NCBI RefSeq assembly: GCF_024721265.1
Contig: NZ_JAMXOC010000006.1
Span: forward strand, 1 to 64,000
Length of the DNA stretch: 64,000 bases
Reading direction: 5' to 3'
Source of the DNA: Ohessyouella blattaphilus
Lineage (GTDB): Bacteria > Bacillota > Clostridia > Lachnospirales > Lachnospiraceae
The translations under genes were made by a program, and so were the position numbers. The notes beneath the pieces were generated by a model. The model saw only the letters and a list, made by a program, of their open reading frames with translations. It ran no database searches and was not told the DNA's origin. Positions 1 through 64,000 of the stretch are shown one piece after another; positions within the stretch are counted from its first letter, which is position 1; the number at the start of each line of letters is the position of its first letter.

Positions 1-244
1 GCTCTGTCTCCGAAGCATACAGCTCTTCGGTTTCAGTTGTGGCAGAAAGACCAACAGTCTTGCTACCGGCATCCACTCCAAGAGTGATTGGCTGTGTATG
101 AGTCGTGCTCTCATACGTAAGTTGTATAGTAAACGGACAGCGTTTAACTACTTTTGCTTTCCCTTCTCTAAGAAGGTGTTTCACTTTACCGTGCCTAGTG
201 GTCGGCATAAGTGGCTGTCCTTCTCTGCTTATGACATAAACCAT
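1..244 (-). CDS. iscB: IscB-type RNA-guided nuclease, N-terminal part (cut by window edge)
   Basis: This frame is open from an ATG at 244 to the left window edge, giving 81 complete codons. The N-terminus carries the PLMP motif (residues 11-14) followed by a basic segment, as in the PLMP/RRXRR domain of IscB. The RuvC-I motif [12 protein letters not shown] follows with the presumed catalytic Asp at residue 58. The bridge helix, HNH and remaining RuvC parts lie outside the window. An AAGGAG ribosome binding site sits at 251-256. IscB proteins are transposon-encoded RNA-guided DNA nucleases related to the ancestor of Cas9, and they use an RNA encoded just upstream of the gene. Such a region is present here. 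Whether the gene is intact cannot be judged. Confidence 0.88.
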
Positions 245-516
245 AAGACACTCCTTTCTGCAACTTAATGCATAACTCCGCCATTAGACGGTTAGTTGTT
301 CTTCGCCAATGTTATATAAGGTTTTACGCATACAGCACGGTTCCTACCCATCAAAACTGTTTAACCATATGCCACAGAGCCGCAGACTAGAACAGGCATC
401 CACGGGTGTCTATATATTCTTACATAACGTAGTCAGTTAAGACTTAGGCTAGTCAACAAGATCTCTTAACAAGCTCCGTCCATAGAACTATGGGCGTGGG
501 TTATTGACTTCTGTCC
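245..516 (-). ncRNA. Putative omega RNA / HEARO RNA upstream of iscB
   Basis: The roughly 270 bases between greA and iscB contain no reading frame but have structure on the iscB strand. TTGAC at 504-508 and GTCAA at 452-456 can form a helix enclosing a 6-bp hairpin (480-493, CCATAG/CTATGG). A further hairpin lies near iscB (278-291). HEARO RNAs, later called omega RNAs, lie immediately 5' of iscB and carry the guide at their 5' end. HEARO elements are reported to follow ATGA or GTGA, and ATGA reads at 520-517, so the element probably begins at 516. The identity is inferred from position and visible pairing; a covariance-model search was not possible. The exact ends are uncertain. Confidence 0.75.
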
Positions 517-540
517 TCATTCTCAAGTAAATTTTGGTGA

Positions 541-1041
541 CTAGAAGCCGCGAATTTCGTCCTCTTCTTCGGAGTAATTTTTCTTTATCTTTTTAATAAC
601 CACGGGATACGCGCCTTGTCCTACGCTGATCTTCACCGTATCACCAACCTTTTTCCCTATAATCGCTTTTCCTAAAGGAGACTCAATACTAATCTTACCC
701 TTTAGGGAATTTCCGCGAATGCTGGTTACTAGGTGATAGTTCTCTGTCTCCTTATCCTCTGGATAATAGACTTCCACATAGTCATTAACGCCGACTTCGT
801 CAGCCGCCGAATCTGCACCTACAATAATCGCTTGTTTTAGCATTTTTTCTAGGTAACGGATACGGCTTTCATTTTTATTCTTATCCTGCTTAGCTGCTTT
901 ATATTCAAAATTTTCACTGAGATCTCCGTGAGCCCTAGCTTCTTTTACCGCCTCGAGCTCTCGTTTTCTCACTACCACTTTCCGATACTCAATTTCTTCT
1001 TTAATCTTTTCAACGTCTTTTTCTGTTAAACGCTCTCTCAT
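541..1041 (-). CDS. greA: Transcription elongation factor GreA
   Basis: A 166-residue GreA that rescues backtracked RNA polymerase by stimulating transcript cleavage. The N-terminal half is the charged coiled coil (about residues 1-75, with the conserved ARAHGDLSENFEYKAAK segment). The C-terminal half is the FKBP-like domain ending in VGDTVKISV. A GTG two codons upstream (1047) is possible, but the AAGGAAG site lies 8 bases before the ATG at 1041 and only 2 before the GTG, so the ATG is preferred. It follows the LiaF-like gene by 18 bases and is probably co-transcribed with it. The stop codon lies only about 25 bases from the start of the iscB element. Confidence 0.95.
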   Translation of the reverse strand: MRERLTEKDVEKIKEEIEYRKVVVRKRELEAVKEARAHGDLSENFEYKAAKQDKNKNESRIRYLEKMLKQAIIVGADSAADEVGVNDYVEVYYPEDKETENYHLVTSIRGNSLKGKISIESPLGKAIIGKKVGDTVKISVGQGAYPVVIKKIKKNYSEEEDEIRGF

Positions 1042-1059
1042 TACCACAACTTCCTTTTT

Positions 1060-1824
1060 CTAGACATATACAATCTCTACTTTACCAAAGACTGTCTCCC
1101 CGCGCAAGCGAACTACTTTGCTACTATCAGGGCTTCGCATTCCTCGTTCCGTAACACTGGCAAATACCGCCGACGTTTCGCTAATCACATGCCACTCCTT
1201 AGGAACGAAGACTGTAATCGTACCAAAAATCGCACTTACCTTAATGATCGGCTCGCCGGTTTGGATAACCGCTTGGTCAAAATATACCTTTAAGGTACCA
1301 AAGACCGCCTCCAAATTCGAGCCGCGAAAATCATTGGCGGTGATGTATTTTACCGAGCTGCCAAAGACGGTGCTAAAGTTCGTCTCGTCCATATCCGCAC
1401 CCATACCGGCGCTCCCCGAAGTCTCTCCACCCACATTTACATTGCTTGCGTGGCCGTAGGGCATCTCATTGTGTACTTGATCGTGGATTTGCTTATTGAA
1501 CTTCTCAGGGAAAATAATATTAAGACCGATGCATACTAAGGTAGCCGCAAAAAGGATGGTCCACATAGAAAGATTTTCAAGGCCGATAAACCACAGTAAA
1601 TTGCGGTTGATAATCACTAAGAAGGCTCCACTAAAGACGGCTCCGGTAATCGAACGGGAAATGATGCACTTAATTAGAACTGCTAGCAAAAGGATGCTCA
1701 AAAAACCGTTGCGAAATAGGGAAAAATTAAAAAAGTCAAAGATTTCCATCCGACCGAGAACCACCACAATCGCCGCAATGATAAAGATTCCTCCCCAAAA
1801 GATTCTGTCTGATTGTTTTCTCAT
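1060..1824 (-). CDS. LiaF-like membrane protein (cell-wall stress type)
   Basis: A 254-residue protein with about four hydrophobic segments in the first 105 residues. These match the LiaI/LiaF-like transmembrane region. A soluble C-terminal domain has repeated VFG motifs (about residues 150-254), as in the DUF2154/LiaF C-terminal family. LiaF proteins repress or tune cell-envelope stress systems. The gene lies 6 bases after a LytTR regulator, a pairing common in Firmicutes, so the pair probably forms a self-regulating envelope-sensing module. No LiaRS two-component genes are nearby, so the target is unknown. Confidence 0.8.
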   Translation of the reverse strand: MRKQSDRIFWGGIFIIAAIVVVLGRMEIFDFFNFSLFRNGFLSILLLAVLIKCIISRSITGAVFSGAFLVIINRNLLWFIGLENLSMWTILFAATLVCIGLNIIFPEKFNKQIHDQVHNEMPYGHASNVNVGGETSGSAGMGADMDETNFSTVFGSSVKYITANDFRGSNLEAVFGTLKVYFDQAVIQTGEPIIKVSAIFGTITVFVPKEWHVISETSAVFASVTERGMRSPDSSKVVRLRGETVFGKVEIVYV

Positions 1825-1830
1825 AAAATA

Positions 1831-2289
1831 TTACCTCGTTTCTTCTAATTTGTTTTGCAATGCTTTGTAATAGTGTCTGGAAATATACACCTGTTTGTAA
1901 GAGCCTTTAAACTCTGCTGTCCGGGCCCCGGGAAGGGACGAGGAGACAGAGTACACTTTCCGGGTATTAAGAATAGTAGATTTGGAAATACGCATAAAAT
2001 GTCCCGGTAATAATTCCTCTAACTCGTATAACCGGTACTGAGCTTCATACATTTCCTCGGGTGTATGAGCAAACACCCGCCCACCTTCTGTCTCAAAGAA
2101 AAGCAGTTCATTCAGAGATAGGTAAAAGACGCGCTCCTGCTTATAAAGAGCTAGCTTTTGCTCGGTTCCGATGGTCTCTTTTAGGGCTTTTTGCAACGCT
2201 AGGACTTCTTCACTAATACTGCTTGCTTTTATGACCACCACTTCTTCCTCAGGATTTAAATTTTCATCGATTTCAATACGTATTTTCAT
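1831..2289 (-). CDS. LytTR-domain DNA-binding regulator
   Basis: A 152-residue protein. The C-terminal two-thirds (about residues 45-150) is a LytTR domain, with the typical FFETEGGRVFAH, FMRISKSTILN and SRHYYKAL segments. The N-terminus lacks a phospho-acceptor receiver domain, so it is a stand-alone LytTR factor of the type paired with LiaF- or DUF3021-type membrane proteins. It heads the operon with the LiaF-like gene and perhaps greA. LytTR proteins bind paired direct repeats in DNA; no clear pair was identified in the short upstream gap. Confidence 0.88.
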   Translation of the reverse strand: MKIRIEIDENLNPEEEVVVIKASSISEEVLALQKALKETIGTEQKLALYKQERVFYLSLNELLFFETEGGRVFAHTPEEMYEAQYRLYELEELLPGHFMRISKSTILNTRKVYSVSSSLPGARTAEFKGSYKQVYISRHYYKALQNKLEETR

Positions 2290-2318
2290 GCTGTTATCTC
2301 CTGCATCTATCTAATCAT

Positions 2319-2355
2319 AAAAACCACTTGCCGTAAATACGAAAACGGCAAGTGG
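2319..2355 (-). terminator. Terminator of the aldo-keto reductase gene
   Basis: An 11-bp perfect stem (2324-2334 with 2345-2355) is followed on the minus strand by five U residues (2323-2319). It lies 30 bases after the aldo-keto reductase stop codon. Confidence 0.85.
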
Positions 2356-2384
2356 TAAAAATCCCGAACTAAGTGGTCAACAAC

Positions 2385-3374
2385 TTAGAGCGAAAGTTCA
2401 TCGATTCTTTTCAGTTCTTCTTCCGTAAAGTCTGGACTATCGATTACCTTTAGGTTATCGAGGATTTGACTACTCTTAGAGGCACCTATTAACACACTGG
2501 TGACAACGCCGTCCCGAAGCACCCACTTAAGGGCCATCTGAGACAAACTTTCACCTCGCGCCTTCGCCAGTTCATTAAGTTCCTTAATACACGCTAAGCG
2601 CTTGCTATCTAAGCTATCCTTCTTCAGATAGCGCCCATCTTTCGAAATTCGACTATCCGCTGGAATTCCGTCTAAATAGCGATCCGTCAAAAGTCCTTGA
2701 GCCAGTGGGCTAAAGACGATAATCCCCTTCTTCTCAGCCGCTGCCGCTCTCTTTAAGCCATTTTCCTCAATCGTCCGGTTAAAGATATTATAAGAGTTCT
2801 GATTGATAATAAACGGGCAACGAAGTTCTCTTAATATCTGCGTGGCCTTCTCCATGGTCTCGCCATCGTAATTCGATAGCCCAGCATAAAGGGCCTTGCC
2901 ACTCTTTACCGCTTGATCAAGAGCCCCCATCGTTTCTTCTAGCGGGGTATCTGGATCCATCCGGTGATGGTAAAAAATATCTACATAGTCAAGTCCTAGG
3001 CGCTGCAAGCTCTGATCAAGGCTTGCCAGCAGATATTTGCGACTTCCAAAATCGCCGTAAGGCCCTGGCCACATATCATAACCAGCCTTCGTGCTAATTA
3101 ACAGTTCATCCCGATAAGCACCTAGCTCCTCTTTCATAATCTTACCGAAGTTCTTCTCAGCACTTCCGTACTCCGGTCCGTAATTATTTGCAAGGTCAAA
3201 GTGGGTAATGCCGTGATCAAAGGCGGTAAAGCACAAATCCTTCATATTGTCATAAGGGGAAGTGTCGCCAAAATTATGCCATAATCCAAGAGATACTAGT
3301 GGTAACTTCAAGCCACTCTCGCCTGAGTGCTTGTAAACCATCTTCTCATAACGCTGTTCGTTTGCTTTATACAT
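2385..3374 (-). CDS. Aldo-keto reductase, YghZ / glyceraldehyde-3-phosphate reductase type
   Basis: A 329-residue NADPH-dependent aldo-keto reductase. The N-terminal signature with LGLWHNFGD and the ANNYGPEYGSAE segment resembles E. coli YghZ (L-glyceraldehyde 3-phosphate reductase) and the potassium-channel beta-subunit-like AKR group. The catalytic tetrad is visible as Asp and Tyr in DLANNYG, Lys in STKAGYD and His in YHHRMD. The C-terminal IGASKSSQI is the cofactor phosphate-binding segment. It is a single-gene unit with its own promoter and terminator. The likely role is detoxification of small aldehydes, but the natural substrate cannot be read from sequence. Confidence 0.9.
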   Translation of the reverse strand: MYKANEQRYEKMVYKHSGESGLKLPLVSLGLWHNFGDTSPYDNMKDLCFTAFDHGITHFDLANNYGPEYGSAEKNFGKIMKEELGAYRDELLISTKAGYDMWPGPYGDFGSRKYLLASLDQSLQRLGLDYVDIFYHHRMDPDTPLEETMGALDQAVKSGKALYAGLSNYDGETMEKATQILRELRCPFIINQNSYNIFNRTIEENGLKRAAAAEKKGIIVFSPLAQGLLTDRYLDGIPADSRISKDGRYLKKDSLDSKRLACIKELNELAKARGESLSQMALKWVLRDGVVTSVLIGASKSSQILDNLKVIDSPDFTEEELKRIDELSL

Positions 3375-3412
3375 GTTAAAAATCTCCCTTCAAGTCTGAC
3401 TTACTAGCCCCT

Positions 3413-3418
3413 AGTATA
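3413..3418 (-). promoter_or_regulatory. Extended -10 promoter for the aldo-keto reductase
   Basis: On the minus strand TGATATACT gives a TATACT -10 hexamer with an upstream TG, an extended -10 element, about 40 bases before the start codon. No convincing -35 was seen. Confidence 0.55.
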
Positions 3419-3431
3419 TCATACATCCGCC

Positions 3432-3533
3432 TTACGCTGCCAAATAATCTAAATAATCGCTTTCGCTGGCAAAAAGGATATAAACCCCTTCTACAAATCC
3501 CATATAACCGCTTTCTACATTGTATCCTTTCAT
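3432..3533 (-). CDS. Small protein of 33 residues, function unknown
   Basis: A 33-codon frame starting at the ATG at 3533, preceded 7 bases away by a perfect GGAGGA site (3541-3546). The product begins MKGYNVESGYMGF and ends YLDYLAA. It is acidic and aromatic-rich with no hydrophobic transmembrane stretch. A longer in-frame ATG at 3638 would overlap the end of the GTPase gene and bypass this ribosome site, so the short form is preferred. It sits 79 bases downstream of the GTPase stop and may share its transcript. I recognise no named family. Confidence 0.65.
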   Translation of the reverse strand: MKGYNVESGYMGFVEGVYILFASESDYLDYLAA

Positions 3534-3612
3534 AAAAATTTCCTCCTTACAAAAACCGTTCATTTGCTTCTGTAAAGAGGATAACTTTTTTACTGTCCCA
3601 TATTGCGGACTT

Positions 3613-4764
3613 TTAATTCGTCCCTTTAAATAAGCCAAAGATTAATTTGGCCATATCTTTTCCACCACCGCCCTTGCTGACACTGTCAATGACCGTTGTG
3701 ACTTTATTGACAAAACCTGTCGATAACTTGGATTCAATCAACTTTTTCACCCAATCTACATCATCTAAGGTCTTCTTTCCTAAGTATACTTGTTCAAAGG
3801 CGTAAATCGCTCCTTCGCCGATAGCCGCTACAAAGCTACCAGCAATAATAGCATTGAGTACACTAGCCCCCAAATTAATCCCTGGAATTGCTTTTAAGGC
3901 ACTAATCGCCGTTTTAGCTGCAACACTAACCGTTCCCACTTCTTTAATGGCATCGAAGAATATCTTAGACTTATCATCCTGGCCGATGCCGTATATCTTG
4001 GCAATGGCGTTAATCACACCCACTTCTAACGGGGCCAAAATAAGGCCGTCAGCAATGGGAATAGGAATGGCTCCAACTGCCGTTCCGCTAGCCGTAGCCG
4101 CTGCCACCACCCCGTGAGCCAGACTACGCTTACGGGCTAGCACAAAGGAATACATATCGCTCTCGGCTGCCTGAAGCCCCTCAGGAAGCACCGCATTCGT
4201 CGCTTCAATCAGCTCTGTAATCCCTTCCGGTGGCGCATAAGCAGTTTCATTTAGCGAATACGTCGCTGCTACTACCGGAATTATATAGCGTAAGTTCCCT
4301 CGTCGCTTCTGTTTAGCAAAAGCCTCCTTTACCATCTGGATATTCTGAGTCCGCTCTGGCACCGAATAGGACTTAGTAATGACGACAATAATCGGCACAG
4401 ATTTCCACATGGAGGTGGCACTCACTAAATGTTTAATCGCCTCGGGAAACAGTTTTCTCGACGTTCCCTCTACGCAAAACCAGATGGCGTTGATTTGTCC
4501 GTCTCCTCCCCCTTCTTTGGTGCTATCCTTTGACCATTTCTTTACTGCCTGAATCGCTTTTTGTCTTTTAAAAAAAGACGGTTCAAAGCCGATGGTATCA
4601 ATTAAGCGAAAAGGAATTTTCTCCCCTTCATAAAGATTAAGTGCGCCAGTTGTTCCTGTAATCCCCCAGTTCGCCTGAGCCCTTTCTTCACCAAAAACAG
4701 CGTTAATGAGCGTGGATTTCCCCGCTCCCGAATTGCCGATAACCAAAACATTTCCTTTTTGCAT
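3613..4764 (-). CDS. Era-like GTPase with C-terminal DUF697-type hydrophobic domain
   Basis: A 383-residue protein. The GTPase domain (about residues 1-200) has a P-loop GNSGAGKST, the G3 motif DTIG and a G4-like VITKS in place of the usual NKxD. The C-terminal part (about 215-383) is rich in Ala, Gly and Ile, resembling the DUF697/YcjF membrane-associated domain. Relatives are thought to act at the membrane in stress responses, but no precise function is assigned. The start follows a GAGGAGGGG site. TATACTATAAT on the minus strand near 4792-4802 may be its -10 region. Confidence 0.8.
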   Translation of the reverse strand: MQKGNVLVIGNSGAGKSTLINAVFGEERAQANWGITGTTGALNLYEGEKIPFRLIDTIGFEPSFFKRQKAIQAVKKWSKDSTKEGGGDGQINAIWFCVEGTSRKLFPEAIKHLVSATSMWKSVPIIVVITKSYSVPERTQNIQMVKEAFAKQKRRGNLRYIIPVVAATYSLNETAYAPPEGITELIEATNAVLPEGLQAAESDMYSFVLARKRSLAHGVVAAATASGTAVGAIPIPIADGLILAPLEVGVINAIAKIYGIGQDDKSKIFFDAIKEVGTVSVAAKTAISALKAIPGINLGASVLNAIIAGSFVAAIGEGAIYAFEQVYLGKKTLDDVDWVKKLIESKLSTGFVNKVTTVIDSVSKGGGGKDMAKLIFGLFKGTN

Positions 4765-4864
4765 GACATCCCCTCCTCGCTTGGTTATGTTGATTATAGT
4801 ATAGCATAAGAAGTAATATCACGAAAAGTTATCTGCGAACGCAAGAAGCAACCTCGATTACTGC

Positions 4865-4921
4865 GAAGACAAGATACAACCTCGACTACGCTTCGCTCCA
4901 TCTCGGTCATCTCTTGTCTTC
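4865..4921. repeat. Imperfect palindromic unit, possible dispersed repeat
   Basis: Perfect 10-base arms (GAAGACAAGA at 4865-4874 and its complement at 4912-4921) enclose about 37 bases. CAACCTCGAYTAC occurs twice in the neighbourhood (near 4849 and 4888). The block lies between the rpsI terminator and the GTPase promoter and looks like an intergenic repeat unit rather than a gene. Confidence 0.4.
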
Positions 4922-4940
4922 CAATGAAGCCCAATATATA

Positions 4941-4977
4941 AAAAAGCTTCTGAAATGCAAGCATTCCAAAAGCTTTT
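4941..4977 (-). terminator. Terminator downstream of rpsI
   Basis: A long near-perfect stem (AAAAGCTTTTGGAATGC with its partner) ends in a U run on the minus strand, 27 bases after the rpsI stop. The A-rich opposite flank may let it work in both directions. Confidence 0.85.
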
Positions 4978-5003
4978 CCATATATTGCTCTTCGCAGCAA
5001 TCC

Positions 5004-5396
5004 CTATCTCTTTGAAAATTGGGGTGCTCTACGAGCTGCTTTAAGACCGTATTTCTTACGTTCTTTCATTCTTGGATCACGAGTTAAGAATCCAGCTTTC
5101 TTAAGGACTGGTCTGAATTCAACATCTGCTTGCAGAAGTGCTCTTGCGATACCATGACGGATTGCACCAGCTTGACCTGTGTAACCGCCACCCTTTACAT
5201 TTACTAAAACATCGAATTTACCTTCTGTCTCAGTTGCTACAAGTGGTTGACGTACAACTACCTTTAACACTTCAAGTCCTAGATATTCATCAATGTCTCT
5301 TTTATTAATAGTGATTTTACCGGTTCCTGGTACAAGATAAACTCTTGCGATTGATTTCTTTCTTCTTCCGGTTCCGTAATATTTTGTATTAGCCAC
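5004..5396 (-). CDS. rpsI: Ribosomal protein uS9 (S9)
   Basis: A 130-residue S9, a 30S-subunit protein whose basic C-terminal tail reaches the P-site tRNA. The start [19 protein letters not shown] and the end RRAPQFSKR are diagnostic. It is the second gene of the rplM-rpsI operon, 26 bases after rplM, with its own GGAGG site. A strong terminator follows. The length is normal. Confidence 0.98.
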
Positions 5397-5422
5397 GATA
5401 ATTTCCTCCTTTCAAAACCTCT

Positions 5423-5851
5423 CTAGAATGTCAATTCTTCAGGTTTTTGAGCTTGATGACCGTGCTCAGCGCCTGCGTACACAAACAGTTTCTTCATCAT
5501 TGATCTTCCTAAAGGTCCTTTGGGAAGCATTCCTTTAACAGCGAGTTCCATAACCTTTTCAGGTTTTTTGTTCATCATTTCTGCTAAAGTCGTTTCTTTC
5601 ATCCCACCAACATAGTCAGAGTGATTGTAATAGATCTTTTGTTCCATCTTCTTACCACTTACAGTGATTTTGTCAGCGTTTACTACGATTACGTAATCAC
5701 CTGTATCTACGTGAGGAGTAAATTCTGGTTTGTTCTTTCCTCTTAACACTTTCGCAATCTCTGATGCTAAGCGTCCTAATGTATGTCCTGTAGCGTCAAC
5801 TACGTACCATTTTCTTTCAATCTTATCTGGATTAGCCATATAAGTCTTCAT
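5423..5851 (-). CDS. rplM: Ribosomal protein uL13 (L13)
   Basis: A 142-residue L13, an early-assembly 50S protein. [19 protein letters not shown] and the C-terminal [19 protein letters not shown] are characteristic. The ATG at 5851 has a GGAGG site 6 bases upstream. It heads the rplM-rpsI operon behind an L13-type leader and a consensus promoter, which implies autoregulation by L13 binding its own mRNA. In many Firmicutes this pair directly follows truA of the ECF transporter operon; here those genes are 20 kb away. Confidence 0.98.
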
Positions 5852-5861
5852 TGGTTTTCCT

Positions 5862-5952
5862 CCTATTTAGGCATTCATAAAAACTTCTTAATTCCTTTTG
5901 AAATCAGTAGTTTCCGGGGCATTGGCTACCACTGTTTCGTCTTTCGTCATAC
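5862..5952 (-). promoter_or_regulatory. L13 ribosomal-protein leader RNA
   Basis: The roughly 100-base 5' UTR of rplM has the features of the Firmicute L13 leader: GACGAAAGACGA followed by GTGGTAGCCAATGCCCCGG and a pairing ACTACTG arm. The CAGTGGTAG/CTACTG arms can form the main stem. By analogy with the known leader family it should be bound by L13 to repress the operon. The call rests on motif recognition; no covariance search was run. Confidence 0.75.
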
Positions 5953-5958
5953 TTGGAT

Positions 5959-5987
5959 ATTATATTATAGCAGCGGGTCTGTGTCAA
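5959..5987 (-). promoter_or_regulatory. Consensus promoter of rplM-rpsI
   Basis: TTGACA (5982-5987) and TATAAT (5959-5964) on the minus strand are separated by exactly 17 bp. A second overlapping TATAAT sits at 5964-5969 with a shorter spacer. This is a perfect housekeeping-sigma promoter. Confidence 0.92.
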
Positions 5988-6080
5988 CCACTTTTTGCAC
6001 TAGTTTTCTACGTTTTCGCCTCTTCTCTCCTTCTTCTTTTTTTGTTAAAATGTAAGAAATAAAAGAAATGAGGTAAGGCT

Positions 6081-7400
6081 ATGAATTTCGACAGCAGTAC
6101 AATTTATCAAATATACCCTTTAGGTTTCTTCGATGCCCCGAAAGAAAACGACGGCGTCTTAGCTTCGAGAATCAACGAACTAGATAGTTGGATCCCCTAT
6201 TATAAAGAACTCGGCGTCGACTATCTGCTTTTTAACCCTATCTTCTCTTCCCAGACACACGGATATGATACGAGAGACTACCGGGCTATCGATAACCGCT
6301 TAGGTACCAATGAGGATTTTATTCAGCTTGTTAACAGACTACACCAAGAGGATATTAAAGTTATCCTAGACGGCGTCTTCAATCACGTGGGACGTGAATT
6401 CTTTGCTTTTTTAGATGTGAAAGAAAAGAAATGGGACTCCCCTTATAAAGACTGGTTCCTTATCAACTTTGACGGCAACAGTAACTACGATGACGGCTTT
6501 TGGTACGAGGGCTGGGAAGGCCATTTTGAACTGGTTAAGCTTAATCTTAAGAACCCAGAAGTAAGGGCTTATCTTCTAGACTGCGTCAAACTCTGGATTA
6601 CCGAATTTCACATTGACGGTTTGCGCCTAGATGTAGCTTACAGCCTTGACCATGATTTTATGAAAGAACTGCGGAGCTACAGCAGTAGTTTGAATCCTGA
6701 TTTTGTCTTAATCGGTGAAGTGCTTTTTGGTGATTACAACCTTATCGTTAACGAAGGCATGCTCCAAAGCTGTACGAACTACGAATGCTATAAAGGAATT
6801 CACTCAAGCTTTAACTCTCTAAATATGTTTGAGATTTCCTATTCCCTAAATCGGCAATTTGGCAAAGAGGATTGGTGCCTATACCGGGGCAAGCATCTTA
6901 TGAACTTTGTGGATAATCACGATGTAAGCCGGATTGCTAGTCTACTTAAGACGAAGGAGCACCTCCCCTTAGCCTACGCTCTCCTATTTACCATGCCCGG
7001 TATCCCCTGCCTTTATTATGGAAGTGAATGGGGTGCAACCGGTGTCAAAGAAGAAGGTAAGGCTGATTACGATTTGCGACCTCACTTTGACAAACCGCAC
7101 CCAAATGAACTTACCGAATTAATTAAAAAACTAATTGAGGTTCATAGAAGCGAACTAGCCCTATGGGATGGTAGCTACGAAAATCTCGTCGTCACGAACC
7201 CTCAGCTCCTTTTTCGCCGTTTGGCAAAAGAGAGTGAAGTCTATGTTTTTATCAATGCCGATAGCGAAGCTTTTACCTTTTATCACGATAGTCTCTACGG
7301 TGACTTTGTCGACTTATTAGACGATTCCTCCGAGCCGTTAAGCGGCGCTTGTGAATTACCCGGATATCAATTTAAGATTCTAAAAAGGAAGCGAGACTAA
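6081..7400 (+). CDS. Alpha-amylase family (GH13) glycoside hydrolase
   Basis: A 439-residue GH13 enzyme with no signal peptide, so probably cytoplasmic. Conserved region I is DGVFNHVG, region II is GLRLDVA (nucleophile Asp), region III is LIGEVLFG (acid/base Glu) and region IV is FVDNHDVSR. It resembles the neopullulanase/cyclomaltodextrinase/maltogenic group but lacks their N-terminal starch-binding domain. It probably trims imported malto-oligosaccharides. The ATG follows GAGGTAAGG. It is transcribed against its neighbours as a single gene. The exact specificity cannot be called. Confidence 0.9.
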   Translation: MNFDSSTIYQIYPLGFFDAPKENDGVLASRINELDSWIPYYKELGVDYLLFNPIFSSQTHGYDTRDYRAIDNRLGTNEDFIQLVNRLHQEDIKVILDGVFNHVGREFFAFLDVKEKKWDSPYKDWFLINFDGNSNYDDGFWYEGWEGHFELVKLNLKNPEVRAYLLDCVKLWITEFHIDGLRLDVAYSLDHDFMKELRSYSSSLNPDFVLIGEVLFGDYNLIVNEGMLQSCTNYECYKGIHSSFNSLNMFEISYSLNRQFGKEDWCLYRGKHLMNFVDNHDVSRIASLLKTKEHLPLAYALLFTMPGIPCLYYGSEWGATGVKEEGKADYDLRPHFDKPHPNELTELIKKLIEVHRSELALWDGSYENLVVTNPQLLFRRLAKESEVYVFINADSEAFTFYHDSLYGDFVDLLDDSSEPLSGACELPGYQFKILKRKRD

Positions 7401-7413
7401 TCATCTCGCTTCC
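7387..7413. terminator. Bidirectional terminator between the GH13 and NYN genes
   Basis: A 10-bp perfect stem (7387-7396 with 7404-7413) overlaps the GH13 stop codon and has an A run on its left side, giving U residues on the minus strand. It serves the converging genes. Confidence 0.7.
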
Positions 7414-7427
7414 CTCTATATTGACAC

Positions 7428-8357
7428 CTATTCTTTGCAGATGGCGATAAAATCATTTTCGCCCTTTTTTAGACTGATGCTTTCAATGCTTTCCACAAAT
7501 TTGTAGAAACGGCTATAGCCGTAATCCGAAGTCTTAAAGTCAGAAAACTTCTCATGGACAATTCTACCAAGATCTCCTAGGCTAATGCCTTTTTTACCAC
7601 TCGCTTTAACCCTTTTCTTAATAAAGGTCTGGACATCTTCGTTTTCTGCTACTTCTGACTTAAGCTTTACGAAGACGTGATGGCCATTCTCGGTTTCCAG
7701 CTCAAATTTTGGCAGGCTTTCCAAGAATTTCGACAGCAGGCTATATCCGTATAGACGGACGTCAAAATCGGGATAAAGCTTTAATAAACGACTGCCCACT
7801 TCTCCTAAATTCGTACGCTTACCTTTGTTCTGATTCTCCGTAATAATATCCCGAATCGCTCGCTCCATTAAGCTCTTACTAAGAATGGTATCCCGTTCAT
7901 CATCCGAAGTTTTCTCAGTGTCGTCTTCTTCTATTAAGTTCTCTAACACCGTAAAGATATCACAGGCCTTACGAAGCGCCTTCGGTGTCTTTTCTTCACC
8001 CATAACGATAACCTGCATGCCGCCCTCTCGTAGGCGATCGGTTAATCTAGTGAAATCGCTGTCGCTAGAAATCAAGCAAAAACCATCTACGTTCCCCGTA
8101 TACAGAATATCCATGGCATCGATAATCATCGCCGAATCCGAAGCGTTCTTGCCGGCCACATAACGCAGTTGCTGTACTGGTGTAATGGCGTTTTCCAAGA
8201 TTCCGTTCATCCAGCCGCCTCTGGCATCATCTCGCCAATCCCCATAAATCCGCTTATACGTAATTCTACCGTATTTGGACAGCTCATTCATAATCGGTTC
8301 GATGTATTTAGGTGAGACATTCTCTGCATCAATTAGTAATGCATATTTTGCTTCCAT
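7428..8357 (-). CDS. NYN nuclease-like protein with two OST-HTH/LOTUS domains
   Basis: A 309-residue protein. Residues 1-140 form a NYN (PIN-like) domain with IDAEN (Asp10), an ISSDSDF acidic motif and the C-terminal KALRKACDIF segment, as in LabA-like and Limkain-b1/MARF1 relatives. Two LOTUS (OST-HTH) domains follow at about 157-230 and 237-305, each ending in an RxYGYSxxxxFLES-like helix. NYN-LOTUS proteins are predicted RNA-binding or RNA-cleaving factors. The RNA target in bacteria is unknown to me. It is a monocistronic gene. Confidence 0.88.
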   Translation of the reverse strand: MEAKYALLIDAENVSPKYIEPIMNELSKYGRITYKRIYGDWRDDARGGWMNGILENAITPVQQLRYVAGKNASDSAMIIDAMDILYTGNVDGFCLISSDSDFTRLTDRLREGGMQVIVMGEEKTPKALRKACDIFTVLENLIEEDDTEKTSDDERDTILSKSLMERAIRDIITENQNKGKRTNLGEVGSRLLKLYPDFDVRLYGYSLLSKFLESLPKFELETENGHHVFVKLKSEVAENEDVQTFIKKRVKASGKKGISLGDLGRIVHEKFSDFKTSDYGYSRFYKFVESIESISLKKGENDFIAICKE

Positions 8358-8455
8358 ATTATGTACCCCTTTATCATTTTCTACTATTGCATCTTTAAGT
8401 AATGTTCTTCTTCTACTTTAACACACTTTAGGCAATAGTATAAGATACATATATA

Positions 8456-8830
8456 TTAAGACTCTTTTATATGAAGCAAATATCTGCGAATCCCGAAGAC
8501 AACAGCCAAAGCCGCAACACCGCACAAAGTTGTAAGCATCGATGAGTGATCCATAATAATCGCCCTCGTAATTGTAACCATCACTACTTCCATTATATTC
8601 TCAGGATTAGGGCTAACAACCACTTTAATAAATTCAATCCCAATGAACAACAGAAAGGCATGGGCAAGCAACTGATGAAAAGTCTCTGCTATTGGATTTC
8701 CTAGCGAAAAGCGGTAAATATCTTTGGCCATGTACCACCCGATTACTAACAACGTCATTGCTAACATAACCGCTAAGCTATATTCTATAAAGCGGATTTG
8801 CTTATGCAAGCTCTTTCGCACTGTTTCCAT
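8456..8830 (-). CDS. PsiE-like small membrane protein
   Basis: A 124-residue protein with four predicted transmembrane helices. It resembles the phosphate-starvation-inducible PsiE family, with a conserved central HAFLLFIGIEFIKVV segment. It overlaps the end of the permease gene by 29 bases, has its own GGAGA site and is the last gene of the tetronate operon, so it is probably translationally coupled to the permease. A helper role in transport is an inference from position only. Confidence 0.65.
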   Translation of the reverse strand: METVRKSLHKQIRFIEYSLAVMLAMTLLVIGWYMAKDIYRFSLGNPIAETFHQLLAHAFLLFIGIEFIKVVVSPNPENIMEVVMVTITRAIIMDHSSMLTTLCGVAALAVVFGIRRYLLHIKES

Positions 8831-9815
8831 GATTTATCTCCACTTTCGCTGCGTCAAATTGTCCTGGATATTTAGGAAACTGAGGACTTCCATAACGCTT
8901 CACCCAGTAGCTCGTTCCGATTGGAGCAAGTACTGCTGTGATAACTACGGCAGCTGCAACCTGAGCAGTCGCTCCATCTACATAAGGTAACCACGCTGGA
9001 TCAATAGCTGCTATTGTTGCCGGTACGGCTACGGCATTACCTGCCGCAGTCGCAACCGCCCAGGAAGCATAGCCTGGACGCTTTCCAATCAGACGATCGC
9101 ACATCATAATAAACAAACCACCAACAAAGAAACACACCAGTCCTAAGACAACGCCCTGTATACCTCCCATTGCAACCGCTCGTAAATTGATTCCCGCTCC
9201 TACGGAAAAGCCGATAAAAGGAATTAAGATATTGCTACCAGGTTCCATAAATTTCGCAAAACTTTCATCTAGATTTCCCAAAATCATGCCGATAATCAAC
9301 GGAACGATTGAAGCCATTAAGGACTGTACCGGAATATTCGCAAGTCCCCCTGCACCTAGGGCCAGCATAGTCAAAAACGGACCGTTATTGATTCCTAATA
9401 CCGCCATCGAAGCACAGTCAACCGGATCTCCATACACTTTCATCAATGACAAATATACGCTACCATTGCTATTTGTAATCGAGCTAATAATCGCTAAGGT
9501 AGAAATTCCCAATAATCCTTCCATGCCAAATATTTTCCCTACAGCAATACCGATCCCCGCCCCAATAATAAACTTGGAAATTAGTAACACGCCGCCTCGT
9601 TTAAAAACAGCTGGTATTTCTTTCAACTGGAGAGATGTTCCCATAATAAAAAACATCATTCCTAACATGGTATTCTGCCCTGAACTTGAAAACAGTGCTG
9701 TCGTAAACGAACCCATCTCTAAAAATCGTGGGAGAAATGTATTTGTTAAAACACCAAGCATCAAGGGGATAATCATTGTGCCTCCCGGCACTTTTTTGAA
9801 TGCTTTCATTACCAT
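8802..9815 (-). CDS. KdgT-family permease (2-keto-3-deoxygluconate permease type)
   Basis: A 337-residue integral membrane protein with about ten hydrophobic helices and the KdgT signature (KKVPGGTMIIPLMLGVL near the start and SNGSVYLSLMKVYGD in the middle). KdgT proteins import 2-keto-3-deoxygluconate by proton symport. Here the downstream enzymes handle four-carbon acids, so threonate or erythronate is a more likely cargo. That is inference from context. The ATG at 9815 is kept because GGAGG lies 7 bases before it; a second ATG at 9809 is less well spaced. Confidence 0.85.
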   Translation of the reverse strand: MVMKAFKKVPGGTMIIPLMLGVLTNTFLPRFLEMGSFTTALFSSSGQNTMLGMMFFIMGTSLQLKEIPAVFKRGGVLLISKFIIGAGIGIAVGKIFGMEGLLGISTLAIISSITNSNGSVYLSLMKVYGDPVDCASMAVLGINNGPFLTMLALGAGGLANIPVQSLMASIVPLIIGMILGNLDESFAKFMEPGSNILIPFIGFSVGAGINLRAVAMGGIQGVVLGLVCFFVGGLFIMMCDRLIGKRPGYASWAVATAAGNAVAVPATIAAIDPAWLPYVDGATAQVAAAVVITAVLAPIGTSYWVKRYGSPQFPKYPGQFDAAKVEINHGNSAKELA

Positions 9816-9847
9816 AAGTATACCTCCTCTATCTGCAAGCGCTAACT

Positions 9848-10966
9848 TTACAGATCTTTTTCATCCGTAAGGTCAATCGCCACTCGCAGACAGTCATGAC
9901 TGTCGTGTGCCAAATCAAAACCATCTTCCCAGTGATCCAAATCGAAAGAATGAGTAACTAGCGGATCAAGCTTTACGCTACCGTTCGCAACTAATTTAAT
10001 AGCGGTTTCCCAGTCATAAGGAATCTGAGAAATTTCACCTTTAATATCAATTTCCTTAACAATAATTTTGTGAGTATCTACCGGCGCATGGATACCGCCA
10101 CGAATTCCACCACCAGCCCAGAGAACACGGCCACCTTTACGAACAATATCTAAGGATTCATCAATCGGATCTACTACACCGGTATTCTCTAAAACTACAT
10201 CTACACCGATACCACCCGTCACTTTGTTTACTACGTCTCTGATATCCTCTTTCTCAACATTTACAATATAATCAGCTCCTAATTCCTTCGCCATTTTTAA
10301 ACGGAAGGGTTCATCTCTAGTTACTCCCGTCATAATTATCGGCCCTGCTCCAATCGCCTTGCATATCTGCATCATTAGGATCCCTCTAGCCCCAGGTCCA
10401 AGAATCGCCACGGATTCACCAGCTTTAACGCCCATTCTGGTAATCACGCTATGAATAGAGCCAGCCGTAGGCTCAATCAATACACATTTCATCGGATCCA
10501 GATGATCCGGCAAGACGTGCAGTTGATACTCTGGCCAGACGGTATATTTTGCAAAACCGCCTCCCGTTGTATAGTGTGCTCTACCTTCCATCGGTGGCAA
10601 GACATTGCAAATGTTATAGCGTCCCTCTCTACAAGCTGGGCAATGACCGCAGAAATTTGTTACAATCTCATGTACTACTCGGTCGCCAGGCTTAACTGTT
10701 GTCACGTCTTCACCAACGGCAATTACCTTACTAACGATTTCATGACCAGCCACCATCCTTCTAGGCGAGGTCTTTACCCCTGTCTTATCTTCTTTCCAAC
10801 GATGAATATCACTCCCACAAATTCCGCAATACTCTACTTCACAAAGCACATCGTGAGGCGCATAAGGGTTGTCTCCTAACTGTGGCACTTTAAATTGCTC
10901 TAATACCATTCTTCCATCTGGATATGCTACGATTGCTCTCATTTGTTTTTCTGTTACGTTTTCCAT
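9848..10966 (-). CDS. Zinc-dependent medium-chain alcohol dehydrogenase
   Basis: A 372-residue MDR-family dehydrogenase. The catalytic zinc site is CGICGSD followed by GHE. The structural zinc cysteines appear as CGHCPACREGRYNIC, and the nucleotide-binding motif is GPGARG. It most resembles sorbitol/threonine dehydrogenase-like enzymes. It begins one base after the DUF1537 kinase stop and is translationally coupled to it. In this operon it may oxidise a sugar acid or polyol before phosphorylation. The substrate is unknown. Confidence 0.88.
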   Translation of the reverse strand: MENVTEKQMRAIVAYPDGRMVLEQFKVPQLGDNPYAPHDVLCEVEYCGICGSDIHRWKEDKTGVKTSPRRMVAGHEIVSKVIAVGEDVTTVKPGDRVVHEIVTNFCGHCPACREGRYNICNVLPPMEGRAHYTTGGGFAKYTVWPEYQLHVLPDHLDPMKCVLIEPTAGSIHSVITRMGVKAGESVAILGPGARGILMMQICKAIGAGPIIMTGVTRDEPFRLKMAKELGADYIVNVEKEDIRDVVNKVTGGIGVDVVLENTGVVDPIDESLDIVRKGGRVLWAGGGIRGGIHAPVDTHKIIVKEIDIKGEISQIPYDWETAIKLVANGSVKLDPLVTHSFDLDHWEDGFDLAHDSHDCLRVAIDLTDEKDL

Positions 10967-10967
10967 T

Positions 10968-12239
10968 TTAATTCGTCCTCGCTTTCATATAACTTTTCAC
11001 ATTTTCAACTACTCGTTCAGTCCCCAATCCACCTGCTTTTGTAATCATAAAAAGTAGGCTTCCTTCCTCTTTGACAGCCGTCAAAACCGCTCCCTTTTCC
11101 ACTTCTCTAATAGGAATGATTTGTGCTTTCTTGTGCCTCTTAATGTAACCGTATAGAGTATCTCCACCAGTAAGCAGGTAGAGTGCTTCCGGAAAGCTTT
11201 TCGTCATAATTTCAATCAGCTCGCCGATATTGTCTGCTATCCGTTCACCAAGCGCCATCCCTTCAAGCCCCTGCTCTATTGCAATACGTTTTGTTTCTCC
11301 TGGTTCGGTATCAAAAGTGTCAATTATGCAAACTTCGTTATTCTGTATCTTTTCTTTGATAATACGTAACGTTTCCTTACATTCTCCACTTTGAAAATAA
11401 TGCTCCTGCAACTTCTGTAAAACCTTCAATGTAAATCTTCCAAGTGTTTCGCTACCGTTCTCTTCATAGATTCTTATTTGTTGAGCGGTCACTTCGTTCA
11501 AACTCCCGCTAACCATTACTAATTTATTCGCACCGGGAAAGTTGATAAGTTTCGTATGTTTAAAGGAAATTATGCGATCAAGATACGTTGCAAAACCAGC
11601 ACAGCCTGCAAATAGCTTCAGTTTTCTTTTCCTGCTTAAAAACTCTGCCACTAGGCCAATATCTTCCACCGTCTCCGCATCCACAATCATCACTTCTCCG
11701 CAGTCTTTCTTCCCTTTGTATAAGCTTTCTAGCTCATCCGTTCCTACATTACGAGTCTGAATGTCGCTAGTTTCGCCGATAATCTCACTTACGAGCGAAT
11801 AGCGAACTGGTTCATAGGGATCTGCCCCAAAGATACTCTTGTGAATCGGCACACCATCCAGATACTGAACGCCTTTCTTGGTGGTCCTGCCAGCTTGAGG
11901 GTATGCTGGTAGAAAACAAACACTCTCTTGATTGCAAGCGACCGTTAAGGCCTCAAGTTCACTTCCAATATTTCCCCGTAGGGTAGAGTCGGTCTTTTTA
12001 TAAATATATTCAACACCAGCTGCCAGCCCTCTTTTAGCAATCTTGTATACTCGGGTATACGCCTCTCTTTTATCAAGGTGTCTCGTCTCAAGATCAACTG
12101 CCAACACTTCATAGTCACTATCAAATTGTGCTTCTTCAGGATCCACCGATATTCTTACTGAAATTCCTTTTTCAGCAAACTGAACCGCTGTATCAAGGGT
12201 ACCGGTAAAGTCATCGGCAAGAATCAGTAATTTTATCAT
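10968..12239 (-). CDS. Four-carbon acid sugar kinase (DUF1537 / OtnK-DtnK family)
   Basis: A 423-residue member of the DUF1537 family. The N-terminal domain starts LLILADDFTGTLDTAVQFA with the substrate-binding DDFTG motif and has a KKTDSTLRGN loop. The C-terminal nucleotide-binding domain includes LLTGGDT. Family members are ATP-dependent tetronate kinases making 4-phospho-threonate or 4-phospho-erythronate. The next enzyme, a PdxA2-type dehydrogenase, is the established partner. GGAGG precedes the ATG. Without OtnC aldolase or OtnI isomerase nearby, the D-threonate route is the better guess. Confidence 0.9.
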   Translation of the reverse strand: MIKLLILADDFTGTLDTAVQFAEKGISVRISVDPEEAQFDSDYEVLAVDLETRHLDKREAYTRVYKIAKRGLAAGVEYIYKKTDSTLRGNIGSELEALTVACNQESVCFLPAYPQAGRTTKKGVQYLDGVPIHKSIFGADPYEPVRYSLVSEIIGETSDIQTRNVGTDELESLYKGKKDCGEVMIVDAETVEDIGLVAEFLSRKRKLKLFAGCAGFATYLDRIISFKHTKLINFPGANKLVMVSGSLNEVTAQQIRIYEENGSETLGRFTLKVLQKLQEHYFQSGECKETLRIIKEKIQNNEVCIIDTFDTEPGETKRIAIEQGLEGMALGERIADNIGELIEIMTKSFPEALYLLTGGDTLYGYIKRHKKAQIIPIREVEKGAVLTAVKEEGSLLFMITKAGGLGTERVVENVKSYMKARTN

Positions 12240-12259
12240 CTCTGTTCCTCCGATATTTT

Positions 12260-13300
12260 CTAGCGTTTATGAATTGCAAAACGGATTGCATAGTCAATTG
12301 CATTATTTAGACTAGCTGGACTTGCGCTGCCATCACCAGCATGTCCAAAACCTGTACCGTGATCTACCGAAACGCGAATAATCGGCAAACCTAACGTAAT
12401 ATTTACACCTGCTACAGAATCCCATTTACTTAACTCTTTGTTATATACAAAGCCTTTTACTTTAAGAGGAATATGTCCCTGATCGTGGTACATCACGACG
12501 GCGACGTCATACCATCCACCTTCCATTTTGGAGAAAACTGTATCCGGTGGAACTGCTTTTCCATCCGGTATGCAAATTCCTTCTTTGGTAGCAATTTCAA
12601 TTGCTGGTAATATTTCTTCAATCTCCTCACGGCCAAACATCCCGTTTTCACCTGCATGAGGATTGAGTCCTGCCACAGCAATTTTAGGTTCTTCAATTCC
12701 AAGTGCCTGGCAACCACTTGCTGCTAGACGGATAGCCTCTAGCACGCGTTCTTTCTTCACTGCCTGGCATGCCTGTAATAAAGACACATGTGTTGATACA
12801 TGCACGACTCTCAATTCATCGTGGGCTAACATCATTGCATAGTCAGCCGTATCCGTATAATCGGCATAAATCTCTGTGTGTCCTGAATAGTTATGTCCAG
12901 CAAGATTTATGGACTCCTTGTTAAGAGCATTCGTAACCGTCGCATCTATTTCTCCGGTCTTTGCTAGTTCAATAACTTTCGTTACATACTGGAACGCTGC
13001 CTCGCCACACATCTTCTGAACCTTGCCGAACTCTCGAGTCGCAAGGTCTACATTCTTCATATCGATAACGTCTATAGTCCCATATTCAAATTTCGCTTCT
13101 GACGGGTCACTAACCCCATTTACCTTAATTTGATTTGACAATTTCAAAGTGTCTATTGCCACTCTAAGGCAACCCGCATCACCAATAATCAGCGGACGAC
13201 ACTTCTGATACAGGGTTTCTGAATTCAACGACTTTATGGATAACTCCGGACCATTACCAGCCGGATCTCCCATTGTGATTCCTATAATAGGCCTTTCCAT
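12260..13300 (-). CDS. pdxA2: PdxA2-type 4-phospho-tetronate dehydrogenase
   Basis: A 346-residue member of the PdxA (4-hydroxythreonine-4-phosphate dehydrogenase) family. It shows ITMGDPAGNGPEL at the start, metal-binding His residues in SGHTE and MYHDQGHIPLK, and VDHGTGFGHAG near the end. Pairing with a DUF1537 kinase places it in the PdxA2 subgroup, which oxidises and decarboxylates 4-phospho-D-threonate to dihydroxyacetone phosphate, rather than in B6 synthesis. The ATG at 13300 is chosen because the upstream ATG at 13321 overlaps the GAGGAAGGA ribosome site. Confidence 0.9.
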   Translation of the reverse strand: MERPIIGITMGDPAGNGPELSIKSLNSETLYQKCRPLIIGDAGCLRVAIDTLKLSNQIKVNGVSDPSEAKFEYGTIDVIDMKNVDLATREFGKVQKMCGEAAFQYVTKVIELAKTGEIDATVTNALNKESINLAGHNYSGHTEIYADYTDTADYAMMLAHDELRVVHVSTHVSLLQACQAVKKERVLEAIRLAASGCQALGIEEPKIAVAGLNPHAGENGMFGREEIEEILPAIEIATKEGICIPDGKAVPPDTVFSKMEGGWYDVAVVMYHDQGHIPLKVKGFVYNKELSKWDSVAGVNITLGLPIIRVSVDHGTGFGHAGDGSASPASLNNAIDYAIRFAIHKR

Positions 13301-13401
13301 ATTCTTTTGTTCCTTCCTCATTAGTCATTAAGCTGTGCACGCTTATTTAGATAATATAAAGACTCTTTCGCCTTTAAACAATAAAGGCACACGCACATTT
13401 C

Positions 13402-13477
13402 GTTCCATATTTGCGCATTTCTTCCTTTTTTATATCTTTACCTCTTCTTTTCGTTATGTTATGCTCATTTATGGAAC
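13402..13477. promoter_or_regulatory. Inverted-repeat operator candidate in the pdxA2/regulator divergent region
   Basis: GTTCCATA at 13402-13409 and its exact complement TATGGAAC at 13470-13477 flank the centre of the 200-base divergent region. The spacing (68 bp centre to centre) suits two half-sites bound by one oligomeric regulator, possibly the PrpR-like protein encoded at 13501. No -24/-12 sigma-54 promoter was found. Inference only. Confidence 0.4.
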
Positions 13478-13500
13478 ACCTAGGGAAAGGAGAACTATGA

Positions 13501-15270
13501 ATGAAAGACATTAATGTATTACTAATCGCCCCGTATTTGGGCTTACAGGAAACTGCTCGTAAAATTGCAATGAAAAAACCAAATGTTCACCTACATACGT
13601 GTGTCGCAAATGTCGTGGAATTCGATCGAATAAAAAAGGAAATAGACAACGATAACTACGATATAATTATTTCTCGCGGGGGAACCGCGCGAATGATTGA
13701 ACAAAATACCGATATTCCTGTTGTTGAAATTCAGATTTCTATGTATGATGTTCTGCGAGTAATCAAAACCACTGAGGGTTTTGGCGAGCGTTTCGCTATT
13801 GTTGGAGCGGCTAGCATAACCAATACCGCCAAACTTTTATGCGAATTATTACAATATGATTTGGAAATTGTTTCCGCCACTGGACAAGTGGAGGCTCAAG
13901 AACAAATAGATCGTTTGGAGACGGAAGGATGTCAACTAATTATCGGCGATATGTTATCTACCTCCACCGCTAAGCAACGCGGTATGAATGCCTTATTAAT
14001 TACCTCTGGTCCCGAAAGCGTAGAAACTGCCTTTGATCAGGCTGTTATGATTTGTCGAAATTATATTTATTTAAAAAAGGAAAAAGACCTCTTTAACGAT
14101 GTAATCCAATATGCTCCTTGGGATACTCTCGTTCTGGATGGAAATAACAAAATCCTCCATAACACAATGGAAGAGTCCGAATACAACAAGAAGGTCTTTC
14201 GCTTTATCAGTAAATCGCTTCCTGCTTTCTGGGATTGTAGTACCTCTTCTTTTGAACAAATTATTGATCAAAAACTTTGTCGTATCACTGCCCATATTCG
14301 TAAACCCAATGGTCAGGAGCTCTTATTCGTATACGTAATGAATACCTATGTTCCCACTATTTTAGGCGACCCTTCCATTCGTGTAGTCGAGCCATATAGA
14401 GAAAAAAATCCACCTGTTGATGAATTTGCAGCAACAAGCTTTCTCGGACAACTTAAAGATAAAATCGTGGCATACGCTCGCACAAGACAACCTATTTTAA
14501 TCATCGGCGAAAAGGGCACTGGCAAAGAAGACACCGCCGCCTACATTTATCACAATAGTACCTATACAAACACACCTTTTTATGAAGTTGATTGCGAAAT
14601 GATGAGCGCAAAGAGCTGGAATCAGCTAATGACAAGCACAAATTCTATTCTTCTAGGACAAAATGCGACTATTTACATAAAACATATAGAATCACTAAGT
14701 CTTGAACAGATACAAATGTTAGGGAAATATATACTTTTTGCCAAAACCGACTACCGCAACCGTCTCCTCTTCTCCTTAGAGGAAAACTCTAAAAGTATTT
14801 CCTCTACCTCCCACAAAACGGCGCTTACGGATGCACTTACTTGCCTCGTGCTAAAACTCCCACCCCTACGGGAGCGAAAAGATGATATTTCTAACTTAGC
14901 CACCATCTATATCAATAACATGAATCGAGAATTCGGTAAATCTGTCATCAACTTTGATGCCACTGCCAAGGATTTTCTCTGTTCTTTTCCATGGCCTGGT
15001 AACCTTCGGCAATTCAAGCAAATAATCAAGGAATTGGTCATCCTTTCTCAATCCTCTTACATTACGAAAGAAGAGCTACAAAGAGCGTTAAACGAAGAAC
15101 AAATTCCTAGTGTCTCACTTGCTAGTTCTTTTGACCTAAGCCAATCACTAGAGGATATCACTACTGATATTATTCGTATTGTCGTAGCAGAAGAGGGCGG
15201 AAATAAATCAAGAGCCGCCAAACGTTTGGGTATCGCTCGCAATACTCTTTGGCGCCTCTTAAATAAATAG
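13501..15270 (+). CDS. PrpR-type regulator with degenerate AAA+ domain
   Basis: A 589-residue protein. Residues 1-175 are a PrpR N-terminal effector domain (DIIISRGGTARMI, FAIVGAASIT). A PAS-like middle segment follows, then an AAA+ sigma-54-interaction domain (about 325-520) and a Fis-type HTH (about 545-589, NKSRAAKRLGIARNTLWRLL). Walker A is kept (GEKGTGKE near 336). The ELFG...GAFTGA loop that contacts sigma-54 is absent and Walker B reads ATIYIKHIE, without the DE pair. It therefore probably does not remodel sigma-54 polymerase. It is divergent from the tetronate operon and likely controls it. AAAGGAGA lies 8 bases before the ATG. Confidence 0.85.
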   Translation: MKDINVLLIAPYLGLQETARKIAMKKPNVHLHTCVANVVEFDRIKKEIDNDNYDIIISRGGTARMIEQNTDIPVVEIQISMYDVLRVIKTTEGFGERFAIVGAASITNTAKLLCELLQYDLEIVSATGQVEAQEQIDRLETEGCQLIIGDMLSTSTAKQRGMNALLITSGPESVETAFDQAVMICRNYIYLKKEKDLFNDVIQYAPWDTLVLDGNNKILHNTMEESEYNKKVFRFISKSLPAFWDCSTSSFEQIIDQKLCRITAHIRKPNGQELLFVYVMNTYVPTILGDPSIRVVEPYREKNPPVDEFAATSFLGQLKDKIVAYARTRQPILIIGEKGTGKEDTAAYIYHNSTYTNTPFYEVDCEMMSAKSWNQLMTSTNSILLGQNATIYIKHIESLSLEQIQMLGKYILFAKTDYRNRLLFSLEENSKSISSTSHKTALTDALTCLVLKLPPLRERKDDISNLATIYINNMNREFGKSVINFDATAKDFLCSFPWPGNLRQFKQIIKELVILSQSSYITKEELQRALNEEQIPSVSLASSFDLSQSLEDITTDIIRIVVAEEGGNKSRAAKRLGIARNTLWRLLNK

Positions 15271-15274
15271 CTTT

Positions 15275-15317
15275 AAAAAAAACGCTATAACCAAGTCATT
15301 TGGTTGTAGCGCTTTTT
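15275..15317. terminator. Bidirectional terminator between the regulator and the DsbA-like gene
   Basis: An 11-bp stem (15284-15294 with 15300-15310, one wobble) has an A run on the left and a T run on the right. It serves the plus-strand regulator and the minus-strand DsbA-like gene. Confidence 0.88.
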
Positions 15318-15322
15318 CACTC

Positions 15323-15826
15323 TTATGCTTTATTCGCTTTTATAAACTTCTTAATCTGCCCTCTGGTTAGGCCTACACCCGGTACGGCTGGCAAAGTACT
15401 GTCTCCCATCTTAAGAGAAGGGACAGCGGGAAATCCTAACGTCTCCCAAGCCTTTTCGTTATTCTCCTTCAACCGGTCTACGTAATCACCCTTTTCAATA
15501 CCCTCGATAAAATCATCTGGTTCGATAATATTTGCCAAGGCATCTGCTACCACATCTACATTTTCAATATCTACCTTATCTTTTAAAGAAGCTTTAAAGA
15601 TGATGTCGCTATACTCAATGGGATTACAGCCATAATCCCCAGCCACGTAAAAACCACGAGCACAAATATCCGTGTGTAGTCCGTGTGTTTCTGGACGCGG
15701 ATGAGCTTCGCAAGGAACAATCTTTAGTTCTAAATCGCAAAATTCCTCAACGATAAGAGCAATCACTTCGTGGTATCCTTTTAGACAAAACGGACACCCA
15801 TAGTCAAGATACAGTTCTAGTTTCAT
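15323..15826 (-). CDS. DsbA-like thioredoxin-fold protein
   Basis: A 167-residue thioredoxin-fold protein with a CPFC active site near the N-terminus (YLDYGCPFC), a long helical insertion (about 60-125) and a cis-Pro loop (FPAVPSLKMG). This matches the DsbA/FrnE-like oxidoreductase group. There is no signal peptide, so it is probably cytoplasmic. The ATG at 15826 is chosen over an upstream TTG because it follows an AAGGAG site. It has its own promoter. Confidence 0.85.
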   Translation of the reverse strand: MKLELYLDYGCPFCLKGYHEVIALIVEEFCDLELKIVPCEAHPRPETHGLHTDICARGFYVAGDYGCNPIEYSDIIFKASLKDKVDIENVDVVADALANIIEPDDFIEGIEKGDYVDRLKENNEKAWETLGFPAVPSLKMGDSTLPAVPGVGLTRGQIKKFIKANKA

Positions 15827-15875
15827 TACTACTTTTCTCCTTATCCCCAACTGTCTGTTTTATTTACCTATCCCT

Positions 15876-15904
15876 ATTATAACCCTTAATTACCCAGGCG
15901 ACAA
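15876..15904 (-). promoter_or_regulatory. Promoter of the DsbA-like gene
   Basis: TTGTCG (15899-15904), a 17-bp spacer and a perfect TATAAT (15876-15881) on the minus strand lie about 50 bases before the start codon. The -35 reaches to within 10 bases of the tyrS stop. Confidence 0.75.
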
Positions 15905-15913
15905 CTTCACACA

Positions 15914-17134
15914 CTAATACTGCATTTTGTGGAAGTTCTTTTTACCCTTCTTAATTACCACGCCGTCGCCACTTAGCTCTTCTTTGGTAAAGCTTTTGGC
16001 GATATCTTCTACCTTCTCACCGTCTACAGATACGCCGCCTTGTTGGACATTTCTTCTCGCTTCGCCTTTTGAAGGTACCATTTTACTCTTAACTAACATC
16101 GTTAAGATATCAATCTCACCATCGGTAAAATCCTCATCGGTTAAAGTCGTAGTTGGCATCTCTGCCGCAACGCCGCTAGTAAAGATGGCTTTGGCACTAG
16201 CTTCTGCTTTCTTAGCTTCCTCTTCGTCGTGAACCAGAGCCGTAAGCTCATAAGCCAAGATTTCCTTTGCTCGGTTAAGCTGGGCTCCTTCCCAGCTATC
16301 CATCTCATTGATCTGCTCAATTGGCAAAAAGGTCAGCATCCGCAAGCATTTTAAGACATCGTCATCCGCTACATTCCGCCAGTATTGGTAAAAATCGTAT
16401 GGACTAGTTTTCTCTGGATCAAGCCATACAGCACCGCTCTGGGTTTTTCCCATCTTTTTGCCTTCAGAATTTAGTAGAAGCGTAATCGTCATCGCATAAG
16501 CGTCATCCCCTTGCTTACGGCGGATAAGTTCTGTTCCCGCTAGCATGTTGCTCCACTGGTCGTCACCACCAAACTGCATATTACAGCCGTAATCATTGTA
16601 TAATCTGAAAAAGTCGTAAGCTTGCATAATCATGTAGTTAAACTCAAAGAAGCTAAGACCTTGCTCCATCCGCTGTTTGTAGCACTCAGCACTCAGCATC
16701 CGGTTAACGCTAAAGTGAGGACCTACATCTCTTAAAAATTCGATGTAGTTTAGGTTCATTAGCCAATCGGCATTATTTACCATCCTCGCCTTGCCTTCAC
16801 CAAAATCGATAAACTTGCTCATCTGCTTTTTGAAACAATCACAGTTGTGCTGAATAATTTCCGGGGTCATCATATTACGCATATCGCTACGGCCTGATGG
16901 ATCCCCAATCATACCCGTACCGCCGCCTACAAGAGCAATCGGCTTATTACCGGCTTCCTGCAAGCGCTTCATCAGACATAACGCCATAAAGTGACCGACG
17001 TGAAGGCTATCGGCTGTAGGGTCAAAGCCAATGTAAAAGGTTGCCTTTCCGTTATTTACTAACTCTCTGATTTCTGGTTCATCCGTTACTTGAGCAATCA
17101 GCCCTCTCGCTTGTAATTCTTCATAAATTTTCAT
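15914..17134 (-). CDS. tyrS: Tyrosyl-tRNA synthetase
   Basis: A 406-residue class Ic synthetase that charges tRNA-Tyr. The HIGH-type motif is HVGHFMA, the KMSKS-type motif is KMGKT, and [13 protein letters not shown] is diagnostic. A C-terminal S4 RNA-binding domain (about 340-406) is complete. It lies 34 bases after the DUF3267 gene, and a T-box with a UAC specifier precedes that gene, so tyrS is probably controlled by uncharged tRNA-Tyr as the second gene of the unit. Confidence 0.97.
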
Positions 17135-17168
17135 TCTAATTCATACCTCATTTCTGATTTCATTCTTT

Positions 17169-17732
17169 TTATTTTACATACGCTACAAACCCACACTCAC
17201 TAACGTGGTCTTTGATAAAACAATCCGGTAATGATAAATACTTTCTTAGCAGTACGGCAATCGTCGTATCTCCACCTGCTGAAAGCAGACTAAGAGCACT
17301 TAGCCATAAAAACAGAGGCTCTTGCGTCAACAGGCCAATGATAAAAGTACCAATCCCTAGCACCGCAAAGGGTAAAAGCAAGGCAAACAGATAGGCTCTC
17401 GGCTTTAAACCTTCACGGCAATGGCAATACGGGGTTAAATACTCTTTCATAAAGCCAAACTTTATGCTCTGTGCGCCGTTCTTAACAAATGGCAAGAACC
17501 CTAGTCCGTGAAGTCCTTCATGGATGGGAATGGTAAGCATATACAGAAGCAGTAGACCGAAAGCGTGAGACAACTTTAGGCCTAGAGGCAGGCGGAAGAC
17601 GCCGAGCCAAATAATAAATTCTAAGACCACAAAGGGACCTGCTGTTACAAATGCCATCTTATTCGCTTGTACAATTGAAATTATCTGTTCTTCTTTCTCA
17701 TAACCGGCGCTTAAATAGTCTTCTTCGGTCAT
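17169..17732 (-). CDS. DUF3267 putative membrane metallopeptidase
   Basis: A 187-residue membrane protein with four to five hydrophobic segments and a HEGLHGLGF motif that resembles a zinc-binding HExxH but with Gly at the third position. This is typical of DUF3267 proteins, predicted to be zincin-like peptidases. It is the first gene after the tyrosine T-box and lies directly before tyrS, so it would be induced with tyrS by tyrosine limitation. No substrate is known. AAAGGAGGTGA precedes the ATG at 17732 and lies inside one arm of a direct repeat. Confidence 0.8.
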   Translation of the reverse strand: MTEEDYLSAGYEKEEQIISIVQANKMAFVTAGPFVVLEFIIWLGVFRLPLGLKLSHAFGLLLLYMLTIPIHEGLHGLGFLPFVKNGAQSIKFGFMKEYLTPYCHCREGLKPRAYLFALLLPFAVLGIGTFIIGLLTQEPLFLWLSALSLLSAGGDTTIAVLLRKYLSLPDCFIKDHVSECGFVAYVK

Positions 17733-17741
17733 CGCCTCACC

Positions 17742-17871
17742 TCCTTTGCTGAGCGCTTTTTATGTATGAAATAGAATTTGCTCTTGGCAAATTCTTGCGC
17801 CTTCGGCGTGTGCTGTTGCACAAAATTCCTATCGCCGAAGTGCGCATCCTTAGCGGAGCGCTTTTTATGTA
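17742..17871. repeat. Small repeat element between the T-box and its genes
   Basis: Two 25-bp direct repeats (17742-17766 and 17847-17871) match at 23 positions and flank about 80 bases with short palindromes, including AAATTTGC-like and GCCGAAG-like inverted pairs. Overlapping the right copy is a long hairpin (17867-17902, 16-17-bp arms with one bulge). The block has no reading frame of its own and looks like an inserted dispersed palindromic repeat or a very small MITE-like unit. It supplies the ribosome binding site of the DUF3267 gene. Confidence 0.6.
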
Positions 17872-17902
17872 ATAGGAAAGTTCAAAGAACTTTCTATTAC
17901 AT

Positions 17903-18177
17903 AAAAAACTCGCCCTTATCTTTCGATAAGGACGAGATCTAATCCCGTGGTACCACCTTTATTCACCGATAGCTTGCGCTAATCAGCCTCCATAAGCAAC
18001 CATCATTGCTCTGATGCATAACGGGCATCTTCCGTCACAGCCTACTACTTTTTTTCGGTGTGCAGCTCTAAGATGTATTCATAAATCCTCTTACCTGCGC
18101 CTCTCATCAACCGGCAACTGTCTGTTGGTAAACCTAGACTTACTACTTGTTCTTGTCATCGCTTTTCTTTTATATAA
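17903..18177 (-). promoter_or_regulatory. T-box riboswitch, tyrosine type
   Basis: The core T-box reads AGGTGGTACCACGGG at 17958-17944. It is followed by a strong terminator (12-bp stem 17909-17936, tetraloop, U run 17903-17908) with which the T-box sequence can form an alternative antiterminator. Upstream, a stem-I region contains GAATACATC, where UAC (18077-18075) sits in a typical specifier-loop setting followed by A, indicating tRNA-Tyr. This agrees with tyrS downstream. Leader length is about 275 bases. The genes begin only 170 bases beyond the terminator because of the repeat element. Confidence 0.93.
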
Positions 18178-18182
18178 CAGCA

Positions 18183-18211
18183 ATCCTAACGTATCTTTAG
18201 CGGAATGTCAA
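18183..18211 (-). promoter_or_regulatory. Promoter of the T-box / tyrS unit
   Basis: TTGACA (18206-18211) and TAGGAT (18183-18188) on the minus strand are 17 bp apart. The predicted start is just before stem I of the T-box. The -35 lies next to the upstream CobW-type gene, whose stop codon is at 18222. Confidence 0.82.
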
Positions 18212-18221
18212 TACCTTTTCC

Positions 18222-19157
18222 TTACAGATAAACCACTTTCTCCTTCGCTGGTTTGGCCGTCTTTATCTTAAGGAGCTCAAGCAATGGTCGTTCTTCACCG
18301 GAAGGCGTCTTAAAGCCTTCACCAAATCTCACCGTTACCTTAACCCAGTCCCCTGAGTTAAAGGCAAGCTTGTCTTTGGAAACACAAGGATATCCATAAA
18401 ACCGTACATCATCGGCACAACACGTCATAATCATTCGTCCTGGGACAAACATCGACTCTTCCATCCCTTTTGGCCGAAAAGCCTGAGCCAAATAGGTGAT
18501 TTCTTTTCCCATGTAGCGTTCTGGATGATCAAAAGTATCTACGTACCAAGTACCAAAATCGGTATCGTCTAATTGAATTTTATCGCCGGTAATATCAAAT
18601 GGCAGATCCTCTTCTCCTGGTGGAATAATCGTCCCGTCAGGCTTCTCAAAGAGTACTTGCGCCATAGGATTTTGCACCGTTATCGCTCTTCTAAAGGCCC
18701 CTCTATCCACATCCTCGCCGCAGCGATTTACCACGATTAGCTCCGACTCTGTCATCTGCTCCATCACTAGTTTGCGCATGTTTTTAAGATAGGCGTCAAG
18801 GGTCTCACCGTTTACCGTCGAATAGACGCCCCCGATTTCCCAATCCTTAGGCATGGATACTTGCAAGAATTTTTCAAAGTCCCACATCCCGTTATACTCA
18901 ATAATCACCTGCATCGGCTGATAACTCTTTTCAATCCCCTGTAAGAACACCGCGTTATAATCTTCCTGCTCTTCAAGCTCTAGCTTTTCAATATCATTGA
19001 CCTTAAGAAAGGACTCTGGGTACTCTCCTTCCCCTTCTTCGCAGGTAATCAGAACCGTCAATCCTTCTTCAATCCACTCCTGAGTCATTAACGTTTCCTT
19101 GATAAAGGTGGTCTTCCCGCTTTCTAGCAATCCTGTCACAACATATACTGGTACCAT
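18222..19157 (-). CDS. CobW-like GTPase fused to a DUF1980/TIGR03943-like domain
   Basis: A 311-residue protein. The N-terminal 190 residues look like a G3E GTPase: a P-loop TGLLESGKTT, a G4-like VVNRCGED, but without the CxCC metal-relay motif of true CobW metallochaperones. The C-terminal part (about 215-311) contains VPGRMIMTCCADD and GDWVKVTV, resembling the C-terminal domain of YcgQ (DUF1980). YcgQ-like proteins partner with putative permeases. It lies 10 bases after the His-rich CobW gene and is surely co-transcribed, so zinc or another metal is the likely theme. Function is inferred. Confidence 0.72.
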   Translation of the reverse strand: MVPVYVVTGLLESGKTTFIKETLMTQEWIEEGLTVLITCEEGEGEYPESFLKVNDIEKLELEEQEDYNAVFLQGIEKSYQPMQVIIEYNGMWDFEKFLQVSMPKDWEIGGVYSTVNGETLDAYLKNMRKLVMEQMTESELIVVNRCGEDVDRGAFRRAITVQNPMAQVLFEKPDGTIIPPGEEDLPFDITGDKIQLDDTDFGTWYVDTFDHPERYMGKEITYLAQAFRPKGMEESMFVPGRMIMTCCADDVRFYGYPCVSKDKLAFNSGDWVKVTVRFGEGFKTPSGEERPLLELLKIKTAKPAKEKVVYL

Positions 19158-19167
19158 TTATTCTCTC

Positions 19168-20232
19168 CTAAACATGAAATATTTTCTTCAACTCATCCTC
19201 TTTTAAATCTGTACCGATTACGCATATTCTTCCGGTATAATCGGCTTTACCATCTCTTATTTCATACTCTTCAGGAACCAAGTCAAATTCTTTCCAAACG
19301 CCATCAGCACCAGCGACAATTCCTTTTGCTCTCAACACCTGGCCGTAAGTTTGGGTATTTGCCAAAGTCTTAAGCACTGCCTCTAACTCATCTAAGTCGT
19401 ATTTGTGAGGCGTTTCTTGACCCCAGCTCGTAAACACTTCATCCGCGTCATGATGGTGATGATCATGCTCATGGTGATCGTGACCACAGCCACAACTACA
19501 GCCTTCCCCATGTTCATGATGGTGCTCGTGTTCATGATGGTGCTCGTGTTCATGATGATGACCGCAACTACACCCTTCCTCGTGCTCATGATGGTGGTGT
19601 TCGTGATGGTGATGCTCCTGCTCAGTGAGCAAATCCTCTGGCTTTTTAGCGGTGTTAAGAATCGCTTCTTTTGTAAGCTCATCCCAAGGTGTAGTAATTA
19701 TCGCCGCCTCTTTATTATGTTCGCGCAAAAGGTTGATACAAGCTTCTAATTTCTCATCGTTTAGATCCTGGGTTCTGCTAACCACAATAACATCTGCATT
19801 CTCCACTTGATTTACGAAGAATTCGCCGAAATTTTTAAGATATAATTTCGCCTTCTTGCCATCTACTACGGCAATCTTATTCTCGATAACAATATCCGCT
19901 TCCTTCTGGACATCCTTTACGGCACCAACTACATCTGAAAGCTTACCTACGCCTGAAGGTTCGATAATTACTCGGTCAGGGTGGTATTTATCCAGCACTT
20001 CTAGTAGTGATTTGCTAAAGTCACCTACTAAAGTACAGCAAATACATCCGGAATTCATTTCTGTCACTTCAATCCCTGAGTCTTTTAAAAAGCCACCATC
20101 GATCCCGATTTCGCCAAACTCATTCTCGATTAAAACCAGCTTCTCTCCTTGGTATACTTTTTCAATTAACTGTTTGATGTACGTGGTTTTTCCTGCTCCT
20201 AAAAATCCGGAAATTATATCTACTTTTGTCAT
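19168..20232 (-). CDS. CobW/P47K-family metallochaperone GTPase with His-rich loop
   Basis: A 354-residue G3E GTPase. The P-loop is GFLGAGKTT, the metal-binding motif is GCICCTL (about residues 63-69) and G3 is EPSG. Residues 204-264 form a His/Glu loop interrupted by GCSCG motifs, encoded by partly tandem 18-bp units. A short CobW C-terminal domain follows. Such proteins (ZNG1/YeiR/ZigA-like) deliver zinc to client enzymes at the cost of GTP, and the loop would bind several metal ions. Nickel cannot be excluded. It heads a two-gene operon. Confidence 0.9.
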   Translation of the reverse strand: MTKVDIISGFLGAGKTTYIKQLIEKVYQGEKLVLIENEFGEIGIDGGFLKDSGIEVTEMNSGCICCTLVGDFSKSLLEVLDKYHPDRVIIEPSGVGKLSDVVGAVKDVQKEADIVIENKIAVVDGKKAKLYLKNFGEFFVNQVENADVIVVSRTQDLNDEKLEACINLLREHNKEAAIITTPWDELTKEAILNTAKKPEDLLTEQEHHHHEHHHHEHEEGCSCGHHHEHEHHHEHEHHHEHGEGCSCGCGHDHHEHDHHHHDADEVFTSWGQETPHKYDLDELEAVLKTLANTQTYGQVLRAKGIVAGADGVWKEFDLVPEEYEIRDGKADYTGRICVIGTDLKEDELKKIFHV

Positions 20233-20247
20233 TACTTAAAACCTTCT

Positions 20248-20310
20248 TTCTTAATTAAGAACCATTTTCATTATGTTATATAGGATAGCACATTCTCTAC
20301 CTTGATTCAA
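20248..20310 (-). promoter_or_regulatory. Promoter and palindromic operator candidate for the CobW pair
   Basis: TTGAAT (20305-20310), a 17-bp spacer and TATCCT (20282-20287) on the minus strand form a plausible promoter. Downstream lies a perfect 14-bp palindrome, TTCTTAATTAAGAA (20248-20261), between the start site and the ribosome site, where a repressor could block transcription. It is not a clear Zur consensus. Confidence 0.5.
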
Positions 20311-20314
20311 ATGT

Positions 20315-21757
20315 TCACCTTAACGTCACCGCTTCTGGAACAGTTTTATAAAACATGGCGCGAGACAGCTTACTCTTTTCCAAATATCCATTTTTCTCAA
20401 GATTGCCTATTACTTTCTTTCTTAGATAAGTGGAATCGCTAACACCTAGATATTCAGCAATTTCCGTCACTTTACGAGCTTGATAATAGCAAAATGATAA
20501 TACCTTTTCGTCAAGATTTGTTCCATTTGGAACGGGAACAAATGTGAGCGTTGGTACACTACTATTTTCCACACCTTCTTCATATGTCAAATCAGGAAGC
20601 ACCAACGTAAAATGATCTGATGAAGAATAAATATATGGCCTATGTGACTCATTTGCGTCTTTATATTCTTCTACAATTTTATCAAACCCCGTCCCCGCCG
20701 CTTCCATAACATTACATGCCACTAAAACATCTGTAATTAGTTCATTTCTTCTTTTGGATATAATGCCCGATAAATCATATGTTTTCCCGAGCTTCTCTCC
20801 CCTATAAAATCCGCCTGGTGATGAAATTTCTAATCTATCCTTAAACATATCCACCTGAATTCTTGTCCCATCCAAATAATAGTCTCGATGAGCAACAGCG
20901 TTTATTACGCCCTCAAATAGAGCACGCTGAGGATACGCATCAATGTTTCTTCTCGAATCGGCTAATTTAACCAGCGAATGATTCATTCTTTGATTCACAA
21001 ACTCCATTGTATCAGTAATTGTAGATATAATATTCCCATTAAATCTATTGATAGTTACGATTCTTTCTGTTCCTTTATTAAAGCCAGAAAATACCGAACA
21101 CTGAACCCCTGTCTTTTTCCCTTTATAGTCATCTAAAAACAAAGTGGCTCCATTCAACAAATATCCCTCTTCATTGTAAAAATCCATAGACCTAAGCGCT
21201 TTCTCTTTAAGTTCTTGCCCATCATTATGAGCTGCATAAAAGGCTCGTAACATAGATATTTTATCTGGATTATATTTGATATCTGAAACCAGAATATCAT
21301 ACTGTGAATTCTTGCTTTTCACACTCATCTCTATAATTTCTTCATAGGTTGCACCATTCGTATATCCGTCTCGTCTCATAAAAATGGAAGGAATCTGTTT
21401 GTACTTTAAGATAATTGGCTTAACAAGCGACTCAAAAACTTGAACCCGAATAATAAAACGCTCACTATTTTTGATTTCATACCTGACAAACGAAACTTTC
21501 ATTTGTGGTCGCGGAGTCAAGTGCTCATTCACCTGATTATTAAAATAGTTTCGTTCATTATCTGCCTCTCTTCTACCAAACCCTATCAATTTATTGGTTT
21601 TATCTTCCACCCCAATATAAAAATCTCCTCCTGAAGCATTTGCAAAGCCGGCAATAGTCTTAAGCCACCCAACAACATCTTCACGATTTAATCTACTCTT
21701 ACATTCTAATTTGTCGTTTTCTAATTGTATATCGTCAATAATCTCTTCCAAATACAT
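20315..21757 (-). CDS. AlbA_2/Schlafen-type DNA-binding protein with RecG-like ATPase and wHTH regions
   Basis: A 480-residue protein. Residues 1-125 form an AlbA_2 (Schlafen AlbA) domain (LECKSRL at about 17-23, IAGFANASGGDFYIGVED). Residues about 270-390 are the HATPase_c_4/RecG C-terminal-like region with EGVINAVAHRDY and EAAGTGFDKI. A winged-helix ends the protein (about 415-480). These proteins are widespread putative transcriptional regulators, often near defence or mobile loci. The promoter lies within eight 11-bp repeats immediately upstream. Base composition is more A+T-rich than neighbours, hinting at transfer. The start follows GGGGGTGA. Confidence 0.88.
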   Translation of the reverse strand: MYLEEIIDDIQLENDKLECKSRLNREDVVGWLKTIAGFANASGGDFYIGVEDKTNKLIGFGRREADNERNYFNNQVNEHLTPRPQMKVSFVRYEIKNSERFIIRVQVFESLVKPIILKYKQIPSIFMRRDGYTNGATYEEIIEMSVKSKNSQYDILVSDIKYNPDKISMLRAFYAAHNDGQELKEKALRSMDFYNEEGYLLNGATLFLDDYKGKKTGVQCSVFSGFNKGTERIVTINRFNGNIISTITDTMEFVNQRMNHSLVKLADSRRNIDAYPQRALFEGVINAVAHRDYYLDGTRIQVDMFKDRLEISSPGGFYRGEKLGKTYDLSGIISKRRNELITDVLVACNVMEAAGTGFDKIVEEYKDANESHRPYIYSSSDHFTLVLPDLTYEEGVENSSVPTLTFVPVPNGTNLDEKVLSFCYYQARKVTEIAEYLGVSDSTYLRKKVIGNLEKNGYLEKSKLSRAMFYKTVPEAVTLR

Positions 21758-21780
21758 AGAATCACCCCCTAATATGAACT

Positions 21781-21865
21781 ACTTCAATGTTACTTCAATG
21801 TCACTTCAATGTCAACTTCAATATCACTTCAAACAAACTTCAATATCACTTCAATGTCACTTCAA
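21781..21865 (-). repeat. Eight-copy 11-bp operator-like array
   Basis: ACTTCAA (TTGAAGT on the minus strand) occurs at 21781, 21792, 21803, 21815, 21826, 21837, 21848 and 21859. All spacings are 11 bp except one of 12 bp. The intervening four bases are mostly TGTC or TATC. All copies face the same way and lie on one face of the helix. The array ends 24 bases before the AlbA_2 start codon. It is too short-unit for CRISPR and resembles iterons or a multi-site operator. Confidence 0.9.
21787..21815 (-). promoter_or_regulatory. Promoter embedded in the repeat array
   Basis: TTGACA (21810-21815) arises exactly where one repeat unit has an extra base. TAACAT (21787-21792) follows after 17 bp. The predicted transcript starts near 21780, leaving a short leader with the GGGGGTGA site. 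Protein filling the array would cover both hexamers, so autorepression is likely. Confidence 0.7.
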
Positions 21866-21874
21866 ACAAGCACC

Positions 21875-21925
21875 AAAAAAGAGCCGCGTTCTTGGGATTT
21901 TCTCCTAAGGACGTGGCTCTTTTTT
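21875..21925. terminator. Bidirectional terminator after hppA
   Basis: A long stem (GAGCC-CGT-CTT arms with G-U wobbles) is flanked by A6 on the left and T6 on the right (21875-21925). It ends hppA transcription on the minus strand and insulates the AlbA_2 promoter. Confidence 0.85.
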
Positions 21926-21938
21926 CCCTATTCAGTTG

Positions 21939-23921
21939 TTATAATAGGCCACCAATAGCTACAAAGAGTGGCGCAAAGACTAATGATACAATCGTCATCA
22001 GCTTAATGAGGATATTGATAGAAGGCCCTGAAGTATCTTTAAAGGGATCACCAACTGTGTCGCCCACCACGGCGGCTTTATGGGTTTCGCTTCCCTTGCC
22101 ACCATAATTATCCTCTTCGATATACTTTTTAGCGTTATCCCAGGCACCACCTGAATTGGACATAAAGATGGCCATTAATACACCCGTTACTAGGGTGCCT
22201 GCTAGCAGACCACCAAGGGCTTCCGTACCTAAGACGATACCGACTAAAAGCGGGGCTACCACGGCGATCACACCAGGTACTATCATTTCCTTTAAGGCGG
22301 CATTGGTAGAGATCGTTACGCAAGAAGCGTAGTCCGGTTTCTCGGTTCCTTTCATAATACCAGGCATCTCTCGGAACTGGCGGCGAACCTCGCCAATCAT
22401 CTGGTTAGCCGCTTTTGATACCGAATCCATCGTATAGGCGGAGAAAAGGAATGGCAGCATACCGCCGATTAGTAGGCCAATTACTACTTTTACATCTAGG
22501 ATATCGATCTTGGTAAGTCCTACTGCTTCTGAGTAAGAAACAAAAAGAGCTAAGGCCGTTAACGCAGCCGAGCCAATGGCAAATCCTTTACCAATAGCAG
22601 CTGTCGTATTACCAACGGCATCCAATTTATCCGTTATCTCCCGTACGCTTTTATCAAGACCAGCCATCTCCGCAATCCCACCGGCATTATCGGCAATCGG
22701 ACCGTATGTATCAACGGCGATGGTAATCGCTGCTGTGGAGAGCATACCAACGGCTGCTAGAGCAATACCATAAAGGCCCGTCGCTAAGTTGGCGACGAAG
22801 ATACCGCCGCAGATAAGCACAATCGGAAGGGCCGTAGAGCGCATACCCACAGCAAGACCGCTAATAATCGTGGTAGCGGCTCCCGTTTGGGACTGCTCAG
22901 AAATCTTCTTCACATAGCGATACTCAGAAGAAGTGTAGACTTCTGTTACTACACCGATTAGAAGACCGGCCGCCAAACCAGCAATAACAGCAATCGCTGC
23001 ACCAAAATCACCAAATAAGTAATTGCTAAAGATAAGCGCTACCACCACTACTAGACCACTGGACACATAAGTCCCGATTTTAAGGGCTTTATGAGGATCA
23101 CTGCCTTCTTTTCCTTTTACAAAAAAGGTAGCGATAATCGAAGCTAATAAACCAAGACTCGCAATGATTAACGGAAATAGCACGCCTTCTTCTTTATAAA
23201 ATAGCAAACCAAGGGTCACTGCAGAGACGATGGACCCTACATAGGACTCGAATAAATCGGCACCCATTCCCGCTACGTCACCCACGTTATCGCCCACGTT
23301 ATCCGCGATAACGGCAGGGTTTCTCGGGTCGTCTTCCGGAATTCCCGCTTCCACCTTACCCACGAGATCTGCACCCACATCGGCCGCTTTCGTATAAATA
23401 CCGCCACCGACTCTGGCAAACAGGGCAATCGACGAGGCCCCTAGGCTAAAGCCTGATAATACCTCCGGATTACCCGTAATATAATAGATTACGCTAACAC
23501 CGATAACGCCTAAACCGGCTACACACATGCCCATAACCGCTCCGCCGTTAAAGGCTACCGAAAGCGCTCTATTCATTCCGCTAAGACGAGCGGCATTGGC
23601 CGTTCTCACATTGGCGCGCACCGCAATCTGCATCCCAACATAACCGGCAACAGTAGAAAATAGAGCACCGCAAACAAAACAGATCGCCGTCACGATACTA
23701 CCGATACCTAGCCAAATGGCGAAGAAAAGCACAATCACAAACACCACCAGAATTTTGTACTCTGCTCGCAAAAAAGCACTTGCACCTTCTCGTATCGCTC
23801 GCGCGATCACTCTCATTTGTTCCAGCCCGGCATCTTCCCTCATTACCTTTGCCGCCAAATAAGCAGCAAAAATAAGGGCAAGAATCCCAATCACTGGAAC
23901 CATTGTCCATAATACATTCAT
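21939..23921 (-). CDS. hppA: Membrane-bound pyrophosphatase, K+-dependent type
   Basis: A 660-residue ion-pumping pyrophosphatase with about 16 helices. It couples PPi hydrolysis to export of H+ and/or Na+. The substrate-binding segments [20 protein letters not shown] and DNVGDNVGD are intact, as is [13 protein letters not shown] near the C-terminus. [10 protein letters not shown] has Ala where K+-independent enzymes have Lys, so it should need K+. Pumped-ion choice cannot be settled here. GGGAGG precedes the ATG. It is monocistronic with its own terminator and helps anaerobes save energy from biosynthetic PPi. Confidence 0.97.
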
Positions 23922-24075
23922 TTTTCAAACCTCCCAAAGTCTTTAAATATGATGTTAAATTTATACTATCATATATTTTCGACTTTGTAATTTATTTTCT
24001 GAAATATTCTATCTTTTTGTGCAATTTGTCAGAAATTTTTGTTTTAAATTTAACAAAAAAATTATATTCTGTTAA

Positions 24076-24104
24076 TTGCTTATCTCTATCTAATACCGTA
24101 TTCT
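24076..24104 (+). promoter_or_regulatory. Possible promoter of the CDF exporter gene
   Basis: TTGCTT (24076-24081), a 17-bp spacer and TATTCT (24099-24104) lie about 55 bases before the start codon in the A+T-rich hppA/CDF divergent region (23922-24159). Nothing else was recognised in that gap. Confidence 0.5.
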
Positions 24105-24159
24105 TAAGATAATAATGACTGTTCTTTTACTATTTTACTATAAGAAACGAGGTGTAAAT

Positions 24160-25089
24160 ATGCGTACCGAACTGAGTACCGAGACGTGTCTAAAAAAGGT
24201 TTCTCTTGTGGATCTTGCTGGTAATGTCTTTCTTACCATTATTAAATTTGCGGCCGGAACCCTAGCTAATTCAGCGGCTTTACTCTCCGATGCCGTCCAC
24301 TCTGCTTCCGATGTTTTTAGCACCTTAGTTATGTATGTAGGGGTAAAAGTCTCTACCAAAGAGCCTAACAAAAAATACCCCTACGGATACGGTAAGCTCG
24401 AGAGTGTAACCGCCATTATCATGTCCATGATTCTCTTTAGTGCCGGTGCCGGGATTGGCATAAGTGGCATTCAGAAGATTATGGCCGGTAATAGTGACAA
24501 TTTGACAACACCGGGAGTCTTTGCCCTAATTGTTGCCCTCCTTTCGGTGGCCATAAAAGAAGGAATGTTTTGGTATATCTATCGCTTCGGGAAAAGTGTT
24601 AACTCCCAGGCCATGCTAGCAGAAGCTTGGCATCAGCGTACCGATGCTTTAGCCTCTATCGGCAGTGTGGTCGGTATCTTAGGAGCCAGACTGGGCTTTC
24701 CTCTTCTTGACCCCCTAGCGGCCATCATTATCGCCGTCTTTATCCTTAAAACCGCTCTTTCTATCTTCGCCGAGGCGGTAAATAAGATTATCGACCGAGC
24801 CATCGATGATGAGTTAAAGGGCCAGATTAAGCAGATAATAATCTCCGTTGAAGGCGTCTTAGCCGTTCACTCGGTGCGTGGCAAATATACAGCCGATTCC
24901 ATCCGGGTCGATGCCGGCTTCTATATTAATAGCGAAATGACCGTCGCCGAAGCCACGGAAATCAAAGAATGTGTAAAATATAAGCTTTTGGAAGAAATTC
25001 CTACTATCTCCTACTGTATGATAAACGCTTATCCCATGAAAAATAGCGCCGCCAATCGCAAGGCCGCGCTAAAAAAGAAGCTTGATTAA
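24160..25089 (+). CDS. Cation diffusion facilitator (CDF) metal exporter
   Basis: A 309-residue CDF protein with six transmembrane helices (about 15-210) and a cytoplasmic C-terminal domain. The helix II and V metal-site motifs are visible as LLSDAVHSASD and AWHQRTDALAS (HxxxD-type). The spacing matches Zn/Fe/Mn exporters of the YiiP/MamM-like branch. The ATG at 24160 is used because GAGGTG lies just before it; an upstream ATG at 24115 adds 15 residues without a ribosome site. The metal is not certain. Confidence 0.92.
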   Translation: MRTELSTETCLKKVSLVDLAGNVFLTIIKFAAGTLANSAALLSDAVHSASDVFSTLVMYVGVKVSTKEPNKKYPYGYGKLESVTAIIMSMILFSAGAGIGISGIQKIMAGNSDNLTTPGVFALIVALLSVAIKEGMFWYIYRFGKSVNSQAMLAEAWHQRTDALASIGSVVGILGARLGFPLLDPLAAIIIAVFILKTALSIFAEAVNKIIDRAIDDELKGQIKQIIISVEGVLAVHSVRGKYTADSIRVDAGFYINSEMTVAEATEIKECVKYKLLEEIPTISYCMINAYPMKNSAANRKAALKKKLD

Positions 25090-25100
25090 TCTTTCAGTAA

Positions 25101-25844
25101 CTATTCTTCATCATAACGAATCTCTAATAATGTCAAACCACAGGCCGGCGCCGTTAGCCGGTCTTTTGTACGCTCTCGGTTCTCGAGAATCTCCTTTACC
25201 TTTTCCGGTCCATAGAACCCTCTGCCAACCCGGATTAATACGCCAGCAATCATTCTCACCATATTGTACAAAAAGCCGTCGCCGGTGATCGTCAGCACAA
25301 TTTCCTCTCCTACCTTTTCTAGCTCTAAGGCAGTTATGGTGCGTACCCCGCTTAACACCTCGCTTTTAATATTCGAAAAGCCGGTAAAATCATGGGTTCC
25401 CAGAAGATAACTACTAGCTTCTTGCATATTATCGATCGCCAGAGGAAAAGAGACGTGAGCGGTATAAAGCCGCCGCAAGGGATCCTTTTCCTTAGTATTA
25501 AGAATCCGGTAGCGATACGTTTTCAAAATCTTATCCTGATAACGAGGATGCCAGTCATCTGGAACCGCTTCTGAATGCAACACCACGATATCCGCTGGTA
25601 GCTTCTGATTAATCGCATAAGAAAAGCGCTCCGCCGGAATGCTGGAGTTCGTGTCAAAAACAGCAATTTGTCCCGCCGCATGAACTCCTGAATCCGTTCG
25701 GCTAGCGCCGATTACTGCAACCTGCTCTCCCGTTAATTTAGTAAGCGCCTTGTTCAAAACCTCTTCAATTGTCAGAGCGTTTTTTTGAATCTGCCACCCT
25801 GCGTAATTCGTCCCATCGTAGGCAATCGTCAGCTTTATTCTCAC
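25101..25844 (-). CDS. truA: tRNA pseudouridine synthase TruA (copy 1)
   Basis: A 247-residue TruA that makes pseudouridine at tRNA positions 38-40. The catalytic Asp lies in GASRTDSGVHA, with GDGFLYNMVRMIAG in the second half. It follows ecfT by 10 bases, the conserved ECF-truA arrangement of Firmicutes. A second TruA is encoded at 40315-41049; the two are clearly diverged paralogues. Confidence 0.95.
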   Translation of the reverse strand: MRIKLTIAYDGTNYAGWQIQKNALTIEEVLNKALTKLTGEQVAVIGASRTDSGVHAAGQIAVFDTNSSIPAERFSYAINQKLPADIVVLHSEAVPDDWHPRYQDKILKTYRYRILNTKEKDPLRRLYTAHVSFPLAIDNMQEASSYLLGTHDFTGFSNIKSEVLSGVRTITALELEKVGEEIVLTITGDGFLYNMVRMIAGVLIRVGRGFYGPEKVKEILENRERTKDRLTAPACGLTLLEIRYDEE

Positions 25845-25854
25845 CTTACTTCTC

Positions 25855-26679
25855 CTAAAAAATCCATATCTTAAAGGGCACGTAACGACCGATAAAGAAG
25901 ACGGCAGTCACGTAAAAGATCATCACGCCATAGGCAAGATAATCTCTTTTTTTATAACGTAGCGGTTTCATCTTCGTCCGCCCTTCGCCGCCGTGATAAC
26001 ACCGGGCTTCCATTGCCATCGCCAGATCTGAGGCCCGGCGAAAAGCGGAAATGAAGAGAGGGACTAAGACCGGTACCATGGCCTTTGCCTTCTGAATGAT
26101 ATTGCCGCTCTCAAGGTCTGCACCCCGGGCGATTTGCGCCTTCATAATCTTATCCGTCTCCTCTAGGAGAATCGGAATAAAACGAAGAGCAATGGACATA
26201 ATCATGGCCATTTCATGAACCGGTAGTTTGATTTTCTGTAACGGTTTAAACAGCTTTTCAATCCCATCTGTCAGTTCGTTGGGAGTGGTGGTAAACGTCA
26301 TTAGCGAAGACCCTAAAATCAGATAGATAAGGCGCACCGCCATATAGACAGCATTTCTCAGGCCGCCGGCCGTAACGGTAAAGATCCACTTGCTAAACAA
26401 AACATCCCCTTCCCTTGTTAGGAAAAGGTTAAAGATAACCGTAATCATCAGCAACATCAGAATTGGTCGCAGTCCCTTCATAATGTAAGAGAAGGGAACT
26501 TTTGATAGTTTGATAATCGATACCAAGAAAATCGTGGCGACTACGTAGCCAGGGATGCTTTTAAATAAAAACAGAGAAATTAGGTACAAAAAAGTACACA
26601 CCAGCTTAACCCGGGGGTCAAGGCGGTGCAAGATACTCCTTGCTGGATAATATTGACCAATAGTGATATCACGAATCAT
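25855..26679 (-). CDS. ecfT: Energy-coupling factor transporter transmembrane protein EcfT
   Basis: A 274-residue T component with about five to six helices and a long cytoplasmic coupling region with the paired ARG motifs (QIARGADLESG and MEARCYHGG). It links the EcfA1/EcfA2 ATPases to exchangeable vitamin-binding S components. It overlaps the ecfA2 gene by 11 bases. The S component at 41066-41674 in this window could be one of its clients. Confidence 0.95.
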   Translation of the reverse strand: MIRDITIGQYYPARSILHRLDPRVKLVCTFLYLISLFLFKSIPGYVVATIFLVSIIKLSKVPFSYIMKGLRPILMLLMITVIFNLFLTREGDVLFSKWIFTVTAGGLRNAVYMAVRLIYLILGSSLMTFTTTPNELTDGIEKLFKPLQKIKLPVHEMAMIMSIALRFIPILLEETDKIMKAQIARGADLESGNIIQKAKAMVPVLVPLFISAFRRASDLAMAMEARCYHGGEGRTKMKPLRYKKRDYLAYGVMIFYVTAVFFIGRYVPFKIWIF

Positions 26680-27529
26680 GGGTTTTCTCCAATGCCTTTA
26701 TAATCTCTGCTGCCGCTTCCGAAACGGTGGTCGCCTCGGCGGATACACCGAAGCCTCGTTCCTGTAAATCATGCATAATATACGTAACCTGAGGCGCCGA
26801 AAGTCCAATCTCCTCTAATTCACGGTAATGGGTAAATACCTTTTTCGGGGTATCGTCAAAAAGTAACTTCCCCCTATTCATTACAATTAGACGCTGGGCA
26901 TACTTAGCAATGTCCTCCATGCTGTGAGAAACCAGAATAACCGTAATCTGGCGTTCTCTTTGCAAATGGGCAATCTGTTCCAAGATATCGTCCCGACCAG
27001 CAGGGTCAAGACCGGCTGTTGGCTCGTCTAATATCAGTACCTCTGGCTCCATCGCTAGCACACCAGCAATGGCAGCTCGGCGCTTTTGTCCACCGGATAA
27101 TTCAAAGGGTGACGCCTCATAGAACTCTTCGGCTAAGCCGGTTAAAGCGAGGGCAGCCTTGGCTCTTTCTAAAGCCTCCTCTTCCGTAAGCCCTTGATTC
27201 TTCGGACCAAAGCACACATCTTTTAAAACCGTCTCTTCAAAGAGCTGATGCTCCGGATACTGAAAAACCAATCCCACTTTATTCCGGAGGTTCTTAAAAT
27301 TATAACCGTCTTTATATATATCTTCACCATCGACGAGAATCTTACCGCTGGTAGCCTTAATCAGGCCATTTAGATGCTGAATCAGCGTAGATTTACCAGA
27401 ACCGGTATGACCGATAATCCCGATAAACTCGCCGCCGCCAATTTCAAAATTGATATCTCGCAGCGCTTGCTTTTCGTAAGCGGTGCCTTGGCTATATACA
27501 TATTGAAGATTTTCTACTTTAATTTGCAT
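26669..27529 (-). CDS. ecfA2: ECF transporter ATPase EcfA2
   Basis: A 286-residue ABC ATPase: Walker A GHTGSGKST, Q-loop VFQYPEHQLFEETV, signature LSGGQKRR, Walker B VLILDEPTAGLDP. The FEETV after the Q-loop and the position after EcfA1 fit EcfA2 (EcfA'). It overlaps ecfA1 by 16 bases and ecfT by 11, showing tight translational coupling. Confidence 0.95.
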   Translation of the reverse strand: MQIKVENLQYVYSQGTAYEKQALRDINFEIGGGEFIGIIGHTGSGKSTLIQHLNGLIKATSGKILVDGEDIYKDGYNFKNLRNKVGLVFQYPEHQLFEETVLKDVCFGPKNQGLTEEEALERAKAALALTGLAEEFYEASPFELSGGQKRRAAIAGVLAMEPEVLILDEPTAGLDPAGRDDILEQIAHLQRERQITVILVSHSMEDIAKYAQRLIVMNRGKLLFDDTPKKVFTHYRELEEIGLSAPQVTYIMHDLQERGFGVSAEATTVSEAAAEIIKALEKTHDS

Positions 27530-28371
27530 AGCGCCTCCACCAATTCCTCTTTCTTCAGAATCCCTGCTGGGACTTTTAGCCCTGCCTCTTTAAGTTCGTG
27601 AGCTAAGAGCGTTGCTTGGGGTACGTCAAGACAGTATTTCTGCATATCTTCCACTCGTGAAAACACTTCCTTTGGCGTCCCTTCTAAAACCACTTTGCCT
27701 TCGCTCATCACAAAAAGCTTATCTGCATCTACCACTTCGTCCATATAGTGGGTGATAAGAATAACCGTAACACCTTTTTCCTGACGAAGCTTTAGCGCTG
27801 CCGCTAAGACTTCCCCTCGGCCAACTGGGTCTAGCATCGCTGTCGGTTCGTCTAAAACGATACACTGTGGTTCCATTGCCACCACGCCAGCGATAGCCAC
27901 TCTTTGCTTCTGTCCACCGGAGAGCTTATTCGGGGATTGCTGGCGATACTCTAGCATCCCCACCGCTTTTAGGCTCTCTTCCACCCGTTTCCAGATTTCT
28001 TCGGTGGGAACACCAAGGTTCTCAGGGCCAAACCCTACATCTTCCTCTACCACCGTCCCGATAATCTGGTTGTCAGGGTTCTGAAAAACCATACCGGCGG
28101 ATTTGCGTACATCCCAAAAGTGGGCATCTTCCTTAGTGTCGTAACCACCCACAAAGATAGTACCTCCAGTTGGAAAAAGAAGCGCGTTGATGTGCTTGGC
28201 AAAGGTTGATTTACCCGAACCATTGTGGCCTAAAACAGCGATAAACTGCCCTTTTTCCACTTCTATATTCACTTCGTCAAGGGCCCGAAAACTACCGATT
28301 TTGTTACCTTCTTCGTCTCGCTTATCGTAATCAAAAATCAGATTTTCGGTTCTAATCATCTCTGCCATCAC
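27514..28371 (-). CDS. ecfA1: ECF transporter ATPase EcfA1
   Basis: A 285-residue ABC ATPase: Walker A GHNGSGKST, Q-loop VFQNPDNQIIGTVVEEDVGFG (the EcfA1-type sequence), signature LSGGQKQRV and Walker B CIVLDEPTAMLDP. It forms the heterodimeric motor with EcfA2. It is the first gene of the ecfA1-ecfA2-ecfT-truA unit and lies 20 bases after the peptidyl-prolyl isomerase gene. Confidence 0.95.
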   Translation of the reverse strand: MMAEMIRTENLIFDYDKRDEEGNKIGSFRALDEVNIEVEKGQFIAVLGHNGSGKSTFAKHINALLFPTGGTIFVGGYDTKEDAHFWDVRKSAGMVFQNPDNQIIGTVVEEDVGFGPENLGVPTEEIWKRVEESLKAVGMLEYRQQSPNKLSGGQKQRVAIAGVVAMEPQCIVLDEPTAMLDPVGRGEVLAAALKLRQEKGVTVILITHYMDEVVDADKLFVMSEGKVVLEGTPKEVFSRVEDMQKYCLDVPQATLLAHELKEAGLKVPAGILKKEELVEALCKLK

Positions 28372-28391
28372 CGCACTCCTCGTTTATACCT

Positions 28392-28910
28392 TTATGCTTT
28401 TTCTGGTTCCTCGTAAGTCTCACCAGCCGTATCTACAGTCATTTTCTTAATTACTTGATCCGTTACTGGGCGATCTTGCATTCCCGTTGGCGTCGCGGCA
28501 ATCTTATCAATCACTTCAAGACCAGAGATAACCTTACCGAAAGCCGCATAAGCTCCGTCTAAGTGTGGTGAATTTTCATGCATAATAAAGAACTGAGAGC
28601 CGGCGGAATCTGGATGCATCGAGCGTGCCATGGAAAGCACTCCCTTTTCGTGTACTAGCTCATTGGCAAAGCCGTTCTGAGAGAACTCGCCTTTAATGGA
28701 GTAGCCTGGGCCACCGGTACCAACGCCATCTGGGTCTCCACCTTGAATCATAAAGCCACTGATAACCCGGTGGAAAATCAGACCATCATAAAAGCCCTTT
28801 TGTACTAAGGAAATAAAGTTTCTTACCGTGTTTGGAGCAATCTCTGGATAAAGCTCTGCTTTCATTACGTCGCCGTTTTCCATTTCAATCGTTACTACTG
28901 GATTTGTCAT
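28392..28910 (-). CDS. Cyclophilin-type peptidyl-prolyl cis-trans isomerase
   Basis: A 172-residue cytoplasmic cyclophilin. IFHRVISGFMIQGGDP, the active-site Arg and QFFIMHENSPHLDG are typical of the bacterial PpiB group. No signal peptide is present. It lies between carB and the ECF genes on the same strand with short gaps (23 and 20 bases), so it may be part of a longer transcript. Confidence 0.93.
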   Translation of the reverse strand: MTNPVVTIEMENGDVMKAELYPEIAPNTVRNFISLVQKGFYDGLIFHRVISGFMIQGGDPDGVGTGGPGYSIKGEFSQNGFANELVHEKGVLSMARSMHPDSAGSQFFIMHENSPHLDGAYAAFGKVISGLEVIDKIAATPTGMQDRPVTDQVIKKMTVDTAGETYEEPEKA

Positions 28911-28933
28911 ATTAACTACCTTCTTTCTTTTTA

Positions 28934-31900
28934 TTATTTATTTTTAATTTCTTGATGGTACTCCTGCAGGGATTTCACCGTATCCGTACCATTCTTCTTA
29001 ACGTAAGCGATACCTTCTGCGGCTGCTACAGCGGCTGCGAGCGTCGTCACATAAGCGACTTTTCCCTTAACTGCTGCCTTACGCAGATAACTATCGTCGT
29101 GAATACTTTCTTTTCCTGATGGCGAATTCACCACCAAGTCTATTTTACCATTTGTCAGCAAGTCTAAGATATTCGGGCGGCCTTCGTATAGCTTCTTCAC
29201 CTTGTTCGCTTCCAAGCCGGCCTCATTAAGCATCTCACAAGTAGAGCCGGTGGCTACGATTGCAAATCCCGATTCCTTTAAGGTTCTTGCCATCTTTAGA
29301 ACTTCATCCTTATCTTCCTTGTCCTTCTTATTAAGAGAGATTAGCACCGTTCCCGAAAGCGGTAGCATAGACTGGGTTGCCTCCTGGGCTTTAAAGAATG
29401 CTTCGCCGTAAGAATGTGAAAGACCTAGGACCTCACCGGTAGAGCGCATCTCTGGTCCTAAAAGAGGATCCACCTCTTGGAACATGTTAAACGGAAAGAC
29501 CGCTTCTTTTACGCCGTAGTAAGGGATGTCTTTTTCTTTTAAATCCGCTACTGGTGATGGTTTCTTCGTAAACTCTGACGTCACAATCTCGATTGCTAGC
29601 GGCACCATCTGGATGTTACAAACCTTAGATACTAAAGGCACCGTCCGAGATGCTCGGGGATTGGCTTCTAATACATATACCTTACCGTTTTCGATGGCGT
29701 ACTGCATATTCATCAGTCCCTTAACATGCATCTCTTCTGCAATCTTACGGGTATATTCTTTAATGGTTTTTACATTCTCTTCCGATATATGAAGGGAAGG
29801 GATAATACAAGCTGAGTCGCCGGAATGCACCCCTGCTAATTCAATATGCTCCATAACCGCTGGCACAAAGGCGTGCTCGCCGTCGCTAATCGCATCCGCT
29901 TCACACTCAAGAGCGTGAGCTAGGAAACGGTCGATGAGAATCGGACGATCTGGGGTCACACCTACCGCCGCCGCCATGTAGCTCTTTAAGCTTTCATCGT
30001 CATATACCACTTCCATGCCGCGACCACCGAGGACGTAGGAAGGACGCACCATTACTGGATAACCAATTTCTTTAGCAATTGCTAACGCTTCATCCACATT
30101 TACTGCCATTCCTGATTCCGGCATCGGAATCTCTAGCTTATCCATCATCTCTCTAAAGAGGTCACGGTCTTCTGCTAAGTCGATAACTGCTGGCGAGGTT
30201 CCTAAGATCTTCACCCCGTTAGCCTCTAATTCACCAGCGATATTAAGAGGTGTCTGGCCACCAAACTGAGCGATAACTCCGACCGGCTTCTCTTTATTAT
30301 AGATACTTAAAACGTCTTCTACCGTTAAAGGTTCAAAGTACAGCTTATCAGAGGTATCGTAATCCGTGGATACCGTCTCTGGATTACAGTTGACGATAAT
30401 CGTTTCAAAGCCTAACTTCTTTAAGGCTAGGGAAGCGTGAACACAGCAGTAATCGAACTCGATACCTTGGCCAATCCGGTTCGGACCACCACCTAAAATC
30501 ATTACCTTGGGCTTACTATTACTAACTGGGTTCTGGTCGCTGCCGTTGTAAGTCGAATAGTAATAAGCGTTATCTTCTGTGCCGCTAACGTGAACGCCTT
30601 CCCATACCTCATTTACCCCAAGCGCTAGGCGCTTTTCCCGAATATCCTGCTCAGGAATTTCGAGAACTTCGCTTAAATATTTATCGGCAAAGCCGTTTTT
30701 CTTAGCACTAATGAGAGCTTCATCGGCTGGTAGCTGACCTTTCTGGGCGGCTAGCGCCTCTTCTTCTTTTACCAGTTCTTGCATCTGCTCGATAAAGTAA
30801 GCCTTGACCTTGGTAAGCTCGTGAATCTCGGCAACCGTTGCCCCTTTTCGCAAAGCTTCGTACATCACGAAGTGACGTTCGCTAGTTGGCTCATTTAACA
30901 TCTGCAAAAGTTCTGTCTTCTGGCGGTCCCGGTAATCGTTTGCATTTCCCAAGCCATAACGGCCGTTTTCGAGAGAGCGAATCGCCTTTTGAAAGGCTTC
31001 TTTATAGGTCTTACCGATACTCATAACCTCACCCACCGCTCGCATCTGGGTGCCCAGCTTATCTTCTACGCCTTTGAATTTTTCAAAAGCCCAGCGAGCG
31101 AATTTGATCACTACGTAGTCGCCATCTGGTACGTATTTATCTAGCGTCCCGTATTTGCCACAAGGGATATCCTTAAGGGTTAAGCCACTCGCAAGCATGG
31201 CCGAAATAAGGGCAATCGGGAAGCCCGTTGCTTTTGAAGCCAAAGCTGATGAACGCGAAGTACGAGGGTTGATTTCAATAACGACAATTCGACCTGTATT
31301 TGGATCGTGGGCGAATTGAACGTTGGTACCGCCGATAACTTCTACCGATTCGACAATCTTATAGGCCTGTTCTTGTAAGCGCTTTTGTGTTGCTTCATCA
31401 ATGGTCAGCATAGGCGCTGAGCAAAAAGAGTCTCCCGTATGTACTCCAAGAGGATCGATGTTTTCGATAAAGCAAACGGTAATCATATTGTTCTCGCTGT
31501 CCCGAACGATCTCTAACTCTAGCTCTTCCCAGCCAAGAATCGATTCTTCTACCAACACCTGGCCCACGAGACTGGCTTTTAAGCCGCGTTCGCACACCGT
31601 CTTAAGCTCCTCTTTGTTGTAGACGAGACCGCCACCAGCACCACCCATCGTATAGGCTGGACGCAGAACCACGGGATAGCTTAACTCTTCGGCAATGGCG
31701 AGAGCTTCTTCCACGGAATAGGCCACTTCACTTTTGGCCATCTCAATACCTAGCTTATCCATTTCCTTCTTAAACTCGACTCGGTCTTCGCCGCGTTCAA
31801 TCGCATCTACCTGAACACCGATTACCTTTACCTCATATTTATCGAGGACGCCGGCTTTCGCTAGTTCCGAACAAAGATTAAGACCTGACTGTCCGCCTAG

Positions 31901-32167
31901 ATTCGGCAATAAGGCGTCTGGTCTTTCCTTAGCGATAATCTGTTCTAATCTGGTAACATTAAGAGGCTCGATGTAGGTTACATCCGCGGTCTCAGGATCC
32001 GTCATAATCGTAGCCGGATTAGAGTTAACCAGGACAATTTCGTAACCTAAGTTTCTGAGTGCCTTACACGCCTGTGTTCCGGAATAGTCGAATTCACAAG
32101 CCTGTCCGATAATAATCGGACCCGAGCCGATTATCATTATTTTGTGGATATCTGTTCTTTTTGGCAT
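28934..32167 (-). CDS. carB: Carbamoyl-phosphate synthase large subunit
   Basis: A 1077-residue CarB with the expected duplicated ATP-grasp halves (about 1-400 and 555-935) and a C-terminal MGS-like allosteric domain (about 940-1070). ILGGGPNRIGQGIEFDYCCVH marks the start of the second half. It makes carbamoyl phosphate for arginine and pyrimidine synthesis and needs CarA, which is not in the window; stand-alone carB is unusual but known. Length is normal. Confidence 0.97.
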   Translation of the reverse strand: MPKRTDIHKIMIIGSGPIIIGQACEFDYSGTQACKALRNLGYEIVLVNSNPATIMTDPETADVTYIEPLNVTRLEQIIAKERPDALLPNLGGQSGLNLCSELAKAGVLDKYEVKVIGVQVDAIERGEDRVEFKKEMDKLGIEMAKSEVAYSVEEALAIAEELSYPVVLRPAYTMGGAGGGLVYNKEELKTVCERGLKASLVGQVLVEESILGWEELELEIVRDSENNMITVCFIENIDPLGVHTGDSFCSAPMLTIDEATQKRLQEQAYKIVESVEVIGGTNVQFAHDPNTGRIVVIEINPRTSRSSALASKATGFPIALISAMLASGLTLKDIPCGKYGTLDKYVPDGDYVVIKFARWAFEKFKGVEDKLGTQMRAVGEVMSIGKTYKEAFQKAIRSLENGRYGLGNANDYRDRQKTELLQMLNEPTSERHFVMYEALRKGATVAEIHELTKVKAYFIEQMQELVKEEEALAAQKGQLPADEALISAKKNGFADKYLSEVLEIPEQDIREKRLALGVNEVWEGVHVSGTEDNAYYYSTYNGSDQNPVSNSKPKVMILGGGPNRIGQGIEFDYCCVHASLALKKLGFETIIVNCNPETVSTDYDTSDKLYFEPLTVEDVLSIYNKEKPVGVIAQFGGQTPLNIAGELEANGVKILGTSPAVIDLAEDRDLFREMMDKLEIPMPESGMAVNVDEALAIAKEIGYPVMVRPSYVLGGRGMEVVYDDESLKSYMAAAVGVTPDRPILIDRFLAHALECEADAISDGEHAFVPAVMEHIELAGVHSGDSACIIPSLHISEENVKTIKEYTRKIAEEMHVKGLMNMQYAIENGKVYVLEANPRASRTVPLVSKVCNIQMVPLAIEIVTSEFTKKPSPVADLKEKDIPYYGVKEAVFPFNMFQEVDPLLGPEMRSTGEVLGLSHSYGEAFFKAQEATQSMLPLSGTVLISLNKKDKEDKDEVLKMARTLKESGFAIVATGSTCEMLNEAGLEANKVKKLYEGRPNILDLLTNGKIDLVVNSPSGKESIHDDSYLRKAAVKGKVAYVTTLAAAVAAAEGIAYVKKNGTDTVKSLQEYHQEIKNK

Positions 32168-32204
32168 ATTTTTACCCTTTCTGCTTACACTTTACTCACC
32201 CTTT

Positions 32205-32233
32205 AGTATATCACAGAGCGAAATTCGAACCAA
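32205..32233 (-). promoter_or_regulatory. Promoter of carB
   Basis: TTGGTT (32228-32233), a 17-bp spacer and TATACT (32205-32210) on the minus strand lie about 40 bases before the start codon. No ARG box or PyrR-type attenuator was recognised in the short leader. Confidence 0.6.
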
Positions 32234-32258
32234 CAAGAAGTTGCCTTTCTAGACGTAG

Positions 32259-32287
32259 AAAAGGCGCCCCAAATCGGGGCACCTTTT
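32259..32287 (-). terminator. Terminator of nrdD
   Basis: A GC-rich 12-bp stem (32259-32270 with 32276-32287, one G-U pair) and a U run on the minus strand follow the nrdD stop codon closely. Confidence 0.9.
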
Positions 32288-32297
32288 GGCAACATTT

Positions 32298-34679
32298 TTA
32301 GACAGTCACACTCTCAGCAAATTCTTTAATCTGTGAAGCGTTACTGTATTTGTTCATCTGGCCGTCTTTTACCACTACAAGAGTGGGCGCAGCCATAATC
32401 CGGAGACTCTTCGTTAAGTCTTTTTCCTCTTCCGCATCTATCGTTTGGTAACGGATACCAGCGCCGTCGAGGATTCCTCTCGCCGTCGCACAGTTCGGGC
32501 AAGTCTTAGTGGTAAAGAGATACGTTCCCTCTGCCAAAGTAGAAGCTTCTGTCTCTTTATTAGCACCTGCTTCTAGTAGCTTTTCACCGAAGATAACCTT
32601 CATATTGGCAGTATCTACTTTATAAGTCTTACGATCTTTATACTCCTGACTCTTACCATCGTTCCAGTTCTTAATCGGACGGTAATAGCCGGTAATCCGG
32701 CTGTAAACCTCTGCCGTCTCCCCACAATGTGGGCAAGTAAACACTTCACCGGCTAAGTAACCGTGATTCTTACACACAGAATACGTCGGTGACAGCGTAT
32801 AGTAAGGTAGCTTATAATTCTCGGCAATCTTTCTAACAAGCGCTGCTGCCGACTTCCAAGATGGTAACTTCTCCCCTAAGAAGGCGTGGAAAACCGTTCC
32901 TGAAGTATAAAGGGTATGCAGTTCGTCCTGCAAGTCCAAGGCTTCAAAGACATCATCCGTATAGCCTACCGGCAAGTGAGAGCTGTTGGTATAGTACGGT
33001 GTATTATCCTTTTCGGCGGCGGTGATAATCTCTGGGTAGCGTTTCTTGTCATGCTTTGCAAAGCGGTACGTTGTAGATTCTGCCGGTGTCGCCTCTAAGT
33101 TAAAGAGCTCGCCGTATTCTTCTTGGTAATCCGCTAGACGCTCACGCATATGATTCAAGACTTCTTTACCGAATTCGTTGGTTTCTTTATGAGTGATATC
33201 CTTTCTCAGCCAGCTAGCGTTAAGGCCCACTTCGTTCATACCGATTAAGCCCACGGTAGAGAAATGGTTATCAAAGCTACCTAAGTAGCGTTTCGTATAT
33301 GGATAAAGCCCTTCTTCTAAAAGCTTGGTAATAACCTGGCGCTTTACATGCAAGCTTCTTGCCGAAATATCCATCAGGCGGTCCAAGCGGTTGTAAAAGT
33401 CCTCTTTATTCGAAGCCTGGTACGCAATTCGCGGAAGGTTAATGGTAACCACACCGACGGATCCGGTACTTTCCCCACTACCAAAGAAGCCACCTGACTT
33501 TTTACGGAGTTCCCGTAAATCGAGACGCAAACGGCAGCACATACTGCGCACGTCGCTAGGCTCCATGTCGCTATTGATATAGTTAGAAAAATACGGAGTT
33601 CCGTATTTGGATGTCATTTCAAAAAGCATCCGGTTGTTTTCCGTATCCGACCAGTCAAAATCTGAAGTGATAGAATAGGTCGGGATAGGATACTGGAAGC
33701 CGCGGCCATTGGCATCGCCCTCGATCATAATCTCTAAGAAGGCTTTGTTGACCATATCCATCTCACGCTTACAATCGCCGTAGGTAAAGTCCATCTCTTT
33801 GCCACCGACAATAGCCGGTAAATTGGCTAGGTCACCTGGCACTGTCCAGTCTAGCGTGATATTGGAAAAAGGTGCCTGAGTGCCCCATCTTGATGGCATG
33901 TTAACGCCGTAAATAAAAGCCTCTAAAGCTTTCTTCGTCTCTTCATACGTTAAGTTATCCACTCTTACAAACGGTGCCAGATAAGTATCAAAGGAAGAGA
34001 ACGCCTGGGCCCCTGCCCATTCATTCTGCATAATTCCTAAAAAGTTAACCATCTGATTGCAAAGAACGCCTAAGTGCTTCGCTGGCGCCGAGGTAATCTT
34101 GCCAACAATCCCTCCTAAGCCTTCGGTAATCAGCTGCTTAAGCGACCAGCCTGCACAGTAACCAGTCAGCATCGAAAGATCATGGATATGAATATCCGCA
34201 TCGCGATGCGCTTGGCCAATTTCGTCATCATAAATCTCCGTCAACCAGTAATTCGCTGTAATCGCTCCTGAATTGCTAAGAACGAGCCCCCCTACAGAAT
34301 AGGTAACGGTAGAATTCTCCTTCACCCGCCAATCCATAACATTAACGTAGCTATTAACAATCTCTTTATAATCAAGCATGGTCGTATTCAGATTACGAAT
34401 CTTTTCGCGCTGCTTACGATACAGAATGTATCCTTTGGCGACGTCTGAATACCCCGTCTTAATTAATACATTCTCCACGCTGTCCTGAACATCCTCAACG
34501 GCAACCAAGGAATCGTTAACCTTTGGCGCAAAATCCGCCGTTACTTTTAGGGCTAACAAATCGATAATGTCCTGGTTATACTCCTTCTCTTGTGCGTCGA
34601 AGGCCTTCGCAATCGCCGCGGCAATCTTCGCAATGTTAAATTCCGTAACTTTTCCGTCACGTTTTACTACTTGATACAT
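32298..34679 (-). CDS. nrdD: Anaerobic ribonucleotide reductase NrdD with fused thioredoxin-like domain
   Basis: A 793-residue class III reductase making deoxynucleotides without oxygen. An ATP-cone (about 1-90) is followed by the catalytic barrel, the Zn cysteines (CKNHG...CPHC) and the glycyl-radical motif RITGYYRP near residue 662. A thioredoxin/glutaredoxin-like domain with CPNC (about residue 726) ends the protein, an uncommon fusion that suggests a built-in disulfide reductant. The ATG at 34679 follows GGGGGA; the longer frame starting at 34787 would run through the NrdR boxes and is rejected. Confidence 0.95.
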   Translation of the reverse strand: MYQVVKRDGKVTEFNIAKIAAAIAKAFDAQEKEYNQDIIDLLALKVTADFAPKVNDSLVAVEDVQDSVENVLIKTGYSDVAKGYILYRKQREKIRNLNTTMLDYKEIVNSYVNVMDWRVKENSTVTYSVGGLVLSNSGAITANYWLTEIYDDEIGQAHRDADIHIHDLSMLTGYCAGWSLKQLITEGLGGIVGKITSAPAKHLGVLCNQMVNFLGIMQNEWAGAQAFSSFDTYLAPFVRVDNLTYEETKKALEAFIYGVNMPSRWGTQAPFSNITLDWTVPGDLANLPAIVGGKEMDFTYGDCKREMDMVNKAFLEIMIEGDANGRGFQYPIPTYSITSDFDWSDTENNRMLFEMTSKYGTPYFSNYINSDMEPSDVRSMCCRLRLDLRELRKKSGGFFGSGESTGSVGVVTINLPRIAYQASNKEDFYNRLDRLMDISARSLHVKRQVITKLLEEGLYPYTKRYLGSFDNHFSTVGLIGMNEVGLNASWLRKDITHKETNEFGKEVLNHMRERLADYQEEYGELFNLEATPAESTTYRFAKHDKKRYPEIITAAEKDNTPYYTNSSHLPVGYTDDVFEALDLQDELHTLYTSGTVFHAFLGEKLPSWKSAAALVRKIAENYKLPYYTLSPTYSVCKNHGYLAGEVFTCPHCGETAEVYSRITGYYRPIKNWNDGKSQEYKDRKTYKVDTANMKVIFGEKLLEAGANKETEASTLAEGTYLFTTKTCPNCATARGILDGAGIRYQTIDAEEEKDLTKSLRIMAAPTLVVVKDGQMNKYSNASQIKEFAESVTV

Positions 34680-34756
34680 ATGAATCCCCCTTTCAAATAT
34701 TAAAATTCGCTGTAGGGCTATCGTATCATAACCTTTAGTAAAAATCAATAAAAAAT

Positions 34757-34800
34757 ACAACATGTTGTAAGCATAATTATGCATCATTACAACATGTTGT
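34757..34800 (-). promoter_or_regulatory. Tandem NrdR boxes before nrdD
   Basis: Two identical 12-bp palindromes ACAACATGTTGT at 34757-34768 and 34789-34800 are 32 bp apart centre to centre, three helical turns, which is the expected arrangement of paired NrdR boxes. They lie 78 bases before nrdD. The NrdR repressor itself is encoded at 56366-56818. Confidence 0.88.
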
Positions 34801-34821
34801 GTTGTTCTTCTCTCTCTATTT

Positions 34822-35514
34822 TTACAAACCGCGTAATTTCGCGACTTCTACCTCGCTGGCCACAATATCTAGGGCTTGCTTCATTATCTTCTCATCATAG
34901 CTGTGGTAACCAGAGACAATCATGTCCTCTGAAGAGACGTATTGTTGTAAATAATAAGCCTTTGCCCCTTTAATCAAGCGAGCTATTTCCACAAAATCCG
35001 CCTTCGTATGAAACTCCTGAACCACCGTCGTCCGGAACTCATAATCCACCTCAGAGTTCATAATTATACGAATGCTTTTTTCAATCGCCGCGGTGTTATA
35101 GTCAGGAACGCCAATCGTCTCTGCATATTTAATCGGAGAATTTTTTATATCCATGGCCACGTAGTCCACTAGCTTCTCTTCAAGAAGCTGAGAGAGCATC
35201 TTGGGAAAGCTGCCGTTGGTATCTAATTTTACCAGAAATCCCAGCTGGCGAATTTTCTGAATGAATTCTTTAATGTCTTGATGGACAAGGGGCTCACCCC
35301 CAGTCACACAAACGCCGTCCAGAATTCCTTGCCGCTTTTTCAAAAAAGCAAAAAACTCCTCTTCAGGAATCTTCTTATACTGATGGGTCCCAATCACTAG
35401 AGAAGCGTTGTGACAAAAAGGACAGCGAAAATTACAGCCCGAGGTAAAAACCGTACAAGCCACCTTCCCTGGATAATCTAGTAGCGTGGTCTTTTGTAAT
35501 CCTTGTATAACCAT
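34822..35514 (-). CDS. nrdG: Anaerobic ribonucleotide reductase activase (radical SAM)
   Basis: A 230-residue radical SAM protein with CNFRCPFC binding the 4Fe-4S cluster and GGEP for SAM. It begins GLQKTTLLDYPGKVACTVFTSGC, typical of the NrdG2-type activases (TIGR02495). It would install the glycyl radical on NrdD. It lies upstream of the NrdR boxes, so it is not under the same promoter as nrdD unless read through. It is 9 bases from the HD-domain gene. Confidence 0.9.
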   Translation of the reverse strand: MVIQGLQKTTLLDYPGKVACTVFTSGCNFRCPFCHNASLVIGTHQYKKIPEEEFFAFLKKRQGILDGVCVTGGEPLVHQDIKEFIQKIRQLGFLVKLDTNGSFPKMLSQLLEEKLVDYVAMDIKNSPIKYAETIGVPDYNTAAIEKSIRIIMNSEVDYEFRTTVVQEFHTKADFVEIARLIKGAKAYYLQQYVSSEDMIVSGYHSYDEKIMKQALDIVASEVEVAKLRGL

Positions 35515-35523
35515 CTCATCCCC

Positions 35524-36060
35524 CTACCCAAAATTCTTTTCTACTAATTCACAGTATTCCTGGTAAGCCTTTTCGTGTTCGAAGGTATCGGCAAGAGCAT
35601 CCCGTACCCCTTTATAATACCAACCGATGGTCTGTTTATCCTTCATCCGAAAGCGGGTCCATAGCTCTTCTTTGATAACCGGATAATCTCGGTTAATGTC
35701 CCGCATATTTGATAACTTATCCGCTAGCCCAATCATCTTCACTTCAATAGGAGCGTGTCGCATATGCTCAATCGTCGCGGTCTTACGCTCAAGCCAGGAC
35801 TTTGACTTATCCTCGCTTTCTTGCGCGACGATACTCGCCACCCGACTGCCAAACTGCTCCTCGAGAATATCCTCGGTAACCGCCTCACAGTCTTCTATCG
35901 TATCGTGTAAAATAGCCGCCGCAATCACCTCCTCGTCATCCGTCATCGTTGCCACGATGTCCCCTACTTCCACCGGATGCACGATATAAGGTCTACTTGT
36001 ACCCTTCCGCAACTGTCCTGCATGAGCTTTCGTCGCAAATTCAATCGCTTTATCGACCAT
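35524..36060 (-). CDS. HD-domain hydrolase of the RelA/SpoT N-terminal type
   Basis: A 178-residue stand-alone HD hydrolase. H-x-n motifs are AHAGQLRKG...YIVHPVEV, LHDTIED (HD pair) and KLSNMRDI. It resembles small alarmone hydrolases (MESH1-like), which degrade (p)ppGpp, but other nucleotides are possible. The ATG at 36060 follows AAGGAGAAG; a TTG at 36090 would extend it by ten residues. It leads into nrdG. Confidence 0.82.
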   Translation of the reverse strand: MVDKAIEFATKAHAGQLRKGTSRPYIVHPVEVGDIVATMTDDEEVIAAAILHDTIEDCEAVTEDILEEQFGSRVASIVAQESEDKSKSWLERKTATIEHMRHAPIEVKMIGLADKLSNMRDINRDYPVIKEELWTRFRMKDKQTIGWYYKGVRDALADTFEHEKAYQEYCELVEKNFG

Positions 36061-36210
36061 TCTCGCTCTTCTCCTTCCACTACTAGCCAACCCTTACCTT
36101 AAAAGGGTAACAAAATTACGGGAATAAGTCCACCGTATTTTCCCCCTTACATTGACAAGCTTTCAAAATATATAGTACCCTTACCTAAAGACACAGAAAG
36201 GATGCGGATT

Positions 36211-36945
36211 ATGAATAAAAAAGTCGCCTTAATAACCGGCTCCTCTAGGGGAATCGGGGAAGAGATCGTTCTACTTCTCGCAGAAAATAACTATCACGTA
36301 ATTATAAATTGCAAAACCTCTGCTGCCGAACTAAACGCGGTAGCAGCGAAAATAGAAAGCCTTCCCGGTGCCACCTGGGAAAGCTATTTGGCTGACGTCG
36401 GCGACCCTGCCGCCGTTAAAGAAATGTTCACCCAAATAAATGCGCGTCACCAGAAAGTGGATCTCCTGGTCAATAACGCCGGTATTAGTCACTTAGGGCT
36501 CTTATCGGAAATGACAGATGAGGAGTGGGATACGCTTCTTCGCACCAACCTTTCTTCGGTCTTCTACTGCTGCCGTGAGGTGATCCCCCAAATGGTACAT
36601 AGTAAAGCCGGAAGAATATTGAACATCTCTTCCATCTGGGGACTAGTGGGTGCTTCTTGTGAGGTCGCTTACTCCGCTTCTAAGGCCGGCGTCGATGGTC
36701 TTACGAAAGCCTTGGCCAAAGAATTAGCCCCTTGTAACATCCAGGTGAACGCTCTTAGTCTAGGAGTTATCGAGACCAAGATGAATGCCACCTTTAACGA
36801 GGAAGAACGCCAGGTGCTCATGGACGAGATCCCCTCTGGCCGCTTCGGCACCTCTAAAGAAGCCGCCCAGATGGCTTACCATATCCTTACCTCGCCAACT
36901 TACCTAACTGGCCAGGTTATCAATATGGACGGGGGACTTTTATGA
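36211..36945 (+). CDS. Short-chain dehydrogenase (FabG-like)
   Basis: A 244-residue SDR with the GSSRGIG nucleotide-binding motif, NNAG, catalytic Ser in NISSIWG and YSASK, and the C-terminal GQVINMDGG. It is close to 3-oxoacyl-ACP reductases, but no other fatty-acid genes are nearby. AAAGGA lies 8 bases before the ATG at 36211, so an ATG at 36202 is less likely. Its stop overlaps the ATG of the TetM-like gene by four bases, so the two are translationally coupled. Confidence 0.85.
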   Translation: MNKKVALITGSSRGIGEEIVLLLAENNYHVIINCKTSAAELNAVAAKIESLPGATWESYLADVGDPAAVKEMFTQINARHQKVDLLVNNAGISHLGLLSEMTDEEWDTLLRTNLSSVFYCCREVIPQMVHSKAGRILNISSIWGLVGASCEVAYSASKAGVDGLTKALAKELAPCNIQVNALSLGVIETKMNATFNEEERQVLMDEIPSGRFGTSKEAAQMAYHILTSPTYLTGQVINMDGGLL

Positions 36946-39497
36946 AAAAAATCAGTATCGGTATTCTAGCCCACGTCGATGCCGGGAAAACCACCCTTTC
37001 AGAAGCGCTTCTCTACTTTGGTGGTAACCTGAAAGCCATCGGCCGCGTGGATAATAAAGATGCCTTCCTCGATACCTTTCACCTTGAAAAGGAACGGGGA
37101 ATTACCATCTTTTCTAAACAGGCCAAAATAACTACCGAGCACATAGAGATAACTCTTATAGATACCCCAGGGCACGTTGACTTTTCTACTGAGATGGAGC
37201 GCACACTTCAAGTTCTCGACTACGCCGTCCTCGTCATTAGCGGCGCCGACGGTCTACAGGGACATACTTTAACGCTATATAAGCTCTTAGAAACGTATCG
37301 GATCCCCACCTTTCTCTTCGTTAATAAGATGGACCAAGCGGGAACGGATAAGCAGCTGCGCCTAGAAGAGCTTAAAAACCAATGGGGCTCTGAGGTTATC
37401 GACTTTACGCTCACCACTTCCCCTGAATTCTACGAAGAAATCGCCCTCTGCGGCGAACATTTATTAGATCAGTTTCTCGAAACCGCAGCAATAAGCCCTG
37501 TAGATATCGGCAAAGCCATTGCCGCTCGTCGCATCTTTCCTTGCTATTTTGGCTCTGCCCTGGGACTTGTGGGAGTGGCAGAACTACTTAAGGGACTAGA
37601 GACATACGCACTCATGAGAGCGTATCCTAAAGAATTCGGCGCTAGGGTATTTAAAATCACCCGGGATGAAAAAGGCGGGCGCTTAACTCATCTCAAGATT
37701 ACCGGTGGATGCCTGCGCGTAAAGGACGTACTCCCTACCACCACCGAAAAGGTCAATCAGATTCGCCAATACTCCGGTGAAAAGTATCTGGTGCGGGACG
37801 TTGTCGTAGCAGGCGACATCTGTGCCGTAACCGGCCCAGAAAAAACATTCGCAGGACAAGGCCTAGGGCGGGAACAGCGCTTAGAAAAGCCTCTACTAGC
37901 CCCTGTCTTAACGTATCAGATGGTCATCCCCGACGGCCTCTCCGTCCACGAGTTACTGCCCAGGTTACAGCCCTTTGCTGAAGAGGACCCTTCCCTTAAG
38001 ATTACCTTTAGCGAACAATTGCAAAGCATCCAAGTCCAGATTATGGGTGAGGTGCAGTTGCAAATTGTAAAGCAGCTAATTAAAGACCGCCTAAGTATAG
38101 ATGTGGACTTTATCAGCAGCCAAATTATTTATAAAGAAACGATTGCTGACACGGTCTACGGCGTCGGTCATTTTGAACCCTTACGCCACTACGCCGAGGT
38201 GCAGTTGCTTCTAGAACCCGGCCCTCCTGGTAGCGGTATGATATATGAGAACGCCTGTAGCGAAGACCTCTTAGCCCCTCACTACCAGCGACAGATTATG
38301 AAGCATCTTGAAGAAAAGACCCCTGTGGGTGTCCTCTGGGGGGCCGAGGTTACCGATTTAAAGGTCACGCTCATAGCTGGCAAGGCGCACCCAAAGCATA
38401 CCGAGGGTGGTGACTTTCGTGAAGCCACTTACCGGGCGCTGCGCCAAGGGCTCATGGAGGCCAGTAGTCTTCTTCTAGAGCCCTATTATGAATTCCAAAT
38501 CGAAGTACCACTGGCGTCCATTGGCCGGGTGATTGCAGAGATCGAAAAAAGAAACGGCAGCTTTACCGGTCCCGAAATCACAGAGGATATCGGCGCGTTT
38601 TGGGGCCGCGCCCCTGTCCAGATGATGACGGACTTTTCCCAGGAGTTCACCTCCTTTACCAAGGGCTTGGGCAAATTCTTCTGTACGCTAAAAGGATACG
38701 AGCCTTGCCACAATCAGGAAGAGGTTCTAAAGGCTAGCACGTATTCTCCTGAGCGAGACTTAGAAAATCCTACTGGCTCCGTTTTCTGTAGCCACGGTGC
38801 CGGCTTTACCGTTCCCTGGGATCAGGTAAAAGAGCACATGCACCTACCGGCATATGAGAAAAAAACCGCGGTCGCCCTCTCAGAAGAAACCTCTCCCACA
38901 AGCCGAACTACTGACGAACTGGTAATTGGTACTGAGGAAATCGAAGCCATTATTTCCCGCACCTCTGGCGCTAACAAGAAAAGCGACACTGGGCGAAAGA
39001 TAAAAAAACGAGAACCACTCCCTACGGTAAAGCGAGTAATCAAAGCTCCGAAAAAGCTAGATGCCTATCTTTTGGTAGACGGCTACAACGTCATCTATTC
39101 CTGGGACGATTTAAAAGCCCTAGCCGCTACTGACATTGGGGCAGCCAGAGATAAACTATTAGATATTCTCTGTAACTATCAGGCGATTAAAGGATGGCAA
39201 ATAATTGTGGTTTTCGATGCCTACCGAGTAGCTGGTGGTCAGGTTCGGGAAATGGATTACCACAACCTGCACGTAGTCTATACAAAGGAAGCGGAAACTG
39301 CGGATGCTTATATTGAGCGTTTCGCCCACACCAATAAAAAGAAATACGATATCACCGTCGCCACCTCCGATGCTATGGAGCAGCTGATTATCCGCGGCGC
39401 TGACGCAAAGCTTCTCTCATCGCGAGAACTGGCACTAGACGTTTTGAAAGTGAATCAGGAAATACTAGAGGACTATCAAAACGGCGAAAAGCACTAG
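36942..39497 (+). CDS. TetM-like ribosomal GTPase fused to a YacP/Rae1-type NYN nuclease
   Basis: An 851-residue protein. Residues 1-650 follow the EF-G/TetM ribosomal-protection fold: G1 GILAHVDAGKTT, G3 DTPGHVDF, G4 NKMD and EF-G-like domains. A charged linker (about 650-705) leads to a NYN domain (about 705-851) with acidic residues in LVDGYNVI, VVFDAYRV, ETADAYIERF and VATSDAMEQ, matching YacP/Rae1, a ribosome-associated endonuclease cleaving mRNA in the A site. A GTPase that docks on ribosomes could deliver the nuclease there. Tetracycline protection is possible but unproven. Confidence 0.88.
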   Translation: MKKISIGILAHVDAGKTTLSEALLYFGGNLKAIGRVDNKDAFLDTFHLEKERGITIFSKQAKITTEHIEITLIDTPGHVDFSTEMERTLQVLDYAVLVISGADGLQGHTLTLYKLLETYRIPTFLFVNKMDQAGTDKQLRLEELKNQWGSEVIDFTLTTSPEFYEEIALCGEHLLDQFLETAAISPVDIGKAIAARRIFPCYFGSALGLVGVAELLKGLETYALMRAYPKEFGARVFKITRDEKGGRLTHLKITGGCLRVKDVLPTTTEKVNQIRQYSGEKYLVRDVVVAGDICAVTGPEKTFAGQGLGREQRLEKPLLAPVLTYQMVIPDGLSVHELLPRLQPFAEEDPSLKITFSEQLQSIQVQIMGEVQLQIVKQLIKDRLSIDVDFISSQIIYKETIADTVYGVGHFEPLRHYAEVQLLLEPGPPGSGMIYENACSEDLLAPHYQRQIMKHLEEKTPVGVLWGAEVTDLKVTLIAGKAHPKHTEGGDFREATYRALRQGLMEASSLLLEPYYEFQIEVPLASIGRVIAEIEKRNGSFTGPEITEDIGAFWGRAPVQMMTDFSQEFTSFTKGLGKFFCTLKGYEPCHNQEEVLKASTYSPERDLENPTGSVFCSHGAGFTVPWDQVKEHMHLPAYEKKTAVALSEETSPTSRTTDELVIGTEEIEAIISRTSGANKKSDTGRKIKKREPLPTVKRVIKAPKKLDAYLLVDGYNVIYSWDDLKALAATDIGAARDKLLDILCNYQAIKGWQIIVVFDAYRVAGGQVREMDYHNLHVVYTKEAETADAYIERFAHTNKKKYDITVATSDAMEQLIIRGADAKLLSSRELALDVLKVNQEILEDYQNGEKH

Positions 39498-39525
39498 AAC
39501 CCCTCTTAAAGGCTCTAGTGCTTTT
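39487..39525. terminator. Bidirectional terminator between the TetM-like gene and xth
   Basis: AAAAGCACTAGA and its complement form a 12-bp-plus stem (39487-39525) that overlaps the TetM-like stop codon and has A and T runs on its two sides. Confidence 0.85.
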
Positions 39526-39544
39526 CTAGTCTTTATAAACTGCT

Positions 39545-40300
39545 TTATAAACTGATATCCAGTTCCACTGGACAGTGATCGGAACCAAGTACTTCCGTGT
39601 GAATCTTCGCATCGAGTAGCTTATCCTTTAAGCTTTCCGATACCATAAAGTAGTCAATTCTCCACCCAGCGTTATTCTTACGGGCGTTAAAGCGGTATGA
39701 CCACCAAGAATAGACGCCTTCCGTCTCCGGATAGAAGTAACGAAAAGTATCAATAAAACCAGATGATTTTAAGATTCTGAACTTATCCCGTTCTTCATCG
39801 GTAAAACCAGCGTTCTTTCGGTTGTTCTTAGGGTTCTTCAAATCGATTTCTTCAGCCGCCACATTTAAGTCGCCGCAGAAGATCACCGGTTTCTTCTTTT
39901 CTAGATCTTTTAGATAGGCTAGGAAATCATCTTCCCACTGCATCCGGTAATCCAGGCGCTTAAGCTCCGTTTGCGAGTTAGGCGTATACACGGTGACGAA
40001 ATAATATTCTTCATATTCTAAGGTAATTACCCGGCCCTCGGTATCGTGCTCCGGTATGCCGATTCCCTTGGTAATACTTAGCGGCTCTTTCTTTGCAAAA
40101 ATCGCCGTTCCCGAATACCCCTTTTTCTCGGCATAATTCCAGTACTGAAAATAACCGGGAAGCTCTAATTCAATCTGTCCTGCTTGTAGCTTCGTTTCCT
40201 GCAGACAAAAGATATCGGCATCTATTTCTTCAAAATACTCCTGAAAACCTTTGCCAACTGCAGCTCTAATCCCATTCACATTCCATGAAATAAATCTCAT
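39545..40300 (-). CDS. xth: Exodeoxyribonuclease III (AP endonuclease)
   Basis: A 251-residue ExoIII/APE1-family enzyme for base-excision repair. [21 protein letters not shown] (metal-binding Glu), GDLNVA and the C-terminal [11 protein letters not shown] are diagnostic. It is the last gene of the S component-truA-xth unit, 14 bases after truA. Confidence 0.96.
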
Positions 40301-40314
40301 CCGGCAACCTCCTT

Positions 40315-41049
40315 CTAGTAATATACTTTTCGTAAAAACAACCCCCGCGGCGGTGTCAAAAAACCTGCCGTCTGACGGTCCTTGCTTGCCAAAATCCGTT
40401 TCATATCGCTGGCCTTTCGCTTACCGGCGCCAACTTCTAAGAGAGTACCGGTGATAATCCGCACCATATGGTACAAAAATCCCGATCCATAGTAGGTAAT
40501 TCGCACCTTTTCGCCGTTGCTAATGATTTTGATCTTGAGAATCTTACGTACCATATCCTTATCTTCTTTGCTATCGGTAAAGCTAGCAAAGTTTTTCGTA
40601 CCTAGCAGATAATTGCTGGCTTCCTTCATAGCTTCAATATCCAACTTTTCCGGGTAGTGGAAGCAGTATCTCCGGGAGAAAACATCTGGTTTTTCCCGGC
40701 AATCTATATAATACTCGTATTTCTTGGCCTTGGCATTCTTCCGGGCATGAAACCCATTACGGACTAGTTCTACATCCACAATCCGAATATCCTCCGGCAA
40801 GGAACCGTTGATGGTACTTTTTAGCTCTTCCACATCGTAGAGCTTAGAAAGCTGGACGCTAGCTACTTGCCCCCTGGCATGCACACCAGCATCCGTACGC
40901 CCTGAGCCTTGCACCCGGACGCGGTATCCCACCATATTACCGATACTGCGCTCTAAGATATACTGAATCGTATTATCGGTGTTTGCTTGGCGCTGCCATC
41001 CCTGATAGCGGCTGCCATCGTAAGAAATGGTTAATTTGTATGTTCTCAT
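40315..41049 (-). CDS. truA: tRNA pseudouridine synthase TruA (copy 2)
   Basis: A 244-residue TruA with the catalytic Asp in [14 protein letters not shown] and [15 protein letters not shown] in the second half. It differs widely from copy 1 at 25101-25844. One copy may have narrowed to other positions or act on another RNA, as some Firmicutes have two TruA paralogues. It lies between an ECF S component and xth. Confidence 0.93.
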
Positions 41050-41065
41050 ATATCATCACCTATTA

Positions 41066-41674
41066 TTAGCTGTTCTTATTTAAAAATCTCCGAAGCGGTA
41101 CGCATACCGCACTACAGATAATGACGGCTGCCACTATCTCTAATAAACCGTTGGTCGCCACCACTGCCATAAAAATGCTTTTAACCGAATCGATGATACT
41201 CATCTCATCAAAAAACATAAAGTATAGGCACCCTAGTACCATAATCGTGTGTAGTGCCGTAGAAATCGCCGCGCTAAGAGCAATCGCAACAAAGTCTTTC
41301 TTAATGATCTTCTCAAAAAAGAGAAGTAAAAAGTAAGGAATCACTCCCAACAACACCCGGGGAACAATACACATAACAATCGATTGCACCGGCATCCCGC
41401 TAGCGGCTGGGGTAAACATTAAATCTACAGGCGTAACCCCTCTAAAGGTCGCATTAAGCATAGATAGTATACCGAAAGTCAAACCTAAGAATGCACCATT
41501 TTTAGGTCCCATAGTTATCGAACCGATAATCACGGGAATGTGCAAAATCGTAATCGATACGGCACCTATCGGGATCAATCCCAAATTGGTGATTGTCAGT
41601 ATTGCCAAAATCGCAATAAGAAGTGCCAACTGTGTCATCTGCGTGATCTGTGTCTTTTGTTTCGCGTTATTCAT
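41066..41674 (-). CDS. ECF transporter S component (vitamin-binding subunit)
   Basis: A 202-residue membrane protein with about six helices. The first helix has the Ala-rich face of EcfS proteins (the LALLIAILAIL region), and the loop ITMGPKNGAFLGLTFG is typical of S components. No ligand motif identifies the vitamin; pantothenate, folate and others remain possible. The ATG at 41674 follows GGAGGAAAG, so the 15-residue upstream extension is dropped. TATAAT with a small hairpin lies in its leader, but no known riboswitch was recognised. Confidence 0.82.
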   Translation of the reverse strand: MNNAKQKTQITQMTQLALLIAILAILTITNLGLIPIGAVSITILHIPVIIGSITMGPKNGAFLGLTFGILSMLNATFRGVTPVDLMFTPAASGMPVQSIVMCIVPRVLLGVIPYFLLLFFEKIIKKDFVAIALSAAISTALHTIMVLGCLYFMFFDEMSIIDSVKSIFMAVVATNGLLEIVAAVIICSAVCVPLRRFLNKNS

Positions 41675-41760
41675 TTTTCTTTCCTCCAAAGTTTTTGCTC
41701 TCCGCAACCGGAGATGCATGACTAATGTTACTCTCGGATTATAGCGTAATAACGCAGAAA

Positions 41761-41782
41761 TAGCAAGGCGCTTGCCTTGCTA
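41761..41782 (-). terminator. Hairpin after surE
   Basis: TAGCAAGGC and GCCTTGCTA form a perfect 9-bp stem with a 4-base loop 12 bases after the surE stop. The U run is weak (TTTCT), so termination may be partial. Confidence 0.6.
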
Positions 41783-41793
41783 CTTCCTCGCCC

Positions 41794-42618
41794 TCACACC
41801 GATAAATCCCATGTTAAAGGGGTTACTGATATCTTATTTTCTACTGCAAATACGTAGATATCCGAGTTTTTATCTAACCGTTCTTTTCTAATCAGTCGCT
41901 GTGACTTCAACTCATAGGGCTTTTCGAAATCACGCTTTGGAGGACGGATAAACTCAAAGTAATTCTCTTTCGCCTGTCTGGTAAGCGAATACTCCTCAGC
42001 TGATGAAAACGTACGAGGTATATTTATGTTCAGGATACTGGCATCCTTTACCATGCCCTCTTTTAGAACTTTCTCTGTCCAAAAGCGCACTACCTCCCTC
42101 TCTTTCTCCCAAGAAAATTCTGGATAGGAAGAAAGAAGATGTTGGCTCACCTCTACTTCACGAGAAAACGCCAAGGCGGGAATTTTGTGAGAATTCGCTT
42201 CCATCGCCGCCCCTAAAGTACCGCTACAAGTTAAGAGAAGCCCCAAGTTTTCACCATAATTTATGCCGCTAATACATAGGTCTGGCTTGCACTTGGCTAA
42301 TTCCAAGACCCCGTGAGCTACAGCATATGCCGGTGATCCCGATATTGAATACGCGACTGTTTCTTTGCCTTTTACCATCAGCATAACTTCTTTGATAACA
42401 CCTTGCGTTGCTGACCTAGGAAAGGAACGTCCCATAGCGGTCTGCTGTCTATCTGGGGCAATAATCAAAAGCTCTCCTAAATCCACAACCGCCTCTGCCA
42501 CCGCTTGAATTCCCGGTGAATGAATTCCATCATCATTGGTAATAAGGATAAGCGGTTTTCTATTCGAAGATTTCGTGCATTCGTTTGAGTAATGGGTCTG
42601 TATATCCTGTGATATCAT
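41794..42618 (-). CDS. surE: SurE-like 5'-nucleotidase / phosphatase
   Basis: A 274-residue SurE-family metal-dependent phosphatase. ITNDDGIHSPGI holds the acidic metal pair, and SGSPAYAVAHG and SGINYGENLG are conserved. Relatives hydrolyse nucleoside monophosphates and other phosphate esters. GGGAGGT lies 6 bases before the ATG at 42618. The gene overlaps the sugar-kinase gene by 59 bases, an unusual amount, so translation is coupled. A phosphatase directly after a kinase may remove excess sugar phosphate. Residues 1-20 precede the SurE core. Confidence 0.88.
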   Translation of the reverse strand: MISQDIQTHYSNECTKSSNRKPLILITNDDGIHSPGIQAVAEAVVDLGELLIIAPDRQQTAMGRSFPRSATQGVIKEVMLMVKGKETVAYSISGSPAYAVAHGVLELAKCKPDLCISGINYGENLGLLLTCSGTLGAAMEANSHKIPALAFSREVEVSQHLLSSYPEFSWEKEREVVRFWTEKVLKEGMVKDASILNINIPRTFSSAEEYSLTRQAKENYFEFIRPPKRDFEKPYELKSQRLIRKERLDKNSDIYVFAVENKISVTPLTWDLSV

Positions 42619-43990
42619 CATAGACCTCCCTTATGCGTCCATACATTGCAACATTTTCTGCATTTGGGGTAAAGCTATCCTTAATCCGCACCATATTTGC
42701 AATGGCCTCATCAAAATCTTTATACACGTTACAAGCCACGGCCACACAAATTGCTGAGCCAAGCCCAGCTGCGCCGTTTACTTCATTTCGAACAGCGCTA
42801 ATACCAAATACATCGGCAAATATCTGCATGAACAAATCACTGTTAGAGCCCCCACCGGTAATAATGATACGCTCTAATTCCACACCCAGTTCATCCGTCA
42901 TATCATCAACGTGACGCTTCATTGTCATGGCAACTGCTTCTAATAAAGAACGGTACATATGCCCTCTCGTATGACGGCCATCAAAGCCAATCATAATACC
43001 TTTTTTGTACTGAGCATCCACTGGTGCTAGCCAATCTAGCACCATCATCAGTCCATCACTGCCAACGGGAACCGCTTCGGCTTCATCGCTGAGATACTCT
43101 TCTGGGGATAAACCTTTGTTCTTTGCAACGATCTCATATCCTTCGCCCAAAATATCTTTAAACCAGCTAATCATCCACATTCCTCTGCGAATCCCATTGC
43201 TATCATAAAGGTATTTATTGGGAATACATGAAAACTTCGGCCAGACAGCTTTTGTATCCTTTAAGTTTTCTTTGCCCTCCATCATCGCTGCCGTATACGT
43301 ACCTAATGATACACATGCCGTGGTCTCACCCACACATCCTGAACCCAGTCCTTCGACTGCCTTATCATTAGAGGTTGCCACTACAGGAAGCCCTTCGGGA
43401 AGTCCTGTAGCCATACTTGCCTCTTTCGTAACGTATCCGAGCACATCGCCTGGCATTACCAAATCAAATAGCATTTCCCTTGGCATTCCTGTGGCTTCAT
43501 ATACCGTCTTATCCTCTGACCATTTCCAATTATCAATATCAATTGGCCACATTCCTTCATAGTTTGCGACTGTATCTTTTCGCTCTCCCGTCAGTCTGTG
43601 GGTAATGTATCCTGAAGAAGCAACAATGTATTTCACGTCTTCATTCGTGTGTTCATAAGGCTGGGCAACCCTTACATCCATCCAACTTAGGGCTGGCTGC
43701 GCAAGTGTTCCATCCGCTTTCAGATAAGCTCGACAATAGCGAATTGTACAAAGGCCGATGCCGATGATATCCTTGACGTCACCCTTAAAGTTCTCCATAC
43801 ACTTTTTCCCAGCCACACAGATAGCCGTCCACCAGTCATCGTCCGGATGTTCAACATGACCCACCTTTGGAAGATTATAAGGACGTAGAGCCTCTTTTCC
43901 TTCGCATACTACTCTTCCCTTGGTGTCAAAGATTAAAATTTTTGCGCTTTGCGAGCCTTCGTCAATTCCGATAATATATTTTTCGCTCAT
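42560..43990 (-). CDS. FGGY-family carbohydrate kinase (YgcE-like)
   Basis: A 476-residue FGGY kinase. The N-terminal domain has IIGIDEGSQSAKILIFD, and the C-terminal domain has GGGSNSDLFMQIFADVFG. Gene context (YgcW-like dehydrogenase, YgcP-like antiterminator, YgcQR-like ETF, YgcU-like flavoprotein, YqcE-like carrier) suggests orthology with E. coli YgcE, a kinase of unknown substrate as far as I know. It is the second gene after leader B, 31 bases after the dehydrogenase. Confidence 0.9.
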   Translation of the reverse strand: MSEKYIIGIDEGSQSAKILIFDTKGRVVCEGKEALRPYNLPKVGHVEHPDDDWWTAICVAGKKCMENFKGDVKDIIGIGLCTIRYCRAYLKADGTLAQPALSWMDVRVAQPYEHTNEDVKYIVASSGYITHRLTGERKDTVANYEGMWPIDIDNWKWSEDKTVYEATGMPREMLFDLVMPGDVLGYVTKEASMATGLPEGLPVVATSNDKAVEGLGSGCVGETTACVSLGTYTAAMMEGKENLKDTKAVWPKFSCIPNKYLYDSNGIRRGMWMISWFKDILGEGYEIVAKNKGLSPEEYLSDEAEAVPVGSDGLMMVLDWLAPVDAQYKKGIMIGFDGRHTRGHMYRSLLEAVAMTMKRHVDDMTDELGVELERIIITGGGSNSDLFMQIFADVFGISAVRNEVNGAAGLGSAICVAVACNVYKDFDEAIANMVRIKDSFTPNAENVAMYGRIREVYDDITGYTDPLLKRMHEIFE

Positions 43991-44021
43991 TTATTTAGTA
44001 CCTTTCCCTATTTATCGTTTC

Positions 44022-44804
44022 CTAGCGCACTAGATAGCCGCCATCAACAACTAGCATGGTTCCGTTTACATAATTTGATGCTTTACTGGCAAGGAATACG
44101 CAAGCGCCCATTAAATCTTGTCTTTCGCCCCATCTTTCAGCCGGAATATGATCTAAGACCTTTTTATTCGTCTCTGGGTTGCTTCTCGTCTGCACCGTAA
44201 TATCTGTTGCATAGTATCCAGGAGCAATGCCGTTTACTTGAATATTGTATTTACCGAGCTCATCTGCATAAGCCTTGGTAAGTCCTGTCAGTCCATGTTT
44301 CATTGCCGCATAAGCTGGTGATCCCAAACCACCCAAGAAAGAGAATAGCGAGCAAATATTAATGATTTTCCCACTCTTTTGCGGAATCATATATTTTGCA
44401 CACTCATGGCTAAGCTCAAAAGAAGCTGTAAGATTGATGGCGATCATCGGATCCCAGTCCTCTCTGCCAAAATCTAAGACGTCATTAATATTACAGATAG
44501 CCGCACTGTTAATTAAGATATCAACACTCCCGAGTTTCTCCACGCAGTTTTCAACGATCGTCTTCGGGACACCCTTGATAGAGATATCCGCCTGCATAAA
44601 TTCATAACGAACTCCTGCACCCTCGATCAATTGTCTCGTGGTTCCGTCATCATCCACGTAGCTAGCACAGAAAATGTTAGCACCTGCTTTTGCTAAAGCC
44701 AAAGCGAAAGTTTGGCCTAAGCCACTGTTTCCACCAGTAATAATTACATTCTTCCCTTTGATTTCAAAGAAATCCAATCCAAACTCATTAATGTCGTATC
44801 CCAT
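44022..44804 (-). CDS. Short-chain dehydrogenase (YgcW / gluconate 5-dehydrogenase-like)
   Basis: A 260-residue SDR: TGGNSGLG, the NSAA variant of NNAG, Ser in NICSLFS, YAAMK, and a C-terminal ending in VDGGYLV. It resembles YgcW, KduD and gluconate 5-dehydrogenases, so it probably interconverts a hydroxy and keto sugar acid. The ATG at 44804 follows GGAGGTATTAC. A longer frame to 44882 would be translated from inside the leader terminator and is rejected. First gene of unit B. Confidence 0.9.
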   Translation of the reverse strand: MGYDINEFGLDFFEIKGKNVIITGGNSGLGQTFALALAKAGANIFCASYVDDDGTTRQLIEGAGVRYEFMQADISIKGVPKTIVENCVEKLGSVDILINSAAICNINDVLDFGREDWDPMIAINLTASFELSHECAKYMIPQKSGKIINICSLFSFLGGLGSPAYAAMKHGLTGLTKAYADELGKYNIQVNGIAPGYYATDITVQTRSNPETNKKVLDHIPAERWGERQDLMGACVFLASKASNYVNGTMLVVDGGYLVR

Positions 44805-44838
44805 TTTGTAATACCTCCATCTTTTCCTTTTTTTGAAC

Positions 44839-44880
44839 AAAAAAAGAGCAACTTTTACCAAGCCTTGGTAAAAGTCACTC
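44839..44880 (-). terminator. Conditional terminator of leader B
   Basis: The 35-base hairpin GAGTGACTTTTACCAAG with its complement (44846-44880) and seven U (44845-44839) forms a strong intrinsic terminator 35 bases before the dehydrogenase start. Its left arm contains GTGACT (44878-44873), which can pair instead with AGTTAC upstream. Confidence 0.9.
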
Positions 44881-44905
44881 ATCTCTTCGTCTCTGTTAAG
44901 TAACT
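44873..44905 (-). promoter_or_regulatory. Antiterminator element of leader B
   Basis: AGTTAC (44905-44900) and GTGACT (44878-44873) can form a 6-bp helix with one G-U pair around a 21-base purine-rich loop containing CAGAGA and AGAGA. Formation would open the terminator. The same layout occurs in leaders A and C. Confidence 0.75.
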
Positions 44906-44911
44906 ACCCTC

Positions 44912-44940
44912 ATTATACGAGCGATGATTTTCAATGTCAA
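44912..44940 (-). promoter_or_regulatory. Promoter of unit B (dehydrogenase-kinase-surE)
   Basis: TTGACA (44935-44940) and TATAAT (44912-44917) on the minus strand with 17 bp between: a full consensus promoter. The start lies at the AGTTAC of the leader. Confidence 0.93.
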
Positions 44941-44994
44941 TATCAGGAAATCATCCAATAATCTTTTTTATATTTGGTACATTTTCACAAAAAA

Positions 44995-46566
44995 TTATAA
45001 AAGACCCTCCGCTTTTAAAAATTCTCTCGCAACCTCTCGTGGAGTCATTTGCAATTCATCCACCTGGTAATTAAGTTCCATCATCACCTCGTCGGTCAGT
45101 ACTTGGCGCAGCTCATCTATCGGTTCTTGTATTTCCGGATATTTTTCTATGATTTCGCTGCGAACCACAGGAATTGCATAATATGGCGGGAAGAAATTTT
45201 TGTCATCTTCTAGCACCTGAAGATTAAATTTCTTAATAAGACCATCCGTCGCAAAAGCATCTACAACATCTGTCTCTTTACTAACGAGCGCCGTATACCT
45301 AGGCGAGCCATCGATCCCCACTGTATCCTTAAAATTAATATTATACACTTCAGAAAGACCAGGGAAACCATCGCTACGATTCAAAAACTCTAAAGTTGCA
45401 CCAAATGTAAAATTCGGTGAAGCCTTTGCCAAATCACTAATCGTCTTTAGATTATACTCGGCTGCTGTATCCGGTCGAATAGCCAGGGTGTACGTATTAT
45501 TAAATTTCATCTGCTCTAAGACTTCAATATCGAACTGCTCTTTAAACTCCTCTTTGACCGTATTGTATACTTTCTCCATATCGCTTGACATGGGATGCTT
45601 TAAGGTATCGCCATAGGCCGTCCCCGTATACTCTATATAAAGATCAACCTCGCCTGTTTTTAACGCCCCCATACACACCTGGGTTCCCCCCAGCTCACTT
45701 TCTCTACGCACCTCAATATCCGTACGATCTTCAACCATATCGGCAAGCATATGCGTTAGAATACTTTGCTCCGTAAAATCTTTACCCGCAATTGTAATCA
45801 TCTTATCACTCTTTTGGCTAGAAGTAATTCCCGTATATACGAAAAGGGCAGCTACTACACAAACAAAAGTCGCAAGAATTATCTTTTGATGCTTTCTTCG
45901 CTTTTTAATCCCTGCAAGTGACGTACTTTCAGAATTTTGGAGACTTACTGGCGTCACGATTTTCTCTACTAATCCAGCTAGATAATCCACAAACAGCGCC
46001 AGTAAGCAGGCAGGAATGGCTCCCGCTAATATCTGGTTATTATTTACGGTACGAATGCCAGAAAAAACCAAGTAACCGAGACCGCCGGCACCGATAAAGG
46101 CCGCAATTGTCATCATACCCACCGCCGTAACTGCGGAAATACGAACTCCAGCCATAATAACCGGAAGAGCGATGGGAATCTGCACCTTTGTCAGAATTTG
46201 AAACTTTGTAAGTCCAATTCCCCGAGCAGACTCCACCATATCCTTATCGATATTGGCAATCCCAGTATAGGTATTCTTTATAATTGGCAACAAGGAATAG
46301 AGAACGACGGTTATTACCGCTGGTAACGTCCCAATTCCCAAAAAAGGAATGGCGAATCCTAGCATCGCCATACTCGGTATCGCCTGAATCACATTGGCCA
46401 GACCAATAATTGGCTTACTTAATTTTCGCACATAACAAATCAAAATCCCAAGAGGGACACCGATTAGCAGCGAAAGGCCGACGGCGATTGCCGTTAACTG
46501 TATATGATTTAAGAGAAGTGCTAAAATCTGGTTTCGGTTCATTACTACATAATCAATAAAACCCAT
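44995..46566 (-). CDS. Betaine/choline-type ABC transporter permease fused to substrate-binding domain
   Basis: A 523-residue fusion. Residues 1-210 are a ProW/OpuCB-type permease with about six helices and the coupling-loop region EXARGIGLTKFQI. After one more helix (about 230-255), residues 260-523 form an OpuAC-like binding domain (IAGKDFTEQSILTHMLADM, GAYIEYTGTA-type pocket). It would be tethered outside the cell. Family cargo includes glycine betaine, choline and carnitine; here the neighbours are sugar-acid enzymes, so the ligand is open. Confidence 0.92.
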   Translation of the reverse strand: MGFIDYVVMNRNQILALLLNHIQLTAIAVGLSLLIGVPLGILICYVRKLSKPIIGLANVIQAIPSMAMLGFAIPFLGIGTLPAVITVVLYSLLPIIKNTYTGIANIDKDMVESARGIGLTKFQILTKVQIPIALPVIMAGVRISAVTAVGMMTIAAFIGAGGLGYLVFSGIRTVNNNQILAGAIPACLLALFVDYLAGLVEKIVTPVSLQNSESTSLAGIKKRRKHQKIILATFVCVVAALFVYTGITSSQKSDKMITIAGKDFTEQSILTHMLADMVEDRTDIEVRRESELGGTQVCMGALKTGEVDLYIEYTGTAYGDTLKHPMSSDMEKVYNTVKEEFKEQFDIEVLEQMKFNNTYTLAIRPDTAAEYNLKTISDLAKASPNFTFGATLEFLNRSDGFPGLSEVYNINFKDTVGIDGSPRYTALVSKETDVVDAFATDGLIKKFNLQVLEDDKNFFPPYYAIPVVRSEIIEKYPEIQEPIDELRQVLTDEVMMELNYQVDELQMTPREVAREFLKAEGLL

Positions 46567-46567
46567 T

Positions 46568-47692
46568 CTACACCTCCTCTTTCATATACTGCTGGCTTAA
46601 CGTCGTAATCAACGTACTTTTTGTAATCACTCCTAAGAGTTTATCTTCTTCATCGATTACCGGAACACTAGGGATATCATTTTTCATAACCGCCTTTAAC
46701 ACCTGCAAGATCGTTTCATCCGGATGTGCCGAAAAGTAGTCCGTTTCCATTGCTTGCGCTATCGGCAAGGCGCGGTCCAAATCAAAGGGAATACTTTGCG
46801 CATACAAAACTCCCTGTAATTTCCCGGTTTTTGACTCGACAATCATCAAAGCGTCATCTTTGACGCTACGCATTATTTCCATGCCTTTAAAAAGAGACAG
46901 ACTACTATTTGCCGTAATAATGTCCTCTTCCATAATATCTCTCGCTTTAATAAACTGAGGAGACGCCCATATTCTTTTTCTGCCTACAAACTCCGAGACA
47001 AACTCGTTTGCCGGGTGCTTTAGGATGTTTTCCGGCGTATCGTACTGAACAATATGCCCCTTATCCATTATGCAGATTCTATCCGCAATTTTTATCGCCT
47101 CATCCATATCATGAGTAACGAAAACAATGGTCTTTTTTAACTTCCGCTGCAGTTCGACCAGTTCATTTTGCAATCCAATTCTCGTAATTGGGTCAAGTGC
47201 AGATAAAGGCTCATCCATAAGAATTACATCCGGATCCGTTGCAAAGGCTCTTGCTACACCGACACGCTGCTGTTGACCTCCGCTTAATTCGGCCGGATAA
47301 CGATCTAAAAACTCATCACAATCTAACCCTACCATTTCCATTAACTCGTAGGTTTTTTTGCGAATATCCGCCTTCTCGTATTTCTCGACCTTAGGGATAA
47401 TTTCAATGTTATCCTTTATCGACATATGGGGAAACAACCCCGTCTGCTGAATAACATAACCCATCTTTCTTCTCATCTTTATCAGGTCTTTTTTACTAAT
47501 ATCTTCTCCATCAATTAAGATTTGTCCGGCTGTAGGATCAATCAGACGATTAATCATTTTTAACGTCGTGGTTTTTCCACAGCCACTCGCTCCAATAATA
47601 ACAACGAACTCTCCGGTTTTAATTTCAAAAGAGACATCAGAGATAACTTCATTTCCTTTGTATGCTTTAAAAACATTTTTAAATTCAATCAT
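46568..47692 (-). CDS. Betaine/choline-type ABC transporter ATPase (ProV/OpuCA) with CBS domains
   Basis: A 374-residue ATPase: Walker A GASGCGKTT, signature LSGGQQQR, Walker B VILMDEPLSALDP (about 1-235), and two CBS domains (about 250-370). CBS tails in OpuA/OpuCA sense ionic strength or nucleotides. It ends one base before the permease-binding-protein gene and starts 26 bases after the GlpP-like gene, so it belongs to unit A. Confidence 0.94.
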   Translation of the reverse strand: MIEFKNVFKAYKGNEVISDVSFEIKTGEFVVIIGASGCGKTTTLKMINRLIDPTAGQILIDGEDISKKDLIKMRRKMGYVIQQTGLFPHMSIKDNIEIIPKVEKYEKADIRKKTYELMEMVGLDCDEFLDRYPAELSGGQQQRVGVARAFATDPDVILMDEPLSALDPITRIGLQNELVELQRKLKKTIVFVTHDMDEAIKIADRICIMDKGHIVQYDTPENILKHPANEFVSEFVGRKRIWASPQFIKARDIMEEDIITANSSLSLFKGMEIMRSVKDDALMIVESKTGKLQGVLYAQSIPFDLDRALPIAQAMETDYFSAHPDETILQVLKAVMKNDIPSVPVIDEEDKLLGVITKSTLITTLSQQYMKEEV

Positions 47693-47718
47693 CCAGTCCC
47701 TCCACTCCTTGCCGCTAT

Positions 47719-48300
47719 CTACTCATTCAGCTTCCACACTTCCATATTCGTCGTCGAAACCGCTATCGCCCCTGCCTTCAAAGCTCCCATTACATCTTCG
47801 CGGTCAAGCACCAAACCACTGGCCACAAGCGGCTTATCCACTTGCTCTAGCACGTAGCGAATCATCTTCGTCAAGCCTGCTGGCATAATCTCTACCACAT
47901 CAGGATTGTTCTCCTTAACGTGCTTCTTTATATTGGCGTAGGTAATGGCGTCAATCATAAAAAAGCGCTGTACCGTAAAAAGTCCCAATTCATTTGCCCG
48001 TTTTATAAGAAATGGTTTTGTACTTATAATTCCGTCCGCTTGCGTATATTTCTTGATAAAGTCTACAGATATATCCCTTGTGGATAGCCCTGTAATCAAA
48101 TCCACATGGACAACTGCCATCTTTCCCGCAGCCTTTACCTCATCAACGATTTCTGCAATGTTGCAGATATCGCCATATAAAATATAGACGATATCACAAG
48201 ATGTATGTTTACATGCTTCCAGCCATTCATCATTCTTAATCCCGGCAATTATAGGTGCCCCTTCCGTACTATCCAAAAAAAACTGTAATGCATTTTCCAT
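47719..48300 (-). CDS. GlpP-family transcription antiterminator (YgcP-like)
   Basis: A 193-residue TIM-barrel protein matching GlpP: VVHVDLITGL, ADGIISTKP, VQRFFMIDA, VVEIMPAG, ASGLVLDREDVMGALKAGAIAVSTTN. Bacillus GlpP binds leader mRNA with glycerol 3-phosphate to prevent termination. Here the gene lies inside a catabolic cluster with three terminator-containing leaders of shared design, so it probably controls them with a phosphorylated intermediate as ligand. The ATG at 48300 follows GTGAGGT; a GTG at 48312 is less likely. Confidence 0.9.
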   Translation of the reverse strand: MENALQFFLDSTEGAPIIAGIKNDEWLEACKHTSCDIVYILYGDICNIAEIVDEVKAAGKMAVVHVDLITGLSTRDISVDFIKKYTQADGIISTKPFLIKRANELGLFTVQRFFMIDAITYANIKKHVKENNPDVVEIMPAGLTKMIRYVLEQVDKPLVASGLVLDREDVMGALKAGAIAVSTTNMEVWKLNE

Positions 48301-48312
48301 ATTCGACCTCAC

Positions 48313-49287
48313 TCATTCTCTTTCCTTTAAAAGGGTTAATAGATTAGGTACTATTGTATACAAATCTCCTACAATAGGGAAGTGGGCAATACTAAATATT
48401 GGCGCTTCCTTATCCGTATTGACCGCAATAATCTTCTTTGCATTCTTCATGCCCGTCATAAATTGAATAGTTCCTGATACACCCAAGGTCAAAATCACCT
48501 GGGGACTAACAACATTACCCGACAAGCCGATTTGGGTACTTTGGGGCATCCAGCCCTTTTCGACCAAAGCTCTACTAGATGCCAACTCTCCTCCTAGAAG
48601 ATGTGCGAGTTCTCGAAGCTGCTCCAAATCATCCTCCCGTTTTACCCCGCGCCCGGCTACTACCAGAATTTCCTGCTTAGTAATTCCACCGTCCAATGAT
48701 TTTTCTTCTCGCTTCAGCAGACGCACACCACTGTCTTGTTCGCTCAATCTGCGTTTTACCATTTCTGCTTGCTGGTGCTTTTTCGTAAGAACAGGAAAAA
48801 TCCCCTGTCTCACAGTTGCAATCTGCGGTCTGGTTTTTTCTGTCAAAATACTGGCCATAATATTTCCGCCAAAGGCCGGTCTAGTCTGAATAAGATTTCC
48901 GCCTTCATCCAATTCAAGCATCGTACAATCTGCCGTCACGCCTGTCTTCATCGCGACGGCAACCCGAGATGCAAAACCGCTGCCAATCGGTGTACCACCA
49001 AGTAAGAGAACGGAAGGTAACACTTCCTCTATACACGCTAGCACCGCTTCTTCCCAAAGAGCCGGCAGGCAGGCTCCGTCATAACGATACCACCACAGCT
49101 TTTCAACCGGAAGACTTAAGAGCTGGGTTTCTAACTCCTTCCCTTCCTTTCCTATAGCCACGCCGTAAAGTGGTTCCTGGGAAAGCTTTTGCAATTCGCA
49201 CGCCTTCGCCAGAAGCTCTAAGCTTACCTCTTCTATCCGATTACCGGTACATTCCAAAAAAACAAATATTCCTCTACCTTTTGTCAT
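48313..49287 (-). CDS. Electron transfer flavoprotein alpha subunit (set 2)
   Basis: A 324-residue EtfA. The C-terminal FAD-binding domain is well kept: VVAGRGVK, SSRALVEKGWMPQSTQIG, LGVSGTIQFMTGM and AVNTDKEAPIF. With EtfB at 49297 it should form a heterodimer that accepts electrons from the FAD oxidase encoded just upstream. It follows EtfB by 9 bases and precedes the GlpP-like gene by 12. Confidence 0.93.
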   Translation of the reverse strand: MTKGRGIFVFLECTGNRIEEVSLELLAKACELQKLSQEPLYGVAIGKEGKELETQLLSLPVEKLWWYRYDGACLPALWEEAVLACIEEVLPSVLLLGGTPIGSGFASRVAVAMKTGVTADCTMLELDEGGNLIQTRPAFGGNIMASILTEKTRPQIATVRQGIFPVLTKKHQQAEMVKRRLSEQDSGVRLLKREEKSLDGGITKQEILVVAGRGVKREDDLEQLRELAHLLGGELASSRALVEKGWMPQSTQIGLSGNVVSPQVILTLGVSGTIQFMTGMKNAKKIIAVNTDKEAPIFSIAHFPIVGDLYTIVPNLLTLLKERE

Positions 49288-49296
49288 ACCACCACC

Positions 49297-50079
49297 TTAT
49301 TCCTTCCTGATGAAAGACAAAATCGCCTGGGCGCCGTCTCTTCCTTCCAAAAACTGAGCTTTGACAGCTTGCGTTTGTGCTGGGGGAAAGATTCTCTTTA
49401 CTTTTGTTGCCGAACCTTTCATTCCGTAATGGTTTTCATCTTTGTCAGCCAAATCGCTAAGAGCTAGATAGTGTATCTCTTTATTTTTACTCTGTAGCCT
49501 TCCTGCAAAAGATGGCATTCGTGGAAGAAACTCTTCTCGGTTTACTGAAATCAAACACGGAAGGGGAACTTCAAGAAACTGAATAAACTTTCCTAAATCT
49601 TGGGATATTTTCATCTGTTTATCGGAAACTTCGAGAATACGCATTACTCCTTGATAGCTTGGAAGCGCCAGCCACTTTGCCAACGCCGGTCCTACTTGCG
49701 ATGTATCACCATCTGTAGTCTGCTTCCCGCAAATAACCAAATCATAATCATCTATCACTTGAATTCCTTGCATCAAAGTGTAAGATGTCGCTAAGACGTC
49801 CGCACCTCCGAATTTACTATTCGTTAACAGATAACCGGCATCCACGCCATAGGCGTAGACATCTCTAATCAGCGATTCTGCACGCTTTGGTCCCATCGAA
49901 AAGACATCGATTCTCGCGTCTAGTCTTTCCTTTAGCTGAAGCGCTGCTTCAAGTGCCGCTAAATCATAGGGATTGATAATCGTTTCTAAGCCGTTTCGCT
50001 TTATCAAACCCGTTTTTTCATCCATATCGCCTTCGCTATAAGCTGGCACCTGCTTCATACATACTGCTATCTTTATCAT
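49297..50079 (-). CDS. Electron transfer flavoprotein beta subunit (set 2)
   Basis: A 260-residue EtfB with the canonical motif DGDTSQVGPALA and an N-terminal IAVCMKQVP. The ATG at 50079 (after GTGAGG) is favoured over one at 50100. It overlaps the upstream FAD-oxidase gene by 44 bases. Compared with set 1, this subunit keeps the usual nucleotide-binding sequence. Confidence 0.92.
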   Translation of the reverse strand: MIKIAVCMKQVPAYSEGDMDEKTGLIKRNGLETIINPYDLAALEAALQLKERLDARIDVFSMGPKRAESLIRDVYAYGVDAGYLLTNSKFGGADVLATSYTLMQGIQVIDDYDLVICGKQTTDGDTSQVGPALAKWLALPSYQGVMRILEVSDKQMKISQDLGKFIQFLEVPLPCLISVNREEFLPRMPSFAGRLQSKNKEIHYLALSDLADKDENHYGMKGSATKVKRIFPPAQTQAVKAQFLEGRDGAQAILSFIRKE

Positions 50080-51484
50080 CGGTATCCTCACTGAATACAT
50101 TTCCGCGATTTAACAACTGCTGAGGATCGTATTCTTGCTTCTGTGTTACCATCTGCGCCCTCTGCTTCTCCGTGTAAATGTATTTCGTTAATCTATTTTT
50201 CACTTTACCAATCCCATGTTCTATGGCAACCTGTCCATATTTCTCATATGCTTCTCGGTTCCAAAAGTCAATTAACTTCTCCCCTGATTCATACTCGGTA
50301 TAATTCTTCGGCAAAATATTGGCATGAAGATACCGCCCTTTCACATGGCCAAAGATGGCAATATCCAAAATCTGACGCTGCGCTTCTTCACGGTAAAACT
50401 CTATACATTCCTTAAAAGGAAGCTCGGGCAACGCAATGTCCGCTTCTAGCTTGGTAATTCGGTTATCCCCTCTTCTCACTTCCTCAGTATAAAGATTGAT
50501 GCACTCTGCCACACAATGATGAAAGGCGTGCATCTTTTGTATTTCCATTTCCCCCATTACCGCCCACGCCTTATCAGGATCACTTCCGCATTCCAGAGCT
50601 AGATTCATCAGCACCTCCGCCGTTTGGGTGATTCGCTCTTCTGTTCCTCCTAATTCAAGATAAAGCAGATGGTTAAACGCTTTCTCTATATCCGGCAATT
50701 CCTTAATTTTATTCATAAACGCTTTCTTACTTTCCACCAAGTCAAGCGCCCGACGGTCTGCGTACTCCGTTGCCACAATACATTTCGATAAAGTCTCTTC
50801 TATCTCCTCTAGCCCCTTTACAAAGGCATCAATCTGATCTAGTTCTTTAAAAAAGAAGGTGATCCCCCAGCTTTCTTCCAGTCTCTTTCGTAAAACTAAG
50901 GTCGCCTTGGTAATAATCCCCAATAGCCCCTCACTTCCAATGATAGTATCCAATAAATCGCTTTCTTCTGCTGAACTTCTCCCAATTACATGAAGCTTAC
51001 CCATTCCATCCACCATCTGAATTTCTGATACGTATTTCTTCGTATCACCATAATACGATACGTTCATGCCTCTTGCCGCGGTCGCTAATATCCCCCCGAT
51101 ACTAGCCGTTCCTTCTGATGGAGTCGGTGGCCAGAAATACCTTTCTCCTCGGTAATGGCGATCAATGCCTTGTTCCAGTTCTTCTAAGGACACACCTGCC
51201 TCTACCGTCACCTGAGGCTGTTCCTGATTGGCGAAACTCAAAATTCTCTTCATTTTCTGCAGGTTCATAATGTGACCACCGCAAGGGATACTCCCGCCAA
51301 CAATTCCGGTCATAGAGCCTTGAACAGTTATTGGCACCCTCTCCCTCAATAGAGTCTTCACAATTTCTTGTACCTCGTCTTCGTTCTCCGGAAAGGAAAT
51401 GCTGGTTGCTTCTCCTAAGTTCTTTGACTCATCAATAAGATATTCCTGATACTTCTCTTCCATGGGATATATTTCTTTACTCAT
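50036..51484 (-). CDS. FAD-linked oxidase, GlcD/YgcU type (set 2)
   Basis: A 482-residue VAO-family flavoprotein. The FAD_binding_4 part (about 40-220) shows VTVQGSMTGIVGGSIPCGG and the FAD-linked C-terminal domain contains VEHGIGKVKNRL. This family oxidises 2-hydroxy acids and alkyl-ether-like substrates and passes electrons to ETF, as in the LctBCD-like complexes of acetogens. It overlaps EtfA of set 1 by 8 bases and EtfB of set 2 by 44. Confidence 0.92.
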   Translation of the reverse strand: MSKEIYPMEEKYQEYLIDESKNLGEATSISFPENEDEVQEIVKTLLRERVPITVQGSMTGIVGGSIPCGGHIMNLQKMKRILSFANQEQPQVTVEAGVSLEELEQGIDRHYRGERYFWPPTPSEGTASIGGILATAARGMNVSYYGDTKKYVSEIQMVDGMGKLHVIGRSSAEESDLLDTIIGSEGLLGIITKATLVLRKRLEESWGITFFFKELDQIDAFVKGLEEIEETLSKCIVATEYADRRALDLVESKKAFMNKIKELPDIEKAFNHLLYLELGGTEERITQTAEVLMNLALECGSDPDKAWAVMGEMEIQKMHAFHHCVAECINLYTEEVRRGDNRITKLEADIALPELPFKECIEFYREEAQRQILDIAIFGHVKGRYLHANILPKNYTEYESGEKLIDFWNREAYEKYGQVAIEHGIGKVKNRLTKYIYTEKQRAQMVTQKQEYDPQQLLNRGNVFSEDTDDKDSSMYEAGASL

Positions 51485-52442
51485 CTACCGCATCCTCCCC
51501 TCCCATTACTCGCACCATTTCAGTTATTACTTCGGTAGCGTCACCTACTACTGCCACATCAGCCTTTTTCATAATTGGTGCCTTTTCATCCTTATTAATA
51601 GCAACAATAAAGTCACTCTTTTCAATACCAGAATACAGTGCCGGTGCCCCTGAGGCGCCAGCAACAATGGTAATCTTCGGCGCTAGTATCGCTCCTGAGG
51701 CACCAACTAACCTCTCCATGGGAAGCCAGCCATTCATCACAACTGGTCTAGAAGCACCAAAAGACGCCCCTAGTTTTTCTCCTAGCTCCTGCAAGCGAGA
51801 AACTGCACCTTGACTCTTAACTCCACGTCCCACTACTAGAGCAAAGTCACTCTTGCTAAAATCATCCTCAATCACCGACGGAAATGCTTGACTATTCGAA
51901 AAGGTGAGACTCTTTTCTTCTAAAACCACCTCGGTTACCTTTGCCTTAATCGTACTCTCGACTGCCATTGTATTCTGCCCTTTTGAAAGACAGAGCATAA
52001 CAGGAAACTCAGTCAACTGGTAACTACCCATCATATGGCCGGCATAGAACTTCTTCTCGCCAATCAATACGCCGTCCTCTTTATATAGCTTTTCACAATC
52101 AATCAAAACGCTACCTTTCAGTCTATATGCTAATCTAGGAGCAATCTCAAGACCCAAATATCCAGCGCTAAAGATACAAATCTCATCCTTATCAATTACC
52201 GTTTCCAAATAGTCTAATAGGAGTTCACTGCAATATGTTTCCATATAGACAAAAATAACGGATGAGGTGGGGACCATTTCCGCTAACATCTCTTTATCAT
52301 TCCCATCCATTTCGTCTCCACCGATGATAAAGGCACTATCAATTTGAATATCTTGCTGTAATCCTGAAATAAAGTAAGTCACTTCTTCTAACTGTTTCTG
52401 TATATCCCCCTTAAACGCGTTTAGTATCATACGATATTTCAT
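51477..52442 (-). CDS. Electron transfer flavoprotein alpha subunit, divergent (set 1, YgcQ-like)
   Basis: A 321-residue EtfA with a conserved C-terminal domain (LVVGRGVKSQGAVSRL, ASRPVVMNGWLPMERLVG, AINKDEKAPIM), but the usual Gln-His of the FAD loop is replaced (GASGAPALYSG). The N-terminal half is strongly diverged. It follows EtfB of set 1 with a 4-base overlap. Confidence 0.88.
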   Translation of the reverse strand: MKYRMILNAFKGDIQKQLEEVTYFISGLQQDIQIDSAFIIGGDEMDGNDKEMLAEMVPTSSVIFVYMETYCSELLLDYLETVIDKDEICIFSAGYLGLEIAPRLAYRLKGSVLIDCEKLYKEDGVLIGEKKFYAGHMMGSYQLTEFPVMLCLSKGQNTMAVESTIKAKVTEVVLEEKSLTFSNSQAFPSVIEDDFSKSDFALVVGRGVKSQGAVSRLQELGEKLGASFGASRPVVMNGWLPMERLVGASGAILAPKITIVAGASGAPALYSGIEKSDFIVAINKDEKAPIMKKADVAVVGDATEVITEMVRVMGGEDAVDE

Positions 52443-53215
52443 AATTTCATCATCCTTTCTTTTAAGAATGGATATAAATCTTCTGACGAAACCAGTCTAC
52501 CTTCTCGCTTTTCAATCACTGGGTGTGAATTTATTAGCTTCTGCTTCTCTTCGTTCTCTGTCTCAAGCAAAACAGGGATAATTTCTTTTTTTCCTCTTTG
52601 CATACGCTCTTTTAGTGTCGGAACTCGGAGATACGTACCGGGAACGTCACCAATTACGGCCATAAAAGTACCTTGGACATCGCGAATTTGTATGCCGCCA
52701 TCATATAGATTAGTAACCCGTACCTTGCCATCTTCTAAAAGCTGCATCTCTGTTACCGCCGTAATACAAGGAATTTTCAACTCTTCTGCTAAAAATAACG
52801 GCACACAACCACTGGCATTATCCGCACTCTTACTTCCCATAACGATTAAATCCGGCATTTCTGTTTTTTCTATATACTCTTTAAGCGCGGCCACCGTCCG
52901 CTCTGGCTTAAAAAGAATTTCATCATCACTTTCAATCCGATCGGCTCTAGCAAAGCCTAAGGCATACAAGGTCTTAAGATAATTGTCACAGAGCTTATTT
53001 CCCACTGTTACGCCATTAAGCTTTATGGAAGTGCCTAAGCTCTCCCCCAAATCGGAGAGCTTAAGCATCATTTCCAAAGCGCTCTCGTCAAATACATTTA
53101 ACATGGATTTGACGAAGCTTGTATCTACCAAGTGGTCTACACCTGGCTCCCAATCTTCTGCGCTAAGAAGATCTAAATCCGGTACAACCTTAAAACTCCC
53201 AAGGATGCTTTTCAT
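52439..53215 (-). CDS. Electron transfer flavoprotein beta subunit, divergent (set 1, YgcR-like)
   Basis: A 258-residue EtfB-like protein. Where EtfB normally has DGDTxQVGP it reads SADNASGCVP, so cofactor or partner use has probably changed. The rest follows the fold, with VMGSKSADN in the nucleotide loop. It overlaps the upstream FAD-oxidase gene by 26 bases. The pattern fits the YgcR branch. Confidence 0.86.
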   Translation of the reverse strand: MKSILGSFKVVPDLDLLSAEDWEPGVDHLVDTSFVKSMLNVFDESALEMMLKLSDLGESLGTSIKLNGVTVGNKLCDNYLKTLYALGFARADRIESDDEILFKPERTVAALKEYIEKTEMPDLIVMGSKSADNASGCVPLFLAEELKIPCITAVTEMQLLEDGKVRVTNLYDGGIQIRDVQGTFMAVIGDVPGTYLRVPTLKERMQRGKKEIIPVLLETENEEKQKLINSHPVIEKREGRLVSSEDLYPFLKERMMKL

Positions 53216-54656
53216 TATGCTTAATTGGGATTAGTGTCCCCATATTCATAATGCCGTTCGGATCGAAGGCTTTCTTAAGCGTATCAAGTATATAGAAAGA
53301 TGAGCCGTATTCTTCCCATACGTAATGCGCTCTCGCTTTTCCAAGTCCATGATGATGAACGATAGAACCACCGTATTTAATTACTTCCTCACAGATAATT
53401 CTATTAATCTGATTGTGGTATTTATTGATTTCCTCTTCTGGAGTGCAATCCACAATGTTGTAATAATAAACGAAGTACATATTGGTTCCGTTTATGTAGC
53501 TATGGGACGAATGTCCCCCCATTAAAGTCATGTCAGGAACTTCTTCCATAATCCGCTTACAAGCATTATCATAAATCTCATAGATACAATCCCAACAGCC
53601 TGACACCTCTGTCGTAATACCGATATTTTTTGTCGCCAGAATCTCCAGCTTTTCTTCCGCAATCTCTTCTGGACCCCAGTTAAGCCCTGCAAACCACTTC
53701 TCGATAATCTTAGGATCCACACTGTCAACACCTGGGAAGGCCTTTACAAGCTTATCAATCCCTGCTGCCGTCGCCGCCGTAATTCCACTTGGACCTTCGG
53801 CCATAAAGATTAAAACATTCTTATCACCAGACCAGTCAAAATGAAGACTCGCATCAGCGGCATCGTAGAGTCTAGCAATAGAAGGCTTAAACCCTTCTAC
53901 CATAACTGCTCTTAGAGCATCAAAGCCGTTTTTCATATCGTCGATGGTATAGCCTAAAAACACATTGTTTTCTGGTTGATACTTAAAAATTTTAATTGTC
54001 ACTTCCGTGATATAGCAAAGAGCACCTTCATTTCCAATTACAACGTGTCTAATATCCGGACCAGCAGCTCTTCTAGGAATATTTTTCACTCGACAAACTT
54101 CCCCATTTGGAAAAACTGCTTCAAGGCCTACAACCATATCTTCAATGCCCCCATAAAGAGTAGAGAATTGACCGATACTTCTCGTTGCCACAAGTCCACC
54201 TAACTGTGCAAGAGGTTTTGACTGGGGCGAATGCCCTGTCGTATATCCTTGTTCTCTTAGCATATCGTCCAGCCCTTGCAAAGGAACGCCACACTCTACT
54301 GTAACTTGCATGTTGTACTTATCAATCTTCAGTACCTTATTCATGCCGGAGCCATCTACCACAATTGAATTCTCCTTAGCCGTCTCTAGACCACCCTCAA
54401 TCGCTGATTGTCCAGTCCGTGGCACAACATTGATACCATTCTCATTAGCAAACATCAATACTTCTTTCACGTCTTGTGTAGACTCTACATACACGACAGC
54501 TGCCGGTATCGGTTGTGTATAAATCTCATTTACCTGCTCATATTTCCGATAACGATCCAGACTGCTTTCCTTTAAGACTTTCTCATCGGTAATAACCCGA
54601 TCACTCCCTAGGATTTCCACCAATCCCTCAACTATTTGTTCTCTTTGTAATCCCAT
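53190..54656 (-). CDS. FAD-linked oxidase, YgcU type (set 1)
   Basis: A 488-residue VAO-family flavoprotein with VVPRTGQSAIEGG in the FAD-binding half (about 50-230) and SIVHHHGLGKARAHYV in the catalytic half, as in GlcD-, YgcU- and alkylglycerone-phosphate-synthase-like enzymes. First structural gene of unit A. The ATG at 54656 is used; a frame to a TTG at 54680 would run through the AAAGGAG ribosome site. Confidence 0.91.
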   Translation of the reverse strand: MGLQREQIVEGLVEILGSDRVITDEKVLKESSLDRYRKYEQVNEIYTQPIPAAVVYVESTQDVKEVLMFANENGINVVPRTGQSAIEGGLETAKENSIVVDGSGMNKVLKIDKYNMQVTVECGVPLQGLDDMLREQGYTTGHSPQSKPLAQLGGLVATRSIGQFSTLYGGIEDMVVGLEAVFPNGEVCRVKNIPRRAAGPDIRHVVIGNEGALCYITEVTIKIFKYQPENNVFLGYTIDDMKNGFDALRAVMVEGFKPSIARLYDAADASLHFDWSGDKNVLIFMAEGPSGITAATAAGIDKLVKAFPGVDSVDPKIIEKWFAGLNWGPEEIAEEKLEILATKNIGITTEVSGCWDCIYEIYDNACKRIMEEVPDMTLMGGHSSHSYINGTNMYFVYYYNIVDCTPEEEINKYHNQINRIICEEVIKYGGSIVHHHGLGKARAHYVWEEYGSSFYILDTLKKAFDPNGIMNMGTLIPIKHNEKHPWEF

Positions 54657-54721
54657 CTTCTTTTGTTCTCCTTTCGACAATTAATTGCTTCTATAAAGGG
54701 GAATGTTCCATTTTTAGGTAA

Positions 54722-54804
54722 TAAAAAAAGAGAAAACTTCCCCGTTAATATCCTATTCGTTAGGACACCACGAGTTACTTTTCTCTCTGTCTCTGTCTGT
54801 AACT
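54722..54804 (-). promoter_or_regulatory. Leader A: antiterminator and terminator
   Basis: AGTTAC (54804-54799), a 20-base loop with CAGAGACAGAGAG, and GTAACT (54778-54773) can form one hairpin. The alternative is a terminator with an 8-bp outer stem (54786-54779 with 54736-54729), an inner TCCTA/TAGGA hairpin (54751-54765) and seven U (54729-54723). GTAACT lies just inside the 54786-54779 arm rather than within it, and the antiterminator loop takes up that arm. This terminator is looser than B and C. Confidence 0.72.
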
Positions 54805-54810
54805 AGTTCC

Positions 54811-54839
54811 AATATAAACAAGAATAGTAGAAATGTCAA
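54811..54839 (-). promoter_or_regulatory. Promoter of unit A (FAD oxidase/ETF operon)
   Basis: TTGACA (54834-54839) and TATATT (54811-54816) on the minus strand with 17 bp between. The predicted start is at AGTTAC of leader A. Confidence 0.88.
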
Positions 54840-54889
54840 TTGTGCATTATGTCTAGGACTTCGGACTCGTTTTTGGTTCATTTGACTGA

Positions 54890-54918
54890 TTGACAAAAAA
54901 ATAGTATCACTATATGAT
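54890..54918 (+). promoter_or_regulatory. Promoter of unit C (MFS carrier)
   Basis: TTGACA (54890-54895) and TATGAT (54913-54918) on the plus strand with 17 bp between. It is back to back with the unit A promoter, 50 bp apart. Confidence 0.9.
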
Positions 54919-54925
54919 TATTCCA

Positions 54926-54985
54926 AGTTACTTGCAGAGATGAGAGAGATAGGTAGCTTCTACATTGGTAGAAGCTGCCTTTTTT
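54926..54985 (+). promoter_or_regulatory. Leader C: antiterminator and terminator
   Basis: AGTTAC (54926-54931), a 21-base loop with CAGAGATGAGAGAGA, and GTAGCT (54953-54958) can pair with one G-U. The exclusive alternative is a 12-bp terminator stem (54952-54963 with 54968-54979) followed by six T (54980-54985). GTAGCT is part of the terminator's left arm. Confidence 0.85.
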
Positions 54986-55037
54986 GTCGTTTTCTGCAGA
55001 ACAAATAGTTATCCTATCAGGAACAGGAGGGTCATAT

Positions 55038-56291
55038 ATGAATGATTCAAAAAAAGGTTTTATCAAAAAATACGGAACACTGCTTCTCTTAGCAGCTGGT
55101 GCGGGAATTATCTTCCAGCTTCCGTATATCAGAGAGACATTCTATCCACAAATTCAAGAGGCCATGGGTCTTACCAATGCACAGATGGGACTTCTTTCTT
55201 CCGGTTACGCAACAATGGCAACACTATCTTATTTCGTAGGAGGGATTGTCGCCGATAAATTTTCTGCGAGAAAGCTACTTACCTTTTCGTTCATTATAAC
55301 TGGACTTTTGGGATTTTGGTTTTCCACCTTCCCAAGTTATAATGTGGCAAGATTAATCTTTGTGTTAATGGGAATTTCCACGATTATCACTTACTGGTCT
55401 GCCTGTATTAAAGCCACGCGTATGCTTGGTACCTCTGAAGAGCAAGGGCGCCTTTTCGGCTTACAAGAAGGACTTCGCGGTGTTTTAAACGCTTTACTCG
55501 TCTTTGGAATGACTGCTGTCTATTCTCACTTTGCAGTGAAAAGCGAAATTCTCGGCACCTCCGCTGCAATCAAATTGTGCTCTATCGTAGTAATTATCAT
55601 CGGTATCTTGAACTTTATCTTTATAGAAGATACTGAAAAGGAAGAAAAAAGCGAAAGTATCCTCGAGGTTACCAAGGGCATGTTTAAGGCGCTTACCATT
55701 CCACGAGTATGGATTCTCGTAGCTATTATCTTCACCGCGTATAGTGTCTACGGCTTAATCGGTTATGTGAACACGTACGCTGTTAAATACTTCGGCTTAT
55801 CTGCTGCCCTCGGCTCCACTCTTGGCGCTGTACGTTATCTAGTTCAAGGACTGGGCGGAGTTATCGGTGGTTTCTTAGCTGATAAACTAAAATCTAGAAT
55901 AAAGGTTATCGTTGGTGGATGTTTCTTCTTAGCAATCTGCTTTGCCATGCTCATCTTCCTACCTGCCAAAGCCAGTCTCTTAGGTGCTGTTATTGCTAAC
56001 TTCATGTTCGGATTATTATTCATCTATGCCGTCAGAAGTCAGTACTTCGCTGTTCACGACGATGCAGGAATCCCTGTTGCCATGAGTGGACGTGTATCGG
56101 GAATCGCTTCTTGCTTAGGCTATGCTCCTGATTTATTCATGTATACCTTAGTTGGTTCTTGGATGGATAGCTACGGGGTAACTGGTTTTAAAATGACCTG
56201 GGTATACGCTGTTGTTGCCGCTTTACTCTGTATCGTTTTCTCATTTATTCTGTCACGAATTATCAAAAAGGATAAGGTCGAGAACGCGTAA
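55038..56291 (+). CDS. MFS transporter (YqcE/YihN-like)
   Basis: A 417-residue major facilitator with 12 predicted helices. The conserved loop 2-3 motif appears as GGIVADKFSARKLL. It resembles the YihN/YqcE branch of the organophosphate:phosphate antiporter-like carriers; yqcE is next to ygcE in E. coli. It probably imports the pathway substrate or a related sugar acid. GGAGGG precedes the ATG at 55038; an upstream in-frame start at 54984 lies in the terminator and is rejected. Confidence 0.9.
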   Translation: MNDSKKGFIKKYGTLLLLAAGAGIIFQLPYIRETFYPQIQEAMGLTNAQMGLLSSGYATMATLSYFVGGIVADKFSARKLLTFSFIITGLLGFWFSTFPSYNVARLIFVLMGISTIITYWSACIKATRMLGTSEEQGRLFGLQEGLRGVLNALLVFGMTAVYSHFAVKSEILGTSAAIKLCSIVVIIIGILNFIFIEDTEKEEKSESILEVTKGMFKALTIPRVWILVAIIFTAYSVYGLIGYVNTYAVKYFGLSAALGSTLGAVRYLVQGLGGVIGGFLADKLKSRIKVIVGGCFFLAICFAMLIFLPAKASLLGAVIANFMFGLLFIYAVRSQYFAVHDDAGIPVAMSGRVSGIASCLGYAPDLFMYTLVGSWMDSYGVTGFKMTWVYAVVAALLCIVFSFILSRIIKKDKVENA

Positions 56292-56303
56292 AAATAAAAC
56301 CTC

Positions 56304-56359
56304 AACTAGCAAATAATGGAGCGGGACGCTAAAGCGTCTCGCTCCATTACTTGTTAGTT
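56304..56359. terminator. Long hairpin between the MFS and nrdR genes
   Basis: A stem of about 25 bp (56304-56330 with 56333-56359, few mismatches) with a 2-base loop lies between the converging genes. It lacks a strong U run on either side but should end both transcripts. Confidence 0.7.
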
Positions 56360-56365
56360 ATATTC

Positions 56366-56818
56366 TTACTTATCTAAGATTTTTTTCAGTTCTTTCATAA
56401 ACGTATTTACGTCCTTAAACTCCCGGTACACGGAAGCAAACCGCACGTAAGCTACCTCATCTAAGTCCTTTAGCTCTTCCATGACAATTTCGCCGACTCG
56501 ACTACTAGGTACTTCCTTCTCTTCCAGATTAAAGATTTTATTTTCAATCTTATTAACCGCTTTGGCAATATCATCTGCTGATACTGGTCGCTTATAACAA
56601 GCGCTTAACACTCCTGATTCGATTTTACCGCGATTATACTGTTCTCTCGTATTATCCTTCTTAATGATAATAAGAGGAATCGTTTCGACTTTCTCATACG
56701 TTGTAAAACGTTTCGTACATTCATCGCAAGAACGCCGTCTTCTGATGGAACTTCCGTCTTCAGCCGGACGTGAATCGATTACACGAGTATCCGGGTGACC
56801 GCAATATGGACATTTCAT
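56366..56818 (-). CDS. nrdR: Transcriptional repressor NrdR
   Basis: A 150-residue NrdR: an N-terminal zinc ribbon (CPYCG...CDEC) with RRRRSC, then an ATP-cone (about 49-139) that senses ATP/dATP. It represses ribonucleotide-reductase genes through paired boxes. Two such boxes precede nrdD at 34757-34800 in this same window. Length is standard for the family. Confidence 0.97.
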   Translation of the reverse strand: MKCPYCGHPDTRVIDSRPAEDGSSIRRRRSCDECTKRFTTYEKVETIPLIIIKKDNTREQYNRGKIESGVLSACYKRPVSADDIAKAVNKIENKIFNLEEKEVPSSRVGEIVMEELKDLDEVAYVRFASVYREFKDVNTFMKELKKILDK

Positions 56819-56930
56819 CTCCTACTTTCCCTTTCCTTTTAGACTCAAACAATGCTAGACCTCATTTTAGCATAAATTCTAGACCTTGACAATGAAACTG
56901 TTGTACAATGAAATCATCTTAAAAAACCCC

Positions 56931-56961
56931 TTGACCTTGACGTTACGTCATAGTTTAAAGT
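56931..56961 (+). promoter_or_regulatory. MerR-type promoter with 19-bp spacer
   Basis: TTGACC (56931-56936) and TAAAGT (56956-56961) are separated by 19 bp, and the spacer holds the palindrome TGACGTTACGTCA (56938-56950). This is the hallmark of MerR-activated promoters and implies autoregulation of the next gene. Confidence 0.85.
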
Positions 56962-56993
56962 GAACTTAGCAAGGAGAAAGGAGGGGCAAATAA

Positions 56994-57755
56994 ATGATGA
57001 TTACTATTCAAAAGCTAGCTGCCATGGCCGGTGTCAGCACCCGAACGCTGCGCTATTACGACCAGACGAAGCTGCTTACGCCAGCGGCGATAAACGAAGC
57101 CGGATATCGCCTGTACTCTCAGCAAGAGATTGACCGCTTATGGCAAATTCTCTTTTATAAAGAACGAGGACTCTCTCTGGGGACGATTAAGGATATTCTA
57201 GATGATCCTGATTACGACGCCAGGGCCGCGCTTACAAGTCATCTTAAGACGCTAAAGGAAGAGCGAAGCCACCTAGACTTGCTAATTGACACTGTAGAAA
57301 AAACCATATCTGAACGAAAGGGGAACTTAAAAATGAAAAACGAAGAACGTTTTGAAGTCTTTAAACAACAATTAGTAGACGAGAACGAAGAAAAATACGG
57401 AGAAGAGATCCGGGAAAAATACGGCGATGAAAAAATCGATAAGGCCAATCAGAAAATGCTAAAAATGACGGAAGCTGAATATAAGCAGTTTCAGGAGCTG
57501 GGCGAAAAAATCTTAACCTCGTTAGAACAAGCCGTACAAGACGGCGCTAGCCCTGAAGACGAAGTTGGTAAAGAAATCGCGCATCTCCACACCCAATGGC
57601 TTAAGATGACTTGGCCAGCATCCGCCTACACGAAAGAGGCTCACCAGGGTCTCGGAGAAATGTACGTAGCTGATGAGCGCTTTCAAGCCTTTTATGATAA
57701 AAATGTCGAGGGCTGCGCCGCTTTCTTACGGGACAGCTTAAAATCCTGGCTCTAG
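56994..57755 (+). CDS. MerR-family regulator with TipAS-like effector domain
   Basis: A 253-residue protein. Residues 1-70 are a MerR winged helix (GVSTRTLRYYDQ, GYRLYSQQEI). A coiled coil follows (about 76-115), then a TipAS-like antibiotic-recognition domain (about 130-250) with GEMYVADERFQAFYDK. TipA-type proteins bind diverse ligands and activate their own promoter and efflux genes. GGAGGGG lies before two adjacent ATGs. It overlaps the converging TraX gene by 4 bases. The ABC exporters nearby could be targets, but this is a guess. Confidence 0.9.
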   Translation: MMITIQKLAAMAGVSTRTLRYYDQTKLLTPAAINEAGYRLYSQQEIDRLWQILFYKERGLSLGTIKDILDDPDYDARAALTSHLKTLKEERSHLDLLIDTVEKTISERKGNLKMKNEERFEVFKQQLVDENEEKYGEEIREKYGDEKIDKANQKMLKMTEAEYKQFQELGEKILTSLEQAVQDGASPEDEVGKEIAHLHTQWLKMTWPASAYTKEAHQGLGEMYVADERFQAFYDKNVEGCAAFLRDSLKSWL

Positions 57756-58453
57756 AATACTAAGTGGATGAAATAGAGCACTAAGAGGTGAGCCGGGTAA
57801 AAGATGTAAAATAAGTATTTAGGAGCATTGCCCTTTTTACCGTTATATGCCAATAAAAGCGGGATGCTTGCGGTGCTGCCGATGAAGCCAAAGCCCAGAT
57901 TAGCTAGCATTTCCCGCAGGGCATCAGAGGCTCCAGTAGCGTAGATACCGGTAGCATTTAAAATACTAAAAAACCAGACGATTACAACTGGGACGATTAC
58001 CCGCTTCTTTGGCCCTTTAATAACGTGATAACAGAAAATAATAGGTACGCACATGCCGCCCCAATCACAGAAAAAGGAAATCACAATCGCCACAGCAAAA
58101 ATGAGCCAAAAGAAGCCTTGGTTGGTTTTATAAAAGGTCTCATAAGCGTGAATAACTCCAAGTCCTAAGAGTAAAGAAAAGATGATGTTAAGTGCTGGGT
58201 AAAGCGCTAGGACAAACGGAAAAAAGGAGATGAGGGCAAAGACTAGCAGACGCTTTGCGTATTTCTTGATATCCCTAGTATATTTATAGCCTTCATTTAG
58301 CAGATACGCCATCACTGGAAAGGTAACGCCACCGACCGCAGTAAAGATAACATAGGGTACGTCCGGCAAGGATTCGCCAAAGACGTGGGCAACGTGGTTA
58401 AAGAACATACCGATAATGGCGATTATTTTTAGTTGTGATGAATTAAGTTTCAT
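57752..58453 (-). CDS. TraX-family membrane protein
   Basis: A 233-residue protein with about seven hydrophobic helices and the TraX-like start (NSSQLKIIAIIGMFFNHVAH). F-plasmid TraX acetylates pilin; chromosomal Firmicute relatives are probably acyltransferases of unknown substrate. There are no conjugation genes nearby. A palindrome of CsoR-operator type lies 27 bases upstream. Confidence 0.85.
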   Translation of the reverse strand: MKLNSSQLKIIAIIGMFFNHVAHVFGESLPDVPYVIFTAVGGVTFPVMAYLLNEGYKYTRDIKKYAKRLLVFALISFFPFVLALYPALNIIFSLLLGLGVIHAYETFYKTNQGFFWLIFAVAIVISFFCDWGGMCVPIIFCYHVIKGPKKRVIVPVVIVWFFSILNATGIYATGASDALREMLANLGFGFIGSTASIPLLLAYNGKKGNAPKYLFYIFYPAHLLVLYFIHLVF

Positions 58454-58480
58454 AAAATTTGTAACTCCTTTTTTGAATTA

Positions 58481-58498
58481 CTACCCCTTGGGGTAGTT
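58481..58498 (-). promoter_or_regulatory. CsoR-like palindromic operator before traX
   Basis: ACTACCCC-TT-GGGGTAGT is a perfect inverted repeat with a G-tract, the form bound by CsoR/RcnR/CstR-family repressors. It lies between the presumed promoter and the ribosome site of the TraX-like gene. No CsoR-family gene is in the window. The identity is by pattern only. Confidence 0.5.
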
Positions 58499-58614
58499 CC
58501 TAGCTTTTATTACATGCTATACTGTCTCTAGCTTCCAAAGAGGTTTGCCGTACATCCACACCACAGAATATAAACGGGAAAGCCTAGGCAAATTTGGTGC
58601 TTATCTTCCATTTT

Positions 58615-58648
58615 CAGAAAAAGCAGTCATCGGCGACTGCTTTTTCTG
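58615..58648 (-). terminator. Terminator of the ABC exporter operon
   Basis: An 11-bp-plus stem (AGAAAAAGCAGTC and its complement) spans 58615-58648, 8 bases after the last ABC permease stop, with U residues on the minus strand. Confidence 0.85.
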
Positions 58649-58655
58649 CTCTCCA

Positions 58656-59453
58656 CTATTTTAACACCTTCTCGTAATCTAAATCTCCATATATCATCTT
58701 TGTCACAATCCCCGCTATCACTGCTAGCAAGACCCCAAGAATTAAGAGTAACCACCACTTAAGTAAAAAGAGACCGGTAAATTGTCCCACCATCAAAAGC
58801 GCTAGCGGCAAGACGAGAAAGACGCTTTTTTGCTGAGCTTCTTCCATAGTCTGAGCTTTTGCTGAACCTTTCACAATGAGCGCTACCGCAATAAGCGAGA
58901 TTGCCGGCGCCAGGAGAATCAGGATAATCGGCCAATTCACTCCCGGTAGCCACCCCTTTCCCGTTATGAGAAAGACCTCTAGCTCCACCGTCAAAATCAT
59001 CAGGATAAAGGACGCATACGTTACCATAACACTGAGACTAACACTGGCCATGATCTTCGCTTCAAATATTTGACGCAGGGACAGAGGACTATAGAATAAA
59101 GTCTCCAGCGTACTCTTTTCCTTCTCTCCTACAAAGGAGCCAGCTGCCATCACCGAAGCTGCCATCACCGGAATAATAATAAAGAAGACTGGTAGAATAT
59201 AATTAAGAAACATATTTAGTCCTAACTCTCTTAAGTCCTGAGAATTACCCGGCAACTGGGCAAAGAGCTTTTCCATCCCTTCCATATCCACTCTATCAAG
59301 AGGTGAAAGAAGCATAATAAGGACGAATACTGTGGGCATGAAGACCGAAAACATAATGGGAACAATCGTCAGTGGCAATAATAAGTTTTTGTTTTTCAAC
59401 ATATTACCCATGTCTTTTTTGGCAATTGCCAACTGCATTTTAGAGATGATCAT
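58656..59453 (-). CDS. ABC-2 type permease (exporter 2)
   Basis: A 265-residue membrane protein with about six helices in the ABC-2/NatB-like pattern. AGSFVGEKEKSTLETLFYSPLSLRQIF is the characteristic cytoplasmic segment (GEKE). It overlaps the upstream ATPase gene by 14 bases and forms an exporter with it. Substrate unknown. Confidence 0.88.
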   Translation of the reverse strand: MIISKMQLAIAKKDMGNMLKNKNLLLPLTIVPIMFSVFMPTVFVLIMLLSPLDRVDMEGMEKLFAQLPGNSQDLRELGLNMFLNYILPVFFIIIPVMAASVMAAGSFVGEKEKSTLETLFYSPLSLRQIFEAKIMASVSLSVMVTYASFILMILTVELEVFLITGKGWLPGVNWPIILILLAPAISLIAVALIVKGSAKAQTMEEAQQKSVFLVLPLALLMVGQFTGLFLLKWWLLLILGVLLAVIAGIVTKMIYGDLDYEKVLK

Positions 59454-60366
59454 GGCCCTCCCCCTTTCTCTTAATCAGGGCAAAATAGATGTCCTCCAAA
59501 GACTGCTCTAATGCCCTTACCTCGTAGATAGACGTCCCATTCCGAGCGAGCCTTTGGACGATTGCGGGAATCTCTTCCACCTCACTTATCTTCATTTCAT
59601 AGCGATTCTCTGCCACTTTTTCTAGGTGGCTATTTTCTGTTAAAGGAATATTTTCGGCCTTTAGCTCTAAGGTCAAAGCATCCATTGTAAGGGCGCGAAG
59701 CTCTCGTAAATTCCCTTTGGCTAACAATTCCCCTTCGGCTATCAATCCGTAGGTGCTGCAAACCTCCTGAGCATAACGGAGCTGATGGGTGCAAAGGAAA
59801 ACGGTGATGCCTTCATCTTTGGCCATTTCCTTAATCAAGTCGTTCACTCGCCAAATGCTCTCAGGATCAAGACCGGAAGTCGGCTCATCGAGAAACAGCA
59901 TCTGGGGACTATGCAAAAGGGCTCTGGCTAAAGACAGGCGCTGGCGCATACCGGTTGAATAGGTACCCAGTTTTTGATACATCGCGTCCGTTAGTTCTAA
60001 ACGCTCCAACAACTGGAGCGCCCGGGCTTTGGCCATCTCTTTCTCAAGCCCAAAGACTTCCCCGTAAAACAAAAGATTCTCATAACCGCTTAAAAGATTA
60101 TACATCTGGGCGTGTTCGGTCATGATTCCACAAAAGCCATGAAGCTTTGCAGGCTCGGCGCTTGGGTCCACGCCGAGAATCTGGCTCTTCCCTGTGCTGG
60201 GAGTCAACAGACCGGTTAAGAGTTTAATGGTCGTGGTCTTTCCCGCCCCATTAGGGCCGAGAAAGCCAAAAACCTCCCCCTGGTGTAGCGAAAAATCAAG
60301 GTTTTTTAAAGCTTCCTTACCGGTATCGTATACCTTTGATAAATTACTGGCTTCAATAGCTACCAT
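59440..60366 (-). CDS. ABC transporter ATPase (exporter 2)
   Basis: A 308-residue ATPase: Walker A GPNGAGKTT, signature YSTGMRQRLSLAR, Walker B MLFLDEPTSGLDP, and a C-terminal regulatory tail (about 220-308). It resembles the CcmA/NatA group of exporters. It lies 12 bases after the exporter 1 permease gene, so both exporters are in one operon. Confidence 0.93.
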   Translation of the reverse strand: MVAIEASNLSKVYDTGKEALKNLDFSLHQGEVFGFLGPNGAGKTTTIKLLTGLLTPSTGKSQILGVDPSAEPAKLHGFCGIMTEHAQMYNLLSGYENLLFYGEVFGLEKEMAKARALQLLERLELTDAMYQKLGTYSTGMRQRLSLARALLHSPQMLFLDEPTSGLDPESIWRVNDLIKEMAKDEGITVFLCTHQLRYAQEVCSTYGLIAEGELLAKGNLRELRALTMDALTLELKAENIPLTENSHLEKVAENRYEMKISEVEEIPAIVQRLARNGTSIYEVRALEQSLEDIYFALIKRKGEGHDHL

Positions 60367-60378
60367 AGTTTGCTCCTT

Positions 60379-61596
60379 TTACGCTGACATTAGTTTCTCT
60401 GAATTAAAGGCCTTTACAATTAAGAACTGGAAGACAGCGCCGATTACAATGGTTTCCCCTAAGGTCAGGAGAAACTGTGGCATGGTAATCGTACTACTTA
60501 AGACCCCCTGAATTGCCAAGGTATTGTTATAGACAGGAATCATAAAGCTCTCCATTCCCGGTGCTTTTGTGGTAAACATGGTCATCATCCCTAGCACTAA
60601 GATTAAGATATAAGCTGGCATTACGTAAGAACTGGCTTCTTTTACTGACTTCGCAAAGACCGAGACGAAGACGATTAAGCTGGCATAAAGGAAAGATAGG
60701 GTAATCATTAGCGCCACTAACATCCCAATTTGACCAGGAGATAGGGAAAGCTTAATGGCACTGCCCATATCGCCACCTGCGGCTCCGGTAAAATTCGGCA
60801 TAAAGAAGACCATGGTAACCACGTAAATCAAGGCAGAAATCCCAGAAATCACCATTAAGGCAAACACTTTACCCAAGGCGATGGAGCTGCGCTTTAAGGG
60901 CGAAACCAATAAGGAGGCCATGGTTCCCCGTTCTTTTTCTCCCGCTACCATATCTGTACCGATTGACATGGCACCAGCAAAGAGCAGGAGGGTAATAAAG
61001 TATGGCAACATCATCCCGGCAGCTTTTCCACTAGCCTTCTCTTCATCCTGAATAATTGCTTCGTCATTATCAGAATTAACGGTAAAGACCGTCAAGGTAG
61101 AAACATCTCCCACCCGATCGGCTAGTAACGCTTGGCGATACCCTTCCAATGCCTGGTTAGAAATCTGGTCGTAAGCTACACCCGAGTATTCTTCTGAAGG
61201 GTTATAGTAAGTCTTTACCTGAGGTAAGTTATCCCCCACCTGATAATCGGCTACCGCCTTCTCAAAATCCACAGGAAACTCGACGATTAGATCGGCTTTC
61301 CCAGACTTTATCTCTGCCTTTGCCTTCTTAAGCTGGGCCTCATCGGTAATCACTTTTTCTTTATAGGTGATTTCAGACATTTCTAGAAAGCTCGTAAAAC
61401 TAGCTGGTGCGTCCATCATATAGACCACTGGTTCGTGATCCTCTAAATCTTTCATCATTCCTTGGGCTAGGTTACCCACTAAGGTCATCAACCCCACCAT
61501 TAACACTACCGGGAGAATAAAGGTAGAGAAAATCATCTTTTTATCACGAAAGATTCGCGCTAACTCTTTTCCAAAAATCTGTTTGATACCGTCCAT
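60379..61596 (-). CDS. ABC-2 permease, NatB-like (exporter 1)
   Basis: A 405-residue permease with a first helix (about 20-45), a large extracellular region (about 50-180) and five or six helices after 190. AGEKERGTMASLLVSPLKRSS is the conserved loop. This topology matches NatB, part of a Na+ or drug exporter. It abuts the ATPase gene with a 1-base overlap. Confidence 0.9.
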   Translation of the reverse strand: MDGIKQIFGKELARIFRDKKMIFSTFILPVVLMVGLMTLVGNLAQGMMKDLEDHEPVVYMMDAPASFTSFLEMSEITYKEKVITDEAQLKKAKAEIKSGKADLIVEFPVDFEKAVADYQVGDNLPQVKTYYNPSEEYSGVAYDQISNQALEGYRQALLADRVGDVSTLTVFTVNSDNDEAIIQDEEKASGKAAGMMLPYFITLLLFAGAMSIGTDMVAGEKERGTMASLLVSPLKRSSIALGKVFALMVISGISALIYVVTMVFFMPNFTGAAGGDMGSAIKLSLSPGQIGMLVALMITLSFLYASLIVFVSVFAKSVKEASSYVMPAYILILVLGMMTMFTTKAPGMESFMIPVYNNTLAIQGVLSSTITMPQFLLTLGETIVIGAVFQFLIVKAFNSEKLMSA

Positions 61597-62372
61597 TATG
61601 CCTCTACCTCCTCAGCTTGTTTATAGTATTCAAAAAAAGCATCCTCTAAATCTTTCGCCCCTGTAACTGCTAGTAACTCGGCAAGTGTGCCTTCAGCAAT
61701 CTTTTTCCCGTTAATAATCATGCCAATACGATCACAAAGCTTCTGAGCCTCAGACATAATATGGGTAGACATAATGATTAGCTTGCCTTCATCCCGCAGT
61801 TTTCTCAAATAATCCGTTACCCCGCGAGCAGTAATAATATCGAGACCGTTGGTGGGCTCGTCAAAAATAATGATATCCGGGTCGTGAACGAGACTCACGG
61901 CAATCGCTGCTTTTTGCTTCATCCCCGTAGATAGCTCTTTGATCCGTTTGCTGGCAAATTCGTCAATGCCAAAGTAAGGAAAGAGCACGGCTTTGCGGTT
62001 TTCTATCTCGCTCTTTGACATCTTGTGGACCCGGCCGAAGAAATCGAACATGTAATTCACATCAAACTGTTCATCTAACTTTATATCGCTGGTTAGAAAG
62101 CCAATGCTGTCCCTGACTTTCTCAGACTCTTTTTGCACTTCATGGCCGTTCACGTAGATTTCTCCCTGGGTGGGTTTGATCAGGGTGGCGATACAGCGAA
62201 GAGTGGTGGTTTTTCCCGCCCCGTTAGGTCCAAGAAGGCCGTAGATTTCCCCTTCTTTGGCCGTTAGGCTTAAGCCGTCCACCGCCCGCTTATAGGGATC
62301 CTTTGTTTTCGCCTCCGCCATTTGCCGCTTATTGAGTTTGTAAATCTTTGTAAGGTCTTTGATTTCGATCAT
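61596..62372 (-). CDS. ABC transporter ATPase, NatA-like (exporter 1)
   Basis: A 258-residue ATPase: Walker A GPNGAGKTT, signature LSTGMKQKAAIA, Walker B IIIFDEPTNGLDI. It pairs with the NatB-like permease. Like NatA it lacks a C-terminal extension. It starts 20 bases after the large exporter-like gene. Confidence 0.93.
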   Translation of the reverse strand: MIEIKDLTKIYKLNKRQMAEAKTKDPYKRAVDGLSLTAKEGEIYGLLGPNGAGKTTTLRCIATLIKPTQGEIYVNGHEVQKESEKVRDSIGFLTSDIKLDEQFDVNYMFDFFGRVHKMSKSEIENRKAVLFPYFGIDEFASKRIKELSTGMKQKAAIAVSLVHDPDIIIFDEPTNGLDIITARGVTDYLRKLRDEGKLIIMSTHIMSEAQKLCDRIGMIINGKKIAEGTLAELLAVTGAKDLEDAFFEYYKQAEEVEA

Positions 62373-62392
62373 TGTCTTTTCCTTTCTTCTGT

Positions 62393-64000
62393 TTATTTTA
62401 CGCGAAAATACTTTGGTGAAAACTTATATACTAGCACTAAGGCCACCGCTGAGTACACGACTGTAACGCCTAGTACGATTAGGGTAAAGGCAAAACCGCC
62501 ACGGCGAATTTGATAACTCACAAAACATAAAATGTACATTCCTTGGCTAATTAAGCGGTAGAGCGGGTTCTTAATCGCCAAATCCGTCGTATACGGTTGC
62601 AATACGTAATATAAAAATAAATGATGAACGCAAAACAATACCGAAAGCATCAGCACACACGTATATAGCAACAGCAAATCCCTGGTGAAAATATCACCTC
62701 CGCTAAGAGCGGTCAATACCATTACCCCTAAGCAGATGGAGACGGAAATCGGAAAGTTATATGACATCACGTAGCGCAACCTAATGTTGAAGTTTTTTAA
62801 GATCACTCCCGGTTTGCGATAGAAATTAAACTTCAGCATGCTATTATCGCAGTTATAGAACATGGCCTTCGTCGATTTCTGCCCTGTATTGATAACATAC
62901 ATAATAAAAACTAGCACCGGTAAATAATTCGGTAAAGCTAAAAATGGTTTCTTAAACTCTGGCACAAAAAGGATCGTAATAGCACTAAGGGCCACACACA
63001 CCCAGATGATAGCGAGGCGAATTAGCACCGGATGAAAAAGCAAGCGATTGTGACGGGCAAAGAAAAGAGCCTGAAAGTAAGCATACCCTTTCTTTTTGTT
63101 GATTACAGCCATCCGCCGCTGATTAACCGTCAAGTCGCTTTCCTTCATCTCCACCTCTTTAAAAGTGGCCGCGGCGGTTTTCTTCCCATCAACCTGAATG
63201 TATTCCTGCTTTAAGTTCATCATGGTGACCTGCTGCCAAGAAGTAAAACGCCGGTAAATATAGTAAAGGCTAAAAGCGATAACTAGCAGTGATAGAATCA
63301 CCCCCACTGGAGAGCAGACTCCTCGCAAAAGCAGGGTGCTAAATTGCCAAAATTCCCCTTTTAGATAAACGTAGAAAAGTGGTAAACCGTAGGCAACAAT
63401 TAAAGCGATTAGTATTACGATCATCACGAGTTTCGTATTTCTAAAGAGGCTTCTTTTTAATTTCTTAGAAGTCATCAACTGAAACGCCTCTCCCAAAAAG
63501 CGAAAGCTCATTAAGACCAGGAGAATAACGAACGCTCGTCCCAAACTTCTAAGAGAAATCCCTGAAAAGATAAAGACCATCACGGAAATACCTAGATAGA
63601 AGCCCACAGCTAGTTTAAGCTTTCCGAAAAGAAAGGTGGCTTTCATGTAGTCCTTTGGGCGCACCCGCATAAAACGAATCGCGATGTACTTTTCCTTGGA
63701 AGCATTCAGAATTGTGGATTCCATAAAGAGCATCATCACTCCGGATAAAATAAGCAGAACGTAGACCCCCATCCCTAGAGCCCCTTCGCTTCCCATTCCC
63801 TGGCGGATATCTTCTGAAAAAAGTTCTACCGGCAGCACCGCTACTAGTAGGACGTAGAAAATCGAAAATACAAAGGACAGCAAGGTTTTGATAGCGACAA
63901 AAATGGCCGAAAGGGCTGTCTTCGTCGTGCTGTCGGCATAGACATTATCGGAGATGGCCTGTTTTAGAAGGGGCACTCGCTTCAAGAAATAGAAGACACC
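62393..64000 (-). CDS. Putative ABC exporter membrane protein, 5'-truncated by window edge
   Basis: At least 535 codons, open to the right edge. The codon at 63985 is an internal TTG, and the frame continues upstream, so the true start lies outside. The product has about 12 hydrophobic helices in two groups with a soluble stretch near its middle, matching the putative ABC exporter family (PF16962-like). These large permeases commonly precede a NatAB pair in Clostridia. Substrate unknown. Confidence 0.75.
   Translation of the reverse strand, partial: GVFYFLKRVPLLKQAISDNVYADSTTKTALSAIFVAIKTLLSFVFSIFYVLLVAVLPVELFSEDIRQGMGSEGALGMGVYVLLILSGVMMLFMESTILNASKEKYIAIRFMRVRPKDYMKATFLFGKLKLAVGFYLGISVMVFIFSGISLRSLGRAFVILLVLMSFRFLGEAFQLMTSKKLKRSLFRNTKLVMIVILIALIVAYGLPLFYVYLKGEFWQFSTLLLRGVCSPVGVILSLLVIAFSLYYIYRRFTSWQQVTMMNLKQEYIQVDGKKTAAATFKEVEMKESDLTVNQRRMAVINKKKGYAYFQALFFARHNRLLFHPVLIRLAIIWVCVALSAITILFVPEFKKPFLALPNYLPVLVFIMYVINTGQKSTKAMFYNCDNSMLKFNFYRKPGVILKNFNIRLRYVMSYNFPISVSICLGVMVLTALSGGDIFTRDLLLLYTCVLMLSVLFCVHHLFLYYVLQPYTTDLAIKNPLYRLISQGMYILCFVSYQIRRGGFAFTLIVLGVTVVYSAVALVLVYKFSPKYFRVK

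Follow-up and report, generated by a model that had tools for sequence, protein, structure and literature searches.

A TTGAAGT array interlocked with a promoter is the likely operator of the AlbA_2 protein encoded downstream

A bacterial AlbA_2 gene preceded by eight copies of one seven-letter word raises the question of what reads these words, and of why one step between them is a base longer than the others. The locus lies within 64,000 nucleotides of Ohessyouella blattaphilus DNA, hereafter called the window. On the minus strand, TTGAAGT occurs eight times between 21781 and 21865 (words 1-4 at 21865-21859, 21854-21848, 21843-21837 and 21832-21826; words 5-8 at 21821-21815, 21809-21803, 21798-21792 and 21787-21781). 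As read from the sequence, the steps are 11, 11, 11, 11, 12, 11 and 11 bp, with six pairs of exact words 11 bp apart, and the seven spacers are GACA, GATA, TTGT, GATA, TGACA, GACA and AACA. From the sequence, from TRF and from the arrays found before relatives, we propose that this array is an operator. It is followed by a 23-nt leader (21758..21780, minus strand, with a predicted transcript start) that carries a Shine-Dalgarno-like AGGGGGTG (21770-21763), and the ATG at 21757 opens a 480-aa ORF (20315..21757, minus strand). Upstream of the array lies an hppA-like gene (21939-23921, minus strand) with a terminator-like hairpin at its end; a hairpin followed by a T-run was recognized by eye at 21880..21920 (minus strand), and terminator scanners gave it no score. 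On the other side of the ORF, a CobW-like gene (19168-20232) has an 18-bp tandem repeat at 19511-19557, in a histidine-rich stretch.

A promoter is written into the array. Its -35 hexamer, TTGACA (21810..21815, minus strand), is made of the last T of word 5 and the 5-nt spacer of the 12-bp step, and its -10 hexamer, TAACAT (21787..21792, minus strand), of the last T of word 7, a 4-nt spacer and the first T of word 8. The two are 17 bp apart and match the consensus at 10 of 12 positions. This arrangement accounts for the longer step: steps of 11 bp alone would yield a promoter spacer of 16 bp, and a single 12-bp step brings it to the preferred 17 (12+11 = 23 = 6+17). The first four words are all located entirely before the -35 hexamer, and the fifth overlaps it by one base. 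Taken alone, the promoter match is weak evidence, as 2 kb of sequence held 10 promoter-like sites where shuffles gave 6.9 (sd 2.5). What gives it weight is the conservation of the promoter in adjacent arrays, described below. A sequence-only reading of this DNA had reported the eight words with their single 12-bp step, the perfect TTGACA that this step creates, the TAACAT 17 bp further and the 23-base leader before the AlbA_2 start, and all of these were exact. An element acting at the RNA level was considered and discarded, nearly the whole array being upstream of the predicted transcript start.

The array stands out in its surroundings. TRF reported it with a period of 11, 7.6 copies and a score of 112, the top of the 8 rows obtained for the window. 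We also used a motif-blind chain score, which counts copies of one heptamer with at most 1 mismatch at steps of 10-12 in the 160 bp upstream of a gene. The array scored 8, against a maximum of 3 both in 60 dinucleotide shuffles and for the other 51 of the 52 genes scored in the window. Since the words are all identical and the spacers differ, the array is not a plain minisatellite. Elsewhere in the genome of O. blattaphilus, no further exact pair of TTGAAGT words at 11 bp was found, and we therefore rejected a regulon in this genome. Pairs with at most 2 mismatches numbered 28, the array included, versus 31 for the reversed control, that is, background.

Comparison of the DNA upstream of homologues was one of the checks named by the sequence-only reading, which had taken the array for a cooperative autoregulatory operator and had counted a lack of such arrays upstream of orthologues as a refutation. 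Relatives found by protein search at 62-100% identity, O. blattaphilus included, had an array in 10 of 10 cases (MT837636, at ≥62%, has no upstream DNA and was left out), and three relatives at 30-31% had arrays of other words. As arrays are there, the autoregulatory reading stands by comparison. In nine of the ten, the array contained TTGA[CT][AT]-17-TAnnnT; the exception was plasmid pCY360 of Butyrivibrio proteoclasticus, which carries a relative at 63% with an array devoid of the promoter pattern. Among the nine, the -10 hexamer ended exactly 29 nt before the start codon in five and 22-36 nt before it in the others. The weakest of the ten arrays, that of G769, is degenerate: only 2 of its words are exact, and its chain comprises 4. 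The ten also include a relative (86.5% over 89 aa) on a phage-labelled faecal contig. In the 65 units of the ten arrays, the 7 word positions held 1.55-2.0 bits and the neighbouring positions 0.12-0.50. Word conservation is inflated here, because these units were picked at ≤1 mismatch and the 43 adjacent arrays treated below by exact words, but spacing, position and promoter register are free of this inflation. Tandem sites near one helical turn apart thus lie over the gene's own promoter and are conserved with the gene.

The array and the gene also occur together across genomes. In 199 genomes of the family, that of O. blattaphilus included, 6 had an orthologue at 62-100% identity. The array pattern, defined as three TTGAAGT words with 4-5-nt gaps, was found in all 6, always beside the gene, and anywhere in the genome in 4 of the 193 without an orthologue (p about 3e-9). 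A reversed control pattern was found in 3 of the 199, including one genome with an orthologue. From a larger family sample of 397 genomes, which overlaps the first, came two more orthologues (80% and 77%) and a relative at 38%. At the level of the class (391 genomes), there was no orthologue at E ≤ 1e-70 except the window's own; the pattern occurred in 5 other genomes, one of which had a 31-residue gene remnant just downstream. The phylum sample (177 genomes) gave one further relative, array-free. Array-bearing orthologues were from Bacillota and Spirochaetota. Three relatives (81%, 62% and 59%) belong to genomes that had been selected for having an array, and the protein-found set excludes them; within 350 bp upstream, the first had 5 words, the second 4 and the third none directly upstream.

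One alternative is that a host regulator of 11-bp direct repeats, for instance of the OmpR/PhoB type, binds the array, the AlbA_2 gene being one of its targets. Response regulators acting on direct repeats do exist, PhoP, PmrA and AgrA being examples (PMC5859096), and arrays are present in genomes without the gene. This explanation is nonetheless very unlikely, because the O. blattaphilus genome has no second exact word pair, array and gene go together in the family sample, a different word is used in distant relatives and the AlbA_2 gene itself encodes a winged helix.

We then considered what is found when the pattern alone is searched for. A scan of contigs for three exact words at 11 bp returned at least 119 stretches holding at least 122 arrays, versus about 0.1 stretch expected by chance according to our own arithmetic, which ignores slippage repeats, and these do occur. 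At least 43 of the arrays adjoin an orthologue or a remnant of it. Among the matches listed, these comprise 31 genes near full length, 11 partial, cut or remnant ones, and one locus, L103, that ends at the gene and was counted as adjacent by inference. The at least 122 arrays further include 3 second arrays in orthologue loci and 12 in a single Caulobacter MAG; the rest, among the matches listed, lie elsewhere or at contig ends.

Promoter register is conserved in the adjacent arrays. Among the matches listed, TTGAC[AT] was present in 34 of the 43, and in 31 of these 34 TAnnnT followed exactly 17 bp on. In these arrays no TAnnnT was seen at other spacings from 14 to 20; among the 31, TTGAC[AT] began at the last T of a word in 30, and TAnnnT did so in all 31 (matches listed). 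The 12 remaining adjacent arrays listed failed the promoter pattern. As for the 67 other arrays listed, the Caulobacter MAG excluded, 12 had TTGAC[AT] and one had the promoter. This one, L118, heads a gene for a 564-aa protein, with an AlbA_2 gene 47 bp further; the latter is the 59% relative mentioned above, which is therefore the second gene behind that array. In G609 (locus L225, 288-1982), a 564-aa protein is encoded between array and AlbA_2 gene, and its N terminus suggests export; one promoter may serve both genes there. A terminator-like hairpin with a T-run was noted within 120 bp upstream of 11 of 42 adjacent arrays (matches listed), against 2.7 expected from mononucleotide shuffles, and the array-gene unit may insert behind terminators.

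These counts bear on the possibility that the array is a plain 11-bp slippage minisatellite with a fortuitous promoter. Such tandems do exist, since 21 of the 67 non-adjacent arrays listed had identical spacers. But identical spacers were found in just 2 of the 43 adjacent arrays listed, the array studied here combines eight identical words with differing spacers, and the promoter register is conserved. The counts largely refute this explanation, to which we give almost no credit.

Arrays away from the gene deserve a separate account. Besides the 21 plain tandems with identical spacers, the 67 arrays listed as lying away from an orthologue include 46 that are not of this kind. We probed 43 genomes, several of them MAGs of unstated completeness and most chosen for a non-adjacent array, and found an orthologue at ≥59% in 7, one being broken by a stop. 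Arrays therefore persist, or act, without an orthologue. At three loci (L079, L063 and L074), the gene beside the array is reduced to short pieces from its interior or its C-terminal part; these arrays are probably relics, and loss of the gene with retention of the array is plausible. Other cases were of a different sort. A Caulobacter MAG (JAQGIK01) had at least 12 modules of three TTGAAGT words, often TTTGAAGTTTGTTTGAAGTCGATTTGAAGT, behind TTGACCCCG-like DNA (L041, L059, L060, L080, L100, L116, L120, L132, L133, L137, L142 and L149). No AlbA_2 relative was detected in this MAG at E ≤ 1e-40, and its modules look like a separate repeat family or regulon. A Roseburia hominis genome and one further genome of the Lachnospiraceae (L049/L166 and L057/L164) had in common a three-word array, with no adjacent orthologue, and the DNA downstream of it (TTAGCACTTTTGTGAA). 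The Bacteroidales MAG JANXXY01 had 13 and 16 TTGAAGT words at contig ends (L039 and L077).

If the array is an operator, what in the AlbA_2 protein could read it? The 480-aa protein, defined by its ORF, Pfam matches and predicted structure, begins with a Schlafen AlbA_2 domain (aa 13-133, 21359..21721, minus strand; Pfam SLFN_AlbA_2, PF04326, 62.5 bits versus a cut-off of 25.3). This is followed by a putative ATP-binding HATPase_c_4 domain (aa 297-387, 20597..20869, minus strand; PF13749, 71.5 bits versus a cut-off of 26). At the C terminus, Pfam HTH_27 matched aa 428-472 with 17.9 bits, below its cut-off of 22.2. The 9 Pfam matches of the protein at E ≤ 1 included no MerR family, which sets it apart from the BldC family, and no receiver or OmpR-type domain. 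An AlphaFold2 model computed from a 43-sequence alignment (mean pLDDT 85.5, pTM 0.55) ended in a winged helix, at about aa 416-472 (20342..20512, minus strand), which structure alignment also indicated. It is composed of helices 416-422, 430-437 and 443-455 and of strands 459-464 and 467-472, so that both a helix-turn-helix and a wing are found in the model; helix 443-455 (20393-20431, minus strand) is the likely recognition helix. With VIA-align 2, residues of about 406-480 aligned with ArsR/MarR-type winged helices (Z about 9), and residues 1 to about 120 with Schlafen chains (Z about 10).

The N-terminal core resembles a nuclease. In a PDB profile search, E13, E18, K20 and D52 aligned with the ExxxxExK and GVxD of Schlafen chains (5yd0, 7fex). 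Within the 43 aligned rows, E13 was kept in 43, E18 in 42 and D52 in 37. We take these three residues to be the catalytic acids of Schlafen nucleases; all three being found, the protein is a putative Schlafen-type nuclease as judged from its sequence. PADLOC returned partial matches only, to an Argonaute-linked SIR2 model (37.1 bits, aa 237-369) and to CasR/CARF winged helices. In PHROGs, there was a near full-length match to a family annotated 'DNA helicase'.

If the winged helix reads the word, word and helix might be expected to change together, and distant relatives bear on this. One genome, reached via an array elsewhere in it, had two relatives (41% and 32%) with TTGAAGT words upstream. 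The three relatives at 30-31% with other words were L206, with seven AATGT at steps of 11, 10, 11, 10, 11 and 10 before TATAAT, L017, with seven AATGAT at steps of 10, 11, 10, 11, 10 and 10, and L207, with five AATGT at steps of 11, 11, 21 and 11. Their chain scores of 7, 7 and 3 were never reached in 60 shuffles. Upstream chain scores were at background for L214 (38%), for L221, the array-free relative of the phylum sample, and for 18 further relatives (27-30%); five partial matches (L032-L035 and L038) were excluded from this scoring. In the 43 aligned rows, the recognition helix kept S442 in 41, Y444 in 38 and R446 in 39. In L206 and L017, the two other-word relatives present in the alignment, position 442 is R, position 444 is R or S and position 446 is L. 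The differences in words and in helix residues fit a cognate reader, in a small sample in which arrays of other words come from three genomes.

Taken with the arrays before orthologues, this leads us to propose that the AlbA_2 protein, whose gene starts 24 bp further on, most probably has its cognate operator in the array, and that the array serves cooperative autorepression. Each TTGAAGT word would take one winged helix and the monomers would form a row. The single orientation of the words, on nearly one face of the helix, would place the copies of the protein head to tail. A pitch of 10.5-11 bp would keep the subunits on nearly one face, and the extra base would cost a small twist. The promoter is built from the letters of the spacers plus the terminal T's of the words, and, because words cover the -35 and -10 hexamers as well as the DNA before and between them, a filled array should exclude RNA polymerase, hence cooperative autorepression. 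Binding and its cooperativity, repression rather than activation, and any role of ATP in release are our inference. The protein might instead bind the array and activate its own promoter, in a positive feedback. In favour of this, four words are wholly upstream of the -35 hexamer and the fifth shares one base with it. However, words overlap both hexamers too, and a promoter with a 17-bp spacing and near-consensus hexamers would presumably need no activator, which makes activation unlikely.

The operator that we propose seems to travel with its gene. The hppA-like and CobW-like flanking genes are separated by about 105 bp in G801, a genome of the same genus, and this interval contains neither a gene nor a TTGAAGT word. 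This empty site indicates that the AlbA_2 gene is accessory. A conserved operon partner was looked for in 50 loci, among them 9 distant relatives and one duplicate of the window (L011). No neighbour family occurred in more than three orthologue loci (L012, L128 and L156, at differing positions), and two families found in 4 loci stem from distant relatives. The copy on a 777-kb Selenomonadaceae contig (L052) nested with a copy from the window's family (support 100/98) in a tree that omits five distant rows. Direct repeats of 27-78 bp surrounded the array-gene unit in 4 of the 43 loci scored (L052, L015, L092 and L064), these 43 including 8 array-free distant relatives; they look as if insertion had duplicated a flank. 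Collectively, the gene behaves as a stand-alone accessory unit travelling with its operator. A viral origin was considered and set aside: two single-protein queries found no relative in viral contigs, and a profile scan found 3 distant ones. Pieces of close relatives do occur on two faecal contigs that are labelled as phage.

Downstream of the gene, five loci (L062, L064, L112, L229 in G610 and L228 in G184) have a second, promoterless array with the same orientation. Lachnoanaerobaculum sp. OBRC5-5 has a single promoterless array. The DNA to its left matches that flanking the gene's array in G184, and the DNA to its right matches that flanking the second, promoterless G184 array, about 13 kb downstream. 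This state fits recombination between two arrays, or a starting point for integration at a single array. L136, L228 (G184 60800-76300) and L014/L135 are one Lachnoanaerobaculum region in three states: the gene and its array before a tetR-like gene; the same plus another array, which is promoterless and lies about 13 kb further on, before tetR; and a lone promoterless array that joins both outer flanks.

Could the arrays, then, be first of all the ends or recombination sites of a mobile element carrying the AlbA_2 gene, their regulatory look being secondary? In all five cases on orthologue contigs the second promoterless array is downstream and in the same orientation, the OBRC5-5 array joins the outer flanks that bracket about 13 kb and the gene in G184, and the 27-78-bp direct repeats surround the unit at four loci. 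Yet a second array is present in just 1 of the 6 orthologue genomes of the family sample and absent from the O. blattaphilus genome, and there is no neighbour family common to more than three orthologue loci. Moreover, homologous recombination of duplicated arrays accounts for OBRC5-5 with no special machinery, and the promoter register is hard to account for by element ends. We consider this explanation quite unlikely. The reason for the 12-bp step, the accessory insertion and the arrays without the gene all go beyond what the sequence-only reading had described.

A wider function can be put forward tentatively, as a doubtful but conceivable extension of the autorepression proposed above. The gene might be a self-contained mobile module of one gene that combines a Schlafen nuclease core with both an ATPase-like switch and a winged helix in a single chain, and that is silenced by a filament on its promoter array. 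A signal (phage, DNA damage, heat or nucleotide state) would break the filament, the gene would be derepressed and the effector freed. The operator word and the recognition helix would drift together, giving each clade a private address. We give this extension slightly more credit than we otherwise would because TrlG, whose two-domain architecture is alike, restrains growth.

How do this protein and its array compare with known systems? The comparisons below draw on the papers cited as far as excerpts were available. TrlG of Photorhabdus laumondii has AlbA_2 at 14-128 and HATPase_c_4 at 298-365, and, when intact, it limits growth at raised temperature (PMC7554251). It resembles the window's protein by these two Pfam domains at nearly the same places and by a sporadic, accessory distribution, and its example indicates that a protein built in this way can affect the cell (PMC7554251). 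In contrast, TrlG is proteobacterial, and its gene stands third in an operon of three genes, alongside a separate regulator gene, trlR (PMC7554251). The excerpts of the TrlG paper make no mention of 'operator' or 'direct repeats' (PMC7554251), nor do those of a paper on AlbA_2 genes on mobile elements (PMC10561277). A solved relative, DIP2311 of Corynebacterium diphtheriae (3lmm), aligned with a VIA Z of 23.0 over 352 residues, but at 17% identity and an rmsd of 15.9, with domains placed differently. Animal SLFN11, SLFN12, SLFN13 and SLFN14 match the core, at residues 1 to about 120, whereas the window's gene is bacterial and its product has a C-terminal winged helix, a predicted DNA reader.

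Regulators that bind repeats offer the other side of the comparison. BldC of Streptomyces binds head to tail and cooperatively to a variable number of direct repeats in promoters, as proposed here, but it is a MerR-like protein of 68 residues with 9-bp sites and a regulon (PMC5859096). Here, the steps are of 11 bp and precede the gene of the protein itself, the winged helix is ArsR/MarR-like and part of a 480-aa protein, and binding is predicted. HsdC of Mycoplasma gallisepticum has (GTGTTAN5)2 in its own operon promoter, 11 bp apart and partly over the core promoter, with binding demonstrated by EMSA; it differs in having two repeats and in being a C-protein homologue of a restriction-modification operon (PMC5282649). 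RptR represses its own promoter via three direct repeats, two of them over a -10 box, but these are 9-bp repeats, each with a palindrome, and the protein is a small homodimeric regulator of a defence island (PMC12255303). MraZ also binds short repeats in tandem, (AAAGTGKN3)3, spaced at close to one helical turn, and is of another protein family with fewer repeats (PMC5282649, PMC5138195). In the open-access literature, the best matches on AlbA_2, COG2865 or PF04326 included no paper on an operator for Schlafen/AlbA_2 proteins, and the general literature on repeat operators gave the analogues above, none of the AlbA_2 family. The proposed operator would make a 7-bp word at helical pitch a convenient DNA ligand for one subfamily of the AlbA_2/Schlafen proteins of bacteria, the arrays offer a way to locate sites by sequence alone, and the interlock of operator and promoter through spacer letters makes sense of the odd extra base. 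Array-binding autoregulators are thus already known, and what is new, within the open-access literature searched, is the proposal of such an operator for Schlafen/AlbA_2 proteins.
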